Origin: Chitinivibrionales bacterium
GTDB taxonomy: Bacteria > Fibrobacterota > Chitinivibrionia > Chitinivibrionales > WJKA01
Reading direction: 5' to 3'
Assembly (NCBI GenBank): GCA_014728215.1
Contig: WJLZ01000141.1
Coordinates: forward strand, 1-64,000
Length of the DNA stretch: 64,000 nucleotides
Part shown: piece after piece, positions 1 through 64,000 of the stretch
How positions within the stretch are numbered: position 1 is the first letter of the stretch
How the letters are laid out: every line of letters begins with the position of its first letter
The notes under the pieces: model-generated
Told to the model about the DNA's origin: nothing
Seen by the model: only the letters and a program-made list of their open reading frames with translations
Database searches by the model: none
Made by a program: the position numbers and the translations under genes

Positions 1-4
1 AGGC

Positions 5-47
5 TAGGAAAAAAACCAGCAATGCGAACATTCTGTTGTTTTTCCTA
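5..47 (-). terminator. Hairpin at the 3' end of the rib-nusB operon
   Basis: TAGGAAAAA at 5-13 and TTTTTCCTA at 39-47 form a perfect 9-bp inverted repeat. The nusB stop codon lies inside the arm. Read on the minus strand the second arm ends in a U-rich run, so it could work as an intrinsic terminator, although there is no separate long U tail after the stem. Confidence 0.4.
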
Positions 48-500
48 TGAAGAAGGGCTATCTGTTCCATGTGAAAGAACTTCCTTTCCTTTCTCAGATA
101 ATGTTTTGTAGATCGAATCGAGGATTCCGTTCACAAATCGTCCAGAGTCGTCGGTTCCATATTCTTTGGCGATTTCGACGGCTTCATCTATTACGACTTT
201 GTATGGTATCTTAGTAAAAAAAAGCAATTCCGCAACCGCAGTCCGCATAACATTACGATCGATTGCGGCCATGCGTACTAAATCCCAGTTAGCGGCATGA
301 GATTGAATAAGGGAATCGAGTTGCTCTTTATGGATAAATACCTTTTCGAGCAATTTGAGGCAATACTCCCGTGCCTCAGGGCTGTAATCTCCCGAATCTG
401 CAATATTCTTCATGATGTGAGCATAAGATGAGTCACGCCTTGCTTCAGCCGCATAGAGGGTTTGAAGGGCCAGTTCTCTTGATTTTCTTCGGTTAGTCAT
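45..500 (-). CDS. nusB: Transcription antitermination factor NusB
   Basis: NusB binds boxA RNA together with S10 (NusE) and supports antitermination on rRNA operons. The protein (151 residues) starts MTNRRKSRELALQTLYA, the typical NusB opening. It carries the family's late core: the WDLVRMAAIDRNVMRTAVAE helix, then a VIDEAVEIAKEYG stretch and FVNGILDSI. An in-frame start further upstream at 599 would add 33 unconserved residues and run deep into ribH, so the ATG at 500 is preferred. It is the last gene of the rib operon, and ribH-nusB adjacency is widespread in bacteria. ribH ends at 545, 45 bp upstream. Confidence 0.95.
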   Translation of the reverse strand: MTNRRKSRELALQTLYAAEARRDSSYAHIMKNIADSGDYSPEAREYCLKLLEKVFIHKEQLDSLIQSHAANWDLVRMAAIDRNVMRTAVAELLFFTKIPYKVVIDEAVEIAKEYGTDDSGRFVNGILDSIYKTLSEKGKEVLSHGTDSPSS

Positions 501-544
501 AGTCTCTTCAGTTGTTTGGCAAATGATGTGTGATTCACTGTTTC

Positions 545-1009
545 CTATATTTTCGTAAAGAGATCGGCCATTTCGATTGCCGACAAAGCTGCATGCCATC
601 CTTTATTACCTGCTTTGGTGCCGGCTCGTTCGATAGCCTGTTCGACAGTATCGGTGGTCAAAACCCCGTAGATAACCGGTACGTTTGATTCGAGCCCGAC
701 AGCGGCGATTCCCTTTGATGCTTCCGCGGCAACATAATCAAAGTGAGGAGTACTTCCCCGGATAACTGCACCCAGGCAAATGACGGCCTCATGTTTTTTT
801 GCCTGGACCAACCGTTTTGCCGCCAGGGGAATTTCAAATGCTCCAGGTACCCAGACAAAGCTCAGGTCCTTATCATCGGCATTGTGGCGAACCAGACAAT
901 CAATGGCGCCCTCGAGCAGCTTTTTGGAAATCAACTCGTTAAACCGGCTGATGACAATGGCAAACCTTTTTCCCGAGGCATCCAGTTTTCCTTCAACTAT
1001 GGCTGACAT
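545..1009 (-). CDS. ribH: 6,7-dimethyl-8-ribityllumazine synthase
   Basis: Condenses 5-amino-6-ribitylaminouracil with 3,4-dihydroxy-2-butanone 4-phosphate to give lumazine, the penultimate riboflavin precursor. The 154-residue length is standard. Visible signatures are the substrate-binding [13 protein letters not shown] segment, the [18 protein letters not shown] segment (phosphate loop and active site), and [16 protein letters not shown] near the C-terminus. The catalytic His is expected in the HFDYV stretch. The start overlaps the end of ribBA by 13 bp, so translation is probably coupled. The protein normally forms pentamers or 60-mer capsids that can enclose riboflavin synthase, which is encoded two genes upstream. 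Confidence 0.96.
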
Positions 1010-2214
1010 ATAGTATTCCTTTCGAGAAGGTGACCAAGCTTATCTTTTTTGGTACCGAGATATTTTGCATTTTCCTTTCGCGGGGGTATTTGTATCGACA
1101 CTCGTTCAACTATCTCTATTCCATATCCTTCAAGGCCGATAATCTTGCGGGGATTATTGGTCATAAGACGGATCTTTTTTATTCCCAGTTGGGTTAATAT
1201 CTGTGCGCCGATGCCGTAATCCCGCAGGTCGGCAGGAAAGCCGAGATGTTCGTTTGCTTCGACAGTGTCCATTCCCTGGTCCTGAAGTGCGTAGGCTTTG
1301 ATTTTATTGAGCAGACCGATTCCCCTTCCCTCCTGACGAAGGTATAAAAGGACCCCGCCCTCTTTTCCGATTCGCTCCAGGGCATGATGCAACTGTTCCC
1401 GGCAATCGCACCGGATGGAGTTGAGGAGATCGCCGGTAAAGCATTCGGAATGAACCCGGACCAACACCGGTGTATTCGAATCGATTTCACCATTCTGCAG
1501 CACGATATGCGCGATATGAGAGACGGTGTCTTCAAAATATTTAATAGTAAAATTACCGAATTGGGTGGGAAGCATGGCCGATGCTTCACACCGAACGAGA
1601 TTTTCGCGGGCAGTACGGTATCGAATCAGATCGGCGACCGAAACAATTGGAATTGAATGCTTTTCGGAGAATTTTTTCAGATCGGGCATACGGGCCATGG
1701 TGCCGTCGTCTTTCATTATCTCGCAAATGACACCACTAGGGTATAAACCGGCAAGACGGGCGATATCAACAGCAGCTTCAGTCTGGCCGCTTCGTACTAA
1801 AACGCCGCCCTCACGGGCTCGAAGAGGGAACATATGGCCGGGACGGACAAAATCCTGGGGTGTTGCGGAAGGGTCGACCAGCTTTTTAACCGTGGTTGCC
1901 CGATCGTGCGCGGAAATACCGGTGGTAGTTCCTTCCCGCGCCTCTACCGAGATGGTGAAGGCCGTCTCAAACCGGGAAGTATTATCGCTTACCATATTTG
2001 GTATACGGAGATCATCGAGCCGCTTACCTTCAAGGGCAATGCAGATAAGTCCTCTTCCGTATCGTGCCATGAAATTGATTTTCTCGGCCGAGCATTTTTC
2101 CGATGCACAAACGAGGTCTCCCTCATTTTCCCGATTTTCATCATCAACGATTATAACGAATTTGCCTTTTTTAAACTCGGCAATAATTTTTTCAATAGAT
2201 TTCAAGGACTTCAC
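997..2214 (-). CDS. ribBA: Bifunctional DHBP synthase / GTP cyclohydrolase II
   Basis: Supplies both substrates of lumazine synthesis. The N-terminal RibB half (about 1-200) makes dihydroxybutanone phosphate from ribulose 5-phosphate and shows [11 protein letters not shown] (acid cluster), HDRATT and [10 protein letters not shown] motifs. The C-terminal RibA half (about 205-400) opens the imidazole ring of GTP. Its zinc ligands are Cys258, Cys269 and Cys271 in a C-x10-C-x-C pattern, followed by [10 protein letters not shown] and the catalytic-site stretch with [12 protein letters not shown]. The 405-residue length fits intact fusions, and I see no degenerate key motif in either half. It overlaps ribE by 4 bp and ribH by 13 bp, as expected in a tightly coupled operon. 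Confidence 0.96.
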
Positions 2215-2879
2215 AGCTCCCAGCTCTCCAGTTTATCGAGTAACGTAGTTCCGCTTGGCGGGGGCGTTTTGCCTGCAGCACCGATATCGATGCCGCTTTT
2301 TATCAGATGGAAAATATATCGAGCCACAATATCACATTCAATATTCACGCGATCACCGCTTTTCTTATTCTGTGCATTTGTGGCGCCCATGGTATAGGGA
2401 ATAAAAGATATTGAAATTGAATCCTTTTTACTCTCGGCGATTGTCAAACTGATACCGTCGACAGCGACAGAGCCCTTTTCGGCCAGAATGTGGTGATATT
2501 CCGGTGGAATCTGGATCGTACGCACAATACTGTTACCGACATGGCGATCGGAAATAACCGAACCCACACAATCGACATGGCCAAGAACAAAATGCCCATC
2601 GAGACGGTCGGAAACACGAAGTGAACGCTCGAGATTAACGCATATCCCTTCTCGTGCCCTCGAAAGTGTTGTGCGAGAGAGCGTTTCTGCTACCGCGGTT
2701 AATCGAAAGCGTTTACCACGAATTGATTCAACGGTAAGACAGACGCCGTCTATTGCAACACTCTGCCCTAACTGTACATCGAAATCGTCCCGGAGAGGCT
2801 CGACCTCCAGCGAAACTGACCTGTCATTTTTATTAATTCGTTTTATCAGGCCGGTTGTTTCAATTAATCCTGTAAACAT
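2211..2879 (-). CDS. ribE: Riboflavin synthase (alpha subunit type)
   Basis: Dismutates two lumazine molecules into riboflavin plus the pyrimidine that is recycled by RibH. It begins [12 protein letters not shown], the almost invariant family N-terminus, and has two internally similar lumazine-binding barrels (about 1-95 and 97-195). Each carries an [11 protein letters not shown] or [11 protein letters not shown] motif. The second barrel is preceded by the GHFVLGHVD segment. The 222-residue length is slightly above the usual 200-215 because of a short C-terminal extension. It lies 4 bp after ribD and overlaps ribBA by 4 bp. Confidence 0.95.
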
Positions 2880-2883
2880 CTCA

Positions 2884-3981
2884 TTATTTCCAGTTGGGTA
2901 TCCCGGTTACAAAAATATTATCCTTGAGTTGTCTGATTTCCAAATCGGCAAGACAATAACATGTGTTGATATTCAAGCCTTTTTCGAACTGCATAGCGCA
3001 GGGGCCGCCTCCCACTATTTTGTTCCCATAAAATAGATAGAGCCGGTTTACCAGATGGTTTTCCATTAAAAATGAAGCGATCTTCGCTCCTCCCTCAAAA
3101 AGAATACTGGTGATATGCTCGTCGTAGGCCATGGAAAAAAAAGCACGCATACTTTTTTTATAGTCGGCCGCGCCGGTATGCCAGACCTCCACACCGCTTT
3201 TCAATCTCTTTTTTTCACGGGGCCTATCACCCGAAATCACCATGATGCTTCTCACCGACTCAAGATCATCCAGGAAAGCTTTATGTATCGGCAGGTTTTG
3301 GGAAGACGTGAAAATAAATCGAACAGGATTTTTTCCTTTTCCGTGACGGACTGTGAGTCGGGGGTTGTCGACTTTAAAAGTTCCTGCTCCTACAGCAATT
3401 CCGGCGTGCTGCCTTCGCAAGTCATGAACCCGGGTACGGGATTCCTTTGATGTAATCCATTGAGAATTAGATAACTTATCGGCTATTCTGCCGTCGAGGG
3501 TAAGTGCCATTTTCAAAGCCACCCAGGGTGTTTTTTTCTGTATCCACCAGCAATATGCTTCGTGGTGTTTCCGGACATCATCTTTTAAAAGCCCGGTACG
3601 AACAGATATTTCTGCCCCCCGGAGTTTTTTAATCCCCTTTCCATTAACCAGCGGATTGGGATCCTGGATACCTATATAGACCTTTGCAATGCCGGCTCCT
3701 ATAACGGCATCGGTACAGGGCGGCGTTTTACCGAAATGGCAACAGGGTTCCAATGTTAAATAAAGGGTGCTTTTTCCAGCATTGCTGCCGGCTGCTTTTA
3801 TTGCCTGGACCTCGGCATGGTCCCCTCCCCAGGGAGCGGTTGCGCCTTTACCGACAATTTTATTTTTTTTCACAAGCACTGCACCAACAGCCGGGTTGGG
3901 GAAAGTATAGCCTTTGACCCTGTCGGCGCACTCGAGCGCAGTGCGCATAAAAAATTTGTCTCTTTCGGTAAAACGCTCCAT
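2884..3981 (-). CDS. ribD: Bifunctional riboflavin deaminase/reductase RibD
   Basis: Carries out the deamination and NADPH-dependent side-chain reduction between GTP cyclohydrolase II and lumazine synthase. The N-terminal deaminase (about 1-145) shows the zinc set HAEVQAI and PCCHFGKTPPCTDAV. The C-terminal reductase (about 150-365) begins with PWVALKMALTLDGRIA and has the FEGGAKIASFL NADPH-site region. The ATG at 3981 (MERFTERDKFFM) is chosen because AGGA lies 11 bases upstream and the family begins just before the FMRTALECA helix. An ATG at 4026 would add 15 unconserved residues. It is the first gene of the operon. I see no FMN riboswitch in the short divergent gap upstream. Confidence 0.94.
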   Translation of the reverse strand: MERFTERDKFFMRTALECADRVKGYTFPNPAVGAVLVKKNKIVGKGATAPWGGDHAEVQAIKAAGSNAGKSTLYLTLEPCCHFGKTPPCTDAVIGAGIAKVYIGIQDPNPLVNGKGIKKLRGAEISVRTGLLKDDVRKHHEAYCWWIQKKTPWVALKMALTLDGRIADKLSNSQWITSKESRTRVHDLRRQHAGIAVGAGTFKVDNPRLTVRHGKGKNPVRFIFTSSQNLPIHKAFLDDLESVRSIMVISGDRPREKKRLKSGVEVWHTGAADYKKSMRAFFSMAYDEHITSILFEGGAKIASFLMENHLVNRLYLFYGNKIVGGGPCAMQFEKGLNINTCYCLADLEIRQLKDNIFVTGIPNWK

Positions 3982-4108
3982 TGATATATTTTTCCTGCAC
4001 GAATTAACGGTAGCCGGCATATACAAAAATACTGGCCGTCAAAAATACCTCGTGCGTGATCTGTTCTACAACAGTCCCGCTCTCTTTAAAATCCTTGAAA
4101 TATACCGA

Positions 4109-4129
4109 TTGTGAATTGTGAATTATGAA
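4109..4129 (+). repeat. Heptamer repeat TTGTGAA x2 plus TTATGAA
   Basis: Two exact TTGTGAA copies (4109-4115, 4116-4122) and a third with one change (TTATGAA, 4123-4129) lie end to end. The ATG start of the following gene is inside the third copy. This resembles short tandem heptanucleotide (STRR-type) intergenic repeats known from cyanobacteria. Other short-period repeats in this window have different sequences. Confidence 0.6.
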
Positions 4130-5207
4130 AAAATCTCTAAGTTCTACCGAAATACTTCTCAAAACAGCTTCCCGAGGAGATCCCACAGCCTTTTATTCGC
4201 TTTTTACTTCCGAAGCTCACGAAACATACATCGAATTTCGAAACTTACATTATGGTCATGAAGAAACCGTTTTGTTGCTGCTACCCTTTTTCGGGAAGGT
4301 ATATCATAATCTGATGAAAAGCAGTATTACGATCCCTCCCGAACTCTGGTTTGAACATCAGAAAAAGCGATTACTCCAGATTGATGAGAAAGCAGAGACA
4401 GAAGAATTCAATTTAGAGGATGCTCCCGCAAATAAATTTCCGGATTTCAGCAACCGCCTACAATCGTATCTACAGAAAGAATACAGCCGCCTCCATCGGG
4501 CCCGTAAAAATTTTTCCTGGTTTTTCTGGATGAGATTGACACTGAAACGCACACGGTGGGCAAAAGCCGTCCTATTCGTGAGTGTTTGTATTCTTCTCGC
4601 AGGGGCACTCCACATTACCATGCTTGCAAGCAATACCAGCATACATATCACCTATTCATCCCCCTACTACACATCCGTATTCAATCTGCCGGTCGGTTCG
4701 AAAGATCAGCCGTCTTTACCCAGAGAACAAATGGCTGCTCATAGGGCAGTCTCCGACACCAGTAATCCTGAGGCCGACTCGACAGAGAATCGAAATGATT
4801 CTACTGTCTCTTCCGGAATGATAAGTGATGATCAACCTGGCTCTCGAAGAAGCGCGACTTCTCAGTCCAGTCGCTCCCGGCCCAGAACACACACATCCGT
4901 CTCACCAACATCCAGGGAGTCTGCTGCAAAACCGGCACAGTCTCAGACCATTTCACCCCGCACACGGTCTCCGCAAACTCCATCCGCAACACCTCAACCT
5001 GCAGAGCCTGTCAAGAAGCCGGCGCCGGTCGAACCAACCACTTCCACTCAGCCGGCAGAGTCGGTGGAGAACGAAAAACCTGCTCAGATTGTTAAAGAAT
5101 CGGCAAGTTCTCAAGATTCACTTCAGCCTGAAATTTCTGAAATCATTGAAGACCTTGCTCCTGCCACGCCGCCCGTTGATGGAATACAGGATGCTGGTCC
5201 AGAATAA
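4125..5207 (+). CDS. Membrane-anchored protein with ECF-sigma-like N-terminus and Pro/Ser-rich tail
   Basis: I do not recognise this as a named family. Residues about 8-65 (LLKTASRGDPTAFYSLF, then an EE-rich helix and a PFFGKVYHNL helix) resemble region 2 of ECF sigma factors by spacing and aromatic pattern. There is no region 4 helix-turn-helix. A single transmembrane helix follows at about 145-170 (WAKAVLFVSVCILLAGALHI). The remaining 190 residues are low complexity and rich in Pro, Ser, Thr, Ala, Gln and Glu, which is typical of a cell-wall-spanning or periplasmic linker. Predicted topology is N-terminus in the cytoplasm and tail in the periplasm. It is transcribed away from ribD. The start codon sits in a heptamer repeat with no clear Shine-Dalgarno site. 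It could be a sigma/anti-sigma relic or a structural envelope protein. Confidence 0.75.
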   Translation: MKKSLSSTEILLKTASRGDPTAFYSLFTSEAHETYIEFRNLHYGHEETVLLLLPFFGKVYHNLMKSSITIPPELWFEHQKKRLLQIDEKAETEEFNLEDAPANKFPDFSNRLQSYLQKEYSRLHRARKNFSWFFWMRLTLKRTRWAKAVLFVSVCILLAGALHITMLASNTSIHITYSSPYYTSVFNLPVGSKDQPSLPREQMAAHRAVSDTSNPEADSTENRNDSTVSSGMISDDQPGSRRSATSQSSRSRPRTHTSVSPTSRESAAKPAQSQTISPRTRSPQTPSATPQPAEPVKKPAPVEPTTSTQPAESVENEKPAQIVKESASSQDSLQPEISEIIEDLAPATPPVDGIQDAGPE

Positions 5208-5220
5208 CTCCCATGATTAT

Positions 5221-6126
5221 TCAGGACCGGGGAAATTTAGATCCCTGCACAATACTGTTTTTATCCATGTATGATCTGATATAGTTGAGTGATTTAAGCT
5301 TCTCAGCGCTCCAGAGAGGAGCAATGAGACCATACTCGGGGCGGGAGTCAGCAAGCACCCGGTGGATATGCTGTTTCGGATTAAGAAATGAAATGACCTC
5401 GCCCACCAGTTTGGCATAGGCAGGTAATGAAAGAGGTACCGCCTTCCCCGATATATACCACGATTCGAAAGGAGTACCTTTAATGATCATCAGTTGATGG
5501 ATTTTTATTCCGGTCAGGGGGAGCGATGCCAGTTTCCGGGCGGTGGTATATATCATATCAGGCGTTTCTCCCGGAAGACCGATTATTATATGGGCGACTG
5601 TTTCAATATTTTTTGACGCCAATTCGTTTACACACTTTACAAATTCATCCCATCCATGCCCCCTGTTGATACGCCGCAGGGTCTCGGGATGGGAACTCTG
5701 GAGTCCCAGTTCGACGTTGAGATATGTCCTGGTCTCCAGATCCTTGAGATACGAATAGATTTCTTCATTGAAACAATCGGGACGAGTTCCTATTGCAAGA
5801 CCAACAACTTTCGGAAGACAAATAAGTGGTTCATATACCGATTTCAGATACTCAACGGAGCCATAGGTATTTGTAAAGGGCTGGAGATAGGGGAGAATGG
5901 CCGAATACTTTTCTGCTCGCGCAATGCTGTTTTTCAGCTGTTCCAGAGGAGAGTCAATATTTTGTGCCGCAGGGCTGAATGAACGGTTATCACAAAAGAG
6001 ACATCCCTCACGACTGATTGTACCGTCTCGATTGGGACAGGAAAAACCTCCGTTTATCGGAACCTTTAAAACCGGCGTGGAAAATCGCTCTTTGAGATAG
6101 GAGCGATAGGAGTTATAGTGTTCCAC
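5221..6126 (-). CDS. Radical SAM protein, TIGR01212/YhcC family
   Basis: A radical S-adenosylmethionine enzyme of the YhcC-like family; the substrate is unknown. The cluster-binding region reads CPNRDGTISREGCLFC (about residues 30-45), the family's characteristic long-spaced C-x12-C-x2-C variant. It is preceded by the PINGGFSCPNRDG context. Later stretches such as GTRPDCF, NVELGLQSSHPETLRRINRGH and HIIIGLPGE match the SAM barrel of this family and distantly that of Elp3/HemN. Its 301 residues is the normal length. It converges with the 4125-5207 gene (13-bp gap) and lies 19 bp after the TPR gene on the same strand, so the two may be cotranscribed. Confidence 0.9.
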   Translation of the reverse strand: MEHYNSYRSYLKERFSTPVLKVPINGGFSCPNRDGTISREGCLFCDNRSFSPAAQNIDSPLEQLKNSIARAEKYSAILPYLQPFTNTYGSVEYLKSVYEPLICLPKVVGLAIGTRPDCFNEEIYSYLKDLETRTYLNVELGLQSSHPETLRRINRGHGWDEFVKCVNELASKNIETVAHIIIGLPGETPDMIYTTARKLASLPLTGIKIHQLMIIKGTPFESWYISGKAVPLSLPAYAKLVGEVISFLNPKQHIHRVLADSRPEYGLIAPLWSAEKLKSLNYIRSYMDKNSIVQGSKFPRS

Positions 6127-6145
6127 AAAATTTGACAGACGTTGC

Positions 6146-7222
6146 TTATTCCTTTTCTTTAGCTTTTTTTTTGGCCTCTTCTTTCAGATCAAAAAGCGAG
6201 CTTTGATCGCTTTCATCACCACCAATACCTTCAAGATCAGACATTATGTCGAAAGTACCGACATCCATGGTCTTTGTCTCTTCTTTTTCTTCGCTGCCCC
6301 TGAGTTCCTGTTTGAGCCTGTTTACTTCTTCTTTATTTTCCTTTTCAAAGGCGATTTCTTTGGATTTTGCTTTAGCACCGGAATCGGAGTTTTTCAACAC
6401 AATGATTCTTTCCTGAATCTTTTCCTTTTTAAGAGCATCGTCGATATAGACCAGGCCGTCTTCGTAAACCTCAATAGCTTCATCGACTTTATCCTGCTCT
6501 TCATAGAGAAGGGCCAGGCTTTGATAATATGCCGGAGAGTTAGGCTCAAGTTTGATGGCAATATTATATTTTTTGACAGCTTCATCGAAGTTTTTTTCCT
6601 GGTCGCGATAGATATTTCCCAACACCCAGTATGCTTCGGCACTATTGGGATCGAAAGCAATTACCTCACGGAGATAGTGCTTGGCTTCATCGATCTTTTT
6701 TTCCCCGACAAGGAGTTTGGCAAGGTTGGTTAAAGCGACAGTATTGGAACCATCAATCATGACGACTTCCTTAAACTGGTTGATCGCTTCATTGGCGCGA
6801 TCCATATTGGCATACATGGAAGCCAGGTTAACTCGGGCTTCGATGTTACCGGGATTTAGGTTGACGGCTTCAACAAGACAATCGATAGCCTTCCCGGTTT
6901 GTCCCAGCCTCTCATAGGCAACGCCAAGATTCGCCCAGACCTCAGAACTTCGAGGATTGATACCGGCAGCTTTATTGAATTCCTGAATGGCATCGTTGTA
7001 TCGCTGCCAGAGAAGATAGGAAAGGGCAACATTAAACTGCGCTTCAAAGTTACCCGGATCGCGGGCCAATACCTTTCGGAACTGAGTAACCGCCTGACCA
7101 TAGGCGCCGCTTCGAAGTAATTCACCACCAGAACTCATGAGATCTTCGGTGGACTGTGAATAGGAATTAACTGCTAAAACGACCAACAGACTTACAACCG
7201 CTCGCCAGATAATGCTACGCAT
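6146..7222 (-). CDS. Exported tetratricopeptide-repeat protein
   Basis: The protein (358 residues) has an N-terminal signal-like hydrophobic stretch (IIWRAVVSLLVVLAVNSYS) and then six or more 34-residue TPR units from about 30 to 255. They show the A/G/Y/A/F/P spacing, for example NFEAQFNVALSYL and SSEVWANLGVAYERLGQ. The last 100 residues are Lys/Glu-rich and probably disordered or coiled. TPR arrays are protein-interaction scaffolds, and partners cannot be told from sequence. A strong GGGAGGAGG ribosome site precedes the ATG. It may form a two-gene unit with the radical SAM gene downstream. Location is probably periplasmic. Confidence 0.85.
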   Translation of the reverse strand: MRSIIWRAVVSLLVVLAVNSYSQSTEDLMSSGGELLRSGAYGQAVTQFRKVLARDPGNFEAQFNVALSYLLWQRYNDAIQEFNKAAGINPRSSEVWANLGVAYERLGQTGKAIDCLVEAVNLNPGNIEARVNLASMYANMDRANEAINQFKEVVMIDGSNTVALTNLAKLLVGEKKIDEAKHYLREVIAFDPNSAEAYWVLGNIYRDQEKNFDEAVKKYNIAIKLEPNSPAYYQSLALLYEEQDKVDEAIEVYEDGLVYIDDALKKEKIQERIIVLKNSDSGAKAKSKEIAFEKENKEEVNRLKQELRGSEEKEETKTMDVGTFDIMSDLEGIGGDESDQSSLFDLKEEAKKKAKEKE

Positions 7223-7438
7223 TCCAGCCTCCTCCCTTTTATTTAGGTATCATTAATATATAGAAACACAAAAGATTCCTATAGTCAGAAAAATAACACT
7301 CCTTATGAAAAGTATCAAGAGTTATTTTGCTTTTGTTGGAATTGCTATTCCTGCAGTGGTGATTAACTATTTTCAAAAACCCCTGAAAAGATGTGTTTTC
7401 ATGGATAATACCTACTTATTCATTCAAAGGAACATTTT

Positions 7439-8890
7439 ATGGCAAATTTTCCAAAATCGACCTCGGTTTATACTAATCCGCTTATTGAGCGCTATTCGAG
7501 TAATGAGATGTCGAAAATTTTTTCATCCGATTACAAGTTTTCTACCTGGCGAAAACTCTGGCTTGCTTTAGCTGAAAGCGAAAAGGACCTCGGCATACCG
7601 ATTACTGATGAACAAATCGAGGAAATGAAAGCGAATATATTCTCGATCGACTACGAAAAGGCGAACGACTACGAACGAAAAATGCGTCATGATGTGATGG
7701 CACATGTTCATACCTATGGTGATATATGCCCCAAAGCCAAACCGATCATCCATCTTGGTGCAACATCGGCATTTGTAGGCGATAATACCGATCTGATTCA
7801 GATAAAAGAGGCAACCATTCTCATAATCAGGCGACTCAGAAAGGTTATGGAGGCACTGAAAGATTTTGCGTTGAAACAGCAGTCAACCGCCACCCTGGGA
7901 TTCACTCACTATCAGCCTGCACAGCTCACCACAATCGGTAAAAGAGCGTGCCTGTGGCTCTATGATGCCTCAATGGATCTCGAGGAACTCGTTGCATTTG
8001 TTACCGGACTGCCGTTCCGGGGAGCAAAAGGTACCACCGGCACTCAGGCCAGTTATCTGAAACTATTTAACGGCAACCACGAAAAAGTCAAGCAACTGGA
8101 CATCATGGTAGCAAAGAAAATGGGTTTCGAGCGCCTTATTCCGGTAACTGGTCAGACCTATACGCGTAAAATCGACGCCCGAATTACTGCACTGTTATCG
8201 GGACTCGCCCAGACTCTTCACAAAATCGCAAACGATATCAGGCTGCTGCAGAACCTCAAAGAGATCGAAGAGCCTTTCGGCACGAAACAGATCGGCAGCT
8301 CTGCGATGGCCTATAAGCGAAATCCGATGCGATCGGAACGGCTGACATCCCTTTCCCGTTTAATCATCAGTCTCGCCCAGTCGCCGGCAATGACTGCCGC
8401 AGAGCAGTGGTTCGAGCGAACACTCGACGATTCGGCAAACAAACGGATATCCATTCCCGAATCATTTCTTGCCGCCGATGCCTGTTGTATTCTAGCTCAT
8501 GATATTTGCAACGGCCTGGTTGTTTATCCGAAGGTCATTGAAAAGCATATCCTTCAGGAGCTTCCTTTTATGGCTACCGAGAACATCCTTATGGAGGGAG
8601 TACAGAAAGGCGGCAACCGTCAGGAGCTTCACGAACGTATCCGGGTGCACTCTCAGGAAGCGGCAAAAAAAGTCAAAATGGAAGGTGGAGAGAATGATCT
8701 TTTGGAAAGAATTGTTTCTGATCCGTCATTCGGGATCACACGGAAAGATCTCGACCGCATACTGAAAGTTTCGGAATTTGTTGGAAGAGCGCCCGAACAG
8801 ATTGTAGAATTTATTGAAGAACGAATCGAACCGCTTTTACAAGAATCGGCTCACTTCGGCAGTGCATCGGCTGCTTCGGTGAAGGTATAA
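7439..8890 (+). CDS. purB: Adenylosuccinate lyase
   Basis: Catalyses two fumarate-releasing steps of purine synthesis (SAICAR to AICAR, adenylosuccinate to AMP). The protein has 483 residues, closer to the longer eukaryotic/Bacteroidota form than to the 430-residue Bacillus form. The fumarase/aspartase superfamily signature GSSAMAYKRNPMRSE is present at about 280-295, containing the mobile catalytic-Ser loop. HLGATSAFVGDN (His region 1) and TLGFTHYQPAQLTTIGKR (His region 2) are intact. An AAAGGAA site lies just before the ATG. A PHP-family gene follows after 15 bp and is probably cotranscribed. Confidence 0.95.
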   Translation: MANFPKSTSVYTNPLIERYSSNEMSKIFSSDYKFSTWRKLWLALAESEKDLGIPITDEQIEEMKANIFSIDYEKANDYERKMRHDVMAHVHTYGDICPKAKPIIHLGATSAFVGDNTDLIQIKEATILIIRRLRKVMEALKDFALKQQSTATLGFTHYQPAQLTTIGKRACLWLYDASMDLEELVAFVTGLPFRGAKGTTGTQASYLKLFNGNHEKVKQLDIMVAKKMGFERLIPVTGQTYTRKIDARITALLSGLAQTLHKIANDIRLLQNLKEIEEPFGTKQIGSSAMAYKRNPMRSERLTSLSRLIISLAQSPAMTAAEQWFERTLDDSANKRISIPESFLAADACCILAHDICNGLVVYPKVIEKHILQELPFMATENILMEGVQKGGNRQELHERIRVHSQEAAKKVKMEGGENDLLERIVSDPSFGITRKDLDRILKVSEFVGRAPEQIVEFIEERIEPLLQESAHFGSASAASVKV

Positions 8891-8905
8891 CATAAAGGAC
8901 TACTC

Positions 8906-9739
8906 GTGCTTGTCGATTATCATGTTCACACCCCCTATTGCGGTCATGCTCAGGGTAAGATTGTCGAGTATATCGAATCGGCCATAGCGGCCGAATTGAC
9001 GGAAATCGGTTTTGCCGACCACCTTGGTCGCTATTATCTTTCCCGTTCACAAAAACGTCGCTACTGGGATTGGGGAATGGATGAAGCTGCCTGTGAACGC
9101 TACTTTGAAGAAATTTCAGGACTGCAAGATGCTTATAAAGACGATATTACGATCAAGATCGGTCTTGAAGTCGATTATGTAGCAGGTGTTGAAGATATTG
9201 CCGAAAAAATAACCGATCAGTTTCCTTTTGATTTCCTTTTAGGATCTCTCCACTGTATACCCAGGTTCGGATGGCGCCATCTTGCAGAGACTTCCGTTGA
9301 CGATACAAGTAAAATTTTCGCCGAATATTTTATTCAGGCCTGTGAATGTTTAAAGTCGGATACGTTTCAAACGTTAGCCCATCTGGATTTCATATGGCGA
9401 TATACGAAATGGCCCCGGCGGAAAACCATCGATGTTTTTAAGTTAATCAATGAAACAGTTGCCTGCGCCGCGCAATCGAATTCATGTATTGAAATAAATG
9501 CCAACGGCTATCTATGGTCTCAGTTGTATCAGGTAAGAGGCGGCGACCCCTTTGAGCATATGGTAAAAGCGATAAAGGAGTATAAAGTCCCGATCACCAT
9601 CGGCTCCGACGCCCATTCTCCTGCTCATGTGGCAAAAATCTTCCCCCAGCTTATCGAGTATCTCAGGCACTGGGGAATAAAAAATGTCTCGGTATTTACC
9701 CGTAAAAAAAGAGGAAAAATACCCCTGGGATACGACTGA
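8906..9739 (+). CDS. PHP-domain phosphatase, histidinol-phosphatase (HisK) type
   Basis: The protein (277 residues) opens with VDYHVHTPYCGHAQG, the metal-binding HxH-type motif of the PHP superfamily. The later ligands appear as FADH, GLEVDY, GSLHCIP, LAHLDF and IGSDAHSP. The length and motif order fit the HisJ/HisK histidinol-phosphate phosphatase, which would make it the penultimate step of histidine synthesis. No other his gene is in the window, so the substrate assignment rests on motifs only. It starts at GTG 8906 after an AAAGGA site, 15 bp after purB. It converges with nrdG across a strong hairpin. Confidence 0.82.
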   Translation: MLVDYHVHTPYCGHAQGKIVEYIESAIAAELTEIGFADHLGRYYLSRSQKRRYWDWGMDEAACERYFEEISGLQDAYKDDITIKIGLEVDYVAGVEDIAEKITDQFPFDFLLGSLHCIPRFGWRHLAETSVDDTSKIFAEYFIQACECLKSDTFQTLAHLDFIWRYTKWPRRKTIDVFKLINETVACAAQSNSCIEINANGYLWSQLYQVRGGDPFEHMVKAIKEYKVPITIGSDAHSPAHVAKIFPQLIEYLRHWGIKNVSVFTRKKRGKIPLGYD

Positions 9740-9740
9740 T

Positions 9741-9766
9741 CTTTGCACAAATCAATTTGTGCAAAG
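9741..9766. terminator. Perfect 12-bp stem hairpin between convergent genes
   Basis: CTTTGCACAAAT (9741-9752) and ATTTGTGCAAAG (9755-9766) are exact inverted copies separated by only CA. It begins 2 bp after the PHP gene stop and lies 9 bp from the nrdG stop. Being symmetrical, it can act for both strands. There is no U tract, so it may be a processing/stabilising hairpin or a protein site rather than a classical terminator. Confidence 0.55.
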
Positions 9767-9774
9767 CCGGCTTC

Positions 9775-10476
9775 CTACCCCTTTCGAATCGAGCAGGTTT
9801 CTGTATACTCTTGCAGAATATCTTTGAATTCAACAATCTCATTATGGGAAAAGGGAGTGATACTGGTATAGGCAGGATCGAGTAATTCGACATTTTGCTG
9901 CATGGGTTGCAGGAATATTCGATGAACACCATGGCAGAGGCGGCCTATTTTTTCGATGCTTTTTCTGTCGATCAATCCGGGAACAACGGTAATTCTTATT
10001 TCGGCAGCATCTTTCATGGTTTTTGCAATTTCGATTGATTGCAACAATCTTTTACCTGCATCTTCACAGGGCGCCTTAAGCATGCCTCGATATTTTTCCG
10101 GCAGTGTTTTAACATCAAGGGCAAGGTAGTCGGGGGCGAGTTTACCGATAATTTCGGGTTTCATGCCGTTTGTATCCAATTTGATTTTATATCCTTTTTC
10201 TCGTGCCAGGGTAACACATAATTTGGCGGCTTCGGGATGGAGTGCCGGTTCTCCCCCACTGAGCACAACACCTTCAATGAGCCCCTGCCGCCCGGCAAGA
10301 AAGGTATCGAATTCCTCAACACTTAGCGGTTCGGTGTATTCCCCAGTCACCAGCGTGGGATTATGACAGAATCCACACCTGAGATTGCAGCCTGAGAAAA
10401 AAAGGACAGTCGAAACTGTCCCCGGGAAATCGATAAAGGAATTTTTTAGCCAGCCACCGACTGGGAGGTCTCGCAT
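9775..10476 (-). CDS. nrdG: Anaerobic ribonucleotide reductase activating protein (radical SAM)
   Basis: Generates the glycyl radical on NrdD by reductive cleavage of S-adenosylmethionine. The 4Fe-4S ligands are in CNLRCGFCHNP (C-x3-C-x2-C, about residues 31-38), preceded by the SFIDFPGTVSTVLFFSGC context typical of NrdG of the 230-residue type. VLSGGEPALHP and KLDTNG match the SAM-binding glycine and ribose motifs. The gene overlaps the 3' end of nrdD by 31 bp, so the pair is translationally linked and the functional assignment is strengthened by context. Confidence 0.93.
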   Translation of the reverse strand: MRDLPVGGWLKNSFIDFPGTVSTVLFFSGCNLRCGFCHNPTLVTGEYTEPLSVEEFDTFLAGRQGLIEGVVLSGGEPALHPEAAKLCVTLAREKGYKIKLDTNGMKPEIIGKLAPDYLALDVKTLPEKYRGMLKAPCEDAGKRLLQSIEIAKTMKDAAEIRITVVPGLIDRKSIEKIGRLCHGVHRIFLQPMQQNVELLDPAYTSITPFSHNEIVEFKDILQEYTETCSIRKG

Positions 10477-12599
10477 ACAGATTCATCTTCCGCTATAACT
10501 GCGGTTTGAGCATGCAGTGTTGGTTTGTTATTCCGAAATGTGGAATCAACCTGATAGGTTTTCCGGTTTTTATACTCGGATTTTTTGCCGAGATTCCAGT
10601 TTTGCACCGGCCGGTAGTAACCCACGATCCGTGAATAGACTTCGGTCTCTTCGCCGCAGGTCGGACAGGCAAAATGCTCGCCTTTCAGATAGCCGTGATT
10701 ACTGCAGATCGAAAATGTGGGCGACAACGTAAAATAAGGGACCTGATAATTTTCGGCAATTTTCCTTACCAACTTTTTGGTAACTTCAATGTCATCGATA
10801 GCTTCACCGATAAAGGCATGAAAAACCGTTCCACCCGTATACTTTTTCTGGATTCCGTTCTGCATGTCGAGGGCTTCAAACAGATCGGTGGTAGTATTCA
10901 CAGGAAGCTGCGTGGAGTTGGTATAATAAGGGCTGTCACCGCCCGGAATAATCATTCGGGAGAATTTATCATGGTCGGTTTTTGCAAGGCGGTATGATGT
11001 TCCCTCACCGGGAGTGGCTTCAAGATTATACAAATGACCGGTCTCTTCCTGATAGGCGATCATCTTGTTACGCATATGATCAAGAACTTCCATGGCAAAT
11101 TCCCGGGCTTCGGTATGAGAGAGGTCTTTTTCTATGAAATTTATTGTTGATTCGTTCATACCGATCAGACCGATTGTCGAGAAGTGGTTATTCCAATGGC
11201 GCAAATACCGTCGTGTATAGGGAAAGAGGCCATTGTTCATGAGACTGGTAATGACCCGCCGTTTAATTTCCAACGAATTTTTGGCAACATCCATAAAATG
11301 ATCGAGCTGGCTGAAATAGTCTTCCCGCGATGATGAGAGATAGCCGATTCGGGGGAGATTGATAGTAACGACTCCGATAGAGCCGGTAAATTCATCGGCG
11401 CCGAAAAGGCCTCCTCCACGGTTGCGGAGTTCACGTTTATCAAGCTGCAGACGGCAGCACATGGAGCGAACATCACCAGGATTAAGCGAAGAATTGATAA
11501 AATTCTGGAAATAAGGGGTACCGTATTTACCGGTCATGGTAAACAGCAATTCGGCATTTTCGCTGTTCCAGTTGAAATTTTCGGTAATATTATACGTTGG
11601 AATAGGATATGAAAATCCACGGCCTTCGGCATCACCCGAAATAAGGACTTCCAAAAACGCCTTGTTAATCATATCCATTTCTTTCTGACACTGGCCGTAG
11701 GTAATATCCAGAGGCTGGCCACCGACAATTGCGGGCTGATCTTTTAGATCACCGGGAACCACCCAGTCTAGGGTAATATTGGTAAATGGTGCCTGAGACC
11801 CCCACCGCGATGGTGTATTAACACCGAAAATAAAAGACTGAATGCATTGTTTCACGTCTTCGTAGGAAAGGTTGTCTACTTTTACAAAAGGCGCAAGATA
11901 GGTATCGAAAGAAGAAAACGCCTGTGCTCCTGCCCATTCATTCTGGAGTATTCCCAGAAAATTGACCATCTGCTGAATCAGTGTTGAAAGATGTTTGGGT
12001 GGGCGTGATGAGATCTTTCCTTTAACCCCGCCGAGTCCCTCGGAAATAAGTTGCCGGAGTGACCAGCCGGCGCAATAGCCGGAGAACATGCTAAGATCGT
12101 GGATATGTATTTCGCCGTTTCGATGAGCATCGGAGATCTCTCGATCGTAGATACTTTCAAGCCAGTAATTTGCGGTAATGGCGCCACTGTTGTGAAGCAC
12201 CAGACCGCCGAGAGAGTAATTCACATTCGAATTCTCGTTGACCCGCCAGTCTTCCTGTTTTAAATAGCCATCCATGGTCCGGGAAATATCCAGAGCAAGA
12301 TCACGGGCCTCGCGCATACGACGATGCTGCTCCCGATAAAGGATAAAGGCTTTTGCTACCCGGGTATGACCATGTTCGATAAGTACCTTTTCAACCAGAT
12401 CCTGAAGCTCTTCAACTGCAGGAATGGAATTGGGATGAAATTTTTTGGAAACAATCTCTTCAACACGTTTGGATAAAGAGAGCGCAAGACCGAAATCTTT
12501 TCCTCCAACAGCTTCGGCGGCTTTGAAAATTGCATTGGCGATTTTGTAGCTGTCGTAGGCTACAAGCTTTCCATCCCGTTTTCTGATTGTAGATATCAT
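10446..12599 (-). CDS. nrdD: Anaerobic (class III) ribonucleoside-triphosphate reductase
   Basis: Makes deoxyribonucleotides under anoxia through a glycyl radical. An N-terminal ATP-cone regulatory domain (about 1-95: STIRKRDGKLVAYD, then VEELQDLVEKVLIEHG) precedes the ten-stranded barrel. Near the C-terminus are the zinc-site cysteines in CSNHGYLKG and CPTCGEE, then the radical motif around Gly660 (RIVGYYRPVQNWNLGKKSEY). The length, 717 residues, is normal. An oxygen-dependent class I enzyme is not seen in the window. It is followed by nrdG. The roughly 250-bp leader contains two copies of ACTATATA that could be part of NrdR-type operators. Confidence 0.96.
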   Translation of the reverse strand: MISTIRKRDGKLVAYDSYKIANAIFKAAEAVGGKDFGLALSLSKRVEEIVSKKFHPNSIPAVEELQDLVEKVLIEHGHTRVAKAFILYREQHRRMREARDLALDISRTMDGYLKQEDWRVNENSNVNYSLGGLVLHNSGAITANYWLESIYDREISDAHRNGEIHIHDLSMFSGYCAGWSLRQLISEGLGGVKGKISSRPPKHLSTLIQQMVNFLGILQNEWAGAQAFSSFDTYLAPFVKVDNLSYEDVKQCIQSFIFGVNTPSRWGSQAPFTNITLDWVVPGDLKDQPAIVGGQPLDITYGQCQKEMDMINKAFLEVLISGDAEGRGFSYPIPTYNITENFNWNSENAELLFTMTGKYGTPYFQNFINSSLNPGDVRSMCCRLQLDKRELRNRGGGLFGADEFTGSIGVVTINLPRIGYLSSSREDYFSQLDHFMDVAKNSLEIKRRVITSLMNNGLFPYTRRYLRHWNNHFSTIGLIGMNESTINFIEKDLSHTEAREFAMEVLDHMRNKMIAYQEETGHLYNLEATPGEGTSYRLAKTDHDKFSRMIIPGGDSPYYTNSTQLPVNTTTDLFEALDMQNGIQKKYTGGTVFHAFIGEAIDDIEVTKKLVRKIAENYQVPYFTLSPTFSICSNHGYLKGEHFACPTCGEETEVYSRIVGYYRPVQNWNLGKKSEYKNRKTYQVDSTFRNNKPTLHAQTAVIAEDESVCETSQSVAG

Positions 12600-12656
12600 C
12601 GGCGTAAAGTCCTTCCCGGAACAAGGTTAGAAGGGTCCTTGAGTATTATTTTCGTG

Positions 12657-12739
12657 ACTATATAGAGTAGTTGGAAAAACAAGCAGAAGTTAACAAAACA
12701 CTACATTTTGCACAAAGCTCTAAATTAGTATACTATATA
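12657..12739 (-). promoter_or_regulatory. Possible NrdR-like boxes upstream of nrdD
   Basis: ACTATATA occurs at 12657-12664 and again at 12732-12739 (TATATAGT when read toward nrdD). This matches the 3' half of the NrdR box consensus. The flanking bases fit poorly and the 75-bp separation is longer than the usual tandem spacing, so this is tentative. The rest of 12600-12850 shows no gene. Confidence 0.25.
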
Positions 12740-12850
12740 TGCCGATTGAAGTCAACAAAGAAATTGGAAATTTTTCAGGGAAATATCTGAAAGGGGGCAT
12801 TTGATTTGCGGAAGGGGAAAAGAATCACTATAGAAGTGTTCCGGAAGCGC

Positions 12851-13231
12851 TCAGGGGGCTGTTACTGTTCTCTGGGGGTCGGTAGTGCTAACTACGGCAT
12901 GGAGTGTATAGCCGCCGGTATCGGCTTCAGCCCAGTAGAGGATATACTGTTCGGTTTTATCACGGTTAAATGACATGTCTCCGGTGAGTCCCTGGCCCGA
13001 ATTGATCTGCTCGCCGGTTGATGAATAGGGCTGATGCCCCGTGGTATAGGCATAGGTTCCGTTAGGAATTTCATCAGAGACTTCAATAGTAGAGAGGGCC
13101 GCTACAGAATAAACATTTGCCCGGAAATTGAACAACACTTCATCGTTGGTGTCATTCTGGACTTTTATTTTGTTTTCGGTACAACCTAAAAGAACCATCA
13201 CAGCTACACCGAATATGAGTGTTTTTTTCAT
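12851..13231 (-). CDS. Small putative lipoprotein
   Basis: Unrecognised 126-residue protein. The N-terminus MKKTLIFGVAVMVLLGCTENK is a clear lipoprotein signal with an LLGC lipobox at about 14-17. Asn/Thr/Glu residues follow the Cys rather than Asp at +2, so outer-membrane sorting is plausible. The mature part is short, beta-rich by pattern and acidic. A very strong AAAGGAGG ribosome site precedes the ATG and is partly paired in a short CTCC-AAA-GGAG hairpin. It lies 67 bp downstream of pilQ on the same strand, so it could be cotranscribed with the pilus operon. That would hint at, but not prove, a role as a pilotin-like or envelope accessory protein. Confidence 0.75.
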   Translation of the reverse strand: MKKTLIFGVAVMVLLGCTENKIKVQNDTNDEVLFNFRANVYSVAALSTIEVSDEIPNGTYAYTTGHQPYSSTGEQINSGQGLTGDMSFNRDKTEQYILYWAEADTGGYTLHAVVSTTDPQRTVTAP

Positions 13232-13298
13232 TTTCTACTCCTCCTTTGGAGAAATCCCCCAAGAGATTCAGTTTTTATCGATCAGAGTCGATACAAAC

Positions 13299-14663
13299 CT
13301 ACTCCTCTGTTTGTTCGTTTTCTTCAACTTTGTCGACTGATACCGCTTCAATGTTTTTCTGAATGATATGGGGCGTAACAAATATTATCAGATCCTTTTT
13401 TCCATTCTGTTTCCGGGACCGTTTAAAGAGGTTTCCTATCAGCGGTATTTCTTTGAGCACCGGAATACCGGCTTCAGTTTCAAGGACCTCATTTGAGGTC
13501 AACCCTGCGATAACGACAGTTTCACCGTCATTAACAACCACATTGGTTGTGGCGCTCTGTTCGTTGATCACTGGCCCCTGGCTTGTGGCCTCATAGGATT
13601 TCTTTTTCGGTTCGAGGCTTAAAAGGACCCTTCCTTCACCGGTGACATGGGGAGTAACGATAAGTTCGGTACCGGCGTCGATCATTCGAATGACCGTATT
13701 GCCGGCTTCATCGAGGTACCGCACCGGCACCTGTTGTCCCATGAAGAGACGCGCTTCTTTATTATCCACCGTTGTAATCTGCGGTTGAGCGACAATTTCT
13801 CCGTTATTGTCTTCAAAGAGATATTCGAGGGTAACCGAAAGGCGGTCTCGGGAGAGAACGCCGTAGGTAAGCCGGTCGAGGGCATTGGCAAGAATATTAT
13901 CACCGGGCAGGTGTTCTGCACTCACCTGCTTGCCGCCGAGTTCACCAAAGGCTCCCCATTGAATTCCAATGTTCTGCATGGCTCCGGAACTTACTTCAAT
14001 AATTTTTGCCGAAATCGATATCTGTTCGGTTTCCACATCAAGCTGCTCGATCATACGTATCATCTGTCTGATATTTTCCTGAGTATCATACGCAATCAGC
14101 GAATTATTATGCCTGACCACCGTTATCTTGCCCCTCTCCGAGAGGAGTTGTTCAACCGATTCGGCCATTTCTTCGGCGGTCATATTATCAAGCCGGATAA
14201 CCTCGCGGGTAAGGGGTGCAAGTTGCTCGACAGCCTGGGCATTGGATGCTTTTTCGAGACGTTTCTTCTGGTAGATATCCTGAGGTAACACATAAATATA
14301 TCCTTCTTCTTTTTCTGCTGCCAGTTCTCTGATTCTACAAATAATATGGAAAACATCTTTCCAGGTTTTATTGGTCACAGAGAGGGATACTTTACCGGTA
14401 ACATCATCGGAAAGAACAATATCAACACCGCTGATGGTCGAGAGCTGTTTAAACACCGAGCGAACATCGGCATTATGCCATTTCCAGTCGGCAATCACGC
14501 GATCACCGGTTTCTGCCCGGATGCCGGCTTCATTCACATAAAAGCTTTCTTCACTTTCCTGCGCAAACAGGGGAAAGACCATTGAGCATATCAGAAGTAT
14601 CTGAAGTATGCTGTAATTTCTCCTGTTTCCGCTCTGCCGTGTGGTGTTCATATTCAACCCCAT
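13299..14663 (-). CDS. pilQ: Type IV pilus secretin PilQ
   Basis: Outer-membrane channel through which the pilus extends. A signal peptide (about 1-34) is followed by an STN/N0 domain (ADVRSVFKQLSTISGVDIVL), an N1 domain (REVIRLDNMTAEEMAESV onward, to about 205) and the C-terminal secretin domain with GIQWGAFGELGG, VPVRYLD and the signature EIPLIGNLFKR followed by KDLIIFVTPHII. At 454 residues it is shorter than proteobacterial PilQ (about 700) because the AMIN domains are absent here. They are carried by the neighbouring gene instead. It begins 2 bp after that gene and is the last core gene of pilMNO-X-Q. Confidence 0.93.
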   Translation of the reverse strand: MGLNMNTTRQSGNRRNYSILQILLICSMVFPLFAQESEESFYVNEAGIRAETGDRVIADWKWHNADVRSVFKQLSTISGVDIVLSDDVTGKVSLSVTNKTWKDVFHIICRIRELAAEKEEGYIYVLPQDIYQKKRLEKASNAQAVEQLAPLTREVIRLDNMTAEEMAESVEQLLSERGKITVVRHNNSLIAYDTQENIRQMIRMIEQLDVETEQISISAKIIEVSSGAMQNIGIQWGAFGELGGKQVSAEHLPGDNILANALDRLTYGVLSRDRLSVTLEYLFEDNNGEIVAQPQITTVDNKEARLFMGQQVPVRYLDEAGNTVIRMIDAGTELIVTPHVTGEGRVLLSLEPKKKSYEATSQGPVINEQSATTNVVVNDGETVVIAGLTSNEVLETEAGIPVLKEIPLIGNLFKRSRKQNGKKDLIIFVTPHIIQKNIEAVSVDKVEENEQTEE

Positions 14664-14665
14664 TA

Positions 14666-16834
14666 TTAATATGGTATAGATGACGGGTTTACCGAAGAAC
14701 CGGATTTCCGATCGGGAATTTTTCGAAGCGGCCGTTCGCCCTTGAATGTTTTCGGCGTTCGCAAATTCGAAGCGCCTGATTGCGCATCATCAGCATCCCC
14801 ATCAGCAGCGGCAGCAGCATCTTGCCCGGCTCTCTGTTGAGAAGAAATGCCCATCCCATCTCTGAAATTCGACACCGGTGAATGTTTCTCTTCGTTGAGT
14901 TTTAAGGCATAGGTCCTCGAAATGCCCAGTTCATTTAAAAGGAAAACAATACTGTGGTCCTGTATTTTCAGTACCCTTCCGCCTCTTACCGGATCATTTT
15001 CTCTCAGAGCAAAGGCGTTTTTCGAATCATTGATATCCTCTACCAGAGCGAGCCGTTCAGTTTCATCGAGCAGGACACCCACGAGTTTGATATTGGCGAC
15101 TTCGGGTAATGAATCGGTGCTGATTTCTTCAAGAGGAAGAAAGGGGTCTCTGCCGTATACATGGTACTCGACCAGCTCCTTTCTGCCCGGATCTCTGTCG
15201 GGAATTTCCCGCCCAATTTGCCGAAACGCCGGCACGCCGCCTCTTTCGGTCTGTGCGATGATGGTATTTTTGCTCTCACTTTCAATTGGCGGAATCTGGG
15301 TGCTCTTTTTTTGAATTGCCGCAAGTATTTCTTCCTCTTCAGCATCAACGGATGGTTCCTCCGATGATTCTATCTCATTCCAAAATGCGAGGTCGATGGT
15401 TGCACTGTCCTGTACCATCGTATGATATACCCATCCCACATCACCGCCCATATCTGCTTTATACCACTCACCTTCCCGGGCGATCTGTGTTCCCATAGTC
15501 CCCCGGCGAAGCTGTTTAATAACGGTCTTTTTGCCACTCACCTCTGGTTTTGCCCGAAAATTAACGTTATCTTTTATTACCACAAGCCTGACCGGAGAGG
15601 TCGCTTTTACTTCGGGCTCAGGCTCAGGCTTCCGAAGGGCCTGTGGTTCAGGATCAGGTTCAGGTTGTAAGCTCTTTTGGGGCTGTTCCTGAACCTCTTT
15701 TTTTGGCGCTGGCTCTTTCAAGGCAAAGGTTGCATCTTCGGGAATATCCTTTTCCGAAGCGGCTTCTACTTTCTTTGTCATCCGGTCATAATCGGACTTA
15801 TATGACGGCAGATTGGTAAAAGAATAGTCGATCTTTTTCCCAGTGGACGCGCCCCATATTGTCAATTGGGGTTTCATATCCGAGACAGGATAGACCGAAA
15901 AGGACGAGGCGCTTTTCTGCAAAAGAATACTGCCGTCATAACCGGGCTCCAGGGATACAAAAATAATGCACCACTCGACATTTTTATGCCTTCGTTGTTT
16001 AAAGGATATTGTCGAAAATGGATAGCCATCCGAGAGTGTGTATTTCTTTTTCGGGAGAGTGCTACGGGTATAGGGAAGTGCTATTTTGTATATGCCTTTC
16101 TCCCGCTTGACCTCTGCATTAGCGGGTGCATCCAATTCGAAATGGAGTTTTTTCACTTTGTCACGATGAAGCATCAGGAAATTTGTAATTTTCGACTTGA
16201 TTTCGAACCCACTGTTCTGGATCTCACTTTTTGCCGGAATCGCCGGTGCGGGCGAAGGCACAGCCGGTTGGGGTACCGGTTCAGGTACCGGCTCAGGTTC
16301 TTTTTTTTCTTCTAACGCAGCCATTTCTGCTTTCTGTGGCTCTCTGGGTTCTACCGATGGTTTCGGCGGTTTGGGAGCCGATTGTCCCTGTTTGCCTGGC
16401 TGCGGTGCAATCCAGGAAAATTTGATTTGCGGCTCATCGGTAACAAGTATCAACCATCGGCTATCCTTTTTTTTCACCCGTACATTGTTTTCGATTGGAG
16501 AATCGAAGGTACAAACAATTTCGACTATGTCCTTTTTCAAAACTTCCTGTGCATCGATTCGTCGTATCAACGATCCGACAGGAAAGGATGAATAGGTGTA
16601 ATCGGTTAATCCGAATACTGCACCGGGCATGATCAGTGTCAGTTTTTCGCCGCGCTGTTTCATTTTTGTGGACAACTCAAAGGAAGCATCAGCTTCAATC
16701 TCCAGAGCAAGCCCCCGCTTTCCACTGACCACCTTCATTCCGGAAATTACCGCAGTCTTACTCCATATCCCCAGGGCCATCCAGAGGATGAGGAGGATAC
16801 AGTGGAAAGGAATATTTTTGCTGATGAGTTTCAC
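14666..16834 (-). CDS. AMIN / SH3 / PilP-like fusion protein of the pilus operon
   Basis: Occupies the pilP position between pilO and pilQ but has 722 residues instead of about 180. Seen in order: a signal/anchor segment (about 8-27); an AMIN-like beta domain (about 28-135), which binds peptidoglycan in PilQ and AmiC; a Pro/Glu linker; a second beta-rich domain (about 215-345); another Pro/Glu linker; a bacterial SH3 domain (about 418-480, NVNFRAKPEVSGKK, ending GWVYHTMV); and a PilP-like domain (about 555-650) with GRDPFLPL, IKLVGVLLDE and ALVED. I infer that it joins the cell wall, secretin and inner-membrane PilNO complex in one chain. The C-terminal 70 residues are low complexity. Confidence 0.85.
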   Translation of the reverse strand: MKLISKNIPFHCILLILWMALGIWSKTAVISGMKVVSGKRGLALEIEADASFELSTKMKQRGEKLTLIMPGAVFGLTDYTYSSFPVGSLIRRIDAQEVLKKDIVEIVCTFDSPIENNVRVKKKDSRWLILVTDEPQIKFSWIAPQPGKQGQSAPKPPKPSVEPREPQKAEMAALEEKKEPEPVPEPVPQPAVPSPAPAIPAKSEIQNSGFEIKSKITNFLMLHRDKVKKLHFELDAPANAEVKREKGIYKIALPYTRSTLPKKKYTLSDGYPFSTISFKQRRHKNVEWCIIFVSLEPGYDGSILLQKSASSFSVYPVSDMKPQLTIWGASTGKKIDYSFTNLPSYKSDYDRMTKKVEAASEKDIPEDATFALKEPAPKKEVQEQPQKSLQPEPDPEPQALRKPEPEPEVKATSPVRLVVIKDNVNFRAKPEVSGKKTVIKQLRRGTMGTQIAREGEWYKADMGGDVGWVYHTMVQDSATIDLAFWNEIESSEEPSVDAEEEEILAAIQKKSTQIPPIESESKNTIIAQTERGGVPAFRQIGREIPDRDPGRKELVEYHVYGRDPFLPLEEISTDSLPEVANIKLVGVLLDETERLALVEDINDSKNAFALRENDPVRGGRVLKIQDHSIVFLLNELGISRTYALKLNEEKHSPVSNFRDGMGISSQQRAGQDAAAAADGDADDAQSGASNLRTPKTFKGERPLRKIPDRKSGSSVNPSSIPY

Positions 16835-16856
16835 AATTAGTTCCTGCGGTTACTAA

Positions 16857-17453
16857 TCACCTTTTTGATGAAAATGTTGTCATAGTAAAACTGACCGATA
16901 CCGTTTGTATAGGTGTCCCGTGATTTTCATGCTCCTCAATAGTCCTTTGCATCTCGGGGTTAGCCATCAAAGAGACATCGCTGAGATTGACCAGTAACGG
17001 CAGGTTGGCCAGAAAACTGATAAAATGCGCTAACTGATGATATCCACCGATCACCGACAGTGAATACCGGTTTTCGATATAATATTCCTTTTCGAGATCG
17101 GGAAGGGGATTGAATTTACGGGTATGGATTCCCGATGCATGGGCAACCCGTGTTACATCTCTAATAAGCTTTGGAATTTCTTTCTGATCGGGAAATATAG
17201 ACTTTAAAGAATCAAGCCGAAGACTATCGTGTGACAAATCCTTGACCAGTTTGTTCCGCTGTGGTTTCATAGCAAGAATGACATTCAGTTCGTTCTGTTT
17301 CTTTTTCTGTTTTTCATTGAGTTCCTTAAGGGCTTTCTGCCTCGTCTTCAGGGGCATCTGATAGAGCAGCAGCACCCCTGCCAGTCCGATGAGAATTACT
17401 ATTCCCGCGTTACGGATTTTAGGATTTCGAAAATCTATTTTCGGGATATTCAT
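16857..17453 (-). CDS. pilO: Type IV pilus inner-membrane alignment protein PilO
   Basis: PilO pairs with PilN to form the periplasmic part of the pilus alignment complex. A short cytoplasmic stretch (MNIPKIDFRNPKIRNAG) leads into one transmembrane helix (IVILIGLAGVLLLYQM). Then come a coiled coil (KALKELNEKQKKKQNEL) and a ferredoxin-like domain with the SVIGGYHQLAHFISFLANLPLLVNLSDV stretch, in two parts, typical of PilO. The ATG at 17453 is used. An ATG at 17510 is also possible but would overlap pilN by 32 bp and lacks a ribosome site. The protein has 198 residues here, against about 200-215 normally. Confidence 0.9.
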   Translation of the reverse strand: MNIPKIDFRNPKIRNAGIVILIGLAGVLLLYQMPLKTRQKALKELNEKQKKKQNELNVILAMKPQRNKLVKDLSHDSLRLDSLKSIFPDQKEIPKLIRDVTRVAHASGIHTRKFNPLPDLEKEYYIENRYSLSVIGGYHQLAHFISFLANLPLLVNLSDVSLMANPEMQRTIEEHENHGTPIQTVSVSFTMTTFSSKR

Positions 17454-17478
17454 CTTTATCTCAATGCTGCCTTTACTT

Positions 17479-18078
17479 TTATTCGGTTGCCCGTTTTTCA
17501 AGACCGGCATCAGGATTGATATCGGCGATTATACTGAAACGGTATGATGATTTCATATCACTGGATTTCATTTCTTCGATATTAGAGAGATCCACGGTGC
17601 TAACGTATTCATTTTCGGTAAGGTTTGACATATAGTTGGCGACTTCAGGAAAAGAAAATGTTCTTCCATCGATCTCAAGGGTTGCGGTATTTCCCGACAC
17701 CTTTTCTCTCAATGAGGTCAACCAGCTGTATTCGGGCAATCTTCCACATAGCACTTCCATCAGGCGAACCCATTTTTCTTTATTGACATTAATTCGCTGC
17801 AACGCCCGTATTTTCTGGTCGATATTTTTCCGAGCAGCCTGCAGTTTCTTTATCTCATTTTTAATATGCCGGTTTTTCTGAATACTCTGTTCGGTCATTC
17901 TTATTTCATTTTCGACCTTACTGATTTCACCGTCAAGGCTGAAAATCATGTAAAACAGCGCCAGCCAGAGCATGAGCACTCCCAGAATCGGATATACCAT
18001 CTCCCGCTGGAGCCGAATCCCTCGTTTGTGAACCCGGTATTCCGCTGGAAGCAGATTAATTTCGATGCGTTCAATCAT
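17479..18078 (-). CDS. pilN: Type IV pilus assembly protein PilN
   Basis: Inner-membrane partner of PilO; its cytoplasmic N-terminus inserts into PilM. The family motif is visible immediately after the start (IERIEINLLPAEYR, the INLLP box). One transmembrane helix follows (YPILGVLMLWLALFYMIF), then a coiled coil (about 48-90) and a Fimbrial-assembly domain (WVRLMEVLCGRLPEYSWLTSL). The ATG at 18078 shares one base with the pilM stop (TGATG), which favours it over the TTG one codon earlier. About 199 residues, normal. Confidence 0.92.
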   Translation of the reverse strand: MIERIEINLLPAEYRVHKRGIRLQREMVYPILGVLMLWLALFYMIFSLDGEISKVENEIRMTEQSIQKNRHIKNEIKKLQAARKNIDQKIRALQRINVNKEKWVRLMEVLCGRLPEYSWLTSLREKVSGNTATLEIDGRTFSFPEVANYMSNLTENEYVSTVDLSNIEEMKSSDMKSSYRFSIIADINPDAGLEKRATE

Positions 18079-19145
18079 CAATCGCTCACTTTCCTGAGCC
18101 CGAGCCCAATAGCAACGGACAGGAGTGCCGAAATTTTCTGCGGATCTACCGATCCGAAGAGGTCGGGATCATACTGCAAAAAAGAAAGTGGATTTGAGAT
18201 CTGCACGGTGGTTTCATGGCGCATTTCCAGATATTCTTTAATGCCTTCGATATAGGCCCCACCTCCGCTGATCACTATTTTATCAATAGTTTCATTTTTT
18301 TCGGAACTTTTGAAATAGGAAAATGCCAAATCGATTCCCGATGACAGTTCCTCAGCCGCATATTCGATACTCCGCTGTATCAAATGATCATCGATATCAA
18401 CATCACCCCGACCTTTGAGAATATTCACCGTCTCTTCGCTACTTACCCCCGTATTCCGCTGCAGGGTTTTAACAAAAAAATCTCCGGCCGTGGAGATATC
18501 CCGGGAGGAATGGAAAAGACCGTTTTTTATAAAGGTAACACTGCTGAGATCATGGCCGATGTTCAGAAGCATAACGACGCCCGAATCAGTACGATTTTGC
18601 GCTTCCAGGGCATAACAATTATTAATGGCAAAGGCATCGACATCAATAAGAATCGGTTTCAGTCCCGCATCGTAGAGCAGATCGATATAATTCTGCATAA
18701 TCTGATTTTTTGCGGCAACCAGAAGAACCTCAACTTCATTGGTATCGTGATTCCGATGTAATATTCGATAATCGAGCGTAATATCATCAACATCAAAGGG
18801 ACTTCGTTGGCCGGCTTCCCATAAAATGAACTCTTCGGCGTTTTCATTGGGATTGATTTTAAACGTGCATTTATCGGAAATAATGCCGTGCCCGGACATG
18901 GACATGACCACTTCAACAATCGATGGATCGCACTGATTAACCAGGGTCATAATGGAATCGATCAGGGTCTCTTTGTTTTTAATCTCGCTGCCTTCGATAG
19001 TACCTGCCGGCAACTCTTTTATGCCGGTCGCTTCCAATATATACCCCTGCCGTAGATGTCGTATCTTCGCCAATTTCAGAGAATGGTTACCGATATCGAG
19101 TCCGACGGAAGTATGTTCACCCCGTAATTTTTGAAGCCAGTTCAT
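18078..19145 (-). CDS. pilM: Type IV pilus assembly ATPase-like protein PilM
   Basis: Cytoplasmic actin/FtsA-fold protein that nucleates the PilMNOPQ complex and binds the PilN tail. The protein has 355 residues. VGLDIGNHSLKLAKI is the phosphate-1 loop, LNIGHDLSSVTFIKNG the phosphate-2 region, and IVISGGGAYIEGIKEYL the adenosine motif, all in order as in PilM/FtsA. It is the first gene of the pilus assembly operon. A candidate promoter lies about 100 bp upstream. No pilB, pilC, pilT or major pilin gene is in the window. Confidence 0.94.
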   Translation of the reverse strand: MNWLQKLRGEHTSVGLDIGNHSLKLAKIRHLRQGYILEATGIKELPAGTIEGSEIKNKETLIDSIMTLVNQCDPSIVEVVMSMSGHGIISDKCTFKINPNENAEEFILWEAGQRSPFDVDDITLDYRILHRNHDTNEVEVLLVAAKNQIMQNYIDLLYDAGLKPILIDVDAFAINNCYALEAQNRTDSGVVMLLNIGHDLSSVTFIKNGLFHSSRDISTAGDFFVKTLQRNTGVSSEETVNILKGRGDVDIDDHLIQRSIEYAAEELSSGIDLAFSYFKSSEKNETIDKIVISGGGAYIEGIKEYLEMRHETTVQISNPLSFLQYDPDLFGSVDPQKISALLSVAIGLGLRKVSD

Positions 19146-19482
19146 TTTTTTGTAAAATCTTTAGAAATGATATAACTATACGCAAGACTTAAGAACAGAA
19201 TTCAGGTAATCTCCCTAACCGAAAAGAATCTTAATGGTTACATTATAATTATTCCCACTTTCCGGGGTTCCTGTCAATAAAAAAACCTAATTGCAGGGAT
19301 TAAAAAATGTGCCCTACCATATGTTTTTTTTATAATAGCAGGAAATACAATATATTGTAAAGTTTTCTTACATCATTTTCCACCTTTTTTTATAATCCGA
19401 CTGATTATTTATTTTTCAGGGGACACAAACCACACCGTTCTGAGAGATAAAAGGCGAACTATGCCGAACAAAAAACCGCTGT
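19146..19482 (-). promoter_or_regulatory. Intergenic region with candidate pilM promoter and a 14-bp palindrome
   Basis: No gene seen in these 337 bp. On the minus strand TTGACA (19277-19272) is followed after 18 bp by AATAAT (19253-19248), which would start transcription about 95 bp before pilM. Further upstream, TACAATATATTGTA at 19346-19359 is an exact palindrome and could be an operator. The region is unusually A/T-rich with several T runs. Confidence 0.45.
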
Positions 19483-19878
19483 TCAGAGATGAGATGAGTC
19501 TGATGCGGCCGGAAGGCGCAGAACATACGTCTTTTTTTGAGAAACTTTCCCGACGTGACCTTCGGATTCAAAAGAAATGAAAAGTGTATCGGTATTCCGG
19601 TCTTTTTTTACGGAAACCATATACCAGCCTTCATCATAGGAAGTTTTGGGGATCTCTGTAAAATGAGCTGAATCGGCATGGTATTGCTCTAATGCTTTTT
19701 GCAATCCGACTTCAGCAATTTTGAGAGCTTCACGATGTGCGCTCTGCTGCGTCTTCTGTTGATTCCGTAAAAGGATGAACATCAACCCGCCTATCATAAC
19801 AAAGGTACAGGAAATCAACAGGATACGGAACCAGATACCGCCACCTTTATTACTACAGAGTGCAGAAAAAAAACGCAT
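19483..19878 (-). CDS. Small single-pass membrane protein, pilin-like topology
   Basis: Unrecognised 131-residue protein. A short basic N-terminus leads into one hydrophobic helix (WFRILLISCTFVMIGGLMFILL). This is followed by an amphipathic helical stretch (QQKTQQSAHREALKIAEVGLQKALEQYH) and a small beta-rich C-terminal domain. This layout, plus its place upstream of pilM, resembles a minor pilin or PilX-like component. However, there is no canonical prepilin peptidase site (G followed by F-x4-E), so the assignment is only a topology match. It starts 17 bp after rlmH on the same strand. Confidence 0.7.
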   Translation of the reverse strand: MRFFSALCSNKGGGIWFRILLISCTFVMIGGLMFILLRNQQKTQQSAHREALKIAEVGLQKALEQYHADSAHFTEIPKTSYDEGWYMVSVKKDRNTDTLFISFESEGHVGKVSQKKTYVLRLPAASDSSHL

Positions 19879-19895
19879 CGGATAATGCTCCCAGC

Positions 19896-20351
19896 TTATT
19901 TATGATAAGGATGATTATGTAAAATAGTAAATGCTCTATAAATCTGTTCAACAAGAACATGAAATGCCAATTTATGGGGGAAGGTTAAGGGCGAAAGGCT
20001 GACAAACTCATTGCACTCACGTTCGATCCATTCGGGTAACCCATAGGCGCCACCAAGGGCAAAGAGGAGTGTTTTTCCCCGACCTCTCTTTTCGTCGAGC
20101 CAGCGGGCAAATTGCATGCTGTTCATTAATGTTCCCCTTTCAGACAAGCCTGCGATATAGGCATTCTGAACCAGATTCTGAGAAAGGGTGGCGGATGTTT
20201 TTTTTGAGTGGGTTTCACCGGTTGCACCGCATTTTACCCAGGTAAAGTATAGAGGAGTGAAAGGGCGAATCAGTTTTACATATCGCTCGATATCTGCGGT
20301 CATCCAGTGCGTTTTTTTCCCGCATGCCAGTATGTCTATGGAAAAGCTCAT
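19896..20351 (-). CDS. rlmH: 23S rRNA (pseudouridine1915-N3)-methyltransferase RlmH
   Basis: SPOUT-class methyltransferase acting on 70S ribosomes at position 1915 of 23S rRNA. The SAM-binding knot shows LLFALGGAYGLP. The C-terminal signature SLSPLTFPHKLAFHVLVEQIYRA, in two halves, is followed by a terminal HPYHK, where the family's Tyr-His pair sits. The protein has 151 residues, normal length. It lies 12 bp after the HDOD gene and 17 bp before the pilin-like gene, an unusual setting for a ribosome-modification enzyme. Confidence 0.92.
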   Translation of the reverse strand: MSFSIDILACGKKTHWMTADIERYVKLIRPFTPLYFTWVKCGATGETHSKKTSATLSQNLVQNAYIAGLSERGTLMNSMQFARWLDEKRGRGKTLLFALGGAYGLPEWIERECNEFVSLSPLTFPHKLAFHVLVEQIYRAFTILHNHPYHK

Positions 20352-20363
20352 ATGGGTTACCGG

Positions 20364-21224
20364 TCATACAAGAGACATGAGTCCCGTTGCCTTATCGATT
20401 TCATCATCGATGTCCTCAAGCAACGGTGGCAGAGAAAGATTGTTCATTCCCAGATCATTCCATACCTGTTCGGAAATCATCGGGACTTTATTATCACCAC
20501 CGTATCCATGATCCATGGCTCTGATCAGAATATCGGCACAATGAACAATGGCCGTAATGGTATAGGAGTTTCTGGAAGGTGCCGGACAATGGTGATAACG
20601 GACAACATCCTGAAGGTTTGCAGGAATATTCCATCGTTCCACGACCATGCCGCCGATTTCCTGATGGGTACTGTCGAGCAGCTCTTTTTCGCTTTCGTAA
20701 AAGAGAATGTCTTTTTCCTTCACTCTCGTAACAATTTCAATGAATTCTTCGGGAAAATACTGGCAGAGAATCACCTTACCGATATCATGAATGAGTCCGG
20801 CAATAAAGCATTCTTCTTTTTCGCTGAATCCGATATGCTTTGCAATGGCCTGGGATGCGGCCCCGGAAGCAAGAGAATGAATCCAGAATTTTTTCATGTC
20901 GAAATCGGGATGCATGTTGTTCCTGCTTTTAAAGAAATCGAAAATTGAAGCGGTCAGAACGACATTTTTGACTGTGGAGAAACCCAGAATAACAATTGCA
21001 TGAGTTATGGTTCCTATTTTGCCGGGAAATCCATAAAAAGCCGAATTGACAAGTTTGAGAACTTTGGAAGCAAGAGCTGGATCGGTGGTAATTGCTTTCC
21101 CGACCTCCTCTGCCGTTGTCTGCGGATTCTGCAACAAACGGGCTATCTGATCGATAACTGAAGGAAGGGTCGGGATAGTTGATATTTTTTCCAGCGATCG
21201 CCGGATTTCGGCTTTTTCTCTCAT
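20364..21224 (-). CDS. HDOD-domain signalling protein
   Basis: The 286-residue protein consists mostly of one HDOD domain (about 12-205). It begins ISTIPTLPSVIDQIARLLQ and includes ITTDPALASKVLKLVNSAFYG. The metal dyad GLIHDIGK is intact, and later histidines (DSTHQEIGG, RYHHCP) are also present, although many HDOD proteins have lost them. The C-terminal 80 residues are unassigned. HDOD proteins act in signalling, often in motility and c-di-GMP networks. A small partner-like gene lies 24 bp upstream, and rlmH lies 12 bp downstream. Confidence 0.88.
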   Translation of the reverse strand: MREKAEIRRSLEKISTIPTLPSVIDQIARLLQNPQTTAEEVGKAITTDPALASKVLKLVNSAFYGFPGKIGTITHAIVILGFSTVKNVVLTASIFDFFKSRNNMHPDFDMKKFWIHSLASGAASQAIAKHIGFSEKEECFIAGLIHDIGKVILCQYFPEEFIEIVTRVKEKDILFYESEKELLDSTHQEIGGMVVERWNIPANLQDVVRYHHCPAPSRNSYTITAIVHCADILIRAMDHGYGGDNKVPMISEQVWNDLGMNNLSLPPLLEDIDDEIDKATGLMSLV

Positions 21225-21248
21225 TAATCAAAAATACCTGTGGTGCGG

Positions 21249-21566
21249 TTATGAATTCTTCTTTACTCTATGCTGATACACTGCAGCAAAAATTTCTTTC
21301 ATTGTCGGATTATTCATTACTTTTGAGAATCTTTCTTTCATTTGCTTTTCTATTTTTTCCGGTGATATTTCCACCGCATTTTTCTGTGGGGCATTTTCTT
21401 CTTCACCTTCAACGTACACGAAATGGATATCCCAGTTTTTCAGACGCCGCCCCATCGGGGCACTGAGGACAGTTCCGGATCTGAGTAAAACATTCCCCGA
21501 CCGCCCGCGCACTTCCTTGGCCAGAACCATTTTGTCTTCGATTTTATTTACTAATATTTTCTTCAT
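21249..21566 (-). CDS. Small conserved protein associated with HDOD signalling genes
   Basis: About 105 residues from the ATG at 21566 (MKKILVNKIEDKMVLAKEV). A TTG start 60 bp further upstream is possible but adds a hydrophobic, unconserved stretch. The N-terminal half (KIEDKMVLAKEVRGRSGNVL, then LLRSGTVLSAPMGRRL) matches a short beta module that I recall next to HD and HDOD domains in many bacteria, sometimes fused to them. The second half is a charged helix. It precedes the HDOD gene by 24 bp, consistent with a working pair. Biochemical function is unknown. Confidence 0.7.
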   Translation of the reverse strand: MKKILVNKIEDKMVLAKEVRGRSGNVLLRSGTVLSAPMGRRLKNWDIHFVYVEGEEENAPQKNAVEISPEKIEKQMKERFSKVMNNPTMKEIFAAVYQHRVKKNS

Positions 21567-21761
21567 AATACTGTATGAGAAATAGTACAATAATAACATA
21601 GGGACTTCAAGCATATCCTTAATCAAAATAATTGAAAATATAATTTAAGTTAAAATCCTTTATAGAATATGATATACTTATTTAGACCGGTTGCAGCCCC
21701 TTTATCAAACCGAATTATTTATACCGGGCACATGAATTGTACAAGAAACACAATTTTTTGA

Positions 21762-22904
21762 ATGTTGATCATGAAAATTATCAGAAGAATACTGTTTATT
21801 TCACTTGCCCATTCGCCGGCTTTTTCACGTTCACTGATCGAGCAGATCGGATGGCGGGGAGCCACACCCAAAGTCATAGCGATTCTTTTATTGCTTTTTC
21901 TAATAATTATCGGTGTTCTTATTGCCTCCTATATTGCGAAACGACGTCGGGAACAGGAGGACAAAAGGGAATTCGAGCAGAACCGTTTTGCCGAAGAGGT
22001 GGAACAACATCGGTTGACAGACATGGAGACGCAGAAACTGCGGGAGATTATCGCCCACGATCAGTTCACGCAGTCCCATGTAATTTTCCAGTCGGTCTCT
22101 CTTTTTGAAAAATGTGTTCACGCAGAAGTGGAACGGTTTCGACAGCGTAATCCCGATCTTGAGGAGATTGAACTGGAAGAGTCTCTGATTTCGGGGATTC
22201 GAAAGAAGCTCGGGTTCGGCTATATTCCTTTTGAACATCCACTGATTTCGACAAGGAACATTGCGATCGGTCAAACAGGATCGATTTTCGGAAAAAGCAA
22301 CAAGGTGCCCATTGTTCAGAAAGCGTCGGTAATGGAAAACAATGAATTCAGTTTAACACTGCAGTTTGATCCCGAAAAGGAAGATGACTATCGCATATTT
22401 CCCTCAAATGTTTTGAAATTTGCCTTTGCCCGTCAGAATGACGGTTTTTACGGTATACCGCTAACCGTTCTCAAGGCAGGAATGGGCATAATTTCTTTCA
22501 ACCACACTCTCGAACTCAAACGCAATCAGCTTCGGCAGTATGCGCGGATTGAGGTCAGCATCCCCTTGCGATTCAGACTGCTTCAAACATCGGATCCCGA
22601 AAAAAGCGAAATTCATAAAGGTCAGACAGTTGAGTGCAAGATCTCGGATATCGGTGGAGGCGGATTAAGCTTTCTCTGTGAGCAGTCCCTGAAACCAGGC
22701 GATATTGTCTCCCTGAATTTCAATCTGCCGAACCGGTCGTTGGCCGGCGTTGCAGGACGGATTATCCGTATAAGTCTGCAGGAAGGTAAAACAACGACAT
22801 TTCGCAGACATCACCTGCAGTTCACCAAAATCGAACAGTCACAACGGGAAAGTATTGTAAAGTTTGTTTTTGAAAAACAGCGTCAGATAAATCAGTGGCG
22901 ATAA
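21762..22904 (+). CDS. Membrane-anchored PilZ-domain protein
   Basis: The 380-residue protein has a hydrophobic segment at about 38-58 (VIAILLLLFLIIIGVLIASYI), then a charged coiled region. A beta-rich N-terminal domain (about 165-250) follows, resembling the YcgR-N/PilZN module. The C-terminal PilZ domain (about 255-370) shows the c-di-GMP motif RQYAR (R-x3-R) and then DIGGGGLSF (D/N-x-S-x-x-G variant with Gly in place of Ser). The arrangement resembles flagellar or pilus brake proteins of the YcgR type, but here it is membrane tethered. It is transcribed divergently from the HDOD pair. An ATG at 21771 is an equally possible start, and no clear ribosome site helps. Confidence 0.85.
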   Translation: MLIMKIIRRILFISLAHSPAFSRSLIEQIGWRGATPKVIAILLLLFLIIIGVLIASYIAKRRREQEDKREFEQNRFAEEVEQHRLTDMETQKLREIIAHDQFTQSHVIFQSVSLFEKCVHAEVERFRQRNPDLEEIELEESLISGIRKKLGFGYIPFEHPLISTRNIAIGQTGSIFGKSNKVPIVQKASVMENNEFSLTLQFDPEKEDDYRIFPSNVLKFAFARQNDGFYGIPLTVLKAGMGIISFNHTLELKRNQLRQYARIEVSIPLRFRLLQTSDPEKSEIHKGQTVECKISDIGGGGLSFLCEQSLKPGDIVSLNFNLPNRSLAGVAGRIIRISLQEGKTTTFRRHHLQFTKIEQSQRESIVKFVFEKQRQINQWR

Positions 22905-22925
22905 GAGGGAACGCAGAGCCGTTCA

Positions 22926-23114
22926 CTAATCTTCGAGTATGTTTTTATTCTGCATCTCAATCATTTTCCGTTTGAGTTTCTCACGTTCTTCCTGATTTTT
23001 CAGAAAATCCCGGGGCATGCAGATATTTTTAAAGAAAAGCATTGCTCCAATAAGTCCGACAAGAGCTGCAACCAATAACGGTAAGGGCCAGGTTATCTCC
23101 ATAGTTCCACTCAC
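22926..23114 (-). CDS. Small membrane protein coupled to gpgS-like gene
   Basis: Sixty-two residues: one transmembrane helix (PLPLLVAALVGLIGAMLFF) followed by a basic, charged helix (RDFLKNQEEREKLKRKMIEM). The GTG start overlaps the upstream glycosyltransferase stop by 4 bp (GTGA). An ATG 12 bp downstream is the alternative. The overlap and compact topology support a real gene, possibly a membrane anchor or regulator of the transferase, though this is inference. I know no named family for it. Confidence 0.6.
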   Translation of the reverse strand: MSGTMEITWPLPLLVAALVGLIGAMLFFKNICMPRDFLKNQEEREKLKRKMIEMQNKNILED

Positions 23115-24031
23115 ATGCTTCGATAATTTGAAAGTTTCGGCAATACAATTTCATCGGTATGAAAAGCATTCACCTCAGCCTGCAGGCCGGTAATCATCTC
23201 GGTATTAATCTCCCGGTTAAGAGAAATAGTTCCGTCTTCCTTTAAAAAACGGATAAGAAACTGGAGGATTCGAAATGACATTTTCCCAAGTTCTTCTACG
23301 GGTCTGTTGCGATGTTGTCGTATTCCCATATCAGTTTGCGCAAAGATATCGAGTCCGTGATATTTATAAAGGTATAGTATAGTCCCGATTTCAATACTAT
23401 AGCCGCTTAAGAAGGGAATTTCCATAATAATTTCCCGCCGAAAGGAATACTCTCCCGACAGTGGCTGTCGAAACCGGGCGAGTTCCGGATAGAAAGTGGA
23501 CAGAAAAGGTCTGACCAGAATTTCGGTAACTCTTCCCCCATAATTATCCAATAGCGCATCCTTAAAAACAAGGGGACGCTCGTAAAATGCTTTAACGAAA
23601 GAAAGCTTTTGATCGTCGAGTAGGGGTCCGATAAGCCCGTAGACGAATCGTGAATCGAAATTCGTAATATCAGCATCGATACTTACAATTATGTCACCCT
23701 TTGCGACATGGAGTGATTTCCAGAGAGCAGTCCCTTTTCCCAACCGGACCGATGTATCCGAAGCGATTTCATCGATGGGATAGACGGTTGCGCCGCTGTT
23801 CCGGGCAACTGCCTCGGTATTATCGGAAGATTTGCCGGCGATAACAATACATTCATCCACCAGAGGATGGCGTTCCATCAGGTTCTTTTTTATCTCGGTT
23901 ATAATTGGCCCGATAGTGGCGGCCTCGTTGAGTGCCGGAATAACAACACTGACGGTCGCTTCCGCAGACTCTTTTTTGCGAACCAGCGTATCGAGCGGAA
24001 GAAAATGTGTATGGTGGAAGTGCTTGATCAT
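23111..24031 (-). CDS. Glucosyl-3-phosphoglycerate synthase-like glycosyltransferase
   Basis: The GT-A fold transferase has VSVVIPALNEAATIG (nucleotide-binding strand), SIDADI (DxD-type metal motif) and the GpgS-type block RQPLSGEYSFRRE. The block GYSIEIGTILYLYKYHGLDI, followed by an IRQHRNRP sequence, is diagnostic of the GT81 (GpgS) group. GpgS transfers glucose from a nucleotide sugar to 3-phosphoglycerate, the first step to glucosylglycerate, a compatible solute or methylglucose lipopolysaccharide primer. The start at 24031 (MIKHFHHTHF) keeps the family's F-H-H N-terminal motif. An ATG at 24052 is possible. No phosphatase (GpgP) is adjacent; the next gene is a small membrane protein. Confidence 0.85.
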   Translation of the reverse strand: MIKHFHHTHFLPLDTLVRKKESAEATVSVVIPALNEAATIGPIITEIKKNLMERHPLVDECIVIAGKSSDNTEAVARNSGATVYPIDEIASDTSVRLGKGTALWKSLHVAKGDIIVSIDADITNFDSRFVYGLIGPLLDDQKLSFVKAFYERPLVFKDALLDNYGGRVTEILVRPFLSTFYPELARFRQPLSGEYSFRREIIMEIPFLSGYSIEIGTILYLYKYHGLDIFAQTDMGIRQHRNRPVEELGKMSFRILQFLIRFLKEDGTISLNREINTEMITGLQAEVNAFHTDEIVLPKLSNYRSM

Positions 24032-24076
24032 AGTTGAAGAACAGAGATGCATTCTGAATCCATTCTAATATATATA

Positions 24077-24104
24077 TTGACACTCCTTCGAGGTATATTA
24101 TATT
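24077..24104 (+). promoter_or_regulatory. Sigma-70-type promoter of the rplM operon
   Basis: TTGACA at 24077-24082 is a perfect -35 box. TATATT at 24099-24104 after a 16-bp spacer is a good -10. Transcription would start near 24111, about 50 bp before the rplM ATG. It lies in the divergent gap with the gpgS-like gene. Confidence 0.65.
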
Positions 24105-24163
24105 TTCCTAAGTTTCCCGAAAAGCATAGCGACGTTTTTCAGTATAAATTAGAGAGATGTAAG

Positions 24164-24604
24164 ATGAAAACTACAGTAATGAACCACAAAGAGATTGCCC
24201 GTAAATGGTATCTGGTTGATGCCGAAAACAAGATTTTAGGGCGTCTGGCTTCAGAAATTGCGAAAAAGCTGATCGGCAAAAACAAGCCGTTCTATTCTCC
24301 CAATCAGGATCATGGTGATAATGTCGTTGTTATTAATTCCGACAAGGTAGCGCTTTCGGGCAGAAAACCCGAAACCAAGTCGTATTTCCGTCATTCACAA
24401 TATCCTGGAGGAGAAAAGATCCGCCCCTATCGCAAGCAGATGGAGCTCGATTCGACCCGGGTAATCGTGAATGCGGTGAAGGGAATGGTTCCCAAAAATA
24501 CGCTGGGCCGTGCGATCATGAAGAAACTTCATGTATATGCAGGCAGCGAACACCCGCATGAAGCGCAGAAGCCCGAACCATTATCAATAGGAAAAAGTGT
24601 TTAA
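24164..24604 (+). CDS. rplM: Ribosomal protein L13
   Basis: Large-subunit protein that binds 23S rRNA domain VI early in assembly. It has 146 residues from the ATG at 24164. The motifs RKWYLVDAENKILGRLAS, KSYFRHSQYPGG and the C-terminal VKGMVPKNTLGRAIMKKLHVYAG are family constant. A longer reading from 24047 would add 39 hydrophobic, unconserved residues and cover the promoter. It is the first gene of a run extending at least to frr. Confidence 0.97.
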   Translation: MKTTVMNHKEIARKWYLVDAENKILGRLASEIAKKLIGKNKPFYSPNQDHGDNVVVINSDKVALSGRKPETKSYFRHSQYPGGEKIRPYRKQMELDSTRVIVNAVKGMVPKNTLGRAIMKKLHVYAGSEHPHEAQKPEPLSIGKSV

Positions 24605-24627
24605 CCTCTAAAAAAAGGAAATAACTT

Positions 24628-25017
24628 TTGGAAAACGTTTATTCTGCAACAGGCAAAAGAAAAGATGCTATTGCCCGTGTTATTCTCAAATCCGGCAAAG
24701 GCGATCGAATCGTTAACGGTATATCGATTGCCGAATATTTAAAAAGCGACGTTCTCATCGAAAATGCCGAACAACCTTTCAAGTTATTGCAGGTGGGCGA
24801 CACCTACGATGTTGTAGTGAAAGTATCGGGCGGCGGACTCTCGGGCCAATCCGGTGCTATTCGTCTTGGCATATCCCGTTCACTATGTCAGATCAGCGAA
24901 GAGTACCGTAAGAAGCTCCGTAAAAGCGGTCTGTTGACCCGGGATTCACGGGTTGTCGAGCGGAAGAAATACGGACAAGCCGGTGCACGGAAACGCTTTC
25001 AGTTCTCAAAACGATAG
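24628..25017 (+). CDS. rpsI: Ribosomal protein S9
   Basis: Small-subunit protein whose C-terminal tail contacts P-site tRNA. It starts at TTG 24628 after an AAAAAAGGAA site. It has 129 residues, beginning with SATGKRKDAIARV and ending QAGARKRFQFSKR. The invariant terminal S-K-R is the tRNA-contacting tail. It follows rplM by 23 bp in the classic L13-S9 pair. Confidence 0.97.
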   Translation: MENVYSATGKRKDAIARVILKSGKGDRIVNGISIAEYLKSDVLIENAEQPFKLLQVGDTYDVVVKVSGGGLSGQSGAIRLGISRSLCQISEEYRKKLRKSGLLTRDSRVVERKKYGQAGARKRFQFSKR

Positions 25018-25036
25018 CACCTCGATTTTTTATTAT

Positions 25037-25105
25037 ATCAGAGTAACCACGCACACCGCGCAAGGAGAAGACGGGTGCTTCTTTACGGAAGTAATCTTCT
25101 CTGAT
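25037..25105 (+). ncRNA. Structured leader before rpsB (possible autoregulatory site)
   Basis: In the 128-bp gap between rpsI and rpsB, GAGAAGA (25065-25071) pairs with TCTTCTC (25095-25101) around an inner CTTC/GAAG stem. ATCAGAG (25037-25043) can pair with CTCTGAT (25099-25105). The two helices share bases 25099-25101, so they partly compete. S2 represses its own mRNA in some bacteria, but I do not recognise a known S2 motif here. Confidence 0.35.
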
Positions 25106-25145
25106 GACACCGGTGGATGCATAACCCTTAATTAAGGAGTATTTC

Positions 25146-26006
25146 ATGTCATCACTTACCCTTCAAGACCTGCTTGAAGCAGGCACGCATTTCGGCCACC
25201 AGACCAAGCGGTGGAATCCGAAAATGAAACGATATATTCTATGCCCCCGTAACGGCATCTATATCATCGACCTCAACAGAACACTTCAGGGAATCGACAG
25301 CCTTATCGATCGTGTACAGCAGGAAGTGAAAGACGGAGGTAAAATTCTTTTTGTGGGTACAAAAAAGCAGATCAAAGACTGTATCCGTGAAGAAGCCGAA
25401 CGGTGTGGCATGCCCTATGTTACCGAACGGTGGCTTGGCGGAATGCTCACCAATTTCCAGACAATCAGGCAAAGCATTAAAAAGCTTGAGAAAATCGAAG
25501 CCATGGGGACCGACGGCACAGCAGAAGCGCTTCCCAAAAAGGAAGTTCTTGCTCTTAATAAGAAAAAAGACAAACTATTGATGGTCCTTAAAGGTATCAG
25601 ACATGTCCGCAGATTGCCCTCACTGATTTTTGTTGTCGATACACTCAAAGAACATATTGCCATTGCCGAAGCGCATCGGCTTCGGATCCCCCTTGGCGCA
25701 ATTGTCGACACAAATTGTGATCCTGAGGAGATCGATTATGTAATTCCGGGCAATGACGATGCATTGAAATCGGTACAGCTTATAGCCCGAACGGTTTCCG
25801 ATGCGATAATTGCTGCAAGCGGTACACCCGATACCGAAGAGAGTATGAAAAAAGAGCAGAAATCCGAGGAAGCAGAGGAAGGCCTGAAGGAAGAGGTTTC
25901 GGAAGTCGATGAAACCGGTGAAGAAAAATCCGAAGAAGATACCCCTGCGAAGAGGAAACGTCGTGTCGTGCGGCGGAAAAAGGTAGAGACATCGGAAGAA
26001 GAGTAG
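25146..26006 (+). CDS. rpsB: Ribosomal protein S2
   Basis: Small-subunit head/body protein. The N-terminal LLEAGTHFGHQTKRWNPKMK and later RWLGGMLTNFQTIRQSI and PLGAIVDTNCDPEEIDYVIPGNDDA (described in part) are constant family features. It has 286 residues. The last 60 are an acidic stretch (EESMKKEQKSEEAEEG onward) ending in a basic KRKRRVVRRKK patch, an extension beyond the usual 230-240. A TTAAGGAG site precedes the ATG. It is followed by tsf after 79 bp, the usual rpsB-tsf pair. Confidence 0.97.
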   Translation: MSSLTLQDLLEAGTHFGHQTKRWNPKMKRYILCPRNGIYIIDLNRTLQGIDSLIDRVQQEVKDGGKILFVGTKKQIKDCIREEAERCGMPYVTERWLGGMLTNFQTIRQSIKKLEKIEAMGTDGTAEALPKKEVLALNKKKDKLLMVLKGIRHVRRLPSLIFVVDTLKEHIAIAEAHRLRIPLGAIVDTNCDPEEIDYVIPGNDDALKSVQLIARTVSDAIIAASGTPDTEESMKKEQKSEEAEEGLKEEVSEVDETGEEKSEEDTPAKRKRRVVRRKKVETSEEE

Positions 26007-26085
26007 ATTCCGTCATTCTTTCCGGTTTTACAGCTCTTATTATTTATTTGTAGTAAACCGAAGCATTTTAAAGGAGAAAATTATA

Positions 26086-26967
26086 ATGACTATCAGCGCA
26101 CAGCAGGTCCGCGAATTGCGGGAAAAAACCGGCCTTGGTATGATGACCTGCAAACAGGCACTCACCGAGACGGACGGTGACATGGAGAAGGCGATCGAGA
26201 ATTTACGGAAGCAGGGCCAGGCCACAGCATCAAAACGTGCCGGCAAAGCGGCAAATGAGGGCCAGGTCTCGATTATCATCGGAGATTCGGATGCAATCAT
26301 GTTCGAAATCAATTGTGAGACCGATTTTGTAGCCCGGGGTGATGATTTTATCGCCTTGGCCGATGCTGCCTATGAAGCCATTGCTGCGGCTCGCCCAAAA
26401 AGCCTCGAAGAGGCAAAGGCGCTGAAAAGCGACAAGCTCGGTGGAATCAGTATCGAAGAGAAAGTTGTGGAACTGATGGGTAAAATCGGTGAAAAAATCA
26501 CGTTTCGCCGTTATATCTACGAAACTTGCGATTCTTCATCGGAAAAATTCTTTTCCTATATTCATGGCGGCGGTAAAATCGGTGTCCTTGTCAAAATATT
26601 GTCCGATAACGGATCAGCCCTGGCTTCGGATGCAGCGGCTTCCGTGGGTAAAGATTGTGCGATGCAGATAGCAGCATCGGTCCCACTCGGTATCAACCGG
26701 GAGAGTATCTCCCCCGAGACAGTCGAAAAAGAGAAAGAAATCTATTTTACTCAGGCAAAAAATTCCGGAAAACCCGAAAAGGTATGGGATAAAATCGTTG
26801 AAGGTAAACTGAACAAATATTTCAAGGAAGCCACTCTTTACGAGCAGGAATTCATCAAAGATACCGACAAGTCGGTTTCGCAGCGTATTGAGGAAGGCGC
26901 AAAAGAGGCCGGTGCATCTTTGAATGTTGTCTGGTTCAAACGTTTTGAACTCGGCGGCGAGGAATAG
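26086..26967 (+). CDS. tsf: Translation elongation factor Ts
   Basis: Guanine-nucleotide exchange factor for EF-Tu. The N-terminal UBA-like module (VRELREKTGLGMMTCKQAL) contains the T-x-A/G-M-x-x-C/D-K pattern. The core signature INCETDFVARGDDF is intact. Two dimerisation subdomains follow, the second with the MQIAAS segment. The length, 293 residues, is normal. An AAAGGAG site precedes the ATG. pyrH begins 5 bp downstream. Confidence 0.97.
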   Translation: MTISAQQVRELREKTGLGMMTCKQALTETDGDMEKAIENLRKQGQATASKRAGKAANEGQVSIIIGDSDAIMFEINCETDFVARGDDFIALADAAYEAIAAARPKSLEEAKALKSDKLGGISIEEKVVELMGKIGEKITFRRYIYETCDSSSEKFFSYIHGGGKIGVLVKILSDNGSALASDAAASVGKDCAMQIAASVPLGINRESISPETVEKEKEIYFTQAKNSGKPEKVWDKIVEGKLNKYFKEATLYEQEFIKDTDKSVSQRIEEGAKEAGASLNVVWFKRFELGGEE

Positions 26968-26972
26968 CCGGA

Positions 26973-27689
26973 GTGGAGCCTCGATACCGGAGCATACTGT
27001 TAAAACTAAGCGGTGAAGCCCTTGCCGGCACACGCGGCCATGGTATCGATCCCGATATTGCAGAGCACATAATTTCTGAAGTCAAGCAGGTTTACGATGC
27101 CGGTGTAAAAGTCGGCATCGTTATCGGCGGCGGGAATATCTACCGGGGTGCATCAGGCCCCATCGCCCGGACCACCGGCGATATGATGGGGATGCTTGCA
27201 ACGGTTATCAACGCCCTTGCACTCAAGGAATTTTTTTGTTCGGCAGACATTCCTGCGGTTGCTTTCAGTGCGCTCCGTATCGACAAGGCAGCCGAGTTTT
27301 TCTCTGCAGACAAAGCCCGTGCCGTCCTGAATGGCGGCTCTATCATTATCATGGCCGGTGGAACCGGAAATCCTTTTTTTACCACCGATACGGCAGCCGC
27401 ACTACGGGCCGCCGAAATAGACGCCGAAGTTATCATTAAAGCGACCCAGGTGGATGGCGTGTATGACAGTGATCCCGTGAAAAATCCCGATGCCGTCAGG
27501 TACGAGACGGTATCCTACGATGAAGCATTGCAGAAAAATCTGAAAGTCATGGATTCGACCGCTCTTTCATTCTGCAGAGACAACAGTATACCGATTGTTG
27601 TATTTAAATTATCCGATAAAGGGAAGCTTTTCAAGTTCGTTATGGGTGAGACAATCGGATCTTTAATTACGAAGGGAGTCGAAAAATGA
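26973..27689 (+). CDS. pyrH: Uridylate kinase
   Basis: Phosphorylates UMP to UDP; an amino-acid-kinase-fold hexamer, distinct from eukaryotic UMP kinase. It starts at GTG 26973. The protein has 238 residues. Visible: ILLKLSGEAL (phosphate loop), VIGGGNIYRG, TGDMMGMLATVINALALKE and ATQVDGVYDSDPVKNPDA, all standard PyrH blocks. The stop overlaps frr by 4 bp (ATGA). The tsf-pyrH-frr order is highly conserved in bacteria. Confidence 0.97.
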   Translation: MEPRYRSILLKLSGEALAGTRGHGIDPDIAEHIISEVKQVYDAGVKVGIVIGGGNIYRGASGPIARTTGDMMGMLATVINALALKEFFCSADIPAVAFSALRIDKAAEFFSADKARAVLNGGSIIIMAGGTGNPFFTTDTAAALRAAEIDAEVIIKATQVDGVYDSDPVKNPDAVRYETVSYDEALQKNLKVMDSTALSFCRDNSIPIVVFKLSDKGKLFKFVMGETIGSLITKGVEK

Positions 27690-28249
27690 GTGTAACACAA
27701 TCGATTCATTCAGAAACCCGGCAAAAGATGGAGAAAACGATCGAAAGTCTTAAGCGGGAATTTTCACATATCCGGACCGGCCGAGCCAATCCTTCGCTTT
27801 TTGATGGGATCAAAGTCGATTATTACGGTTCGATTGTTCCCCTGAATCAGGCCGGTACTATTTCGATACCTGAAGCACGGCTGGTTACGATTCAGCCCTG
27901 GGACAAGACAATGCTGCCGGTAATCGAAAAGGCGATCAAAGCCTCCGATCTTGGACTCAATCCGCAGAATGACGGGAACCAGATCCGGATACCGATACCG
28001 CCGCTTTCTGAAGAACGGCGAAAAGAGATTTTTAAAAACTGTAAAAAGATCAGCGAAGACAACAAAGTGGCTATCCGTAACGTTCGCCGCGACAGTAATG
28101 AAAAAATCAAGAAAGCTGAGAAAGACAAAGAGATTACCCAGGACGTACAGAAAAAGGCCATGGATGATATCCAGAAGCTGACTGACAGTTATATCGAAAC
28201 AATTGACAAGCAGTTGGAATTGAAAGAAAAAGAAATCATGGAAGTTTAA
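27686..28249 (+). CDS. frr: Ribosome recycling factor
   Basis: With EF-G and IF3 it splits post-termination ribosomes. It has 187 residues, the standard length. It shows the three-helix-bundle signature IRTGRANPSLFDGIKVDYYG, then the LVTIQPWDK strand, NDGNQIRIPIPPLSEERRKE and VRNVRRDSNEKIKK-like helix. A factor-independent terminator follows within 30 bp. Confidence 0.97.
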   Translation: MSVTQSIHSETRQKMEKTIESLKREFSHIRTGRANPSLFDGIKVDYYGSIVPLNQAGTISIPEARLVTIQPWDKTMLPVIEKAIKASDLGLNPQNDGNQIRIPIPPLSEERRKEIFKNCKKISEDNKVAIRNVRRDSNEKIKKAEKDKEITQDVQKKAMDDIQKLTDSYIETIDKQLELKEKEIMEV

Positions 28250-28278
28250 GCATGCACGACATATGATTTTTTTTAATT

Positions 28279-28310
28279 AACCCCTTTTTGCAAAAGGGGT
28301 TTTTTATTTT
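28279..28310 (+). terminator. Rho-independent terminator after frr
   Basis: AACCCCTTTT (28279-28288) and AAAAGGGGTT (28292-28301) form a perfect 10-bp stem with a 3-base loop. A run of T/A with TTTTTATTTT follows to 28310. It separates the translation-factor block from uppS-cdsA-dxr-rseP. Confidence 0.88.
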
Positions 28311-28387
28311 TAGCGGCAATTGTATTGTCGATCATGGAAGCTTTATATTTACTAATTACTTTAGACCGAAGAATTCGAAGATATATT

Positions 28388-29089
28388 ATGAATATTCCCC
28401 GGCACATAGGTATTATCATGGACGGCAACGGGCGGTGGGCCAAAAAACGTGGCCTTCCCCGGTATGCGGGTCATCGCGCAGGAACCGAAGCCACCCGTAA
28501 GGTTGTACGTGCCTGTGGTGAACTTGACATCTCCTATCTGACAATTTATGTTTTTTCGGCAGAAAACTGGCAGCGTCCGAAGAAGGAAGTGAATTTACTC
28601 ATGGATCTTCTGGTGGAAATGATCCGGCGGGAAGTAAAAGACCTGGATAAAAACAATGTACGGCTCCATGCGATCGGGGATCTGGCAAAGCTGCCTCCCA
28701 AATGTTCGGTGGAACTCGAAAAAGGGATAGGAAAACTTTCGACCAACACCGGTTTAAATCTGATACTGGCTATCAGTTACGGAGGGAGATCCGAGATTGT
28801 TCAGGCTGTAAAAGCATTTGCCCGGCGGGCGCAGGAACATCCGGAGATTATCGATACCCTCGATGAGAAAGAATTCAGCACCTATTTGTATACCAGCCCC
28901 TATCCCGACCCTGAACTCATCATTCGCACCGGAGGAGAAAACAGGATAAGCAATTTCCTGATCTGGCAATGTGCCTATGCGGAATTGTATATCACCGATA
29001 TTTTATGGCCTGATTTTAATAAAGACGCCTTGGTGGCGGCTCTGGATGACTTCAACAAACGAGAACGCCGTTTCGGGAAAGTCAAATAA
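28388..29089 (+). CDS. uppS: Undecaprenyl diphosphate synthase (cis-prenyltransferase)
   Basis: Adds isopentenyl units to farnesyl diphosphate to make the C55 lipid carrier of cell-wall and surface-polysaccharide synthesis. It is 233 residues from the ATG at 28388, with HIGIIMDGNGRWAKKRGLPR immediately after the start (catalytic Asp, FPP-binding loop). TIYVFSAENWQRPKKEV and ELIIRTGGENRISNFLIWQ-type C-terminal motifs (in shorter parts) are intact. Starts further upstream (28325, 28334) would add residues without family similarity. It is the first gene after the frr terminator; cdsA follows after 5 bp. Confidence 0.95.
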   Translation: MNIPRHIGIIMDGNGRWAKKRGLPRYAGHRAGTEATRKVVRACGELDISYLTIYVFSAENWQRPKKEVNLLMDLLVEMIRREVKDLDKNNVRLHAIGDLAKLPPKCSVELEKGIGKLSTNTGLNLILAISYGGRSEIVQAVKAFARRAQEHPEIIDTLDEKEFSTYLYTSPYPDPELIIRTGGENRISNFLIWQCAYAELYITDILWPDFNKDALVAALDDFNKRERRFGKVK

Positions 29090-29094
29090 TATTC

Positions 29095-30003
29095 ATGAAA
29101 AATGGGAATCTTTCAAAACGGTTATTCTTTACCTTATGGGCGATCCCGCTTGGCTGGTGGATTATTAATGCCGATTTTTCGGTAATACCGCCGGGAATGC
29201 TGGAATCGGTGCAACCCGACCTGACAATATATCCGGGCCAGATTCTCGCCATGCTTCTTATTATCCTAGGAATGTCCGAATATATCCGCATGCTGAGCAT
29301 CCGGTTTCCCCAAAACGGCTTCTGGGTGGTTTATATCTGGCTTTCTTTTCAGTTTATTTCATCTTTTTTCCCCGAGCTTGCGGTAAGCGAACGCTTCGAC
29401 ACTTTTTTGCTCCTGATGCTTGTTGCGGGGGAAGCCATGCTCTGGGGAAAAGCCACAAGCCGCTGGCAGCGGGCAAGCCTGTTATTCAGCGGGACGGTTT
29501 TTCTTTCAATTGCCGGCATATCGCTCCTGTACTTCTACCGGGAGCCCTTTCAAACCATTTTCCCCCGTCTGTATGAGCATTCCATGCTCTCGCAGCTCGG
29601 GATTATCACGATATGCGGTGCGATTTTTTTGTGCGATACCGCAGCCTATTTTGTCGGCACCTATTTCGGCAAACACCATTTCAGCAGTATCAGTCCGAAA
29701 AAAACCATTGAAGGAAGCGTTGCCGGTTTATGTACATCAATTCTCGTGGCATCTATCGGATGGTTTTTATGGGCAGGAGATAAATACCCGGCCTTCCTGG
29801 GAGTAATTTTAGGAATATTAATCGGTGTTTTTGCCCAGGCGGGTGATCTGCTTGTTTCGTTGATGAAGCGTTATTACAGGGTAAAGGATACTTCATCCAT
29901 TATACCCGGCCATGGAGGCATTCTCGACAGGTTCGACAGTGTGTTTTTTACAGCACCGGTTGTTTCGCTTTACTTCTGGATGATCGATAAAATAATCAAC
30001 TAG
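29095..30003 (+). CDS. cdsA: Phosphatidate cytidylyltransferase (CDP-diglyceride synthase)
   Basis: Makes CDP-diacylglycerol, the branch point of phospholipid synthesis. The 302-residue protein has about eight hydrophobic segments. The C-terminal family signature reads SLMKRYYRVKDTSSIIPGHG followed by GILDRFDS, matching S-x-x-K-R-x4-K-D-x5-P-G-H-G-G-x-x-D-R-x-D. The preceding ISPKKTIEGSVAG motif is also typical. It stands in the uppS-cdsA-dxr-rseP order found in many Gram-negatives. Confidence 0.95.
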   Translation: MKNGNLSKRLFFTLWAIPLGWWIINADFSVIPPGMLESVQPDLTIYPGQILAMLLIILGMSEYIRMLSIRFPQNGFWVVYIWLSFQFISSFFPELAVSERFDTFLLLMLVAGEAMLWGKATSRWQRASLLFSGTVFLSIAGISLLYFYREPFQTIFPRLYEHSMLSQLGIITICGAIFLCDTAAYFVGTYFGKHHFSSISPKKTIEGSVAGLCTSILVASIGWFLWAGDKYPAFLGVILGILIGVFAQAGDLLVSLMKRYYRVKDTSSIIPGHGGILDRFDSVFFTAPVVSLYFWMIDKIIN

Positions 30004-30051
30004 GAAAATCAGCCGGCTCAGCCGCCGGAATATAGAGGAGATGCTCGCATA

Positions 30052-31194
30052 GTGTTGAAAATTCTGCTTTTAGGCTCAACCGGTTCGATTGGAACGAGTG
30101 CATGCCGTTGCGCAGAACGATTCCATGATCATTTTGAACTGGTGGGCCTTTCGGCCAATAATAACGGAGAACGGTTAATTGACCAGATAAAAACCTTTTC
30201 TCCCAAGGCAGTCTGTATCGCCGATCCTTCTTCGGCAAAGGCTCATGAAAAGGAGATACCGTCATCGGTAGCTTTCTACTCGGACACCGAAGGATTGCTC
30301 TCCTTTGTGCGGGATCTCGATTATGATATCCTTTTAAATGCCATTGTGGGGGCAGCCGGGTTTCGTCCTACCGTAGAAGCACTCGCGCGGGGGAAACGGG
30401 TTGCCCTGGCAAACAAGGAAAGCCTGGTTATCGGCGGTGAATATATCGGGACAATTCTTTCGAGCGGCAAAGGTGAAATAATCCCGGTCGACAGCGAACA
30501 CAGCGCGATCTTCCAGTGCCTTCAGGGAGAAAAAATCGAGAATGTGGAATCGATAATCCTGACAGCATCGGGAGGCCCTTTCCGGGAACTTCCGCCCGAA
30601 CGATTCGAACAGATCACCCCCCGGGATGCCCTGAATCATCCTACCTGGGAAATGGGAGCGAAGATTACCATCGATTCGGCAACGTTGATCAATAAGGGAT
30701 TTGAAGTTATTGAGGCCCATCACCTGTTCGGTCTTCCCTACGACCGTATACGGGTTTGGATCCACCCCCAATCTGTCATACACTCCATGATTGAAATGCA
30801 TGACGGTGCAGTATTATCACAGATGGGCGTTCCGGATATGGAACTGCCGATCCAGTATGCCCTCTCCTATCCCGAGCGGATGCCCCTGGGTGAAAAGCGG
30901 CTGACCTTATCGAATTCTCAATCGCTCACCTTTACTGAGCCCGATTATGCACGATTCCCCTGTTTAAAGCTGTGCCAGGAGGCCGGAAAGGCCGGAGGGA
31001 CAGCGCCGGTGGTGTTGAATGCAGCCAATGAGATTGCAGTCCAACTTTTTTTGCAGCAAAAAATACGATTTAATGATATAGCCCGTATTATACAACAGGC
31101 TCTTGATGAGCACTACCATGAGGCCAGTCCAGTTCCGGAACGGATCGAAGAGGTGGATGCTCTCACCCGTAATGCGATAACGAAACGATATTAA
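30052..31194 (+). CDS. dxr: 1-deoxy-D-xylulose 5-phosphate reductoisomerase
   Basis: Second enzyme of the MEP isoprenoid route, which feeds UppS. It starts at GTG 30052 after a GAGGAG site. The protein has 380 residues. The NADPH fold opens with LLLGSTGSIGTSACRCAERF. The metal and substrate stretches are LANKESLVIGG, EIIPVDSEHSAIFQCLQG and TWEMGAKITIDSATLINKG, and the PQSVIHSMIEMHDG segment is also present. No gap or degeneration is visible. Confidence 0.96.
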   Translation: MLKILLLGSTGSIGTSACRCAERFHDHFELVGLSANNNGERLIDQIKTFSPKAVCIADPSSAKAHEKEIPSSVAFYSDTEGLLSFVRDLDYDILLNAIVGAAGFRPTVEALARGKRVALANKESLVIGGEYIGTILSSGKGEIIPVDSEHSAIFQCLQGEKIENVESIILTASGGPFRELPPERFEQITPRDALNHPTWEMGAKITIDSATLINKGFEVIEAHHLFGLPYDRIRVWIHPQSVIHSMIEMHDGAVLSQMGVPDMELPIQYALSYPERMPLGEKRLTLSNSQSLTFTEPDYARFPCLKLCQEAGKAGGTAPVVLNAANEIAVQLFLQQKIRFNDIARIIQQALDEHYHEASPVPERIEEVDALTRNAITKRY

Positions 31195-31216
31195 CTTTAT
31201 ACCGGGAATTGCGATA

Positions 31217-32581
31217 ATGCAGGAATTTTTGTCCCAAATATTAAGCGGTACCCAGGCTATTGTGCTGGGATTGATCATTTTAGGCATTCTGGTTTTTGTC
31301 CATGAGCTTGGTCATTTTCTTATGGCCAAATGGTGTGGAATCCGCGTTCTTGCGTTTTCCCTCGGATTCGGCAAAGCGTTTTTTAAAAAAAAGGTGGGCG
31401 AAACCGAATACCGTATAAGCATGATCCCTTTCGGCGGTTATGTTCATATGGCCGGAGAACATCCTGAAGACGACGGTGAAGGGGATCCTGCCGAATTTAA
31501 TGCAAAACCGATATGGCAGCGCGCAGCTGTTGCATTCAGCGGTCCTTTTGCCAATGTGCTCTTTTCGTTTTTTCTGGTGTGGCTGGTCTTTATCGTCGGG
31601 GTGGAGCATCCTGTATATCTCGATAAGCCGGATGTGGGATGGGTGTCGGATGGGTCTCCGGCAGCTGAAACCGGTATTCAATCAGGCGATAAAATTATTT
31701 CCATGGACGGCAACACGATCAAATCATGGAATAATATCGATGATATGTTTGCCCGACAGGAAAATGACTATGCACTGACTTTAAAGCGAAACGACAGCAC
31801 TCTAACCAGAACTCTTCGCATGCCTCCTGTAAAAGGTAGCGATATCCCCGAATACCCTTCCGGCGGTCTTTTGCCTGCCGCGCCGGCAAAAATCGGTCAG
31901 GTCTCACCCGGATCTCCTGCAGATAAGGCGGGCTTCAAGTCCGGCGATCGGGTGGTGAAAATCAACGGAGAAACAATTCATTCGTGGTACCATTTGTCGG
32001 AACTCATCTCCAAGTATGATTCCGAAAACGGCCCCATGGAATTTGTTGTTCAGCGGAACGATTCTCTGAAGGCACTTACGGTAATCCCGGAGTTCGATAA
32101 ACAGGAAGAACGGTATCTGGTTGGTATCGGTATGGGAAATATCGAAACCCGGACGATCCGGTACAGTGCTCTAAGTGCGGTTCCCAAAGCCCTTGAAAAG
32201 TGCTGGGAATATGCAACGATGATCTATACCATGGTCCGGAAACTGGTCCTTCGCGAGGTATCGGTCCGTCAGTTGGCCGGCCCGGTGGGTATCGTTCAGA
32301 TGTCCGGCGCTATTGCCCTGGCCGGGCTGATCCCCATTATGAATTTCATGGCCCTTATCGGTATCAACCTTGCGATCCTCAATCTTCTTCCGCTGATAAT
32401 TACCGACGGCGGCCTGTTGCTTTTTCTTGCTATCGAAGGAATCAGAGGCAAACCGCTCTCATTAAAATCACAACTCCTTATCAATCGTATCGCTCTTGCG
32501 GCATTTATCGTGCTTTTTATGCTGGTCACGCTGAATGATATCAGCCGGATTCCCGATCTTTTCCGTATGTTCAACAGATAA
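31217..32581 (+). CDS. rseP: Site-2 protease RseP (membrane zinc metalloprotease)
   Basis: Intramembrane protease that cleaves anti-sigma factors and leftover signal peptides. The zinc motif HELGH is at residues 29-33 inside the first membrane helix. Two PDZ domains (about 115-200 and 205-295; both with SPA and SGD/SGDR features) lie in the periplasm. The third conserved site near the C-terminus reads NLLPLIITDGG, where the usual form is NLLPIPxLDGG, so the Leu before the active-site Asp is Thr. The length of 454 residues is normal. It may be relevant that an ECF-sigma-like gene exists at 4.1 kb, but there is no direct link. Confidence 0.94.
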   Translation: MQEFLSQILSGTQAIVLGLIILGILVFVHELGHFLMAKWCGIRVLAFSLGFGKAFFKKKVGETEYRISMIPFGGYVHMAGEHPEDDGEGDPAEFNAKPIWQRAAVAFSGPFANVLFSFFLVWLVFIVGVEHPVYLDKPDVGWVSDGSPAAETGIQSGDKIISMDGNTIKSWNNIDDMFARQENDYALTLKRNDSTLTRTLRMPPVKGSDIPEYPSGGLLPAAPAKIGQVSPGSPADKAGFKSGDRVVKINGETIHSWYHLSELISKYDSENGPMEFVVQRNDSLKALTVIPEFDKQEERYLVGIGMGNIETRTIRYSALSAVPKALEKCWEYATMIYTMVRKLVLREVSVRQLAGPVGIVQMSGAIALAGLIPIMNFMALIGINLAILNLLPLIITDGGLLLFLAIEGIRGKPLSLKSQLLINRIALAAFIVLFMLVTLNDISRIPDLFRMFNR

Positions 32582-32636
32582 CGCCATTTGAAGCATTTAT
32601 AGCCCAGGTGTTGCACAATCCCCCCAAAAACTGCGG

Positions 32637-32685
32637 TTGCTTTCTTTGGATTAAAGTGATATAATTAAAACCGTAAACACGGTTA
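32637..32685 (+). promoter_or_regulatory. Candidate promoter and hairpin before the kinase gene
   Basis: TATAAT at 32660-32665 is a consensus -10. TTGCTT at 32637-32642 is a weak -35 with a 17-bp spacer. AACCGT/ACGGTT (32670-32685) form a small hairpin right at the expected start of transcription. This would let the kinase gene be expressed apart from rseP. Confidence 0.45.
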
Positions 32686-32785
32686 TCCCGTAATGGACGA
32701 TCCAGGAATATGATTGCACTATCCGGTTCAGCACTGGTCTCAAATTTCCGTCCCCAACCCCAACCGATCACAGCCGATTAGTACC

Positions 32786-34285
32786 ATGAGTATAGGTACC
32801 CTACTTCTGGCAGGAATCGACAATCCGTCCTTTGCCGATCGGCTTGGCTCTCTGGGATACAGGGTTTTTCATGTTGAGGACATCGCCTCCCTTGCAACCA
32901 TCAATTATCCATGCGACCTGGTGCTGATTGATTGCTCACTGATACCGAGCGGCACAAACCTCGAACGCCTTTACTTTCTCAACAATGCAACACCGGTTGC
33001 CGTGTGTATCGAAAACCTCGAAACGATCTCTCCGACACTCTTTAAACATCTCCGGGAGGGCACGCTCGAATGTCTTTATTACCATGAAATCGACTCGGGG
33101 CTTATTTACAGTCGCATCGATAAGATCGTGCTCTTAAAAAAAATCAATGCCGGATTCAGGAATACTCAAGAAACAATTCGGGCAAAAATGGTTTTGGAGA
33201 AGGAATTATCTCTGCGGGACAAGATCGTTGACCATCAGCGGATATTCACCGAGCATTTTATCGAATCTCTTCGTTCGGGACTTATCATTCTCGACATCTC
33301 GGGCATTACCATTCTGGTCAATGATCAGGCACGGCATCTGCTCCGACTTACCGGCAGTGATTTTACAGGAATCAACTGGACGTCCTTTATTCCCGACAGG
33401 ATCGGAAATATAATCGAACGGCTGATTCCCGACAATGCAAAGCCGTCATCAGCCTATCTTGTAGAAAAGGTTCGAATCGATGAGACCTTGCTGCAGGTTT
33501 CTGCACATACCATGGTTGAAAAAGACGGTACGCCGATCGGAATAATTATCTTTTTGCAGGATATTACCGAGCAGGAAAATATGACCTTACAGTTGTACCG
33601 GGCCGAAAAGCTTGCTACCGTCGGCACCATGCTGTCGGGGATATCCCACGAGCTTCGTAATCCCCTGTCGATTATTAGCGCCCGGGCACAGCGTGCACTC
33701 TCTGCAAAATCGATAGATTGTGAGGCGGTTCGTACTGTTTTTGAATCCATCGAACGTCAGGCAACACGATGCGCAACCATCGTCAACGACCTCCTGGATT
33801 TCACCCGCCACCGGGCAACATCACTAGCCTTTCACGCTGTCGCCGATATTCTCGATGAAGCCCTTGCTTATCTGCAATATCAGAATATTTTCCACAATAT
33901 CAACGTGGTAAAAAGGTATGAAGAAGATCTTGAGATCTATGGTGACCGCTCCCGTCTTGTTCAGGTGATGCTCAATATTATCAATAATGCTGCGGATGCT
34001 ATGGAAGGGAAGGGCATCTTAAAACTTACAACAGGCACAACAGAATCGCAATCGGTTAAAATTACGATTTCTGATACGGGACCGGGCATTGAACCGTCGA
34101 TTCAGCAAAAACTATTCGATCCCTTTTTTACGACCAAAGATCCGGGTAAGGGTACGGGGCTTGGTCTGGCAATAGTTCATAAAATAGTTGTGGAATCGGG
34201 AGGAGATATATCGCTCTGTTCACAACCGGGCAATACATCATTTACTATAACCCTGCCTTCAGGCAAAGGACATATCCATGAATGA
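32786..34285 (+). CDS. PAS-domain sensor histidine kinase with N-terminal receiver-like domain
   Basis: The 499-residue protein starts at ATG 32786; a TTG 72 bp upstream is less likely. In order: a receiver-like domain (about 1-125, DLVLIDCSLIPSG keeping the Asp), a coiled linker, a PAS domain (about 155-265, ILDISGITILVNDQARHLL), a HisKA domain with the phospho-acceptor GISHELRNPLSII (His near 287), and an HATPase domain with QVMLNIINNAADAM (N box), ISDTGPGIEP (G1) and GTGLGLAI (G2). There is no transmembrane segment, so it is cytoplasmic. The next gene, overlapping by 8 bp, is its likely partner regulator. Confidence 0.9.
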   Translation: MSIGTLLLAGIDNPSFADRLGSLGYRVFHVEDIASLATINYPCDLVLIDCSLIPSGTNLERLYFLNNATPVAVCIENLETISPTLFKHLREGTLECLYYHEIDSGLIYSRIDKIVLLKKINAGFRNTQETIRAKMVLEKELSLRDKIVDHQRIFTEHFIESLRSGLIILDISGITILVNDQARHLLRLTGSDFTGINWTSFIPDRIGNIIERLIPDNAKPSSAYLVEKVRIDETLLQVSAHTMVEKDGTPIGIIIFLQDITEQENMTLQLYRAEKLATVGTMLSGISHELRNPLSIISARAQRALSAKSIDCEAVRTVFESIERQATRCATIVNDLLDFTRHRATSLAFHAVADILDEALAYLQYQNIFHNINVVKRYEEDLEIYGDRSRLVQVMLNIINNAADAMEGKGILKLTTGTTESQSVKITISDTGPGIEPSIQQKLFDPFFTTKDPGKGTGLGLAIVHKIVVESGGDISLCSQPGNTSFTITLPSGKGHIHE

Positions 34286-35186
34286 GAAAATACTGCTTGT
34301 GGATGATGAGCCGGATATGCTCGATATACTCAAGGAGTTTTTAACCGAGAAAGGGTATATGGTCAGTTGTGCAGGTAATGCCGATGCTGCCCTTGCCGTG
34401 ATGAGCAAAGAACCGTTCGATCTTCTCCTTTCGGATATCAATATGCCGTGGAAAAAAGGATTCGATCTCTTGAATGAGGCCTCATCGCACTACCCCAGAC
34501 TGAAAACCGCGCTTATTACCGCCTATGATGTACGTGATTATATCAGGCTGGCACGGGATCATAACGTAGGAAATATTATCGCCAAAACCACTCCTTTCAA
34601 TTTTGCCGAGGTCGAGCTTTTAATAAGGAATATTCTCAGCGAAGAAGTTTTCGGATTAGAACGATATATCGGCGGTGAAATCACAACAAAGCACATTGCC
34701 GAGTCCGGACAGATCGAGCCGGTACTCAATACCATCGTTGATGCAATGCCCGAGCCTCGTCACAAGCGAAAATTCCGCCAGGCAACCGGTGAGATTTTAA
34801 TCAATGCCGTCTACTATGGGGCTAAAAAGGAACAGGGCGACAAAAAAAGTGAGTGGAAACTGGATGTCACTCTCAAACCCGATGAAGAAGTGATTGTGAG
34901 TTGGGGTATAGACTCCGAAAAAGCCGGTGTTGCAGTACGGGATCAAAAAGGGAGGCTTGAAAAGAATGAAGTACTCTACTGGCTCGAACGCAATACGACA
35001 AAAGGTGAAGACGGAATTTCGCTTGGCCTGTTCGACCAACATGGAAAAGGCCTGTATATCTCCCGCGAAACGATCGACCGGTTTATTATCAACATAAAAA
35101 AGAACAGCATGACCGAGATAGTCATGCTCAATTACAAGGAAAACCTCTACGATGGATTCCGCCCCCTGTGGATACATGAGTTTTAG
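34278..35186 (+). CDS. Response regulator with RsbW-like ATPase output
   Basis: The 302-residue protein has an N-terminal receiver domain (about 3-125): ILLVDDEPD acidic pair, phospho-acceptor Asp near residue 53 in LLLSDINMP, then LITAYD and IIAKTTPF. The C-terminal half (about 150-290) carries an HATPase_c_2-like fold: ATGEILINAVYYG (N box), AGVAVRDQKGRL (G1 with Asp) and HGKGLYISRETID (G2). This is the layout of RsbW/SpoIIAB-type serine kinases or anti-sigma factors rather than a DNA-binding output. So phosphorylation probably controls a partner-switching step. It overlaps the kinase gene by 8 bp. Confidence 0.88.
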   Translation: MNEKILLVDDEPDMLDILKEFLTEKGYMVSCAGNADAALAVMSKEPFDLLLSDINMPWKKGFDLLNEASSHYPRLKTALITAYDVRDYIRLARDHNVGNIIAKTTPFNFAEVELLIRNILSEEVFGLERYIGGEITTKHIAESGQIEPVLNTIVDAMPEPRHKRKFRQATGEILINAVYYGAKKEQGDKKSEWKLDVTLKPDEEVIVSWGIDSEKAGVAVRDQKGRLEKNEVLYWLERNTTKGEDGISLGLFDQHGKGLYISRETIDRFIINIKKNSMTEIVMLNYKENLYDGFRPLWIHEF

Positions 35187-35198
35187 GAAGATTTGGAT

Positions 35199-35258
35199 GA
35201 TGGAGTAATGGAGGAATAAGCTAAGAATACTCCTCATCAATCATTCCATCCTCCCATT
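35199..35258. repeat. Octamer repeat and inverted copies between convergent genes
   Basis: The 15-base word at 35199-35213 (GATGGAGTAATGGAG) recurs exactly at 58952-58966. Its first part is two TRATGGAG-type octamers. Related sequence in inverse orientation (ATTCCATCCTCCCATT, about 35243-35258) makes an imperfect hairpin across the 78-bp gap between the regulator and the NSS transporter, which could end transcription from both sides. Confidence 0.45.
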
Positions 35259-35264
35259 TTTTTC

Positions 35265-36827
35265 TCACACCAGCTCTTCAATACGGGCGTCTTTTTTCTG
35301 CCAGGGCAGTCCCGAGACTCCGAAAGCGAATATATGGGTAACGAGGATCCATCCGACACCGAGGATGATAATGCTCGAGATAGGATAGCCGCCGTAAGGT
35401 TCCACGAACTCCTGCATGAGACTATTGACTATTGCGATACCGAGAGCAATAGGGGTAATAAACCTGATACAGTACATCCAGAGGCGCAAAATAATATAGT
35501 TGAAAATTTTATGCCGGCGGCCACTGAGACCCAGTTGAGAAACGATATGGAGTTTTAGCTGATCGGTCCGGTAGATCCAGCCGATGATAAGGGATTCAAC
35601 AACACCGACGGTAATCAATCCGTAGTGATTGAGAAAATGATCGACAATGTCAAGCCAGTAAATACCGGTACGGGTGGCAAAGAGCATAGAGCCGCATGCT
35701 CCGACAACACAGGTTATGGTAATGACTTTTTTGCGGGGAAAATTGAACTTGTCGATTACTGCGGAAGTAAAGGCTTCGATAATTGAAATGGATGAAGAAA
35801 CTCCGGCAATGGCCAGGAGAAAGAAAAAGAGGACACCGAAGACATTTCCCAGAGGAAGCAGAGACATGGCTTTGGGATATGCAACAAAGGCGAGGCCGAT
35901 TCCGCTGGTGACCACCTCCTGGATGGTGGCATTCTGTTTGAGCGCCATATAGCCCAGAACGCTGAATACACCGAAACCGGCAAAAACTTCGTACAGACTG
36001 TTGGTAAATCCCACGATAAGACTGTTTTTAAAGACGTTTGCCTTTTTGGGCAGATAGGATGCATAGGCAATCATGATACCGAATCCCAGGGAGAGGGAAA
36101 AGAATATCTGGCCATAGGCAGCGATCCAGACCTCCTTATTGAGCACCTTTTTAAAATCCGGGGTAACATAATGCCGGATACCATCCCCGGCCCCTTCAAG
36201 AAACAGAGACCAGACAATAATGGTAACGGTGACAATGAACAGTACGGGCATCATAATTTTGACGGCCTTCTCGATCCCCTTTTCGATTCCCTTGAATGTA
36301 ATGAACCAGTTGACAATCCAGACAAAGAGCACGGCGCCTACAATGGGCAACCGAAATGACAGTGCGCCTTTCCAGAGGCCTTCAGTGCCGACATCGGAAG
36401 CTTTTAAAAAGGTATTGAAGAAAAAGGCATTGGGATCATCCCCCCACACCCGTCCAAAGGAGAAGAAAAGAAAATTAATACACCAACCGATCACGACGAT
36501 ATAGTACATGACAATACCGAACATGACAAAGGTTACGGCCCACCACCCGAGCCATTCCCACCGTTCATCGATGATACGGAATGCTTTGGGAGCCGAGGCC
36601 TTCTTTTTATGCCCTAGGGCAAATTCGAGCATGAGGATCGGGATTCCTGCGGTGATGAGTGCGACAAAATAGGGAATCAGGAATGCCCCCCCGCCGTTTT
36701 CGTAGACCACATAGGGAAAACGCCAAATATTTCCTAACCCTACTGCAGAGCCGATTGCTGCAAAGAGGAACCCAATTCCTGTTTGCCATTGCGGCCTGTC
36801 TCCACCGAAAAGATCTTCCTGAGCCAT
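35265..36827 (-). CDS. Sodium-dependent transporter of the NSS family
   Basis: Neurotransmitter:sodium symporter family (LeuT, TyrT, MhsT relatives), importing amino acids or similar solutes with Na+. The protein has 520 residues and about 12 membrane helices. The helix-1 signature is intact: FLFAAIGSAVGLGNIWRFPY followed by NGGGAFLIPYF. IMLEFALGH-like and GVSSSISIIEAFTSAVIDKF stretches (helix 8 Na+ site serines) fit too. The substrate cannot be told. It lies 145 bp after the REC-HDOD gene on the same strand, with unusual inverted repeats in the gap. Confidence 0.93.
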   Translation of the reverse strand: MAQEDLFGGDRPQWQTGIGFLFAAIGSAVGLGNIWRFPYVVYENGGGAFLIPYFVALITAGIPILMLEFALGHKKKASAPKAFRIIDERWEWLGWWAVTFVMFGIVMYYIVVIGWCINFLFFSFGRVWGDDPNAFFFNTFLKASDVGTEGLWKGALSFRLPIVGAVLFVWIVNWFITFKGIEKGIEKAVKIMMPVLFIVTVTIIVWSLFLEGAGDGIRHYVTPDFKKVLNKEVWIAAYGQIFFSLSLGFGIMIAYASYLPKKANVFKNSLIVGFTNSLYEVFAGFGVFSVLGYMALKQNATIQEVVTSGIGLAFVAYPKAMSLLPLGNVFGVLFFFLLAIAGVSSSISIIEAFTSAVIDKFNFPRKKVITITCVVGACGSMLFATRTGIYWLDIVDHFLNHYGLITVGVVESLIIGWIYRTDQLKLHIVSQLGLSGRRHKIFNYIILRLWMYCIRFITPIALGIAIVNSLMQEFVEPYGGYPISSIIILGVGWILVTHIFAFGVSGLPWQKKDARIEELV

Positions 36828-36860
36828 GAAACCTCCAGGGTTAAATTCGAAATCCGATCT

Positions 36861-36932
36861 CGCTGCAGCGGGACGAAATCCTGCACTTGCTGCGGTTTGA
36901 GATTTTAAGAAAATAATAAGTGCAAAACCGCA
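36861..36932 (-). repeat. Interlocked inverted repeats upstream of the NSS transporter
   Basis: TGCACTT (36882-36888) matches AAGTGCA (36918-36924), and TGCGGTTT (36891-36898) matches AAACCGCA (36925-36932). The pairs cross each other, so only one helix can form at a time. CGCTGCAGCG at 36861-36870 is a further palindrome. A switch-like leader on the NSS transcript is possible. The sequence matches no riboswitch I know. Confidence 0.4.
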
Positions 36933-36972
36933 CGGAGGATAAGAATCGGGGGGGGTTGTGGTGTATGAGGGG

Positions 36973-38832
36973 CTATTTCAAATCATGGGACTCGATTTCA
37001 ACGGTTTCGGGAGTGACGATTTTTTCCAGGTGATGGTCGATGGTATGAAGGAGCAAACGGAAATCGAGGTGTTTGCGGTTCAAAAAAAAGATATCGCTTC
37101 CCTTGAAACTTCTGGTCATTTCGAGGGCAGGAAGCGAATCGATACAGAATATTTTTAATACGTCGGGCTTTGTCTTCTCCTTTTCCTTAACCTCTTCCTC
37201 GTTAAATTCAATATCAAGGGGCACTCCTTTTTCGGACATGAATATCACCACTTTGGCCTTTTGCTGAAGATCGGCCATGTATCGGCTGGTGGTTTTTACC
37301 GTATAGCCGGTGTTTTTAAGCGCAAGTATCAGAGGATGAAAGGCAATATCCTTATTGAGAACAACAATAATTTCTTCCTTTTTTGCCGTATGCTCTGCTT
37401 TAGCGAGAAAAAGGTTTTTCATGGAAAGGTTGAGGAATCTGCAGAGGAGATCAAGATTGCGAATTACCCCTGCAAAGAACCGGTGATCCGGTCCATGGGG
37501 AATATTAAGGTCTCTAAGCATCTCCTCAGGTATCTCATCGATAAATTCATCACAGCTGTGACCGAAATTCATGGCTTTGGCGATAATATTGGCAACAAAA
37601 ACCGATTCCTGGATAATTTTATCATACATTGGTGTCGCTGCAAGGATTCTTTTTGAATTATGATGATTGAGCAGGGTCATTCCGATGGGATCGGGAAAAT
37701 TCCATTTGTTGGCGAGAAAATGGCCGAGTATAGCATGGGTAAAGCCAAGAAGCCGTTCTTCGGTTTCATGGAACGAAGTAACATTATTGGCGGTCTCTTC
37801 CAGAAGGCGGGAGAAAATGGTGTGAAAATTGATGTCCAGGGGGATTTTTCCCAGATCATGGACAAGACCTGCGATAAAGGCCAGTTCGGGACGAGGGTGC
37901 TTGATATCGGCACACAACTTCTCGGCGATCAGTGCGGTACAGAGCGAATGGAACCAGAACTCCTGCCTGCTGAAACCGTACCTTTTATGTACATCGGGAG
38001 TCAGATCTATCAGGGCAAGACAGGCGAGAAGGTTGCGTGTTTCTCTGAATCCGAGCCGGACAACGGCATCGGCAATTTCGCTGATCGGTTTCCCCTGCCG
38101 CCGGGCATAATGGACCGAATTGGCAACCCTGAGTATCGCAGCTGATGCTCCCGCATCGGTAGAGATACATTTCCCCAGCCCATTGCAGCAACTGCCGTCG
38201 GATTCAATGATATCAAGTGCCTTGATCACCGTAAAGGGAAAGACCCACTGCTTGCTGAGAGTCCGCTCTATTTCACCAAGTTTTTGTTCCTTTGATATAT
38301 GTTTGTCGAGTAATTTCTCGGCGATTGCTTTCCGCAACGATTCATCGACATTCCGCATCCCCTCTTCTTGCTGCTGTGTCGTTTGTCCGCTGTGGGAAAC
38401 CATCTGGGAAATCTTTTTCCGAATATCTTTAAAATGAAAGGGATACTCGATAATCCCGGTTGATTTGTAGAGCGCTTCGGCATGCCCCTCCTTACTGTCG
38501 AGAAGAATGTTTTCCAGTTTTGTCCGGAGATTCTGTGGTGTGATGAGCAGAATGGGCGTGTTTTTTGTACGTACCGATTTTTTCAACCGTGGAATGAGAA
38601 GAATATCTCGAGTATGGTCGGGGGTAACATCGATAATAACCAGGTCTGGAAGAAATTGATACGCCTTTATGGTTGCCAGGTAGGAGACATCAGCTTGGAT
38701 CACCTGATAATTGCATTGCATAAGACCAACGGTAAGAATATCCCGAATACGCTCTCTGGGCGAATAGAGCAGAATCAGGGGATCTGTTTTGGTCCCGCCG
38801 GTGATTTTTGTTTCGGTCACTGAAGGATTCAC
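36973..38832 (-). CDS. Receiver-HDOD signalling protein
   Basis: The 619-residue protein opens with a receiver-like domain (about 18-150; LVIIDVTPD with the acceptor-type Asp, and LLITPQN), then a linker. An HDOD domain (about 205-420) follows with FTVIKALDIIESDGSC, AAILRVANSVHYARRQGKPI (split for length) and an intact HD dyad in GLVHDLGK. The last 150 residues (IIVVLNKDIAFHPLILALK, AKVVIFMSEK, then IFCIDSLP) look like a second receiver fold without an obvious acceptor Asp. No membrane segment. It resembles the HDOD protein at 20.4 kb but with input domains. HDOD output partners are unknown. Confidence 0.86.
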   Translation of the reverse strand: MNPSVTETKITGGTKTDPLILLYSPRERIRDILTVGLMQCNYQVIQADVSYLATIKAYQFLPDLVIIDVTPDHTRDILLIPRLKKSVRTKNTPILLITPQNLRTKLENILLDSKEGHAEALYKSTGIIEYPFHFKDIRKKISQMVSHSGQTTQQQEEGMRNVDESLRKAIAEKLLDKHISKEQKLGEIERTLSKQWVFPFTVIKALDIIESDGSCCNGLGKCISTDAGASAAILRVANSVHYARRQGKPISEIADAVVRLGFRETRNLLACLALIDLTPDVHKRYGFSRQEFWFHSLCTALIAEKLCADIKHPRPELAFIAGLVHDLGKIPLDINFHTIFSRLLEETANNVTSFHETEERLLGFTHAILGHFLANKWNFPDPIGMTLLNHHNSKRILAATPMYDKIIQESVFVANIIAKAMNFGHSCDEFIDEIPEEMLRDLNIPHGPDHRFFAGVIRNLDLLCRFLNLSMKNLFLAKAEHTAKKEEIIVVLNKDIAFHPLILALKNTGYTVKTTSRYMADLQQKAKVVIFMSEKGVPLDIEFNEEEVKEKEKTKPDVLKIFCIDSLPALEMTRSFKGSDIFFLNRKHLDFRLLLHTIDHHLEKIVTPETVEIESHDLK

Positions 38833-38893
38833 CTGTTAAGTCCTTGAAATTATTTCGGTTGGAAAAAGGGTTGTTTTTGCGCTCACCAGTTAC

Positions 38894-38922
38894 TTGAAAT
38901 ATACCCTGGTGGGTGGTATAAT
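38894..38922 (+). promoter_or_regulatory. Sigma-70-type promoter P1 of the giant secreted protein
   Basis: TTGAAA (38894-38899), a 17-bp spacer and a perfect TATAAT (38917-38922). Transcription would begin near 38929, giving a leader of about 150 bases. A second promoter (P2) lies downstream. Confidence 0.6.
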
Positions 38923-38989
38923 ATTGATTGCCTTAATTGTAACTAATAGTATCATATTAATGACAGAGATTCCAGCAAAAATCATTTCC

Positions 38990-39005
38990 TGTGACTTAAA
39001 TCACA
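38990..39005 (+). promoter_or_regulatory. Perfect CRP/FNR-superfamily operator
   Basis: TGTGACTTAAATCACA is an exact TGTGA-N6-TCACA palindrome, the best possible match to the core CRP consensus. The flanking C and G extend the symmetry to 18 bp. Its centre (38997.5) is 41.5 bp upstream of the start expected from the P2 TATAAT box, which is the defining position of class II CRP-activated promoters. Confidence 0.7.
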
Positions 39006-39026
39006 GCACAACTCACCGGATCGGGA

Positions 39027-39032
39027 TATAAT
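39027..39032 (+). promoter_or_regulatory. -10 element of promoter P2 of the giant gene
   Basis: TATAAT at 39027-39032, separated from the CRP-type operator by 21 bp, with no good -35 hexamer of its own, as expected for activator-dependent promoters. Start expected near 39039, about 40 bp before the ATG. A small GAGAGG/CCTCTT hairpin follows in the leader. Confidence 0.6.
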
Positions 39033-39077
39033 TGAGAGGATGTATTAACACCTCTTTCATTTTCAGGAGAACAAATA

Positions 39078-42000
39078 ATGGCTGACCAGAAAAACAGCGG
39101 ATACACCAGGCTCCTTATTGCAGCATTCTTTCTTGCAGGAGCACTTTCGACCTTTGCGCAGGATTCAACCTATACCATTACCGACTCGTGCAACAAAGCC
39201 TATGCACGCGTGGCGGTAAAAGATTCGACCGGTGCTCCTGAGAGTGAAATACAAGCCGTGGTCTTTGTACGCCGGGAATCGGGGAGGAAAATCGAAGCAT
39301 TCAGGGAAAGCGAAAATATCTTTTCGATCCCGGAGCTTCCTTGCGGCACCTACGACATTTATTTGCCGGCATCTAAATATCCCGCGCAATTTTACAATCC
39401 CGCACAAAACACATCCCAACCGGAATACGGCGTCTGGATCGGCGATACGGATACTCTTTATCTTGATATTTACATGACCATGGCAATCTCTTTTGACGGC
39501 AGTATTTCGGGATATATCCAGGACAGCACCATGCTGCCTGCATCGGGCACGGCAGTTGAACTCTATTCGCCTTCAGATCTAACCGCCCCGCAGTTTACGT
39601 CAACGACCGATTCCTTGGGATGGTTTACTTTTGCCCGGCTTCCGGAGCCATCCTATTACCTGAAAATACCGGCAACAGGCGGCTATCCCGACCAATGGTT
39701 CACCCACAACGGCAATACCGGTTCGCCATCATCGACTATATCATCATCCACCTATGGGGAAATCTATGTAGAACTCGCACCGAACCCGCCAATGGCAACA
39801 TCGGTAATCTACTTTGTCATGCGTGATGAAAACGGATCACCCTATTATGGTACCGAACATATCGAATTGCACAACAATTTCAAGGGAATTTATTACGGTA
39901 CCGAAAAACTTTACAACAAAGATACACTCGAAGCCCGTAACCTTCTTCCTGGTAACTATGAAGTGGCAATCTATTCTTCCTATCCGACTCAGTTCTGGCA
40001 TGCAAATGCTAACACATCCCGCCCCGATACTTCTTTGCCGGTGGCTGAGAGTGATACTATGGTTATTCCCGTTACCATGAATCCCAATCCTCAACATATG
40101 GTCACCATTATGGGTTCCCTGTTCGACAGTCTGTCGGGCCCGGCCTCTTCAATGACCCTGAGTCTCTGCGATGTTAAAGATCCGAGCCGGACAATCTACA
40201 CGGCGTTAAGTGATCGGGAGGGAAATTATGTATTTCCTGATATCAACGAAACAGAATACTACCTGAAAATTGAAGGCGCCGGGTATCCCACCCAGTGGTG
40301 GTGCCAAAATTATTCATCTCCATCAACCGCTCCCTTTTGTCCATTCTGGGTGCACGACAGCATGCATAATTATATTTATCTAACCCAGGCCCCGGTTGCG
40401 GCGAATGGATATCTGAGCTGTGTTCTTACCGATGAAAAGGGTATCGCGGTCTCAAATGTCAATAACATTCAACTGAGGTCCACCGATAATTCGGGCCTGT
40501 ATAAGGACGGCGCCTCTGTTTCGGAGGGAAAATATGAATTCGCCAACCTCCCCCAGGGTGAATATCAGATAGAAATCTGCGCCGACTATTATCCCTGCCA
40601 GTATTATGATCCAAAGGGCAACACCTCGGAACCCGACTATTTTTTCAATCTTTCGGGAACCGATTCGATGACACTTGAAATCGTTATAACTCCGGCCCCG
40701 ATTTTCAAAGGGGCTATCAAAGGACATCTGGAATCGGATCCAAATGATGGATCCATTATCAGCGGGGCGACAATTTCACTCTATTCCCCTGCCGATACAA
40801 CACAACCAGCCTTCACTTCTTCTACCGATTCTACAGGAAGATTTGTATTTGACAACTTACCTGAGCGTGAATATTTTATCAAAGTATCCCCTTACGGGCA
40901 GTATCCCGAACAATGGCTGGGCTATAATAATTCCAGTACCCAAGAGGCTGTTACTCCTGTATACGCAGATCCTTACACGGATTCATGGTACACGCTTTCC
41001 CTGAATCCATCGGTGGGCCCCATGCTCACGGTGACGGTTAAGGATTCTGCGGGAGAACAATTGTATGCTCATGATGTTTTTCTCTATGAGGAGGGAACCG
41101 GCCAGACTTATCATGGTATGCAATCGTATAGTAAATCTACCGGCGAAAGCAACATGACATTCTTTTTTGAGGATATTCCTCAAGGCACCTACGCCTTGCA
41201 TGTGGCGTCCGACCGGTATCCTCCTCAATTTTACAACCCATCGGGCAACACTCCTGAACCAAGTTACGTTTTCCCCGTGAGTCCGGACTCCGCTGTGGTT
41301 ATCGAAATGTATTTGACCTACGATAAAACGCAGCCGATAGCCCCTTCTTACGGTGGTGCAATCAGCGGCATGGTAACTGATAAATCGACCGGCACAGGTA
41401 TTCCTTATGCGTATGTGGGCGTTGTTTACGGTGAAAAGGATATGGATTTCAATCCGAGCGAGTATGGGGCGATGTTTTCGGCAAAAACCGACAGCACCGG
41501 ATCGTACACGATCGGGGGAATTGAGGCCGGCTCTTATTTTGTCTATGCCCTTACTCCTGGGAAAAATTATGTGCCCCAGTTTTATCAGGCTGTTGATAAT
41601 TCCCGCAATGCACGGATTCTCACTATTGTCGACTCCAATAAAATCGAGAACATAGATTTCATTCTGCGGCAGGGCGCTATTCTGGCCGGTCGTGTTTCGA
41701 TGAAAGACGGGACACCGGCTGCTGAAGCAGGAGTCAGTCTGCACGGTCATGATATCAATATCTGGCGCAATACCGTTACCGATTCGCAGGGACGATATGT
41801 CTTCAGAGGACTGCTTTCAGGCACCTATTCACTCAATGCTCGGGGCAATGGCTATTTCCCGTCAACCGATACCATTTTTCCCGAGTATACACTCACCGAA
41901 GGCGACAGTATCGAAGCAGGCGGTCTCATGGTGGAAGCAGGTGGAATTCTTAGGGGTATGGTGACTATGCAGACGACCTCAAACGATCCTTCAGGGTACG

Positions 42001-45000
42001 GCATGCCTTTCCGCATTTACCTTTACCCGGATTCATCACAGGACGATGGAAAGATGCTATGGCCCCGCGAAATGCTTCATGCCCGCACGGAATCCGGCGG
42101 CTATTATAATGCCGATATGACCCGTCCGGGTGACTGGCGTATGGTTTTTGTTCCCTATCAATCGCATACAATCACCGAAACGACCACTACCTCGAACACA
42201 AATTTTATCCAAGGCAACGGATGGTCCCTCGCACAGACTGCGACCGGCCTATCGCAATCGCCGCTGTTTACCGTATCTTCACGGGACACCACAATGATAA
42301 ATGTTGCATTTCGAAAGGGATATTCGGTTTTCGGCTCTGTTTCTACCGAAGATGGCGCTTATGTGAGCACCCGCGATTTAAATCAGCAGATCGGTTTTCA
42401 CTGCAATGTTTTTGTCAAGGAAAACGATTCGTATTATCTGATTTCCGAGGGGCACATGCGGTCCGACGGCAAGTTTGAAATTCCGGGCCTTATCGACGGC
42501 AAAGATTATTATATCAGCGCGGGGGCGGACGGTTATCCACATCAGTTCTGGTCTCCCACCGGCGCCAACAACACCGAGCCAAAGGAGCCATACCACTTTT
42601 CGACTACCAGTTTCATTCCCCTGAAAATCGTACTCGAATCCAATCCCGAAGGGTATTATCCTCACCACTACGAGCCGGTATCAATCCACTCCTTTGTTGA
42701 TTCGCTGAATCAGTTCTGGGTTGAGATGCAAATCGACCGGAGTCTCGACCTGGATTCGCTCACCCTTTTCAGCACCGATGAATCGGGCGTGGTTTCAAAA
42801 GTATACTCAACGGTTCTCGACAGCTCACGCTCTAAATTCAAATGGCGGGAGACACGCAACAGTTATTCGGTCCAGTACCGGTATATTGCACTGGCATACG
42901 GACCGGAAGCGTCATACAGGTCTTCGATTTTATACTATGATCTGCAAAACAGCCGGACAGTGCCCGACGATTCATTGTGGCTCGATGTATCAGGCCGCCC
43001 GTTTGGTATCCAAATAACCTGGGGCGCCGGAAAATCCTATGAACCTCTTGAGACGGATACTATCCTCATTTACCGGCGCCCCGCAGGCGCCACCAACTGG
43101 AACGAACTCCATCGCCGGGTAGCCTGGGACCAGTGGCTTGATGATCACGAGTGGGATGACCGCAATGATTCGGGCGTAACCTATCAGTATAAGGCGGGAC
43201 TCCTTTACAAGGGTACAATTGCCAGATGGTCGCCGGTTATTTCTTTTACCATAAGCGACCAGTTTATAGACCAACTTGCCCGGGGTGAGGAGCTTTTGGT
43301 GGGTCCGAACAGGCGCTACACCACAATTCAGGAAGCGATCAATGCAGCTGAAGATTATGACCGGATTATCGTAGAACAGGGTGAATACATCGAAAACCTC
43401 TCTATCGGTACCAAAAAGATCGAACTCAACGGCATGTGGAACGACAACAAGCCACCCATAATCAATGGAAACGGCGGCACCGGCATTTCAATCGACTTTA
43501 CCGCCGGTTCGGGGCAAGACTGGTATGAACGGTGTCGAATCTTCGGATTCAAATTCAAAAACTGTGCAGTTGCTGTCAAGACAGGAAGCGAAGTTGAGAT
43601 CTCTCAATGTTTGTTTGCAGGCGGTTCAGGTGTTGTTGTCGATATCGACAGTGCGGCTATGACGGCGGCAGTAAAAAGCGACCCCTTTGCTCCTGCTGAG
43701 ATCCATGCCAACCTGTGGGCCTGTACTTTCATCGGGAAATCCACCACCGACAAGGCGATTACCCTTACGGCGAAAGGTCCGGCGGTTTCGAATGATTCAC
43801 TCCCTTCCGATCAATTCATGGGGCCGATTTCGACTGTCCCGCCCATGATCATGCGGTCCAATGCCCATATCGGCAATTCCATTTTCAGCGGCTATGGACC
43901 ATCAACACCTTTTCAACTGCACCAGGCAACATTCCTTCATATGCATAATGCCGATTTCTGGCCTTCGAACAGTAAGCTGGCTGTTGAAAATATCGAACTC
44001 TCGGGCACGATTGTTTCTGTAGATCCACAATTTATTGATACGACCTTTTATCTGCTCTCCGCAACATCACCACTCAAGAGCAGCGCGTCCAATGGAGAAC
44101 CGATGGGTTATGATTCATGGCATCATGAAGGACCGCCTGCCTATTATAACGATGCTCCGGGACCTGTTGAAAATTTCACGGCCGGTATGGCAAGTCTCGA
44201 TGCAGTAGCACTTACCTGGTCCCCGCCGGCAGGATCGACCTCGATTGCATTCTATGCAGTATACCGGGTGGACGGCAATCCCGATCTCTGGTATGTTAGA
44301 AATGATTCGGAATGGGACATGAAACAGGGGATGGATCAGGAACCCGACCCGATCGGGACAACAACCAAAACATCGTTTATTGACTCTACGGTAACGCCGG
44401 GCGCCAAATATATCTATGCGGTTGCGGCTATCGATGCGGATTCGAACCACGGCGAGATCCGTCTCCCCTATCCGCCTCCCCTGGAGAATTATATCGTGGA
44501 AGTTGGTTATGGCGCCTGTAGTAAAATTCAATCGATACCCCTGAAAGGCAAGCAGTGGCACATGATCGGCCCTTGGGGACTGGGTTCAATTACTCCGCCG
44601 GTATCGGAGAATCGGCATATTTACCGGTGGGACGACACTAAAACTCCGGATAAGCTTTACGATCAGTATATTTCATCATCCACAATGAAAAGCGGCAAAG
44701 GTTACTGGTTTTTCAGCGAGACCGATACGACGCTCAATATTACCAAAGCGTTTTACGACAGTCTGGCGCAGCAACGTGGCGGCGTTCAGATCGAGTTGAA
44801 ACATGGAGAAAGCGGCTGGAACCAGATCAGTTCACCCTATCCCTTTCCTGTGGCTCCCGACTGGCTTCAATCGTTCCAGCCCAATGCCTGGGTCGGCGGG
44901 ACTGAAGGATACACCGGTGATGTGCGGTATCTCAAGCCCTGGCAGGCGGTGTGGGTCTATACTCCCCGTGACACGGTGCTGACTATCGAGGGAAAAGCAT

Positions 45001-45818
45001 ATATTCCAACGATGCAGCCCCTTGCTAAAACCAAAAAACAGACCTTCTGGGAAGTACAGGTTTCACTCGCCGGACCGTCAACAAAGGACCAGAACAATTA
45101 CCTGGGAGTTCTCCCGCCGCACCTTGCAAAATCCACAACCGCCCATCGCATGGAACCACCGCCGGCATTCGGGTACCCGAATGTTTACTTTGTAAAATGT
45201 GGTGATGCAGCTCAGGCAGCGCTCAATCCTGAAGAACGGCTGGCGCGGCACTATAAAGCTTCTGCCGAAATCCCCAACGGTAAACTCGAATGGATGGTCG
45301 GCATGTCACCGTCAGACAAAGAAACCAGCCTCAAGTTCGATGGCCTTACACAGGTCCCCGACCCCGTACTGGTATTCTGGGTCACCAATGATACGGCAAT
45401 CAATCTGCGGGAAACCGACGAAATAACCATGCCGCCCCACGATAATTCACGCTACGGTTATGTGGTGGCGACGGCAAATCCACTGGATATCGCACTTTAC
45501 ACCGGAAAGTTCCATCTTCGGAAAAATTTCCCCAATCCTTTCGGAAATATCACTACCCTCGAGTACGTGGTTCCCTATGCCTGGAATAATAACGGTTCCA
45601 AAGCGGCCGGGGAATTCCGTGACCTCTCGCTGAAAGTCTATGATATCAAAGGACGGTGTGTCGCCACCCTGACCGAGGGCAAGGTGAAAGTCGGTATTCA
45701 CCGGACAGTCTGGAACGGCACAAGCAGTTTCGGCAAGAACGTCGCTACCGGTTTTTATATCGGACGGCTTATGACAAAGGGATTTCATAAGACCATTAAG
45801 ATGATGAAGGTTAAATAG
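39078..45818 (+). CDS. Giant secreted multidomain repeat protein with C-terminal sorting-like tail
   Basis: The 2246-residue protein has a signal peptide (about 1-28, ending LSTFAQ). Residues about 38-940 are beta-sandwich units of about 100 residues. Seven carry a YPxQ[FWY] motif spaced 99-105 residues apart, followed by a more diverged eighth (YVPQFY). They alternate between two types and resemble carboxypeptidase-regulatory/SpaA-like folds. Two further such units and an unassigned region run to about 1400. A right-handed beta-helix follows (about 1405-1685, YTTIQEAINAAEDYDRIIVE). Then comes a fibronectin-III-like domain (about 1690-1795, VALTWSPPAGST). Two unassigned beta domains follow. 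The last 105 residues (KNFPNPFGNITTLEYVVP, LKVYDIKGR, ATGFYIGRL) match a FlgD-like/type IX sorting tail. Function is probably adhesion or polysaccharide binding; no catalytic motif is certain. A strong AGGAGA site precedes the ATG. Confidence 0.9.
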   Translation: MADQKNSGYTRLLIAAFFLAGALSTFAQDSTYTITDSCNKAYARVAVKDSTGAPESEIQAVVFVRRESGRKIEAFRESENIFSIPELPCGTYDIYLPASKYPAQFYNPAQNTSQPEYGVWIGDTDTLYLDIYMTMAISFDGSISGYIQDSTMLPASGTAVELYSPSDLTAPQFTSTTDSLGWFTFARLPEPSYYLKIPATGGYPDQWFTHNGNTGSPSSTISSSTYGEIYVELAPNPPMATSVIYFVMRDENGSPYYGTEHIELHNNFKGIYYGTEKLYNKDTLEARNLLPGNYEVAIYSSYPTQFWHANANTSRPDTSLPVAESDTMVIPVTMNPNPQHMVTIMGSLFDSLSGPASSMTLSLCDVKDPSRTIYTALSDREGNYVFPDINETEYYLKIEGAGYPTQWWCQNYSSPSTAPFCPFWVHDSMHNYIYLTQAPVAANGYLSCVLTDEKGIAVSNVNNIQLRSTDNSGLYKDGASVSEGKYEFANLPQGEYQIEICADYYPCQYYDPKGNTSEPDYFFNLSGTDSMTLEIVITPAPIFKGAIKGHLESDPNDGSIISGATISLYSPADTTQPAFTSSTDSTGRFVFDNLPEREYFIKVSPYGQYPEQWLGYNNSSTQEAVTPVYADPYTDSWYTLSLNPSVGPMLTVTVKDSAGEQLYAHDVFLYEEGTGQTYHGMQSYSKSTGESNMTFFFEDIPQGTYALHVASDRYPPQFYNPSGNTPEPSYVFPVSPDSAVVIEMYLTYDKTQPIAPSYGGAISGMVTDKSTGTGIPYAYVGVVYGEKDMDFNPSEYGAMFSAKTDSTGSYTIGGIEAGSYFVYALTPGKNYVPQFYQAVDNSRNARILTIVDSNKIENIDFILRQGAILAGRVSMKDGTPAAEAGVSLHGHDINIWRNTVTDSQGRYVFRGLLSGTYSLNARGNGYFPSTDTIFPEYTLTEGDSIEAGGLMVEAGGILRGMVTMQTTSNDPSGYGMPFRIYLYPDSSQDDGKMLWPREMLHARTESGGYYNADMTRPGDWRMVFVPYQSHTITETTTTSNTNFIQGNGWSLAQTATGLSQSPLFTVSSRDTTMINVAFRKGYSVFGSVSTEDGAYVSTRDLNQQIGFHCNVFVKENDSYYLISEGHMRSDGKFEIPGLIDGKDYYISAGADGYPHQFWSPTGANNTEPKEPYHFSTTSFIPLKIVLESNPEGYYPHHYEPVSIHSFVDSLNQFWVEMQIDRSLDLDSLTLFSTDESGVVSKVYSTVLDSSRSKFKWRETRNSYSVQYRYIALAYGPEASYRSSILYYDLQNSRTVPDDSLWLDVSGRPFGIQITWGAGKSYEPLETDTILIYRRPAGATNWNELHRRVAWDQWLDDHEWDDRNDSGVTYQYKAGLLYKGTIARWSPVISFTISDQFIDQLARGEELLVGPNRRYTTIQEAINAAEDYDRIIVEQGEYIENLSIGTKKIELNGMWNDNKPPIINGNGGTGISIDFTAGSGQDWYERCRIFGFKFKNCAVAVKTGSEVEISQCLFAGGSGVVVDIDSAAMTAAVKSDPFAPAEIHANLWACTFIGKSTTDKAITLTAKGPAVSNDSLPSDQFMGPISTVPPMIMRSNAHIGNSIFSGYGPSTPFQLHQATFLHMHNADFWPSNSKLAVENIELSGTIVSVDPQFIDTTFYLLSATSPLKSSASNGEPMGYDSWHHEGPPAYYNDAPGPVENFTAGMASLDAVALTWSPPAGSTSIAFYAVYRVDGNPDLWYVRNDSEWDMKQGMDQEPDPIGTTTKTSFIDSTVTPGAKYIYAVAAIDADSNHGEIRLPYPPPLENYIVEVGYGACSKIQSIPLKGKQWHMIGPWGLGSITPPVSENRHIYRWDDTKTPDKLYDQYISSSTMKSGKGYWFFSETDTTLNITKAFYDSLAQQRGGVQIELKHGESGWNQISSPYPFPVAPDWLQSFQPNAWVGGTEGYTGDVRYLKPWQAVWVYTPRDTVLTIEGKAYIPTMQPLAKTKKQTFWEVQVSLAGPSTKDQNNYLGVLPPHLAKSTTAHRMEPPPAFGYPNVYFVKCGDAAQAALNPEERLARHYKASAEIPNGKLEWMVGMSPSDKETSLKFDGLTQVPDPVLVFWVTNDTAINLRETDEITMPPHDNSRYGYVVATANPLDIALYTGKFHLRKNFPNPFGNITTLEYVVPYAWNNNGSKAAGEFRDLSLKVYDIKGRCVATLTEGKVKVGIHRTVWNGTSSFGKNVATGFYIGRLMTKGFHKTIKMMKVK
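39190..41680 (+). repeat. Four alternating A/B pairs of about 100-residue repeats
   Basis: The YPxQ motif falls near residues 100, 202, 301, 402, 504, 609, 713 and 830. Odd units (A) have Q followed by F or Y and then an N-T-x-x-P step (for example QFYNPAQNTSQPEY, QYYDPKGNTSEPDY). Even units 2, 4 and 6 (B) begin with an I-x-G strand (SISGY, TIMGS, AIKGH), have a T-D-S-x-G-x-F turn and read QW. The eighth unit keeps the B start (AISGM) but is longer and reads QFY. The higher period is therefore about 205 residues, or about 610 bp. Confidence 0.75.
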
Positions 45819-45897
45819 GAAGAAGGGTTGAAAGTCGAAGGTTACAAGCTAAAGACTCAGTGCATCGCTTGCGACTTTCGACGTTCCTTCTTTCCAT
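45818..45897. terminator. Large hairpin between convergent genes at 45.8 kb
   Basis: The arm near 45818-45838 (GGAAGAAGG, then GAAAGTCG) and the arm near 45871-45897 (CGACTTTC, then CCTTCTTTCC) are inverted copies. The right arm lies in the last codons of the phosphatidyltransferase gene. The left arm also contains the heptamer-like GAAAGTCGAAGGTTA element that appears inverted at 55.8 kb. It probably acts as a terminator in both directions. Confidence 0.5.
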
Positions 45898-46492
45898 CGA
45901 TTTCTCTTCCGCCTTTGATGGCCTGATGAATTCTCTGGGCGACGGTGAACCAGGCTAAAGCAGAGAGAATGGCAAGACCGGGAAACATGGCACCTTGCCC
46001 AAGGAGAAGAAACAGGGAGAAGAGTATAAGACGTTCGGGGCGTTGGAGGATTCCTCTTGAGCAGTCGATACCAACGCCTTCACACCGAGCTTTAACATAA
46101 CTGATCATCACTGAACCTGAAAATGCGATTAGCGCAAGATAGATATTCCACCGAGCCCAGGATGTCTGGGGGTTATGGACATAGAATATAATTAACCCGC
46201 CGAACCATGCTATTTCGGTTATTCTGTCGCAGGTTGAATCGAGAACAGCACCGAAAGTGGATTTTTGCCCGAATTCACGGGCCACCAGGCCATCCATCGC
46301 ATCGATAACAGAGCCGACAATAACAGGAATGAGCGCTATTTTCCACTTTTCCAAAACGATCAGGACGCCGGCGACACCAAAAAGAAGGGTTCCAGTGATT
46401 GTCAGCATGTTGGGATGAATTTTCAAGACGGCCATTACCGAGGCAATCGGCTTTAACGTCTTATTTAACAAGGGCTTAAGATCTTCAAGCAT
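45857..46492 (-). CDS. CDP-alcohol phosphatidyltransferase family protein
   Basis: Membrane enzyme that joins a CDP-linked lipid (usually CDP-diacylglycerol, from CdsA) to an alcohol. The complete active-site motif is present: DG-x2-AR-x8-G-x3-D-x3-D in DGLVAREFGQKSTFGAVL, then the STCD end (about residues 67-89). About six hydrophobic helices, 211 residues from the ATG at 46492. The acceptor (glycerol phosphate, inositol phosphate or other) is not determined. PgsA- or PIS-like activity are both possible. The C-terminus is basic (GKKERRKSQ). Confidence 0.88.
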   Translation of the reverse strand: MLEDLKPLLNKTLKPIASVMAVLKIHPNMLTITGTLLFGVAGVLIVLEKWKIALIPVIVGSVIDAMDGLVAREFGQKSTFGAVLDSTCDRITEIAWFGGLIIFYVHNPQTSWARWNIYLALIAFSGSVMISYVKARCEGVGIDCSRGILQRPERLILFSLFLLLGQGAMFPGLAILSALAWFTVAQRIHQAIKGGREIDGKKERRKSQAMH

Positions 46493-46614
46493 CAATCATT
46501 CCTTTTTGAGGGTACGCCTGCAGAAGGCACCATTATTGACTCATCAACGCTACCATATGTATTTTCAACCAGTTTAAAATAAATATATGTTAGAGAAAAG
46601 TGCAGGAGGCACCT

Positions 46615-46797
46615 ATGTCGAAAATTTGCGACAAATGCGGAAAACGTCCAGTTGCAGGAAGAACTGTATCTCACGCTCATAATGTGAATAAACGGACATT
46701 CTTTCCTAATCTTCGGACAGTCAAAGTCACCGAAAACGGTTCGGTTAAAAAAGTGAAAGTTTGTATGCGTTGCCTGAAAACCATGGCAAAGGCGTAA
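46615..46797 (+). CDS. rpmB: Ribosomal protein L28
   Basis: The 60-residue protein has the L28 core ([20 protein letters not shown], then [10 protein letters not shown]) and two CxxC pairs (CDKCGK at the start, CMRCLK near the end). It is therefore the zinc-binding C+ form, which many bacteria swap for a cysteine-free copy under zinc shortage. The start at 46615 is fixed by an AGGAGG site 7 bases upstream. It is a single-gene transcript by position. Confidence 0.95.
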
Positions 46798-46854
46798 GAA
46801 CAAGCACACGAGCATACAAAATCAGAAATGATAGAGAGGTTTTTCGGTCCTTCC

Positions 46855-48267
46855 TTATTTTACTCTTATCTTTTGCAGGTCTGGTACTACCCTCTTTTTA
46901 TTATTTTCGGATACAATAATAAACGTTCCCGATGGAAGTTTTTGTGCTCTGAAACGGCTGTTCTTAAGTGAAGAAATTTTCCTCCCCAGGGGATCGAAGA
47001 CAATGCCATAGTATCGTCTGGACGGTGCAGTTCGTGATATCTGAAGCTTGTACGGCACCGGAAGATGCACCGGACATTCGAAGCTGTCGCTTTGAGATAC
47101 CGCAAACCATGAGCATTCCATGGTAACATATCGTGGAAAAGTGGTGTCGGGTAGGGCAATAATCCCGGCGCCGTCGATATCAAAACCCTCCTGAACATTG
47201 GCATCCACAATAGCCACGCCATTAACCATAAAGTGATACTTGTCGTTATCCCGTTTAACAACGATGGTATTGATTTCACCATTCCCCAAGATCTCAGGAT
47301 AGGAGCCGGGCGACCAGTTGAAGCGGGTTGAATCGGGCTTGATCACACCATAATGCTCACCCTGGGGATTGAGAACAAAGGCATAATTTCTGTAAGAGGT
47401 GGAATCACCGCCCCGCACGATATCAATAAAGGTGACGCCATAGGCACCACCGAAACTTCCTCCGGAAAAGGCAACCTGTGCCTTTATGGATGATGAATCG
47501 AAATCTCCACTGGTTACCAGAATACTCCGTAATGAATCACCGGAGGTCAGTACCAGATTACTGTCGATAATTGACGGCGTTTCCTGGGTATACCCGAGAT
47601 ACCATCCTTTTAAAGAATCCTGCACAAAATCGCTCGTAAAACAGGTCACTTTCCGGGGTGAGGTCGTATGAGTGGTCCAGCTGATATTGGAGAAGGTAGC
47701 TCGTATGCTATGATGGATAACCAGTCCCACACTTCCGGAGTCAAAATCTGGGTCGGAACCGGAGAATACAACCCGACCATTGACAAAGAGACTAATGTCG
47801 TCTCCATCCTTGCTGACTTTAAGGGTGTTTGTGAAACTATTGACAAAAGAGTGAGGTCCGGCATCGATAATCACCGATTGCGGATTGTCGGTGCTGTCTG
47901 CTATGTATTTGAAAAGCATCCATGTCTGATTGGTATCTACCGTAAAATAGTAACCTTCGAGATTGCTTTTGAGACAGAAGCTGATTCCCAGCCAGAGATA
48001 GCTGCTGTTCGGGGTTTTGATATCAACAGAATAGGTAAAGGATTGATCAGCGACCTCCTTGCGATGTTTGAGAATTCCCAGACTATCGCTTCGGTTTCGT
48101 ACTGTTACGGCATTCGAATCGATTACTGCGCTGTCGATTACCTCCTGGACATCCAGACGGGCTGTCGTTCGGGAATTCCATGTATTTACACTGAAATTGG
48201 TATCAATCTCGGCAGCGAGAGTAACCATGGGTAAGGACGCACAAATGATCAACCAGACAGCCCGCAT
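46855..48267 (-). CDS. Secreted protein with two concanavalin-like domains and a sorting-like tail
   Basis: The 470-residue protein has a signal peptide (about 1-18, ending MVTLAAE). Two similar jelly-roll domains follow (about 20-200 and 205-400). Both show the pattern of LamG/DUF1080-type folds with a V-N-G-x-x-V-x hairpin (LFVNGRVVFSG, FMVNGVAIVDA). The last 60 residues (YGIVFDPLGRKISSL, then LPSGTFIIV and a final KIRVK) resemble the C-terminal signals of type IX or FlgD-like secreted proteins, as in the giant gene. Sugar binding is plausible; no hydrolase residues can be named. It is expressed divergently from the 48635 gene. Confidence 0.8.
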   Translation of the reverse strand: MRAVWLIICASLPMVTLAAEIDTNFSVNTWNSRTTARLDVQEVIDSAVIDSNAVTVRNRSDSLGILKHRKEVADQSFTYSVDIKTPNSSYLWLGISFCLKSNLEGYYFTVDTNQTWMLFKYIADSTDNPQSVIIDAGPHSFVNSFTNTLKVSKDGDDISLFVNGRVVFSGSDPDFDSGSVGLVIHHSIRATFSNISWTTHTTSPRKVTCFTSDFVQDSLKGWYLGYTQETPSIIDSNLVLTSGDSLRSILVTSGDFDSSSIKAQVAFSGGSFGGAYGVTFIDIVRGGDSTSYRNYAFVLNPQGEHYGVIKPDSTRFNWSPGSYPEILGNGEINTIVVKRDNDKYHFMVNGVAIVDANVQEGFDIDGAGIIALPDTTFPRYVTMECSWFAVSQSDSFECPVHLPVPYKLQISRTAPSRRYYGIVFDPLGRKISSLKNSRFRAQKLPSGTFIIVSENNKKRVVPDLQKIRVK

Positions 48268-48634
48268 AGAATTCCTCCTCCTGAGATTTACTCTTCCGTG
48301 TACTTACAGCTTCAATGCGCAAGCTGTGGGGCAATCATGATTATTTGAATCACAAACTCTCATCAAGCACGGAAACGACAACTATATATAAAAGTATAAC
48401 ATAAATTTCGGAATGGATCTATGAAAGAGATAATTCCCGTTGGATTCCATAAATTCACCGAAACTATTTCATACCGGTACTGGTCATCAACGGAATTTAA
48501 TAAACATGGACTTCTGAATTGGCTCGAATAAAAATTTTGATCTCAGGGAATCCAATGTTATTTTAAAATCAAGGCAGGTTTCATTACACTACAAAGAGCC
48601 GGTTATAAAATTTGTTTTATACAAGGAGGCGAAA
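48268..48634. promoter_or_regulatory. Divergent intergenic region with a symmetrical hairpin
   Basis: No gene is seen in these 367 bp. ACAGCTT and AAGCTGT (48306-48327) form an exact 7-bp stem with an 8-base loop in the leader of the minus-strand gene. A/T-rich TATATATA sequence at about 48382 and TATAAA at 48604 are possible -10 regions for the two directions. A TGTGA half-site (minus strand, near 48350) is too poor to call a CRP site. Confidence 0.35.
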
Positions 48635-50158
48635 ATGGGAGCCAAAAACATTTTTTCTTTATCAGCATCTATTCTGGTTTTTTCTTTAATTTCCGCGGGT
48701 TTTTCTGCAGACGAGAATTTTCCGGAGGCTGTAGACTCATATTTTTCGAATCTGGATTCCTATCTTGAGAAAATTTCCCAATCCAAAGCGATGCGGAGTC
48801 GGGTTTCCACGGGTGACAACTACTTTTTAAAGGAAGCCCAAGAACATCCTGAAATCCACACCTTTATCAGGACAAATTCCAAGGGGAAAATTGTCAATGA
48901 AGTAATTGAAGGAGAAGTTGCTGAAAAGGACTACCGGGATATTTCGAACCAGAGCTGGTACGATGAAACCGTTGGAGATTTAAAGCCCTACTATGGCCGA
49001 TTGAAAAGCGGGAATGACCATTATCTTTTCTGGACCCAACCGATTAAATTGCAGACCAGGTCGGGCGGAGTTCGTTCGGGTGGCGCCGTGGCTGTGAAAG
49101 TAGATTTAAAAGATTGTTTTGATCTCATTGCCCGGAAAACAGACAAATCCTTTGCAGTAAGATACGACAACAGTACCATTTTTACCCATGAATGGGACAA
49201 TTCGGGTATATCTAAGACAATACAGCCGGAAATTCAGGGAGTACCGGATCTCTCGATTAAGTATAAGGTAGGTACGGCCCAGGCATCAGCGGATGAAGCT
49301 TCCGATAAAGCCGGGGCAACAGAGGCAAAGTCGGAGAAAAAATCACCATCGGCAAAAGAATCAAAGGACTCGGTATCCAGCAAAGCCGCTCTTGCCGAAG
49401 CTCAGGGCAAAAAAGAAGAAGGTGGTATTCCGGGTCACATTATCTTCCCGGCAATAATCGCCGTCGTTGCCGTCATATTTTTTGTAATTGCCGCACTTAT
49501 CGGCCGTCATATTAAACAGAAGAACCAGATGCTCCTGGATTCTATCGAAAAAGACAACAACCCCTCACAGCCGAAATCACCTTCCTCACCACCGCAAACC
49601 GCACCCCGGAAGCCTCCGGTCGCACCCCCTCCTCCACCCCGACCTGCACCTCAATCCCCACCCCCTGCAGCGTCTGCTCCCAAACAGGCACCGGCAACAG
49701 ATGATGCTTATGATTTATCCGAGCTTGAAGAGTTTGTCGGACCAGTCGAACAACGGCAAACAAGACAAGCAATGCCTGCAGCGCAAAGGCAGACACCACA
49801 ACGTCCTCAGCCTCAAGCCAAATCCAAACAAAAAACACAACCCACACCGAATTCCGACAATTATCAACAAATGAAAAAGGAGATCTATAACGAGGCTGTT
49901 CAGTATCTCAAATCGGAATTCGAGAAAGAATATAACGCCCGCCTTATGCAGAAGCTGGAAGAATCAAAAAGAGAGATTCAGCAGGTGCTGAAAAAAGACC
50001 TCCATGCCAATATCCAATCCTACAACCAGGAGCTTGGAAGCCTTGTTGAAGCCATGACTTCGATTGTTGCAGAATCGGAAAACAACCTGGCCGGCAGAAA
50101 CCAACAGATGAAACAGGTGCTGGAGCAGATTAAAAAGCGAATGAATCGAGGAGTATAG
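48635..50158 (+). CDS. Membrane protein with PDC/Cache-like sensor, Pro-rich linker and coiled coil
   Basis: Unrecognised architecture, 507 residues. A signal/anchor (about 1-24) leads to a periplasmic domain (about 25-200) whose SYFSNLDSYLEKIS helix, DYRDISNQSWYDE and VAVKVDLKDCF strands match the PDC/Cache fold of chemoreceptors and kinases. A charged linker follows, then one transmembrane helix (about 267-290, IIFPAIIAVVAVIFFVIAAL). The cytoplasmic part has a Pro-rich segment (about 306-355), an acidic DAYDLSELEEFVG box, a Gln/Pro segment and a C-terminal coiled coil (about 410-507). It has chemoreceptor topology without HAMP or signalling domains. A strong AGGAGG site precedes the ATG. 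A scaffold or polarity role is conceivable. Confidence 0.8.
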   Translation: MGAKNIFSLSASILVFSLISAGFSADENFPEAVDSYFSNLDSYLEKISQSKAMRSRVSTGDNYFLKEAQEHPEIHTFIRTNSKGKIVNEVIEGEVAEKDYRDISNQSWYDETVGDLKPYYGRLKSGNDHYLFWTQPIKLQTRSGGVRSGGAVAVKVDLKDCFDLIARKTDKSFAVRYDNSTIFTHEWDNSGISKTIQPEIQGVPDLSIKYKVGTAQASADEASDKAGATEAKSEKKSPSAKESKDSVSSKAALAEAQGKKEEGGIPGHIIFPAIIAVVAVIFFVIAALIGRHIKQKNQMLLDSIEKDNNPSQPKSPSSPPQTAPRKPPVAPPPPPRPAPQSPPPAASAPKQAPATDDAYDLSELEEFVGPVEQRQTRQAMPAAQRQTPQRPQPQAKSKQKTQPTPNSDNYQQMKKEIYNEAVQYLKSEFEKEYNARLMQKLEESKREIQQVLKKDLHANIQSYNQELGSLVEAMTSIVAESENNLAGRNQQMKQVLEQIKKRMNRGV

Positions 50159-50170
50159 GTCGCAAAAATT

Positions 50171-50198
50171 GAAATCCAAAGCTCGAAATTCGAAATAC
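50171..50198 (+). repeat. Heptamer-period sequence after the sensor gene
   Basis: GAAATCC, AAAGCTC, GAAATTC and GAAATAC follow end to end at 50171-50198 with a 7-base period. It is in the gap before the convergent lytic transglycosylase gene. Confidence 0.45.
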
Positions 50199-50343
50199 TA
50201 AGGAATGCATCGTGCAACCGGATTACTGAAGGAATGGGCCAAAACCATTCTGTATCATTTACAATAGCAAAACAATCAGTCGTCACCCGATCAAGCAATG
50301 CCGGGTTTGAAAAAATCATGAGAAAGAAAACCGGGCGAACTTT

Positions 50344-52539
50344 TCAGGGCGTTCGCCGGGCGGGCTGGTCGGCTATTTTGAGTGGCCGCCAAGAAGACGG
50401 CTCGGGCGGATTGGTGGCCTGGAGTGCTTCCCTCTCGTAATCTTCTTCGGTTTTAGGTTCTATTACCGGAAGCCAGACCTCTGTACCGGGCATCAGCTTT
50501 GCTATATCGAGATGCTTGTTATACTTCTTGAACAGCCACAGTGGCATTTCTTCTTCACCACTATTGCAGAGATCCCAGAGGGTCTGTCCCTTTTTGATAA
50601 TCTCCGATTTTACATCGGCAACCTTGAACTGGGAATAAAAGTCTTCTTCGAAGGCAAGATGGTATTGGAGCCGTGCGGCAACGAATTCATCGAGACCATC
50701 TTCACCAACAGGAATCATAATCGACCGATCGATCCGGATCGTCGATCCGCCGCCCATACTGTTGAGGTTTCTAATACGCTGGGTAGGAATACCGAGCCAA
50801 TCGGCATAATGCCCGATTGTTTCATCGACTGTGACGGTTATTTCGGCGATATCACCTGCAGCAGAGAGAGTCGTTTCAAGATCATAGACTTCGACATCGA
50901 AATTGGAAACAATGGCCGGTTTGTCATCCCCTGCACTGTCCACTCTGACCACTGCCGGTGCCATAAGAAGATCTTTAAGTGAATCATCCTCGACAACTTC
51001 TTTTTCTGGTTTGTCCGGCGCCGCGGGTATGACGGCATTTTTTTGTACCACCGTCATTTCGGTAACAGCCGGTTTGCTCTTCTTTTTTTTCGGTTCAACT
51101 TCTTTGTCTTTGGAGGGTTCAGGCGGCTTTATCCCGGGTTTTGCAGCTTGTACCGATTTTTTTTCGGTCATCGCAACAGCTTTCACAGCAGGTTTTGCAG
51201 CGGGTTTTTTGCCGATTGGCGATGCCCCCGGAATCTGGAGCAGTTGGCCGGCATAGATCCGGTTCATACGGGTAATATTGTTTTCGAATGCAATTGACTT
51301 TGCAGAAACGCCGAGTCGTGACGCAATCGCATAAAGATTATCGCCCCTCCTCACCCGGTAGTATTTGGGTCTGTCGGGCTGCTCGCTTTTCAGCGAATCA
51401 GGGATCGAGGCCAGTGCAAGCTGCGCTTTCTCGGCAGAAAATTCCGCTGGAAGGTGGATAGCATAGCCGGCAGGGATTTTTTTCTGCTGTGAGAACACTA
51501 CCGGTCGAAGCGCCGGGTTAAGCTCGACGAGCTTTTTCTCGGATATGCCCAGATATTCGGCCAGAATACGGGGCCGAATATAGTGGGTCAGCGTAATATC
51601 GGTTACTTTCAGGCGGGGGAAATAATTGATGGTGGAAAAATATTTCTCAGGATTTTCCGCGATCTCGCTTGCCGCAAGGAAACAGGAATAGAAATTTTTC
51701 GAGGCGAACCTGAAGGACCTGCTTGCATGACGCTCGATAATGGTACCGATATCTTTTGAACCGGTTCGAGCCACTGCCCGTTTCATCCCGTAAAGACCAT
51801 GATTGTAGGCGGTTATAGCCAGCGGCCAGCTTCCGAGGATATCGTAATCGTTTCGAAGGTGTTTTGCTGCGGCATGAGTGGCCGTGAACGGATCCCGCCG
51901 CTCATCAACAAGGTAATTGATTGTCATATACATTTTTCCAGTCCCCCGCATGAATTGCCAAAGACCGGCCGCCCCAACTTTCGAGTAGGCATAAGTGTTA
52001 AATGATGATTCCACATGGGGCAGAAAAGCGAGACGGTCGGGGATGTTGTATTGCTTGAGGACTGTTCGTATTGTGTCAATATACAGGCCGGACTTCTCGA
52101 GTCCCGATAAAAATCGCTCTTTCTGTCCCTGCTGGAAACGGATTCGATCGATAATACCACTCCTGTCGTCTTTCGGCACATATTTATTGATCAATTTGGC
52201 TATCCGTTTTTCTTCTTTGGACCAGCTCGATTCGGGTTGAGATAGAATAATATTGAGATAGGAAACGACAAGTTTTTTCTCTTTTCTAATCGCATTGATT
52301 CTCGACCGTCCTGTCCGTCGCCCGACATATACCTTTTTATAAGTTACCAATGGATATTCATAATCGTGCAGCAAGCCTTCGGTAGTGGAAACCTCAGCAT
52401 ATATTTTTTTCCAGAACTCGACATTATCCACCAAATTGGGAGGCGTAGGAAATATTTCGCTTTTTGCATAAGCACCGGAAAAACAAAGAACAGCGGTAAT
52501 AAACAGTATACCGGGAAGTTTATTTGAATGATGACGCAT
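50344..52539 (-). CDS. Membrane-bound lytic murein transglycosylase, MltD-like, with LysM domains
   Basis: Cleaves peptidoglycan glycan strands forming 1,6-anhydro ends. The 731-residue protein has a signal peptide (about 1-25) without a lipobox. The SLT domain is at about 150-290, with the catalytic Glu177 in FLPHVESSF and the KVGAAGLWQFMRGTGK and ITAYNHGLYG motifs. A clear LysM follows at about 390-437 (YRVRRGDNLYAIASRLGVSA). Then there is a Pro/Lys linker and two diverged LysM-like modules (about 575-625 and 645-695). MltD normally has 450 residues and two LysM, so this is an enlarged version. Confidence 0.9.
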   Translation of the reverse strand: MRHHSNKLPGILFITAVLCFSGAYAKSEIFPTPPNLVDNVEFWKKIYAEVSTTEGLLHDYEYPLVTYKKVYVGRRTGRSRINAIRKEKKLVVSYLNIILSQPESSWSKEEKRIAKLINKYVPKDDRSGIIDRIRFQQGQKERFLSGLEKSGLYIDTIRTVLKQYNIPDRLAFLPHVESSFNTYAYSKVGAAGLWQFMRGTGKMYMTINYLVDERRDPFTATHAAAKHLRNDYDILGSWPLAITAYNHGLYGMKRAVARTGSKDIGTIIERHASRSFRFASKNFYSCFLAASEIAENPEKYFSTINYFPRLKVTDITLTHYIRPRILAEYLGISEKKLVELNPALRPVVFSQQKKIPAGYAIHLPAEFSAEKAQLALASIPDSLKSEQPDRPKYYRVRRGDNLYAIASRLGVSAKSIAFENNITRMNRIYAGQLLQIPGASPIGKKPAAKPAVKAVAMTEKKSVQAAKPGIKPPEPSKDKEVEPKKKKSKPAVTEMTVVQKNAVIPAAPDKPEKEVVEDDSLKDLLMAPAVVRVDSAGDDKPAIVSNFDVEVYDLETTLSAAGDIAEITVTVDETIGHYADWLGIPTQRIRNLNSMGGGSTIRIDRSIMIPVGEDGLDEFVAARLQYHLAFEEDFYSQFKVADVKSEIIKKGQTLWDLCNSGEEEMPLWLFKKYNKHLDIAKLMPGTEVWLPVIEPKTEEDYEREALQATNPPEPSSWRPLKIADQPARRTP

Positions 52540-52673
52540 AAATTTTTTCCGTATTATAATTAAAGTGAAGGGGCCGGACTTCTTCGCAAAAGCCTGCGAT
52601 TTCCATTACTGGTTGATTATATTATATGTAACAGGAGAATGCACTTAAAAAATATATAACAAAGATTAAAATC

Positions 52674-53522
52674 ATGCAAAAGTTTGTGTTTGTAATTATA
52701 AATATTATTATTTATACGTCGCTGTTTGCCGGCCATATCGAAAAAGGCGCATTTAAAAGCGAGATCCTCGACCGTCGGGCGTCATCTATTGTTCTTCTGC
52801 CCGAATCATACGATAAATCGAGCCCACCTCGTCGATATCCGGTGCTGTATCTTCTCCACTGTGCAGGATGTTATGCGGGGCTGTACCTGGATTCCGAATA
52901 CGGTGCGCAGGTGCAGAAGCTGGTCGACAATTTCGGTTTTATTGTTGCGATTCCGGATGACGGTTCCGGCAGGGGCAAGTATCCACAGAGCTGGTGGCTC
53001 AACAGTCCGGTGAAAGAGCGTATGCAGTTTTCCCGTTTTTTGGTTGAAGAATTCAAGCCGCGGATCGATTCGCTCTACCCCACTTTACCCGGAAAGAAAA
53101 ATACGGGGGTCGCCGGACACAGCATGGGTGGCTTTGGTGCACTTCATAACATAATCGAGCATCCCGATGTTTTCGGCGCGGCCTACAGTATCAAAGGAGC
53201 GGTGGATATTATGCCGTTCCCGGATAACTGGAGTCTACCCCTGATCCTCGGCAGGCAGTCATCACTGCGGAATAACTGGAAAAAGGTCAACATTGTGGAC
53301 AATGCCTGCAGGCTCAAGGGAAAGAACGTGTCCCTCTGCTTTTACTCGGGCCCCAACGACTGGTTTGTCGATGCAAACCGGCGGCTTCACCATATACTCG
53401 ATTCCTGCGGGGTGAAACATACCTATTACGAAACAAAAGAAGAGCACACGAGTTTCCCCTATGGCAGGATGAAGCGGGTGATGGCTTATTTTGATTCTGT
53501 TTTGACAGGCACAAATCGATGA
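52674..53522 (+). CDS. Secreted esterase of the esterase D / Fes family
   Basis: Alpha/beta hydrolase (PF00756-type), 282 residues, with an N-terminal hydrophobic export signal (VFVIINIIIYTSLFAG). The nucleophile elbow GHSMGGFGA is at about 148-156. YPVLYLLHCAGC precedes it as the oxyanion region, and the catalytic His is probably in KEEHTSFPYGRM at the C-terminus. Relatives cleave acetyl, feruloyl or S-formylglutathione esters. The signal peptide favours an extracellular or periplasmic substrate such as acylated polysaccharide. It is convergent with dapL. Confidence 0.82.
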   Translation: MQKFVFVIINIIIYTSLFAGHIEKGAFKSEILDRRASSIVLLPESYDKSSPPRRYPVLYLLHCAGCYAGLYLDSEYGAQVQKLVDNFGFIVAIPDDGSGRGKYPQSWWLNSPVKERMQFSRFLVEEFKPRIDSLYPTLPGKKNTGVAGHSMGGFGALHNIIEHPDVFGAAYSIKGAVDIMPFPDNWSLPLILGRQSSLRNNWKKVNIVDNACRLKGKNVSLCFYSGPNDWFVDANRRLHHILDSCGVKHTYYETKEEHTSFPYGRMKRVMAYFDSVLTGTNR

Positions 53523-53540
53523 GTTACATCGTTAAAGCAG

Positions 53541-54773
53541 TCAATTCCCATCCTTAAAGGCGCTGGCGATACGCTCCAATGCTTTTGTGACATTTTCGTG
53601 ACTGTTGAACGCACTGATACGGACATAGCCATCACCGCATTTTCCGAATCCGCTTCCGGGCGTGCAGACAACGCCGGCTTTATTGAGCAGCATATCGAAG
53701 AGTTCCCACGAATCCCGCTGTGCATTGATCCAGATATAGGGTGAATTGACACCGCCGGTGCAGGTGAATCCCAGTGAGGTCATCTGCTCCCGTATCATTT
53801 TTGCGTTTTCGAGGTAATAATCTGAAAGAGCTTTAATCTGTTTCATGCCCTCATCGGAATAGACTGCTTCGGCCGCGCGCTGGACCGGATATGAAACGCC
53901 ATTGAATTTTGTTGTATGGCGGCGGTTCCAGAGGGAATGGAGATCATGGGCAGTACCGTTATTGTCGTAAATCATGCATGTTTTGGGGATTACCAGATAG
54001 GCGCACCGGGTTCCGGTGAATCCGGCGGTTTTTGAAAAGCTTCTGCTTTCGACAGCTACATTCCGGGCACCGTCGATCTCAAAAATACTCTGCGGCACCG
54101 ATTCATCTCTGATAAATGCGGCATAGGCAGCATCATAGAGAATAAGGGCTTTTTTTTCGATCGCATAATCGACCCACGCTTTGAGCTGTTCCTTTGAGGC
54201 GGTTGCGCCGGTCGGATTGTTGGGAAAACAGAGATAAATCAGATCGACCTTTTCTTTCGGGGGCTCAGGCACAAAACCGTTGTTTTCGCTTGATTCGAGA
54301 TACACGAGTCCTTCATAGCGGCCATCAGCAAACTTTCCGGTCCGTCCCGCCATGACATTGGTATCCACATAAACCGGATATACGGGATCGGGCACGGCGA
54401 TTGTTATATCCTGAGCAAAAAGCTCCTGAATATTTCCGGTATCGCATTTGGCGCCGTCGGAGATAAAGATTTCATCGTCGGCAATATCTGCACCCCGTGG
54501 AGTAAAGTCGCGCGCCACTATTTTTTTGCGGAGAAAATCGTATCCCTGTTCAGGTCCGTAGCCCCGGAATGTTTTCTCATCAGCCATCTCATCAACTGCA
54601 GCATGAAATGCAGAAACACTGGCTTCGGGCAAAGCAAGGGTGACATCGCCGATACCAAGTTTGATTACTTCCCTGCCGGGATTGGATTTCTGAAATTCTG
54701 CCACGCGACGGGAAATATTGGAAAAAAGATAGGATGATTGCAATTTGAGATAATTTTCATTGAGACGAATCAT
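53541..54773 (-). CDS. dapL: LL-diaminopimelate aminotransferase
   Basis: PLP enzyme converting tetrahydrodipicolinate directly to LL-diaminopimelate, bypassing the DapD/C/E steps of lysine and cell-wall synthesis. It has 410 residues from the ATG at 54773, fixed by an AAGGAG site; a start at 54815 lacks support. The PLP lysine is Lys248 in [16 protein letters not shown]. The family-specific [24 protein letters not shown] and [10 protein letters not shown] blocks are all present. The DapL route is known in chlamydiae, plants, cyanobacteria and several FCB lineages. Confidence 0.95.
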
Positions 54774-55005
54774 TAAAAACTCCTTCAACAAAGAGTGCCG
54801 GATATGCAGGTACAACAGATCAAATGTGAACCCGAAAGGATAATCGGGAGTTATGGAAAATAATAATTGGTAAAACGAGCGGACATCCGGGCAACGCCAA
54901 CATTTAATGATAAACAGGTTGGAAAATTGAAATTAATGGGCAATGGGATGTATCGCTAAACTATTTTCATTGCAGAGAAAGTAGAATCAATGATATCCTC
55001 TTTGT

Positions 55006-55779
55006 ATGCGTAGAATTTTCGACAATATTGCTGAAACCTTCGGCGCCAGTGCCCGATTATCAATAGAGATGATCGGAAATCTGGGCATTTTCTTCTGCCG
55101 GACCATTTTTGCTCGATGGCGGTATGGCGCTATAGTCGAGCAGATGTATCATATCGGCGTGATGTCCCTTCCCATGGTTATGCTGGTGAGTATCTGCGTG
55201 GGCGGTATTTCAGCGATTACCTATGTGAGTATTACCGATGCGCTCCACCCGGCGCCGTCACTGATGGGCAAGATGGTGAGTACGACAGTGTTTATCGACC
55301 TGGGGCCGGCGTTGATCGGCTTGATTCTTGCCGGACGAATTGCCGCCAAAATCACCGCCGAGCTTGGGATTATGCGTGTCACCGAGCAGATCGATGCACT
55401 GACTATTCTATCCCTGGATCCTTACAGCTATCTCATACTCCCCCGCATTGCGGCGGGTTTTTTCATGGCCCCGGTTTTCTTTGTCGCCGGCTCGCTGGTA
55501 TCCATTGTGTCATCCCAGATCTTTGCTTCCCTGACCATGGGTTTGAGTTCGTCGGTATTCTACAACGGCATGAAATACGGATTCACTCTCCAGTCGATGT
55601 TTACCGGTATTGTCAAGGTTGTCATTTTTACGGTTATCAATACCCTGGTCGGATGCTATTATGGCTATTCGACTACCGGCGGGGCAATCGGTGTTGGACT
55701 ATTTACCCGCGATGCCGTGGTAGCATCCTGCGTGCTTATTATCGTGGCGAATATGATTGTTTCGGCCTTGCTGTTGTAA
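55006..55779 (+). CDS. MlaE-family ABC transporter permease
   Basis: The 257-residue integral membrane protein has the MlaE/YrbE fold. YHIGVMSLPMVMLVSICVGG is the start of the core, followed by LGPALIGLILAGRIAAKITA and ELGIMRVTEQIDAL (coupling helix with the E-Q-I-D-A-L motif). MlaE works with MlaF (ATPase), MlaD (MCE protein) and MlaB to move phospholipids between the membranes. None of these genes is next to it here, which is unusual. The nearest downstream gene is an FGGY kinase 218 bp away. Confidence 0.92.
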   Translation: MRRIFDNIAETFGASARLSIEMIGNLGIFFCRTIFARWRYGAIVEQMYHIGVMSLPMVMLVSICVGGISAITYVSITDALHPAPSLMGKMVSTTVFIDLGPALIGLILAGRIAAKITAELGIMRVTEQIDALTILSLDPYSYLILPRIAAGFFMAPVFFVAGSLVSIVSSQIFASLTMGLSSSVFYNGMKYGFTLQSMFTGIVKVVIFTVINTLVGCYYGYSTTGGAIGVGLFTRDAVVASCVLIIVANMIVSALLL

Positions 55780-55823
55780 GGGAAGGAAAAAACAAGGCTG
55801 AGGCTGATGTTGAGAAAAAGAAT

Positions 55824-55872
55824 TGACCTTCCGACTTTCGACCTTCGACTTCCGACCTTTAACCTTCAACTC
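55824..55872 (+). repeat. Seven-copy degenerate heptamer tract
   Basis: TGACCTT, CCGACTT, TCGACCT, TCGACTT, CCGACCT, TTAACCT and TCAACTC run end to end from 55824 to 55872, each close to YCGACYT. The tract is in the gap after the mlaE-like gene. A related piece lies inverted near 45.83 kb. Confidence 0.6.
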
Positions 55873-55997
55873 CTCCTATTTTTTCCCGCAGTTGATTCCT
55901 ATACCTTTAATTCGTATATTTAAGATGTCAAAAATCAGCTTATAAGACTAATGGAAAAATTTTTGGGCCGGATCTGAAATCGAAAGGAGCACATAAT

Positions 55998-57494
55998 ATG
56001 TCTCGCTATCACATTGCAGTAATCGATGTCGGGAAAACCAACAAGAAAGTTTTGATTTTCGATGACTCGCTTACCATTGTCGATTCGGTGTATGAAAACT
56101 TTGAGGAAAAGGTCGAAGAGGGTATTCATTTTGAAGCTGTTGAAGAGATGACCCGATGGTTCAAGGAGCGTCTCAAAGAGTTTTCGTCGAAATATGATAT
56201 CAAGGCGCTTTCGGTTACGACTCATGGAGCGACGGTTGTATGCATCGACAAGAATGGAAATATTGCGGTTCCGCCGGTTGCCTATACGACCGAAACAGAC
56301 GAGAAATTCCAGAAAGATTTTTACTCGACCTTCGGGACTCCGGAAGCACTTCAGGAGAAAACCGCTACTGCCCCGATCGGAAGCTTGATCAATCCCGGAA
56401 AAAAGATCTATTTCCTTCAACAGACCTATCCCGATCAGTTTAAAAATGTTCATATGATCTTAGGTTATCCCCAATATTTCGGCTATGTATTTACCGGTAA
56501 TTATGGTGCAGAACCGACCTATGTGGGATGTCACACTTATCTTTTCGATTTTGAAAACAAGAAATACTCCGAGGTCGCCGACAAACTCGGAATTACCGAC
56601 AAACTTGCCTCTGATATTTCGAAATCGTGGGAAGTTTTAGGCACAATCAGCGAGAAAACCTCGCAGGAGACCGGTCTGTCGACCGATTGTATCGTAACGA
56701 TGGGAATTCATGATTCAAATTCGTCGCTTCTCCCCTTTCTTATCAAAGGCTATACCGATTTCGTACTCAATTCGACCGGCACCTGGTGCGTTGCCATGCA
56801 TCCGACCAGCGAAATCGGGTTCGAGCAGGATGAACTCGGCAAGCTTGTGTTCTACAATCTCGATGCCTTTTACAATCCGGTAAAGACTTCGATTTTCATG
56901 GGCGGTATGGAATACGAAACCTATCTGGAAATTCTTCAGAAAACCACCGGAACGAAACATCACCCGGATCTCGATGCAGCACGGTACCGAAAGATTATTG
57001 CGGAAAAAAAGCTTTTCATTCTTCCCTCGGTTGCAAAGGGAACCGGTATTTTCCCTACCGCAGTGCCGAAAGTGGTGGAGGATGGGAAAGAATACCTCCT
57101 GTCCGATATCACTGAAGGGAAAGCCGTTCCTGAATTTTTCAAAGATTATGAAACCGCATGTGCGGTCTGCATTCTCTCTCTGGCGATCCAGACAAAGGCA
57201 GCCCTTGGCATGACCGGCTACGACGGCAAAGGGACAATCTTTACTGAAGGCGGATTCTGGAAAAACGCTCCCTACAATGCCCTTTTGACCGGACTCTATC
57301 CCGATTCGCGGGTTGCCTTAACGCAGATGCAGGAAGCTACCGCTTTTGGTGCGGCGATTTTAGGAAAGGCTGCGCTGGATAAAACCACGCCCATGGAAAG
57401 CAGCAACGCTTTTGAAATCGAGATCAACAAGGTAGAGCCGGTGACTTTTGAGGGTATCGATCAGTATACCGAGGCATTTATGGAGTTGTTGTAA
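55998..57494 (+). CDS. FGGY-family carbohydrate kinase (rhamnulo-/fuculokinase-like)
   Basis: Phosphorylates a ketose or related sugar using ATP. The protein has 498 residues. The N-terminal AVIDVGKTNKKVLIFD (phosphate-1 loop) and the C-terminal FTEGGFWKNAPYNALL (adenosine-site Gly pair) are intact, and the region VTMGIHDSNSSLLPFL contains the catalytic Asp (HDS). The DVGKTNKK variant and the overall length resemble rhamnulokinase and fuculokinase subgroups more than glycerol or xylulose kinase. The sugar is not certain because no isomerase or aldolase is near. A GAAAGGAGC site precedes the ATG. Confidence 0.87.
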   Translation: MSRYHIAVIDVGKTNKKVLIFDDSLTIVDSVYENFEEKVEEGIHFEAVEEMTRWFKERLKEFSSKYDIKALSVTTHGATVVCIDKNGNIAVPPVAYTTETDEKFQKDFYSTFGTPEALQEKTATAPIGSLINPGKKIYFLQQTYPDQFKNVHMILGYPQYFGYVFTGNYGAEPTYVGCHTYLFDFENKKYSEVADKLGITDKLASDISKSWEVLGTISEKTSQETGLSTDCIVTMGIHDSNSSLLPFLIKGYTDFVLNSTGTWCVAMHPTSEIGFEQDELGKLVFYNLDAFYNPVKTSIFMGGMEYETYLEILQKTTGTKHHPDLDAARYRKIIAEKKLFILPSVAKGTGIFPTAVPKVVEDGKEYLLSDITEGKAVPEFFKDYETACAVCILSLAIQTKAALGMTGYDGKGTIFTEGGFWKNAPYNALLTGLYPDSRVALTQMQEATAFGAAILGKAALDKTTPMESSNAFEIEINKVEPVTFEGIDQYTEAFMELL

Positions 57495-57515
57495 TACGTA
57501 TTGATAGCAGAATAG

Positions 57516-57617
57516 ATTATCTTCTGATAATGCAGTAATCTTGTGAGTGATTGACCTGCATTTATGCGATGTTACTCCCCGTTTACCGCAATTTTTCTGT
57601 TTTTATGTAAATTGGGG
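57516..57617. terminator. Hairpins between the FGGY kinase and DUF362 genes
   Basis: ATTATC/GATAAT (57516-57531) form a small stem with a TTCT loop. CCCCGTTTAC and a GTAAATTGGGG arm (about 57577-57617) form a longer imperfect stem. They lie in a 126-bp convergent gap and probably separate the two transcripts. Neither has a good U tract. Confidence 0.35.
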
Positions 57618-57620
57618 ATT

Positions 57621-58925
57621 TCAATCCTGCTTGCCGGGCATAGCTGATGATTTGCGCCTTCTCTTTGAGGAAAACTCCGGGGCTTCTTTGATTGCGGTTC
57701 CCAGGATCTTTACCGACTTATGCATCAGTTTCAGACTTTTGGGATGGAGTTCAAGGGGTTCCTTGCCCACATCGGTCCAGCCCTTTGTTTTGAGATCATC
57801 GGGCGGGATTGCAACATTGTCCCAGTTATGGAAGAGTCTCCCCCACCTGCTTTTAAGGATCTGGTTGATCCGTTTGAGATGGGTCGGGAACCAGTAGAAA
57901 TCGTGGTAGACCACACTGGCGATATATGACCAAGGGGCAAGGACTGTTTTGAGTGTCCATTCAAGGGGTTTTTTAAGCGGGCCCCAGTAGATTTTATGCT
58001 GCATTTTGCTTGCAAAGGTCATTTTTTTATAGGGCCCCACAAAATTCCACGGGTTATCCATCACTTTGCTGTCCCCGGCTATTTCGATCTCTTTGATATC
58101 GCCGCATCCCAGACCATGCTCGTGGGCCAAACGAATGAATTGAACATCCCTGAGGGGATCGAATCCCATGAGATGAGCGGCAACGGCGTCGATAGCGACC
58201 TGATCTTTTGACGCTAAAAGGATATTTTTAATAGAGGGCATCATGCACCGCGGCCCGGGGCCGTCACCGGCAAAAGTGCCATCCATGACCGCAAAGAGCC
58301 CTTTATGGATTTTCTGCTGGACCATGAGAAGATCAACCAGGGTTTCGTGGATCACCGGATGGGTCCAGTGGCGTTTTTCGTTCAGCAGACCGCCAAAGGC
58401 ATTTTTCATCGCACCGGTCATGGTGGTGAATATATGGGTTTTGATCGTGGGAAGGTGGATTATATTTTCACCAATAAACCGTTTGGGAATCATAAACCCC
58501 TTGGGATAAACCTCGTTGAGGCAGAGGAACGTATCGGCAAGATCGCCAACCGCATCCCGGATATTGATCCATTCTTCGTTTTCGTACAGATGAATATTCC
58601 GGAGGCCATGGGCCTTCACAACGTTGATCTGCTTGTTTTCCCGCTCTCCAAGATGGGCATCGATAACAACAGTACGATTATGACATCCGTGAATCAGCGA
58701 TGGATCGTAGCCGTCGCGTTTCATTGTCCGTATAACACCGTCAAGCTGCCAGGGTGTCGTGGAGCTTCCGGGGAAAAAGAAATGCCAGCTGATATTAATT
58801 TTCAGTGCAGTATCGACACTTTTATCAATATGTTTCCGGTACCCCGCAAGGTTCATTACCCGATGATAATCATCAAGAACCGTCTCCGGAGAGGTCCGGA
58901 CTATCGCAACTTTCGATTTGCTCAT
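57621..58925 (-). CDS. DUF362-family protein
   Basis: The 434-residue protein starts at ATG 58925, supported by an AAGG site; a start at 59021 adds a stretch encoded by repeat DNA. The DUF362 core (about 5-300) shows VAIVRTSPETV, HLPTIKTHIFTTMTGAMKN and DGTFAGDGPGPR segments and the MGFDPLRDV stretch. Many members carry a 2x4Fe-4S ferredoxin domain. Here the C-terminal third instead has a hydrophobic stretch (LEWTLKTVLAPWSYIASVVY) and a basic tail, with no cysteine clusters. Function of the family is uncertain (maturation or cofactor roles have been proposed). Confidence 0.82.
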   Translation of the reverse strand: MSKSKVAIVRTSPETVLDDYHRVMNLAGYRKHIDKSVDTALKINISWHFFFPGSSTTPWQLDGVIRTMKRDGYDPSLIHGCHNRTVVIDAHLGERENKQINVVKAHGLRNIHLYENEEWINIRDAVGDLADTFLCLNEVYPKGFMIPKRFIGENIIHLPTIKTHIFTTMTGAMKNAFGGLLNEKRHWTHPVIHETLVDLLMVQQKIHKGLFAVMDGTFAGDGPGPRCMMPSIKNILLASKDQVAIDAVAAHLMGFDPLRDVQFIRLAHEHGLGCGDIKEIEIAGDSKVMDNPWNFVGPYKKMTFASKMQHKIYWGPLKKPLEWTLKTVLAPWSYIASVVYHDFYWFPTHLKRINQILKSRWGRLFHNWDNVAIPPDDLKTKGWTDVGKEPLELHPKSLKLMHKSVKILGTAIKEAPEFSSKRRRKSSAMPGKQD

Positions 58926-58951
58926 GGCGTAGCCTTTTGAAGAGATGAGGT

Positions 58952-59010
58952 GATGGAGTAATGGAGTAGTGGGATGCAGGAGATTCGGCCTTTTCAGGAG
59001 CCCCTTACTC
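58952..59010. repeat. Octamer repeats in opposing orientation upstream of the DUF362 gene
   Basis: TGATGGAG, TAATGGAG, TAGTGGGA and TGCAGGAG (58951-58982) have an 8-base period. A second block read on the other strand (about 58994-59014) has GAATTGGA twice. The 15-base word at 58952-58966 is identical to one at 35199-35213. Together they can make a loose hairpin. Confidence 0.5.
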
Positions 59011-59151
59011 CAATTCTCCAATTCTGTGTCCTCATGGAATATTCAGAGTGTATTTTATATTCATCTGTTATAATTGTATATAATATATAATAATTACGAA
59101 AAGCTTTATAATATCTTTTCTCTGTTATTAAATTGTTAATCCTCGGTTGCG

Positions 59152-59586
59152 ATGCAAATAAATAAGAAATGTTCTTCAGGCCTGATTCGATTCATCAAAT
59201 TCGGCATCGTTGGTGGAAGCGGAGTGATTGTTAATGCAGGAATACTGCGCATTCTTACCAAATGGGCAGAAATCGATTACAAGATTTCCGCTATTATTGC
59301 CATTGAAACAGCAATTATCAGCAATTTTCTTCTCAATTATTTCTGGACCTGGCAAGACCGTCGGCACAGCTCTCAGATAAGCTTTTTAAGTTCTTTCTGG
59401 AAATTCAATCTCTCCTGCGGCATGGTGGCTTTGGCAGTTAACTGGGGTATCCTTGTATTTTTTACCGAGTTTATAAATCTTTATTATGAAATTTCAAACC
59501 TTATCGGCATCGGATGCGGGACTGTGGCAAATTATTTATTGAGTCATTACTGGGCATTCGCACCACAGCCGGTGAAAAAAGAATAG
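59152..59586 (+). CDS. GtrA-family membrane protein
   Basis: The 144-residue protein has four membrane helices: FGIVGGSGVIVNAGILRI (helix 1 in the IRFIKFGIVGG context, the GtrA opening), IAIETAIISNFLLNYFWTW, MVALAVNWGILVFF and IGIGCGTVANYLLSHYWAF. The NFLLNYFWTW and NYLLSHYWAF motifs are the family hallmarks. GtrA proteins are thought to flip or position undecaprenyl-linked sugars (bactoprenol glucosyl). It begins an A/T-rich-promoter unit and is followed by the YfhO-like gene after 1 bp. Confidence 0.9.
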   Translation: MQINKKCSSGLIRFIKFGIVGGSGVIVNAGILRILTKWAEIDYKISAIIAIETAIISNFLLNYFWTWQDRRHSSQISFLSSFWKFNLSCGMVALAVNWGILVFFTEFINLYYEISNLIGIGCGTVANYLLSHYWAFAPQPVKKE

Positions 59587-59587
59587 T

Positions 59588-61909
59588 ATGGCAAAAAAGA
59601 AACGTATTGAACCCCGGACTCCCAAAGCAGACCAACCGAAAAGTATTGTAAGGCAAAACGATTATCTGAAATACCTTCCCTTGCTGCTGATACCGCTGTT
59701 CATAATTTTTTATCACAAGCTATTGTTCGGCATGGCTTTTTTATGGGAAGACATTCTTTATCAGGGATATCCGAATGTTAATTTCGCCGTCTCCTCATTG
59801 AAGGAATTCCGGTTTCCTTTCTGGACCCCCTATATATTCGGCGGCATGCCCTTTGCCTCCGACCCGCAGACCATAATTCTCTACCCGCCGTCATGGCTGC
59901 TTTTCCTGGTTTCCATGATTTCGGAGCCGGGCGGGATTACCTACACCTGGTTTATTCTGCTGCATATTCTTCTTCTGGGCATCGGGACCTATCTGTTGTC
60001 GATTCACCTGGGTTTCCACCGTATGGCTTCGCTCTTTGTTGCGATCGCCTTTATGTTCTCGGGCTATGTTTCACTTCATATCATGCATACCTTTGTATAC
60101 GTGATGGCCTGGTTTCCCTTTGTCTTTCTGTTTCTCGATAAAGCATTCAATTCGGGAAGCATTATCCATGTGCTTTTAGCCGGGCTTTTCTACGGAATAT
60201 CCACCCTTGGCGGGTATCCGCAGTATTCCATGTGGTGTGCCTACTTTCTTTTGTTCTGGTCGCTGTTCAGGGCTTTTGAAAAGAGTCCCCGCAAATGGCA
60301 GGCCTATGCACAGCATCTGGTAATGTTTGGAATAACCGCAGGCCTTGGCCTGGCCATGGCCGCGATCCAGTACCTTCCGGCATTCGAACACATGGCAGCA
60401 AGCGTCCGTGAGACCATGACATTTGAACAATCGGTACAGGGATCTACCCCCTTTTCCTATTTACTGACACTTCTTTCACCGAAATTTTTCGGTCATGTTA
60501 CCGGCGACCGTTCGGCGGGATCTCCATTCTGGGCCTTTGAGGGCCAGTCCCATTTTTTCTGGGAGACTTCGCTGTTCTGCGGCTTGGGCACCCTCTTTCT
60601 GGCCCTGCGTGCAGTAATTGACATTAAGATCAACAAACGGGTTCTCTTTCTGTCCATACTGGGATTTATCCTGATGCTCCTTGCCCTGGGCGAGCATACG
60701 CCGCTGTACCGGGTTGTGTTTACGATCGTTCCCGGATTCAATAAATTCAGAATACCCGGACGTTTTGCTTTTTTCTTTTCCTTCTGCCTGATCCTTCTTG
60801 CAGGAATCGGCATGAGCAAGCTTATCAAAAGGAATGAAAAAAAGGACCGGCAGTACCTGATCGCCGTATCGGTACTGGCAGGGGTTATCGCACTCTTCTC
60901 CTTTCTTTTCTTAGCCGGTGCATTCGACACAAGTTCACGGTATTTCGCGCACGAACAGGTGCTGTCGCAATCGAAAAATTCGGTGGCACTCACTCTCGGC
61001 ATGACAGTGGTTGTGATGATTTTACTGGTCGGCATGATCAGAACCTCGCAACGGGGGCTTCTCGGATTCTTTCTTGCCATGCTGGTCTTTATCGAGCTTT
61101 ACAACTACGGAAGCTCATTCGGTGGGGGCACAATGAATCCCAAGGCGTTCTATCGGCGGTTCAATCTGCGGCCGTTCAAGCAGGAGCTTACACAGGAGAA
61201 ATTCCGTATCCAAAGCCGGCTGTACCGCGGCCCCGGTGAGGGCCAGATGATGCTTCCCCGCAATCTGGGCAATGTGGAAGAGATTCCGCTCACTGAAGGA
61301 TACAACCAGCTCCGCCTGACCCGGTATAACGAGCTTCTATACAAGGTGGATATCGAACCCGGGCAGAAGCTTTTCAATATCAGATATCGGAAAATGCCCG
61401 ACCAGTTCCAGTTCGAGCGCCTGAGCACTGCGCCACGATTCTATTTGTCGACATCCTACAAGGTCTGCTCTTCGATAGATGATGTTATCTCGTATATAAA
61501 CTCGGATAATTTTGGGGTAGGCAAGGATATCGCCCTTGAGGAGGAGCCCGCCATTGCAATTACCCCCCGTGAAGATGCATCGGGGACCGTTCGCTTGATC
61601 GAGGAAAATCCCAACCGGATCGAACTGGAGGTAACGGCCGATCAGCCTATGCTTCTTTCGGCAAGCGAGGTATACTATCCTGCCTGGAAAGCCTCTATCG
61701 ACGGAAAAAAAACAGAGCTCTATCCGGCCAACCTTCTGTTCCGAGCCATTGCCGTGCCCGAGGGAACACACCGGGTGGTTATGAAATATCAGTCTTCTGC
61801 TTTTACAAAAGGAATGCTGCTGTCACTTATATCTCTGCTTTTTATTTGTGTGGGTATTTTCGGGAAGAGATTTCTTCCGAAAAGGTTGTACGAGCCATGG
61901 ATATTTTGA
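59588..61909 (+). CDS. YfhO-like large membrane protein (GT-C-like)
   Basis: The 773-residue protein has about 12-13 membrane helices in the first 500 residues and a further helix at the very end, with a soluble domain between (about 530-740). The SFSGYVSLH-like loop, FFWETSLFCG and FRIPGRFAFFFSF stretches, and the YYPAWKASIDGKKTELYPAN segment near the C-terminus are characteristic of the YfhO/DUF6541-like group. The group is related to GT-C glycosyltransferases and acts on polyprenyl-linked sugars in Gram-positives. It follows gtrA by 1 bp, which fits a lipid-carrier glycosylation role. Exact reaction is unknown. Confidence 0.87.
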   Translation: MAKKKRIEPRTPKADQPKSIVRQNDYLKYLPLLLIPLFIIFYHKLLFGMAFLWEDILYQGYPNVNFAVSSLKEFRFPFWTPYIFGGMPFASDPQTIILYPPSWLLFLVSMISEPGGITYTWFILLHILLLGIGTYLLSIHLGFHRMASLFVAIAFMFSGYVSLHIMHTFVYVMAWFPFVFLFLDKAFNSGSIIHVLLAGLFYGISTLGGYPQYSMWCAYFLLFWSLFRAFEKSPRKWQAYAQHLVMFGITAGLGLAMAAIQYLPAFEHMAASVRETMTFEQSVQGSTPFSYLLTLLSPKFFGHVTGDRSAGSPFWAFEGQSHFFWETSLFCGLGTLFLALRAVIDIKINKRVLFLSILGFILMLLALGEHTPLYRVVFTIVPGFNKFRIPGRFAFFFSFCLILLAGIGMSKLIKRNEKKDRQYLIAVSVLAGVIALFSFLFLAGAFDTSSRYFAHEQVLSQSKNSVALTLGMTVVVMILLVGMIRTSQRGLLGFFLAMLVFIELYNYGSSFGGGTMNPKAFYRRFNLRPFKQELTQEKFRIQSRLYRGPGEGQMMLPRNLGNVEEIPLTEGYNQLRLTRYNELLYKVDIEPGQKLFNIRYRKMPDQFQFERLSTAPRFYLSTSYKVCSSIDDVISYINSDNFGVGKDIALEEEPAIAITPREDASGTVRLIEENPNRIELEVTADQPMLLSASEVYYPAWKASIDGKKTELYPANLLFRAIAVPEGTHRVVMKYQSSAFTKGMLLSLISLLFICVGIFGKRFLPKRLYEPWIF

Positions 61910-61968
61910 TTTAATGTGATTCTATCAAATGCTTTCATATGTATCTTCCTGATTTCATAAGTGCATTT

Positions 61969-63003
61969 TCACGAAATCCATTTCACCAGCTTGATGATCC
62001 CTAATTTTACTTTTTTCCGGTGGGTGGTACCGACAGCGGTCTCAAGTTCTTTTTCGTGCTCGAGATACCAGTGGTAGGCGCGGGTCAGCATGTCGACATT
62101 GGAATCTTTGGCTTTCCATCCGAGCATATTCCGTGCCTTTGCGGTATCGAACCAGACATCGTGGCTGAGGATATAGTAGTGGTAATCGACAAAGGGGGAA
62201 ATCCGGAGGAAATCGAGTACCTGGAGGACCGCGCGAGCGGGTTTTGTGGGCACGGAAACAATTTTTGTTTTCGTACCGGCATTTTTCACCAGGCCTTCAA
62301 GATCGCCCCGGAGGGTAGTGAATTCCTGGGCGCCAATATTGAAATCTTCACCCCGGCAGGATTTTTCGAGCGTCAAACAACAGGCTTCGGCCAAATCATA
62401 GGCGCTTACCAGTTGAAACCGGTTGTCACCTTTACCGAAAATATAAAAATTCTTTCCTTTTTTCACCCAGTCGAAAAGTATTTGCTGGATTCCGAGCCGG
62501 CCTTCATCGAGGATGGTCCGGGGGCGGATAATGGAAATATCCATGCGGTCTTTGAATGACTGACATATCCCTTCACCGGCAGCCTTGGATTTGCCGTAAT
62601 TGCCGAAAGGATTGAGCGGCGCCGACTCATCGATAGGGATTTTGGTTGGAATGCCGTAGGCCGAACTCGATGAGATATAGACAAACTTTTTTGTTCCCCC
62701 TTTTTCGGCATGCTCGAGCATGTTTCTGGTGCCGTTGACATTAACGGACCAGAACCGTTTTCCCGACCGGGAAACAGGCACCAGCGCAGCATTATGAATC
62801 ACCGCATCGGTACCCTCGACAGCCCGGGCAACAACAGCGGAATCGAGTATATCACCCTGAATGAACTCGACCTTTTTTTCCAGGTCGGAATCGTTAAGAT
62901 CGGCAACATCAAGAATCCGGACATCATACCCGCGATCAAGCAGATGACGGGTTAAGTGAACCCCGAAAAATCCTGCGCCGCCGGTTACTAAAACTTTTTT
63001 CAA
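61969..63003 (-). CDS. NAD(P)-dependent epimerase/dehydratase (extended SDR)
   Basis: Extended short-chain dehydrogenase, 344 residues. VLVTGGAGFFGVHL has the GxxGxxG NAD motif at the very start, and the active-site pair is YGKSK (Y-x3-K) with SSSSAYG before it. The TTG at 63003 is taken as start because it gives LKKVLVTGG directly and overlaps the upstream stop as TTGA (4 bp). A GTG at 63030 is also possible. Likely substrates are nucleotide-activated sugars, or less likely sterol-like alcohols. It is coupled to the next epimerase-like gene. Confidence 0.88.
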   Translation of the reverse strand: MKKVLVTGGAGFFGVHLTRHLLDRGYDVRILDVADLNDSDLEKKVEFIQGDILDSAVVARAVEGTDAVIHNAALVPVSRSGKRFWSVNVNGTRNMLEHAEKGGTKKFVYISSSSAYGIPTKIPIDESAPLNPFGNYGKSKAAGEGICQSFKDRMDISIIRPRTILDEGRLGIQQILFDWVKKGKNFYIFGKGDNRFQLVSAYDLAEACCLTLEKSCRGEDFNIGAQEFTTLRGDLEGLVKNAGTKTKIVSVPTKPARAVLQVLDFLRISPFVDYHYYILSHDVWFDTAKARNMLGWKAKDSNVDMLTRAYHWYLEHEKELETAVGTTHRKKVKLGIIKLVKWIS

Positions 63004-64000
63004 ATATCCATCCCGTTTTTCCGGCACCACTCAATCGAGCGTTTCATGCCTTCACGAAGATCGATTTTGGGTTGATATCCCAGCTCCTTTTTGGCCTTTT
63101 CGATACTGCAGGCGATATTCTTGTTCATTTCGCCAACCACGTGAACCTCGGTCCAGTAGAGACCGGTGGCCTGGATAGCCAGATCGGAGATTTCGGCGAT
63201 CAGGCAGGATATGCCGGGAACATGGCGAGGCTGGAAATTATCGACACCCAGCAGGTCGGCAACGGTGCGGTAGATTTCGATTGTCGGGTATGGACGCTCA
63301 TCGGCGATCCAGTAGATCTGGCCGTTGGCTTTTTCGTTCTTTTCAGCAAGAACGATCCCCTGGACGATATTATCGACGTAGGACATGCTCCGAAGATTGG
63401 AGCCGTCACCGAAAACCAACGGATTGCCGGCCTTGATCATGTTGAAAAATCTGCTTTGGCGGGCCGGTTGATTGGGACCATAAAACCAGCATGGACGGAT
63501 AATGACGGTCTCGATTTTGCCCTGCTGCTGAAAGCGGGTGACGATTTTTTCGGCATCGGCTTTGCTTCGGCCATAGGCCATATAGGGATTATAGGAAGTA
63601 GATTCGGTCATCTGGATTTTCTTGCCCCGGGTTGTTCCCGCAGGAGAGTTGCTGCTGATGAAAACAAACCGTTTGACTCCGGCATAGGATGCTGCGGTGA
63701 TCATGTTTTCGGTACCACGGGTATTGATCTCGTGGAGTTCCCGGACAAACTTAGGATGAATCAAACCGGCGCAATGGATAACCGTATCGACTCCATTAGC
63801 CACATTCATGAGTGTCGTCGGATCGGTAAGATCGCCTTCCACAATCTCGGCACCGAGTTCTTTCAGATACGAGGTATCGGTACCTCTCAACACAAGACAC
63901 CGGACATCCCGTGTCTCGACATCGAACTCATCACTGCCTTTAATTAAGGTTTCAACCAGGGTCGTTCCAAGCCATCCGGGGGCACCAGTTATAAGTGTTT
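63000..64000 (-). CDS. NAD-dependent epimerase/dehydratase, 5' end beyond window
   Basis: The open frame continues to the right edge: bases 63894-64000 encode TLITGAPGWLGTTLVETL, the GxxGxxG Rossmann motif, so the real start lies just outside the window. The active site is YMAYGRSK with SSNSPAG before it (S, Y, K all present). Later IIRPCWFYGPNQPARQS fits extended SDRs acting on UDP-sugars. A close paralogue overlaps its 3' end by 4 bp. Together they suggest a two-step sugar or lipid modification. Confident about the fold, not the substrate. Confidence 0.87.
   Translation of the reverse strand, partial: TLITGAPGWLGTTLVETLIKGSDEFDVETRDVRCLVLRGTDTSYLKELGAEIVEGDLTDPTTLMNVANGVDTVIHCAGLIHPKFVRELHEINTRGTENMITAASYAGVKRFVFISSNSPAGTTRGKKIQMTESTSYNPYMAYGRSKADAEKIVTRFQQQGKIETVIIRPCWFYGPNQPARQSRFFNMIKAGNPLVFGDGSNLRSMSYVDNIVQGIVLAEKNEKANGQIYWIADERPYPTIEIYRTVADLLGVDNFQPRHVPGISCLIAEISDLAIQATGLYWTEVHVVGEMNKNIACSIEKAKKELGYQPKIDLREGMKRSIEWCRKNGMDI

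What the first reader, a model, noticed from the sequence alone, without database searches (positions are those of the whole stretch)
38990..39039. Textbook class II CRP-dependent promoter in front of a 2246-residue secreted protein
Seen: TGTGACTTAAATCACA is a perfect TGTGA-N6-TCACA palindrome. Exactly 21 bp after it lies TATAAT (39027-39032) with no -35 of its own. Counting 7 bp from the -10 to the start gives an operator centre at -41.5, the position defining class II CRP sites in enteric bacteria. Known: this geometry supports activation through contact with the alpha and sigma subunits. Inference: a CRP/FNR-family regulator controls this surface protein, probably in answer to carbon source or a cyclic nucleotide. 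A second, constitutive-looking promoter lies 100 bp upstream.
Basis: partly seen in the sequence, partly recalled or inferred. Interest (0 to 1): 0.78.

Follow-up and report, generated by a model that had tools for sequence, protein, structure and literature searches.

The report
CRP-activated promoter, part of wide regulon
The finding is a genuine CRP-type (cyclic-AMP receptor) activated promoter in front of a giant secreted protein in an uncultured Fibrobacterota-like bacterium, and the same switch design recurs across related families, often in front of type VI secretion parts and surface proteins.

Summary
It is not chance. Eight homologous genes (seven other genera, five families) carry a CRP-like site with a -10 at 21 bp (seven) or 22 bp (one). 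In five genomes, perfect TGTGA-N6-TCACA sites have a -10-like hexamer at 21 bp 33 times, against about 3 at other spacings. The genome encodes a CRP homologue (helix SRETVSR; E. coli SRETVGR) and a class III cyclase. Genomes with this CRP average 11 such promoters; those without average 0.5. The upstream 'constitutive' promoter is conserved too. Beyond the finding, the predicted regulon is rich in T6SS Hcp, VgrG and PAAR genes and lipoprotein/surface proteins; hcp carries the site in 12 of 16 CRP-bearing genomes and 0 of 13 lacking CRP. The promoter is a new member of a known kind; the T6SS/surface regulon in this lineage was not found in the papers searched. All evidence is comparative; there are no transcript or binding data.

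The parts
38990..39005 (+). CRP operator TGTGACTTAAATCACA, centre at about -41.5
   Evidence: read directly; conserved in eight homologues
39027..39032 (+). -10 element TATAAT of the CRP-dependent promoter P2; predicted start about 39039
   Evidence: read directly; -10-like hexamer at 21-22 bp in all eight homologues and as a genome-wide peak
38894..38922 (+). upstream promoter P1, TTGAAA-N17-TATAAT with extended -10 TG; no CRP site of its own seen
   Evidence: + strand promoter upstream of the operator in all nine genes, score 94 vs 72.5 +/- 2.0 for shuffles
39065..39069 (+). ribosome-binding site AGGAG
   Evidence: read directly
39078..45818 (+). 2246-aa secreted protein with CarboxypepD_reg repeats and a C-terminal FlgD_ig-like domain; the controlled gene
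   Evidence: homologues in several families
36973..38832 (-). divergent HDOD-domain gene; bounds the intergenic region, no sign of control by this operator
   Evidence: no -10-like hexamer at 21-22 bp on the reverse arm

Best explanation
A CRP-activated promoter of class II geometry. A CRP dimer (P0002, contig C222) loaded with a cyclic nucleotide, most likely cAMP, binds 38990-39005 centred at -41.5, stands in for the missing -35, contacts RNA polymerase and drives transcription from about 39039 into the 2246-aa secreted protein. A CRP-independent-looking promoter 100 bp upstream gives basal expression. The promoter belongs to a CRP regulon found across the order whose promoters share this spacing and whose targets include T6SS tube/tip genes and large exported proteins. 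Shown: architecture, conservation, spacing peak, regulator gene, co-occurrence of regulator and sites. Inferred: binding, activation, start site, ligand and signal.
For: Architecture; eight homologues with a site and a -10 at 21 bp (7) or 22 bp (1); TANNNT at 21 bp in 33 of 120 arms vs 3.3 per other position; 40 of 68 distinct sites with a -10 at 21-22 bp vs 6.8 for other spacing pairs; CRP with SRETVSR helix and conserved E72/R82/S83 equivalents; class III cyclase; 11.2 vs 0.48 class II sites in genomes with and without the CRP; hcp sites 12/16 vs 0/13.
Against: No transcript, binding or mutant data. E. coli T127 is A140 here, so the ligand could differ. Only about 30% identity to E. coli CRP; activating-region residues are only partly conserved. 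Genomes are related, so co-occurrence p-values overstate independence.
Confidence: 0.88

Rival explanations
1. The operator is used for repression: the CRP-family protein bound there blocks readthrough from the upstream promoter P1, and the TATAAT at 21 bp is not used.
For: P1 is a strong, conserved consensus-like promoter upstream of the operator, so bound protein would lie in its path.
Against: A -10 at exactly 21-22 bp is conserved in all nine genes and peaks genome-wide; a roadblock needs no such spacing.
Confidence: 0.06
2. Another CRP/FNR-family protein of the genome, not P0002, uses these sites (for example the proteins on C75 or C164).
For: The genome has 15 cNMP-binding-domain hits, several with possible HTH domains.
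Against: Among the proteins read, only P0002 has the RETVSR helix (C75 has TPETLSR), and the sites vanish in genomes lacking its orthologue.
Confidence: 0.05
3. Chance palindrome near a chance TATAAT.
For: Three reversed-control matches occur in the genome; the intergenic region is AT-rich.
Against: Conservation upstream of homologues in five families and the spacing peak.
Confidence: 0.01

Closest known systems
Class II CRP(CAP)-dependent promoters of Escherichia coli (gal type; PMC7192510)
   Same: TGTGA-N6-TCACA operator, 21 bp to the -10, centre -41.5, no good -35; a second promoter nearby as in gal
   Different: different phylum; CRP about 30% identical to E. coli CRP; transcription start, ligand and polymerase contacts untested; target is a giant secreted protein
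cAMP-CRP control of hcp in Vibrio cholerae (PMC2726435)
   Same: CRP needed for expression of the T6SS tube protein Hcp
   Different: there expression also requires RpoN and quorum sensing; here hcp has a sigma-70-like class II promoter, predicted from sequence only
Predicted CRP regulons of cyanobacteria (PMC2633013)
   Same: computational regulon with CRP-type sites outside Proteobacteria
   Different: different phylum; target genes not compared in detail here

Membership tests
Class II CRP-dependent promoter | TGTGA-N6-TCACA-type operator | tested here: met
   perfect at 38990-39005
Class II CRP-dependent promoter | operator centre near -41.5, i.e. 21 bp to the -10, replacing the -35 | tested here: met
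   21 bp to TATAAT, -35 region CAGCAC; start itself not mapped
Class II CRP-dependent promoter | conservation of site and spacing | tested here: met
   eight of eight readable homologues; spacing peak at 21 bp
Class II CRP-dependent promoter | transcription depends on CRP and its ligand | not testable with these tools
   needs reporter, binding or transcript data
CRP (P0002) | cNMP-binding domain plus Crp-type HTH | tested here: met
   PF00027 2e-25, PF13545 1.2e-19
CRP (P0002) | R-E-x-x-x-R recognition helix for TGTGA | tested here: met
   SRETVSR; R-E-T-V-[ST]-R in 15 orthologous genes read
CRP (P0002) | cAMP-pocket residues E72, R82, S83, T127, S128 | tested here: inconclusive
   first three conserved; T127 is A140 and S128 is N141
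E. coli-type CRP equivalog (NCBIfam NF008732) | curated score cut-off of 266 bits | tested here: not met
   best equivalog hit but only 116.8 bits: a CRP-like homologue, not the curated equivalog
FNR | TTGAT-N4-ATCAA site | tested here: not met
   site is TGTGA-type; P0002 scores 59 bits against the Fnr model, cut-off 228

The most novel reading that the evidence does not exclude
In this uncultured order CRP is largely a regulator of outward-facing functions: an order-wide regulon of class II promoters that drives T6SS tube and tip genes (hcp, vgrG, PAAR), large lipoproteins and giant secreted proteins, rather than mainly sugar metabolism.
Probability: 0.45. Interest if true: 0.62.

Novelty: new member of a known kind. 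Interest (0 to 1): 0.5.

Why it matters
It indicates from sequence that the E. coli class II CRP design, down to the 21-bp spacing, is in use across an uncultured lineage of another phylum, and it hands over a concrete predicted regulon. Linking T6SS tube/tip genes and giant surface proteins to a cyclic-nucleotide regulator gives a testable proposal for when these bacteria deploy them, in a group for which the paper searches found no work on CRP.

Tried and rejected
First genome-contig scan with the 2246-aa protein found no relatives; the allowed repeat used P0002. Autoregulation of crp: no site with up to 2 mismatches within 350 bp upstream of any of 16 crp matches. Divergent control of the HDOD gene by the same operator: no -10-like hexamer at 21-22 bp on the reverse arm. 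Known ncRNAs behind sites with no clear downstream ORF: Rfam found only a cobalamin riboswitch on the opposite strand of L313. Looser scans (13 matches, below chance, 83 matches vs 41 control) are too noisy to list regulon members. Papers on CRP in Fibrobacter or Fibrobacterota: nothing on topic in the held library. A first attempt to hand in this report was malformed and was not accepted.

Full report
WHAT WAS CLAIMED AND CHECKED. The finding describes a perfect TGTGA-N6-TCACA operator at 38990-39005, TATAAT 21 bp downstream, no -35, a 2246-residue secreted protein, and a second promoter 100 bp upstream. All of this is in the sequence. The -35 position of the downstream promoter reads CAGCAC, so it should be weak without an activator. 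The operator is the only perfect one in the window. The genome (5.0 Mb, 229 contigs; the window is on contig C141) has 14 perfect sites against 3 for the reversed control pattern.

THE REGULATOR EXISTS. The genome has 15 cNMP-binding-domain hits; P0002 (227 aa, contig C222) also has the best Crp-type HTH. By sequence its solved relatives include CRP/FNR-family regulators and E. coli CAP. Of 16 crp matches examined in the order, 15 gave a readable helix, R-E-T-V-[ST]-R in all (in the sixteenth the script missed it, its locus being cut by a contig end). Residues equivalent to E. coli E72, R82 and S83 are conserved; T127 is A140 and S128 is N141. One class III cyclase gene is present. A cyclic nucleotide, probably cAMP, is the likely ligand, but this is inference.

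WHERE IT COMES FROM. The nearest named relative of P0002 is from a Fibrobacteres MAG (fen_1185, 68% identity); those from other named phyla are at 45%, or 50% over a shorter stretch.

CONSERVATION OF THE PROMOTER. Homologues of the 2246-aa protein occur in several families of the order. The upstream region was readable for eight (G002, G003, G004, G007, G012, G026, G027, G031). All eight have a CRP-like site (three perfect, five with one mismatch) and a -10-like hexamer 21 bp downstream in seven and 22 bp in one. Two more (G001, G009) are cut by contig ends. G028 has only a partial homologue; it has no site there and no CRP orthologue. The printed flanks of the nine genes show little other similarity except between the two of one genus, so site and spacing look selected.

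UNBIASED SPACING TEST. Downstream arms of perfect sites were collected from five genomes (G000, G002, G003, G007, G027) without requiring a -10. Among 120 arms TANNNT occurs 33 times at 21 bp, 11 times at 22 bp and 3.3 times per position elsewhere. Per distinct site, 40 of 68 have such a hexamer at 21-22 bp on at least one side, against a mean of 6.8 for other pairs of spacings. A 21-bp gap corresponds to an operator centre at -41.5, the class II position (PMC7192510).

CO-OCCURRENCE. In 18 genomes of the order with a P0002 orthologue the class II pattern (spacing 20-23 bp, overlapping matches counted) occurs 11.2 times on average; in 21 genomes without one, 0.48 times (Mann-Whitney p 3e-7). 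G001 (77% complete) and G040 (outside the order) were left out; three genomes with a 35-36% identical homologue were counted as lacking the orthologue. The genomes are related, so the p-value overstates independence.

WHAT THE REGULON CONTROLS. A hundred stretches with class II-type sites were fetched from relatives, the window genome's own sites added, and the likely first gene taken automatically. Of 97 such genes of at least 100 aa there are 10 Hcp-like, 6 VgrG, 3 PAAR, 27 lipoprotein-like, 17 with another signal-like N-terminus, 5 of an LPP20-like exported family, 6 of an uncharacterised CxxCxxxPCxxL family and 23 others (family hits). By a crude hydrophobicity rule 48 of 97 have a signal-like N-terminus against 14 of 51 window ORFs. 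Gene picking was automatic and paralogues inflate the counts. In the window's own genome such sites precede genes for Hcp (L014), VgrG (L002), PAAR (L004), an OmpA/peptidoglycan-binding protein (L011) and an exported protein (L006), besides the window's gene.

REVERSE TEST ON HCP. Starting from hcp genes rather than sites: in CRP-bearing genomes 12 of 16 canonical hcp genes have the site (11 perfect with a -10 at 21-22 bp; one with a single mismatch and an unclear -10); in CRP-lacking genomes 0 of 13 (Fisher p 6e-5). G001, in which no P0002 orthologue was found, has a perfect site before hcp and was left out as an incomplete genome. The contrast argues that the sites belong to this CRP.

THE UPSTREAM PROMOTER. 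A + strand sigma-70-type promoter (9 to 11 of 12 consensus matches) lies upstream of the operator in the window and all eight homologues; the summed best score is 94 against 72.5 +/- 2.0 for shuffled sequence, with 0 of 300 shuffles reaching it. A tandem arrangement, basal P1 plus CRP-activated P2, is therefore likely.

MECHANISM. Ligand-bound CRP binds at -41.5, substitutes for the missing -35, contacts polymerase and activates P2. Shown: architecture, conservation, spacing, regulator gene, co-occurrence. Inferred: binding, activation, start site, ligand, signal. In Vibrio cholerae CRP and cya are needed for Hcp (PMC2726435), a functional parallel in another phylum.

NOVELTY. The promoter is a textbook class II design, a new member of a known kind. 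An order-wide CRP regulon with T6SS tube/tip and surface genes was not found in the held library, which is incomplete. The Chitinispirillum genome paper notes a T6SS in the phylum but does not mention CRP (PMC4814513).

LIMITS. No expression data; draft genomes; class I spacings were not tested because the arms read were 38 bp long; gene picking was automatic.

Noticed in passing
L014 (G000:C203), L002 (G000:C24), L004 (G000:C37): T6SS hcp, vgrG and PAAR genes of the window's genome each sit behind a class II-type CRP site; the same holds for many such genes in relatives.
   Followed up: yes
L374 (G000:C53:16098-16140, + strand): One-mismatch CRP site with TATAAT at 21 bp but no ORF of 60 aa or more on that strand for 1.5 kb downstream; no Rfam match. 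Possibly an unannotated RNA.
   Followed up: partly
L009 (G000:C119:19129-19238): Two near-identical sites about 94 bp apart (TGTGAAATATATCACA and TGTGAAATATATCACG), without a -10 at 21-22 bp beside the first; perhaps another regulator or class I use.
   Followed up: no
G003:C179:9739-10547: A cluster of TGTGAAA-N2-TTTCACA-like palindromes without a -10 at 21 bp, unlike the other sites; perhaps sites of a different regulator.
   Followed up: no
L258, L260, L287, L298, L301, L315 (and L003 in the window's genome): Uncharacterised protein family with an N-terminal CxxCxxxPCxxL motif repeatedly behind class II-type sites; L315 also has OmpA and peptidoglycan-binding domains; two others have no Pfam hit.
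   Followed up: partly
L221, L230 (G004:C8 and C31): Single CRP sites with a -10 at 21 bp on both sides, so one operator may serve two divergent genes.
   Followed up: no

Follow-up and report, generated by a model that had tools for sequence, protein, structure and literature searches.

Introduction

The staphylococcal surface proteins SasG and Aap carry E and G5 domains, two structurally related beta domains that alternate along the chain and can form a stiff rod (PMC4458895). Higher-order periods arising from unit types in a fixed order are likewise described for nebulin and titin (PMC1553488, PMC10665226), and the former account also states that domain repeats are often extended by several domains in one step. 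Neighbouring homologous domains diverge, probably against misfolding (PMC4660218), and an argument from low identity has also been made for a bacterial giant protein, Bap of Acinetobacter (PMC4647330). Here we report the analysis of a giant protein encoded in a 64,000-nucleotide stretch of DNA from a Chitinivibrionales bacterium (hereafter the window), for which an original prediction had proposed an alternation of two kinds of units, each of about 100 residues.

Results

The giant open reading frame (39078-45818, + strand; 2246 aa) carries the array at its N-terminal start and is laid out as a signal peptide, the array of A and B units, unit T8, R9-R11, Fn3-like and beta-helix-like stretches (labelled mostly by eye, with weak matches to NosD and fn3) and a FlgD-Ig C-terminus. 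The signal peptide (aa 1-27; 39078-39158, +) is likely, as judged by eye from a charged start, a hydrophobic run and AQ-D. The array consists of seven units of about 100 residues in the order A-B-A-B-A-B-A (39180-41330, +): A1 (YPAQF; 39180-39491), B2 (YPDQW; 39486-39797), A3 (YPTQF; 39783-40094), B4 (YPTQW; 40086-40397), A5 (YPCQY; 40392-40703), B6 (YPEQW; 40704-41015) and A7 (YPPQF; 41019-41330), all on the + strand and all assigned by motif, scores, profiles and tree, with a structure model in addition for B4 and A5. The array is closed by T8 (YVPQF; 41334-41681, +), a unit of a third class, and is followed by R9, a canonical CarboxypepD_reg domain (41676-41951, +). R11 (YPHQF; 42318-42644, +), an outlying unit nearest to A5 (Smith-Waterman score 109), is located past the end of the array, downstream of T8, R9 and R10; it is kept in relatives and is perhaps an early displaced A-like unit. 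A 255-aa open reading frame on the - strand (40983-41750), antisense to B6 to R9, is probably a chance open frame.

The motif YPxQ[FWY] occurs at aa 101, 203, 302, 403, 505, 609 and 714 of the giant protein and once more at aa 1153, and the eighth unit has the related YVPQF at aa 831; the spacing is 99-105 aa for the first seven units and 117 aa to the eighth. The units had been described as other than uniform tandem copies, and they do split into two classes without overlap of scores: Smith-Waterman scores among the window units are 78-191 within a class and 34-77 across classes, with mean identities of 28% and 19%. The partition into odd and even units ranks first among the 35 possible 4/3 partitions of the seven units. 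The observed even-minus-odd lag score is reached by 144 of 5040 unit orders, which are all of the parity-preserving orders, and self-comparison gave a period of about 200 and not about 100 residues (lag-band similarity 6.76 vs 1.06). As had been noticed, units 1, 3, 5 and 7 read QF, QF, QY and QF followed by NTxxP (4/4), and units 2, 4 and 6 have I-x-G and QW (3/3). The proposed order ABABABAB holds as strict turns over seven units, but the eighth unit is T, which makes it ABABABA plus T. Unit 8 was considered as a fourth B and rejected: it has I-x-G like B, yet falls in the T clade. As a non-alternating control we took one of the six records of a plasmid search (20-23% identity), a single array of carboxypeptidase regulatory-like domains, 7366 aa long, encoded on a plasmid of Priestia megaterium; unlike the array of the giant protein, it is a one-unit repeat, with its strongest lag at 88 residues (one unit) and comparable values at multiples.

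Both classes of units are predicted to be transthyretin-like beta-sandwiches, in line with the carboxypeptidase-regulatory fold assumed at the outset. PF13620 (CarboxypepD_reg) scores 169 bits over the whole protein, with A units lower than B units. Scored unit by unit against the gathering cut-off of 32.3 bits, only B6 (33.2), T8 (33.2) and R9 (50.7) lie above it; B2 (29.0), B4 (23.7), A5 (21.2), A7 (18.9) and A1 (12.7) lie below, and A3 and R11 gave no match. The model of the pair B4-A5 (14 rows) reached a pLDDT of 91.2 and a pTM of 0.81, and that of B4-A5-B6-A7 (five rows) a pLDDT of 74.3 and a pTM of 0.38. The B model matches the transthyretin-like domain of carboxypeptidase D (5aq0; Z 10.3, rmsd 1.9, 78 residues aligned), and the A model matches SlaB (8qox; Z 9.5, rmsd 2.1, 86 aligned) and a DUF3823 protein (4eiu; Z 8.5, rmsd 2.3, 87 aligned). 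The motif is placed differently in the two halves of the pair model: in B it is on a strand (67-72), and in A for the most part in the loop immediately after a strand (158-166, then 172-173). Foldseek ranked tandem domains of CnaB/SpaA pilins and TIE proteins highest for both models (6fwv, 3phs, 4oq1). Most multi-domain matches have an rmsd above 10 (3phs 8.0), so that single domains match, but the arrangement does not. CnaB isopeptide domains carry a Lys-Asn/Asp isopeptide bond with a catalytic acid.

The repeat region matches 15 of 100 near-kin genomes and the C-terminal two thirds matches 16 of 40 genomes of the order (own genome counted in both), many of these matches falling in generic domains or in a C-terminal module that is shared. 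Repeat arrays were read in ten genomes, own included; G001 was left out because its contig ends inside the gene. At least four alternating units are present in five genomes, and the length of the array varies. With profiles trained on the window, G031 and G026 read B-A-B-A-B-T, as does G027 with its fifth unit tied, G002 reads B-A-B-A-T with its first unit tied, G012 B-A-T with its first unit leaning to A, and G009 ...B-A-T, cut by the contig end; profiles from other clades assign the tied or leaning first and fifth units to B, except G026_u1. G003 reads ?-B-A-T with its first unit unplaced, and G004 has two units of ambiguous class. The arrays are short, so that order tests are incapable of small numbers: 12 of 120 unit orders score as high as the observed one in G031 and in G027, 36 of 120 in G026 and 8 of 24 in G002. 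G007 is without alternation (60 of 120), and in G002 the lag profile favours about 100 over about 200 residues (3.18 vs 2.01), whereas unit scores favour lag 2.

A and B units stay unmixed in phylogenetic trees of the 50 units from the ten genomes once eight unplaced units (G007 u1-u5, G004 u1-u2 and G003 u1) are set aside; these were also left out of most A/B counts. This second tree, with bootstrap values only partly settled, yielded clades for A (15/15; 94/80), B (17/17; 91/82) and T (10/10; 100/99). In the first tree, which includes the full set of 50, the T units group as a single clade (100/100), the A units form a clade with one unassigned unit (96/75) and the B units one with several (90/94), G007_u5 falling within A and G007_u3, G007_u4 and G004_u2 within B. 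Profiles trained on other clades, after masking of six motif-site residues, assigned 28 of 29 units to the right class (all but G026_u1), although the relatives' class labels came from window profiles and array position, so that the test is not wholly independent. All seven window units were classified correctly by profiles trained without the window, and the A and B profiles are themselves homologous (hhalign probability 99%). The two outcomes named beforehand as refuting the original prediction, classes mixed in a tree and unrelated profiles, were both checked for and did not occur. On sequence comparison, the A/B split predates the families sampled within the order. T occurs once per relative and closes the array.

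The classes also differ at single residues. In these counts, as in the profile test, the B class excludes three units of family f4 (u5) that are B-like and come late in the array, which leaves 14 instead of 17. Trp follows the motif Q in 11/14 B units and 0/15 A units, and a Pro stands three residues past the post-Q aromatic in 13/15 A units. The first-strand Gly is present in 14/14 B, 10/10 T and 0/15 A units, the Gly of D-x-x-G-x-F in 14/14 B, 10/10 T and 5/15 A units, and that of LPxGxY in 12/15 A, 10/10 T and 1/14 B units (the B count read from alignment rows); thus T has all three, and A and B lost complementary ones. B-to-A junctions have a proline in 14/14 cases, and the matching column at A ends has one in 9/15 (11/15 by eye).

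In several relatives the gene is flanked by HDOD and SNF symporter genes on one side and a CDP-alcohol phosphatidyltransferase gene on the other, recurring neighbours that mark it as the same gene by position. A paired B-A profile gave any match in 35 of 167 genomes of the phylum, with near-full pairs confined to the orthologues (G000, G002, G003, G009, G012, G026, G027 and G031; weaker in G007) and mostly short generic domain matches elsewhere. Outside the phylum, tblastn with single-protein queries gave zero relatives; these scans use few exact peptide patterns, so that absence does not follow. In G028 (G028:C234:1-9150), a 2267-aa open reading frame has the same C-terminal half with another N-terminal repeat, rich in GWF/GWY and presumably InlB-like, where the giant protein has its A and B units. 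Some 420 C-terminal residues (window 44550-45815) recur in a second giant open reading frame in many relatives, and the own genome has one with that tail as well (G000:C32:60749-62014; 27% identity); judged by sequence, these frames form a second giant family that has this tail.

The C-terminal FlgD-Ig domain (45621-45758, +; PF13860, 29.4 bits, cut-off 27) is a probable type IX sorting signal. The same genome has a gene for the translocon component SprA_N (PF14349, 99.3 bits, cut-off 27), and the sorting-tail models at the C-terminus score below their cut-offs (TIGR04183, 18.3, cut-off 23; PF18962, 17.2, cut-off 27). The giant protein is probably exported, and together these results make it a probable cargo of type IX secretion.

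Discussion

We lean, with some confidence, towards reading the N-terminal array as a rod of two anciently diverged, alternating subfamilies, closed by T, on a probably type IX-secreted surface protein. A and B would take strict turns as subfamilies of a single beta-sandwich of transthyretin-like (CarboxypepD_reg/CnaB-type) fold, with a single T domain at the end, and the length of the array would have changed mostly by order-preserving blocks. The alternation itself may be kept since neighbours of unlike sequence probably misfold together less, by analogy with other repeat proteins; the B-to-A junction may be a specific interface, possibly a further reason for alternation. Such a rod could hold out the N-terminus or space the later domains off the cell, and YPxQ[FWY] would have a structural role at the sandwich edge and not a catalytic one. 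Counted against this reading are the lack of alternation in G007, the unplaced units of G003 and G004, the lag profile of G002, the misclassified G026_u1 and the sorting tails below cut-off, as well as, for the shape of the rod, the low pTM of the four-domain model.

Arrays of PF13620 domains share the predicted fold, and three domains of the giant protein exceed that family's cut-off; the window differs from them in A units that all score below it and in its two alternating subfamilies. Two domain types in strict alternation are found here as in SasG, a likeness of layout and not of kinship, whereas SasG has single-layer sheets, a Gram-positive anchor and an E domain that is disordered alone. 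Nebulin and titin share the higher-order period, but are eukaryotic, consist of other domains and have a longer super-repeat.

The original prediction had proposed duplication of a 200-residue pair, and this stands in part. By score, block A1-B2 finds its best match in A5-B6 (123, 191), and B2 and B6 are sisters (98/95 in the second tree), but A1 and A5 do not pair in this way; with the A and B trees in conflict, a clean pair duplication was not accepted. A purely neutral history, in which tandem copying of one ancestral A-B pair left the alternation as an unselected relic, draws on the same block match and sister units, on relatives whose arrays differ in length but keep the order, and on the duplication of several domains at once being the usual mode for domain repeats (PMC1553488). 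We nevertheless consider it fairly unlikely to be the whole account: the window A units are not sisters in the pattern of their B partners, class-specific residues are conserved across the order, and units u1, u2, u3 and u5 of family f4 group by position, which indicates an array that is old and stable in f4.

The high pTM of the pair model and the invariant proline at B-to-A junctions are what one would expect if B-A were a structurally obligate pair joined at one specific interface, coupled into a stiff rod like E-G5 of SasG, where alternating related domains are coupled by interfaces (PMC4458895). The four-domain model, however, has a low pTM, and A and B each resemble complete sandwiches, unlike the disordered E of SasG; we regard the obligate pair as unlikely. 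A stronger form, in which an ancestor with three glycines split into complementary halves that are poor as neighbours of their own kind, obligate as a B-A pair and part of a stiff rod evolving in pairs, builds on the Gly lost at the first strand and often at D-x-x-G-x-F in A and at LPxGxY in B; it seems to us improbable. The two classes might also present two ligand-binding faces, A with Q[FY] followed by P and NT and B with QW, each binding different things. The class-specific Trp and Pro would suit this, but A and B units match zero known ligand-binding Pfam families above cut-off, and conserved strand-side aromatics can serve as packing residues, which leaves this explanation very improbable.

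The strict alternation had been thought undescribed. For carboxypeptidase-regulatory-like domains, a literature search that reached a minority of subscription journals returned zero accounts of it; as a principle, alternating or multi-domain super-repeats are already in print (PMC4458895, PMC1553488). The parts and the principle are known, and what appears to be new is that two transthyretin-like subfamilies alternate, in a conserved manner, within one family of orthologues. It is an uncommon layout made from very common parts, with a turn order kept across several bacterial families while the length varies. The array offers a natural case in which to ask whether selection against misfolding favours unlike neighbours, and A and B are matched parts for studying and building beta-sandwich rods on Gram-negative cells.
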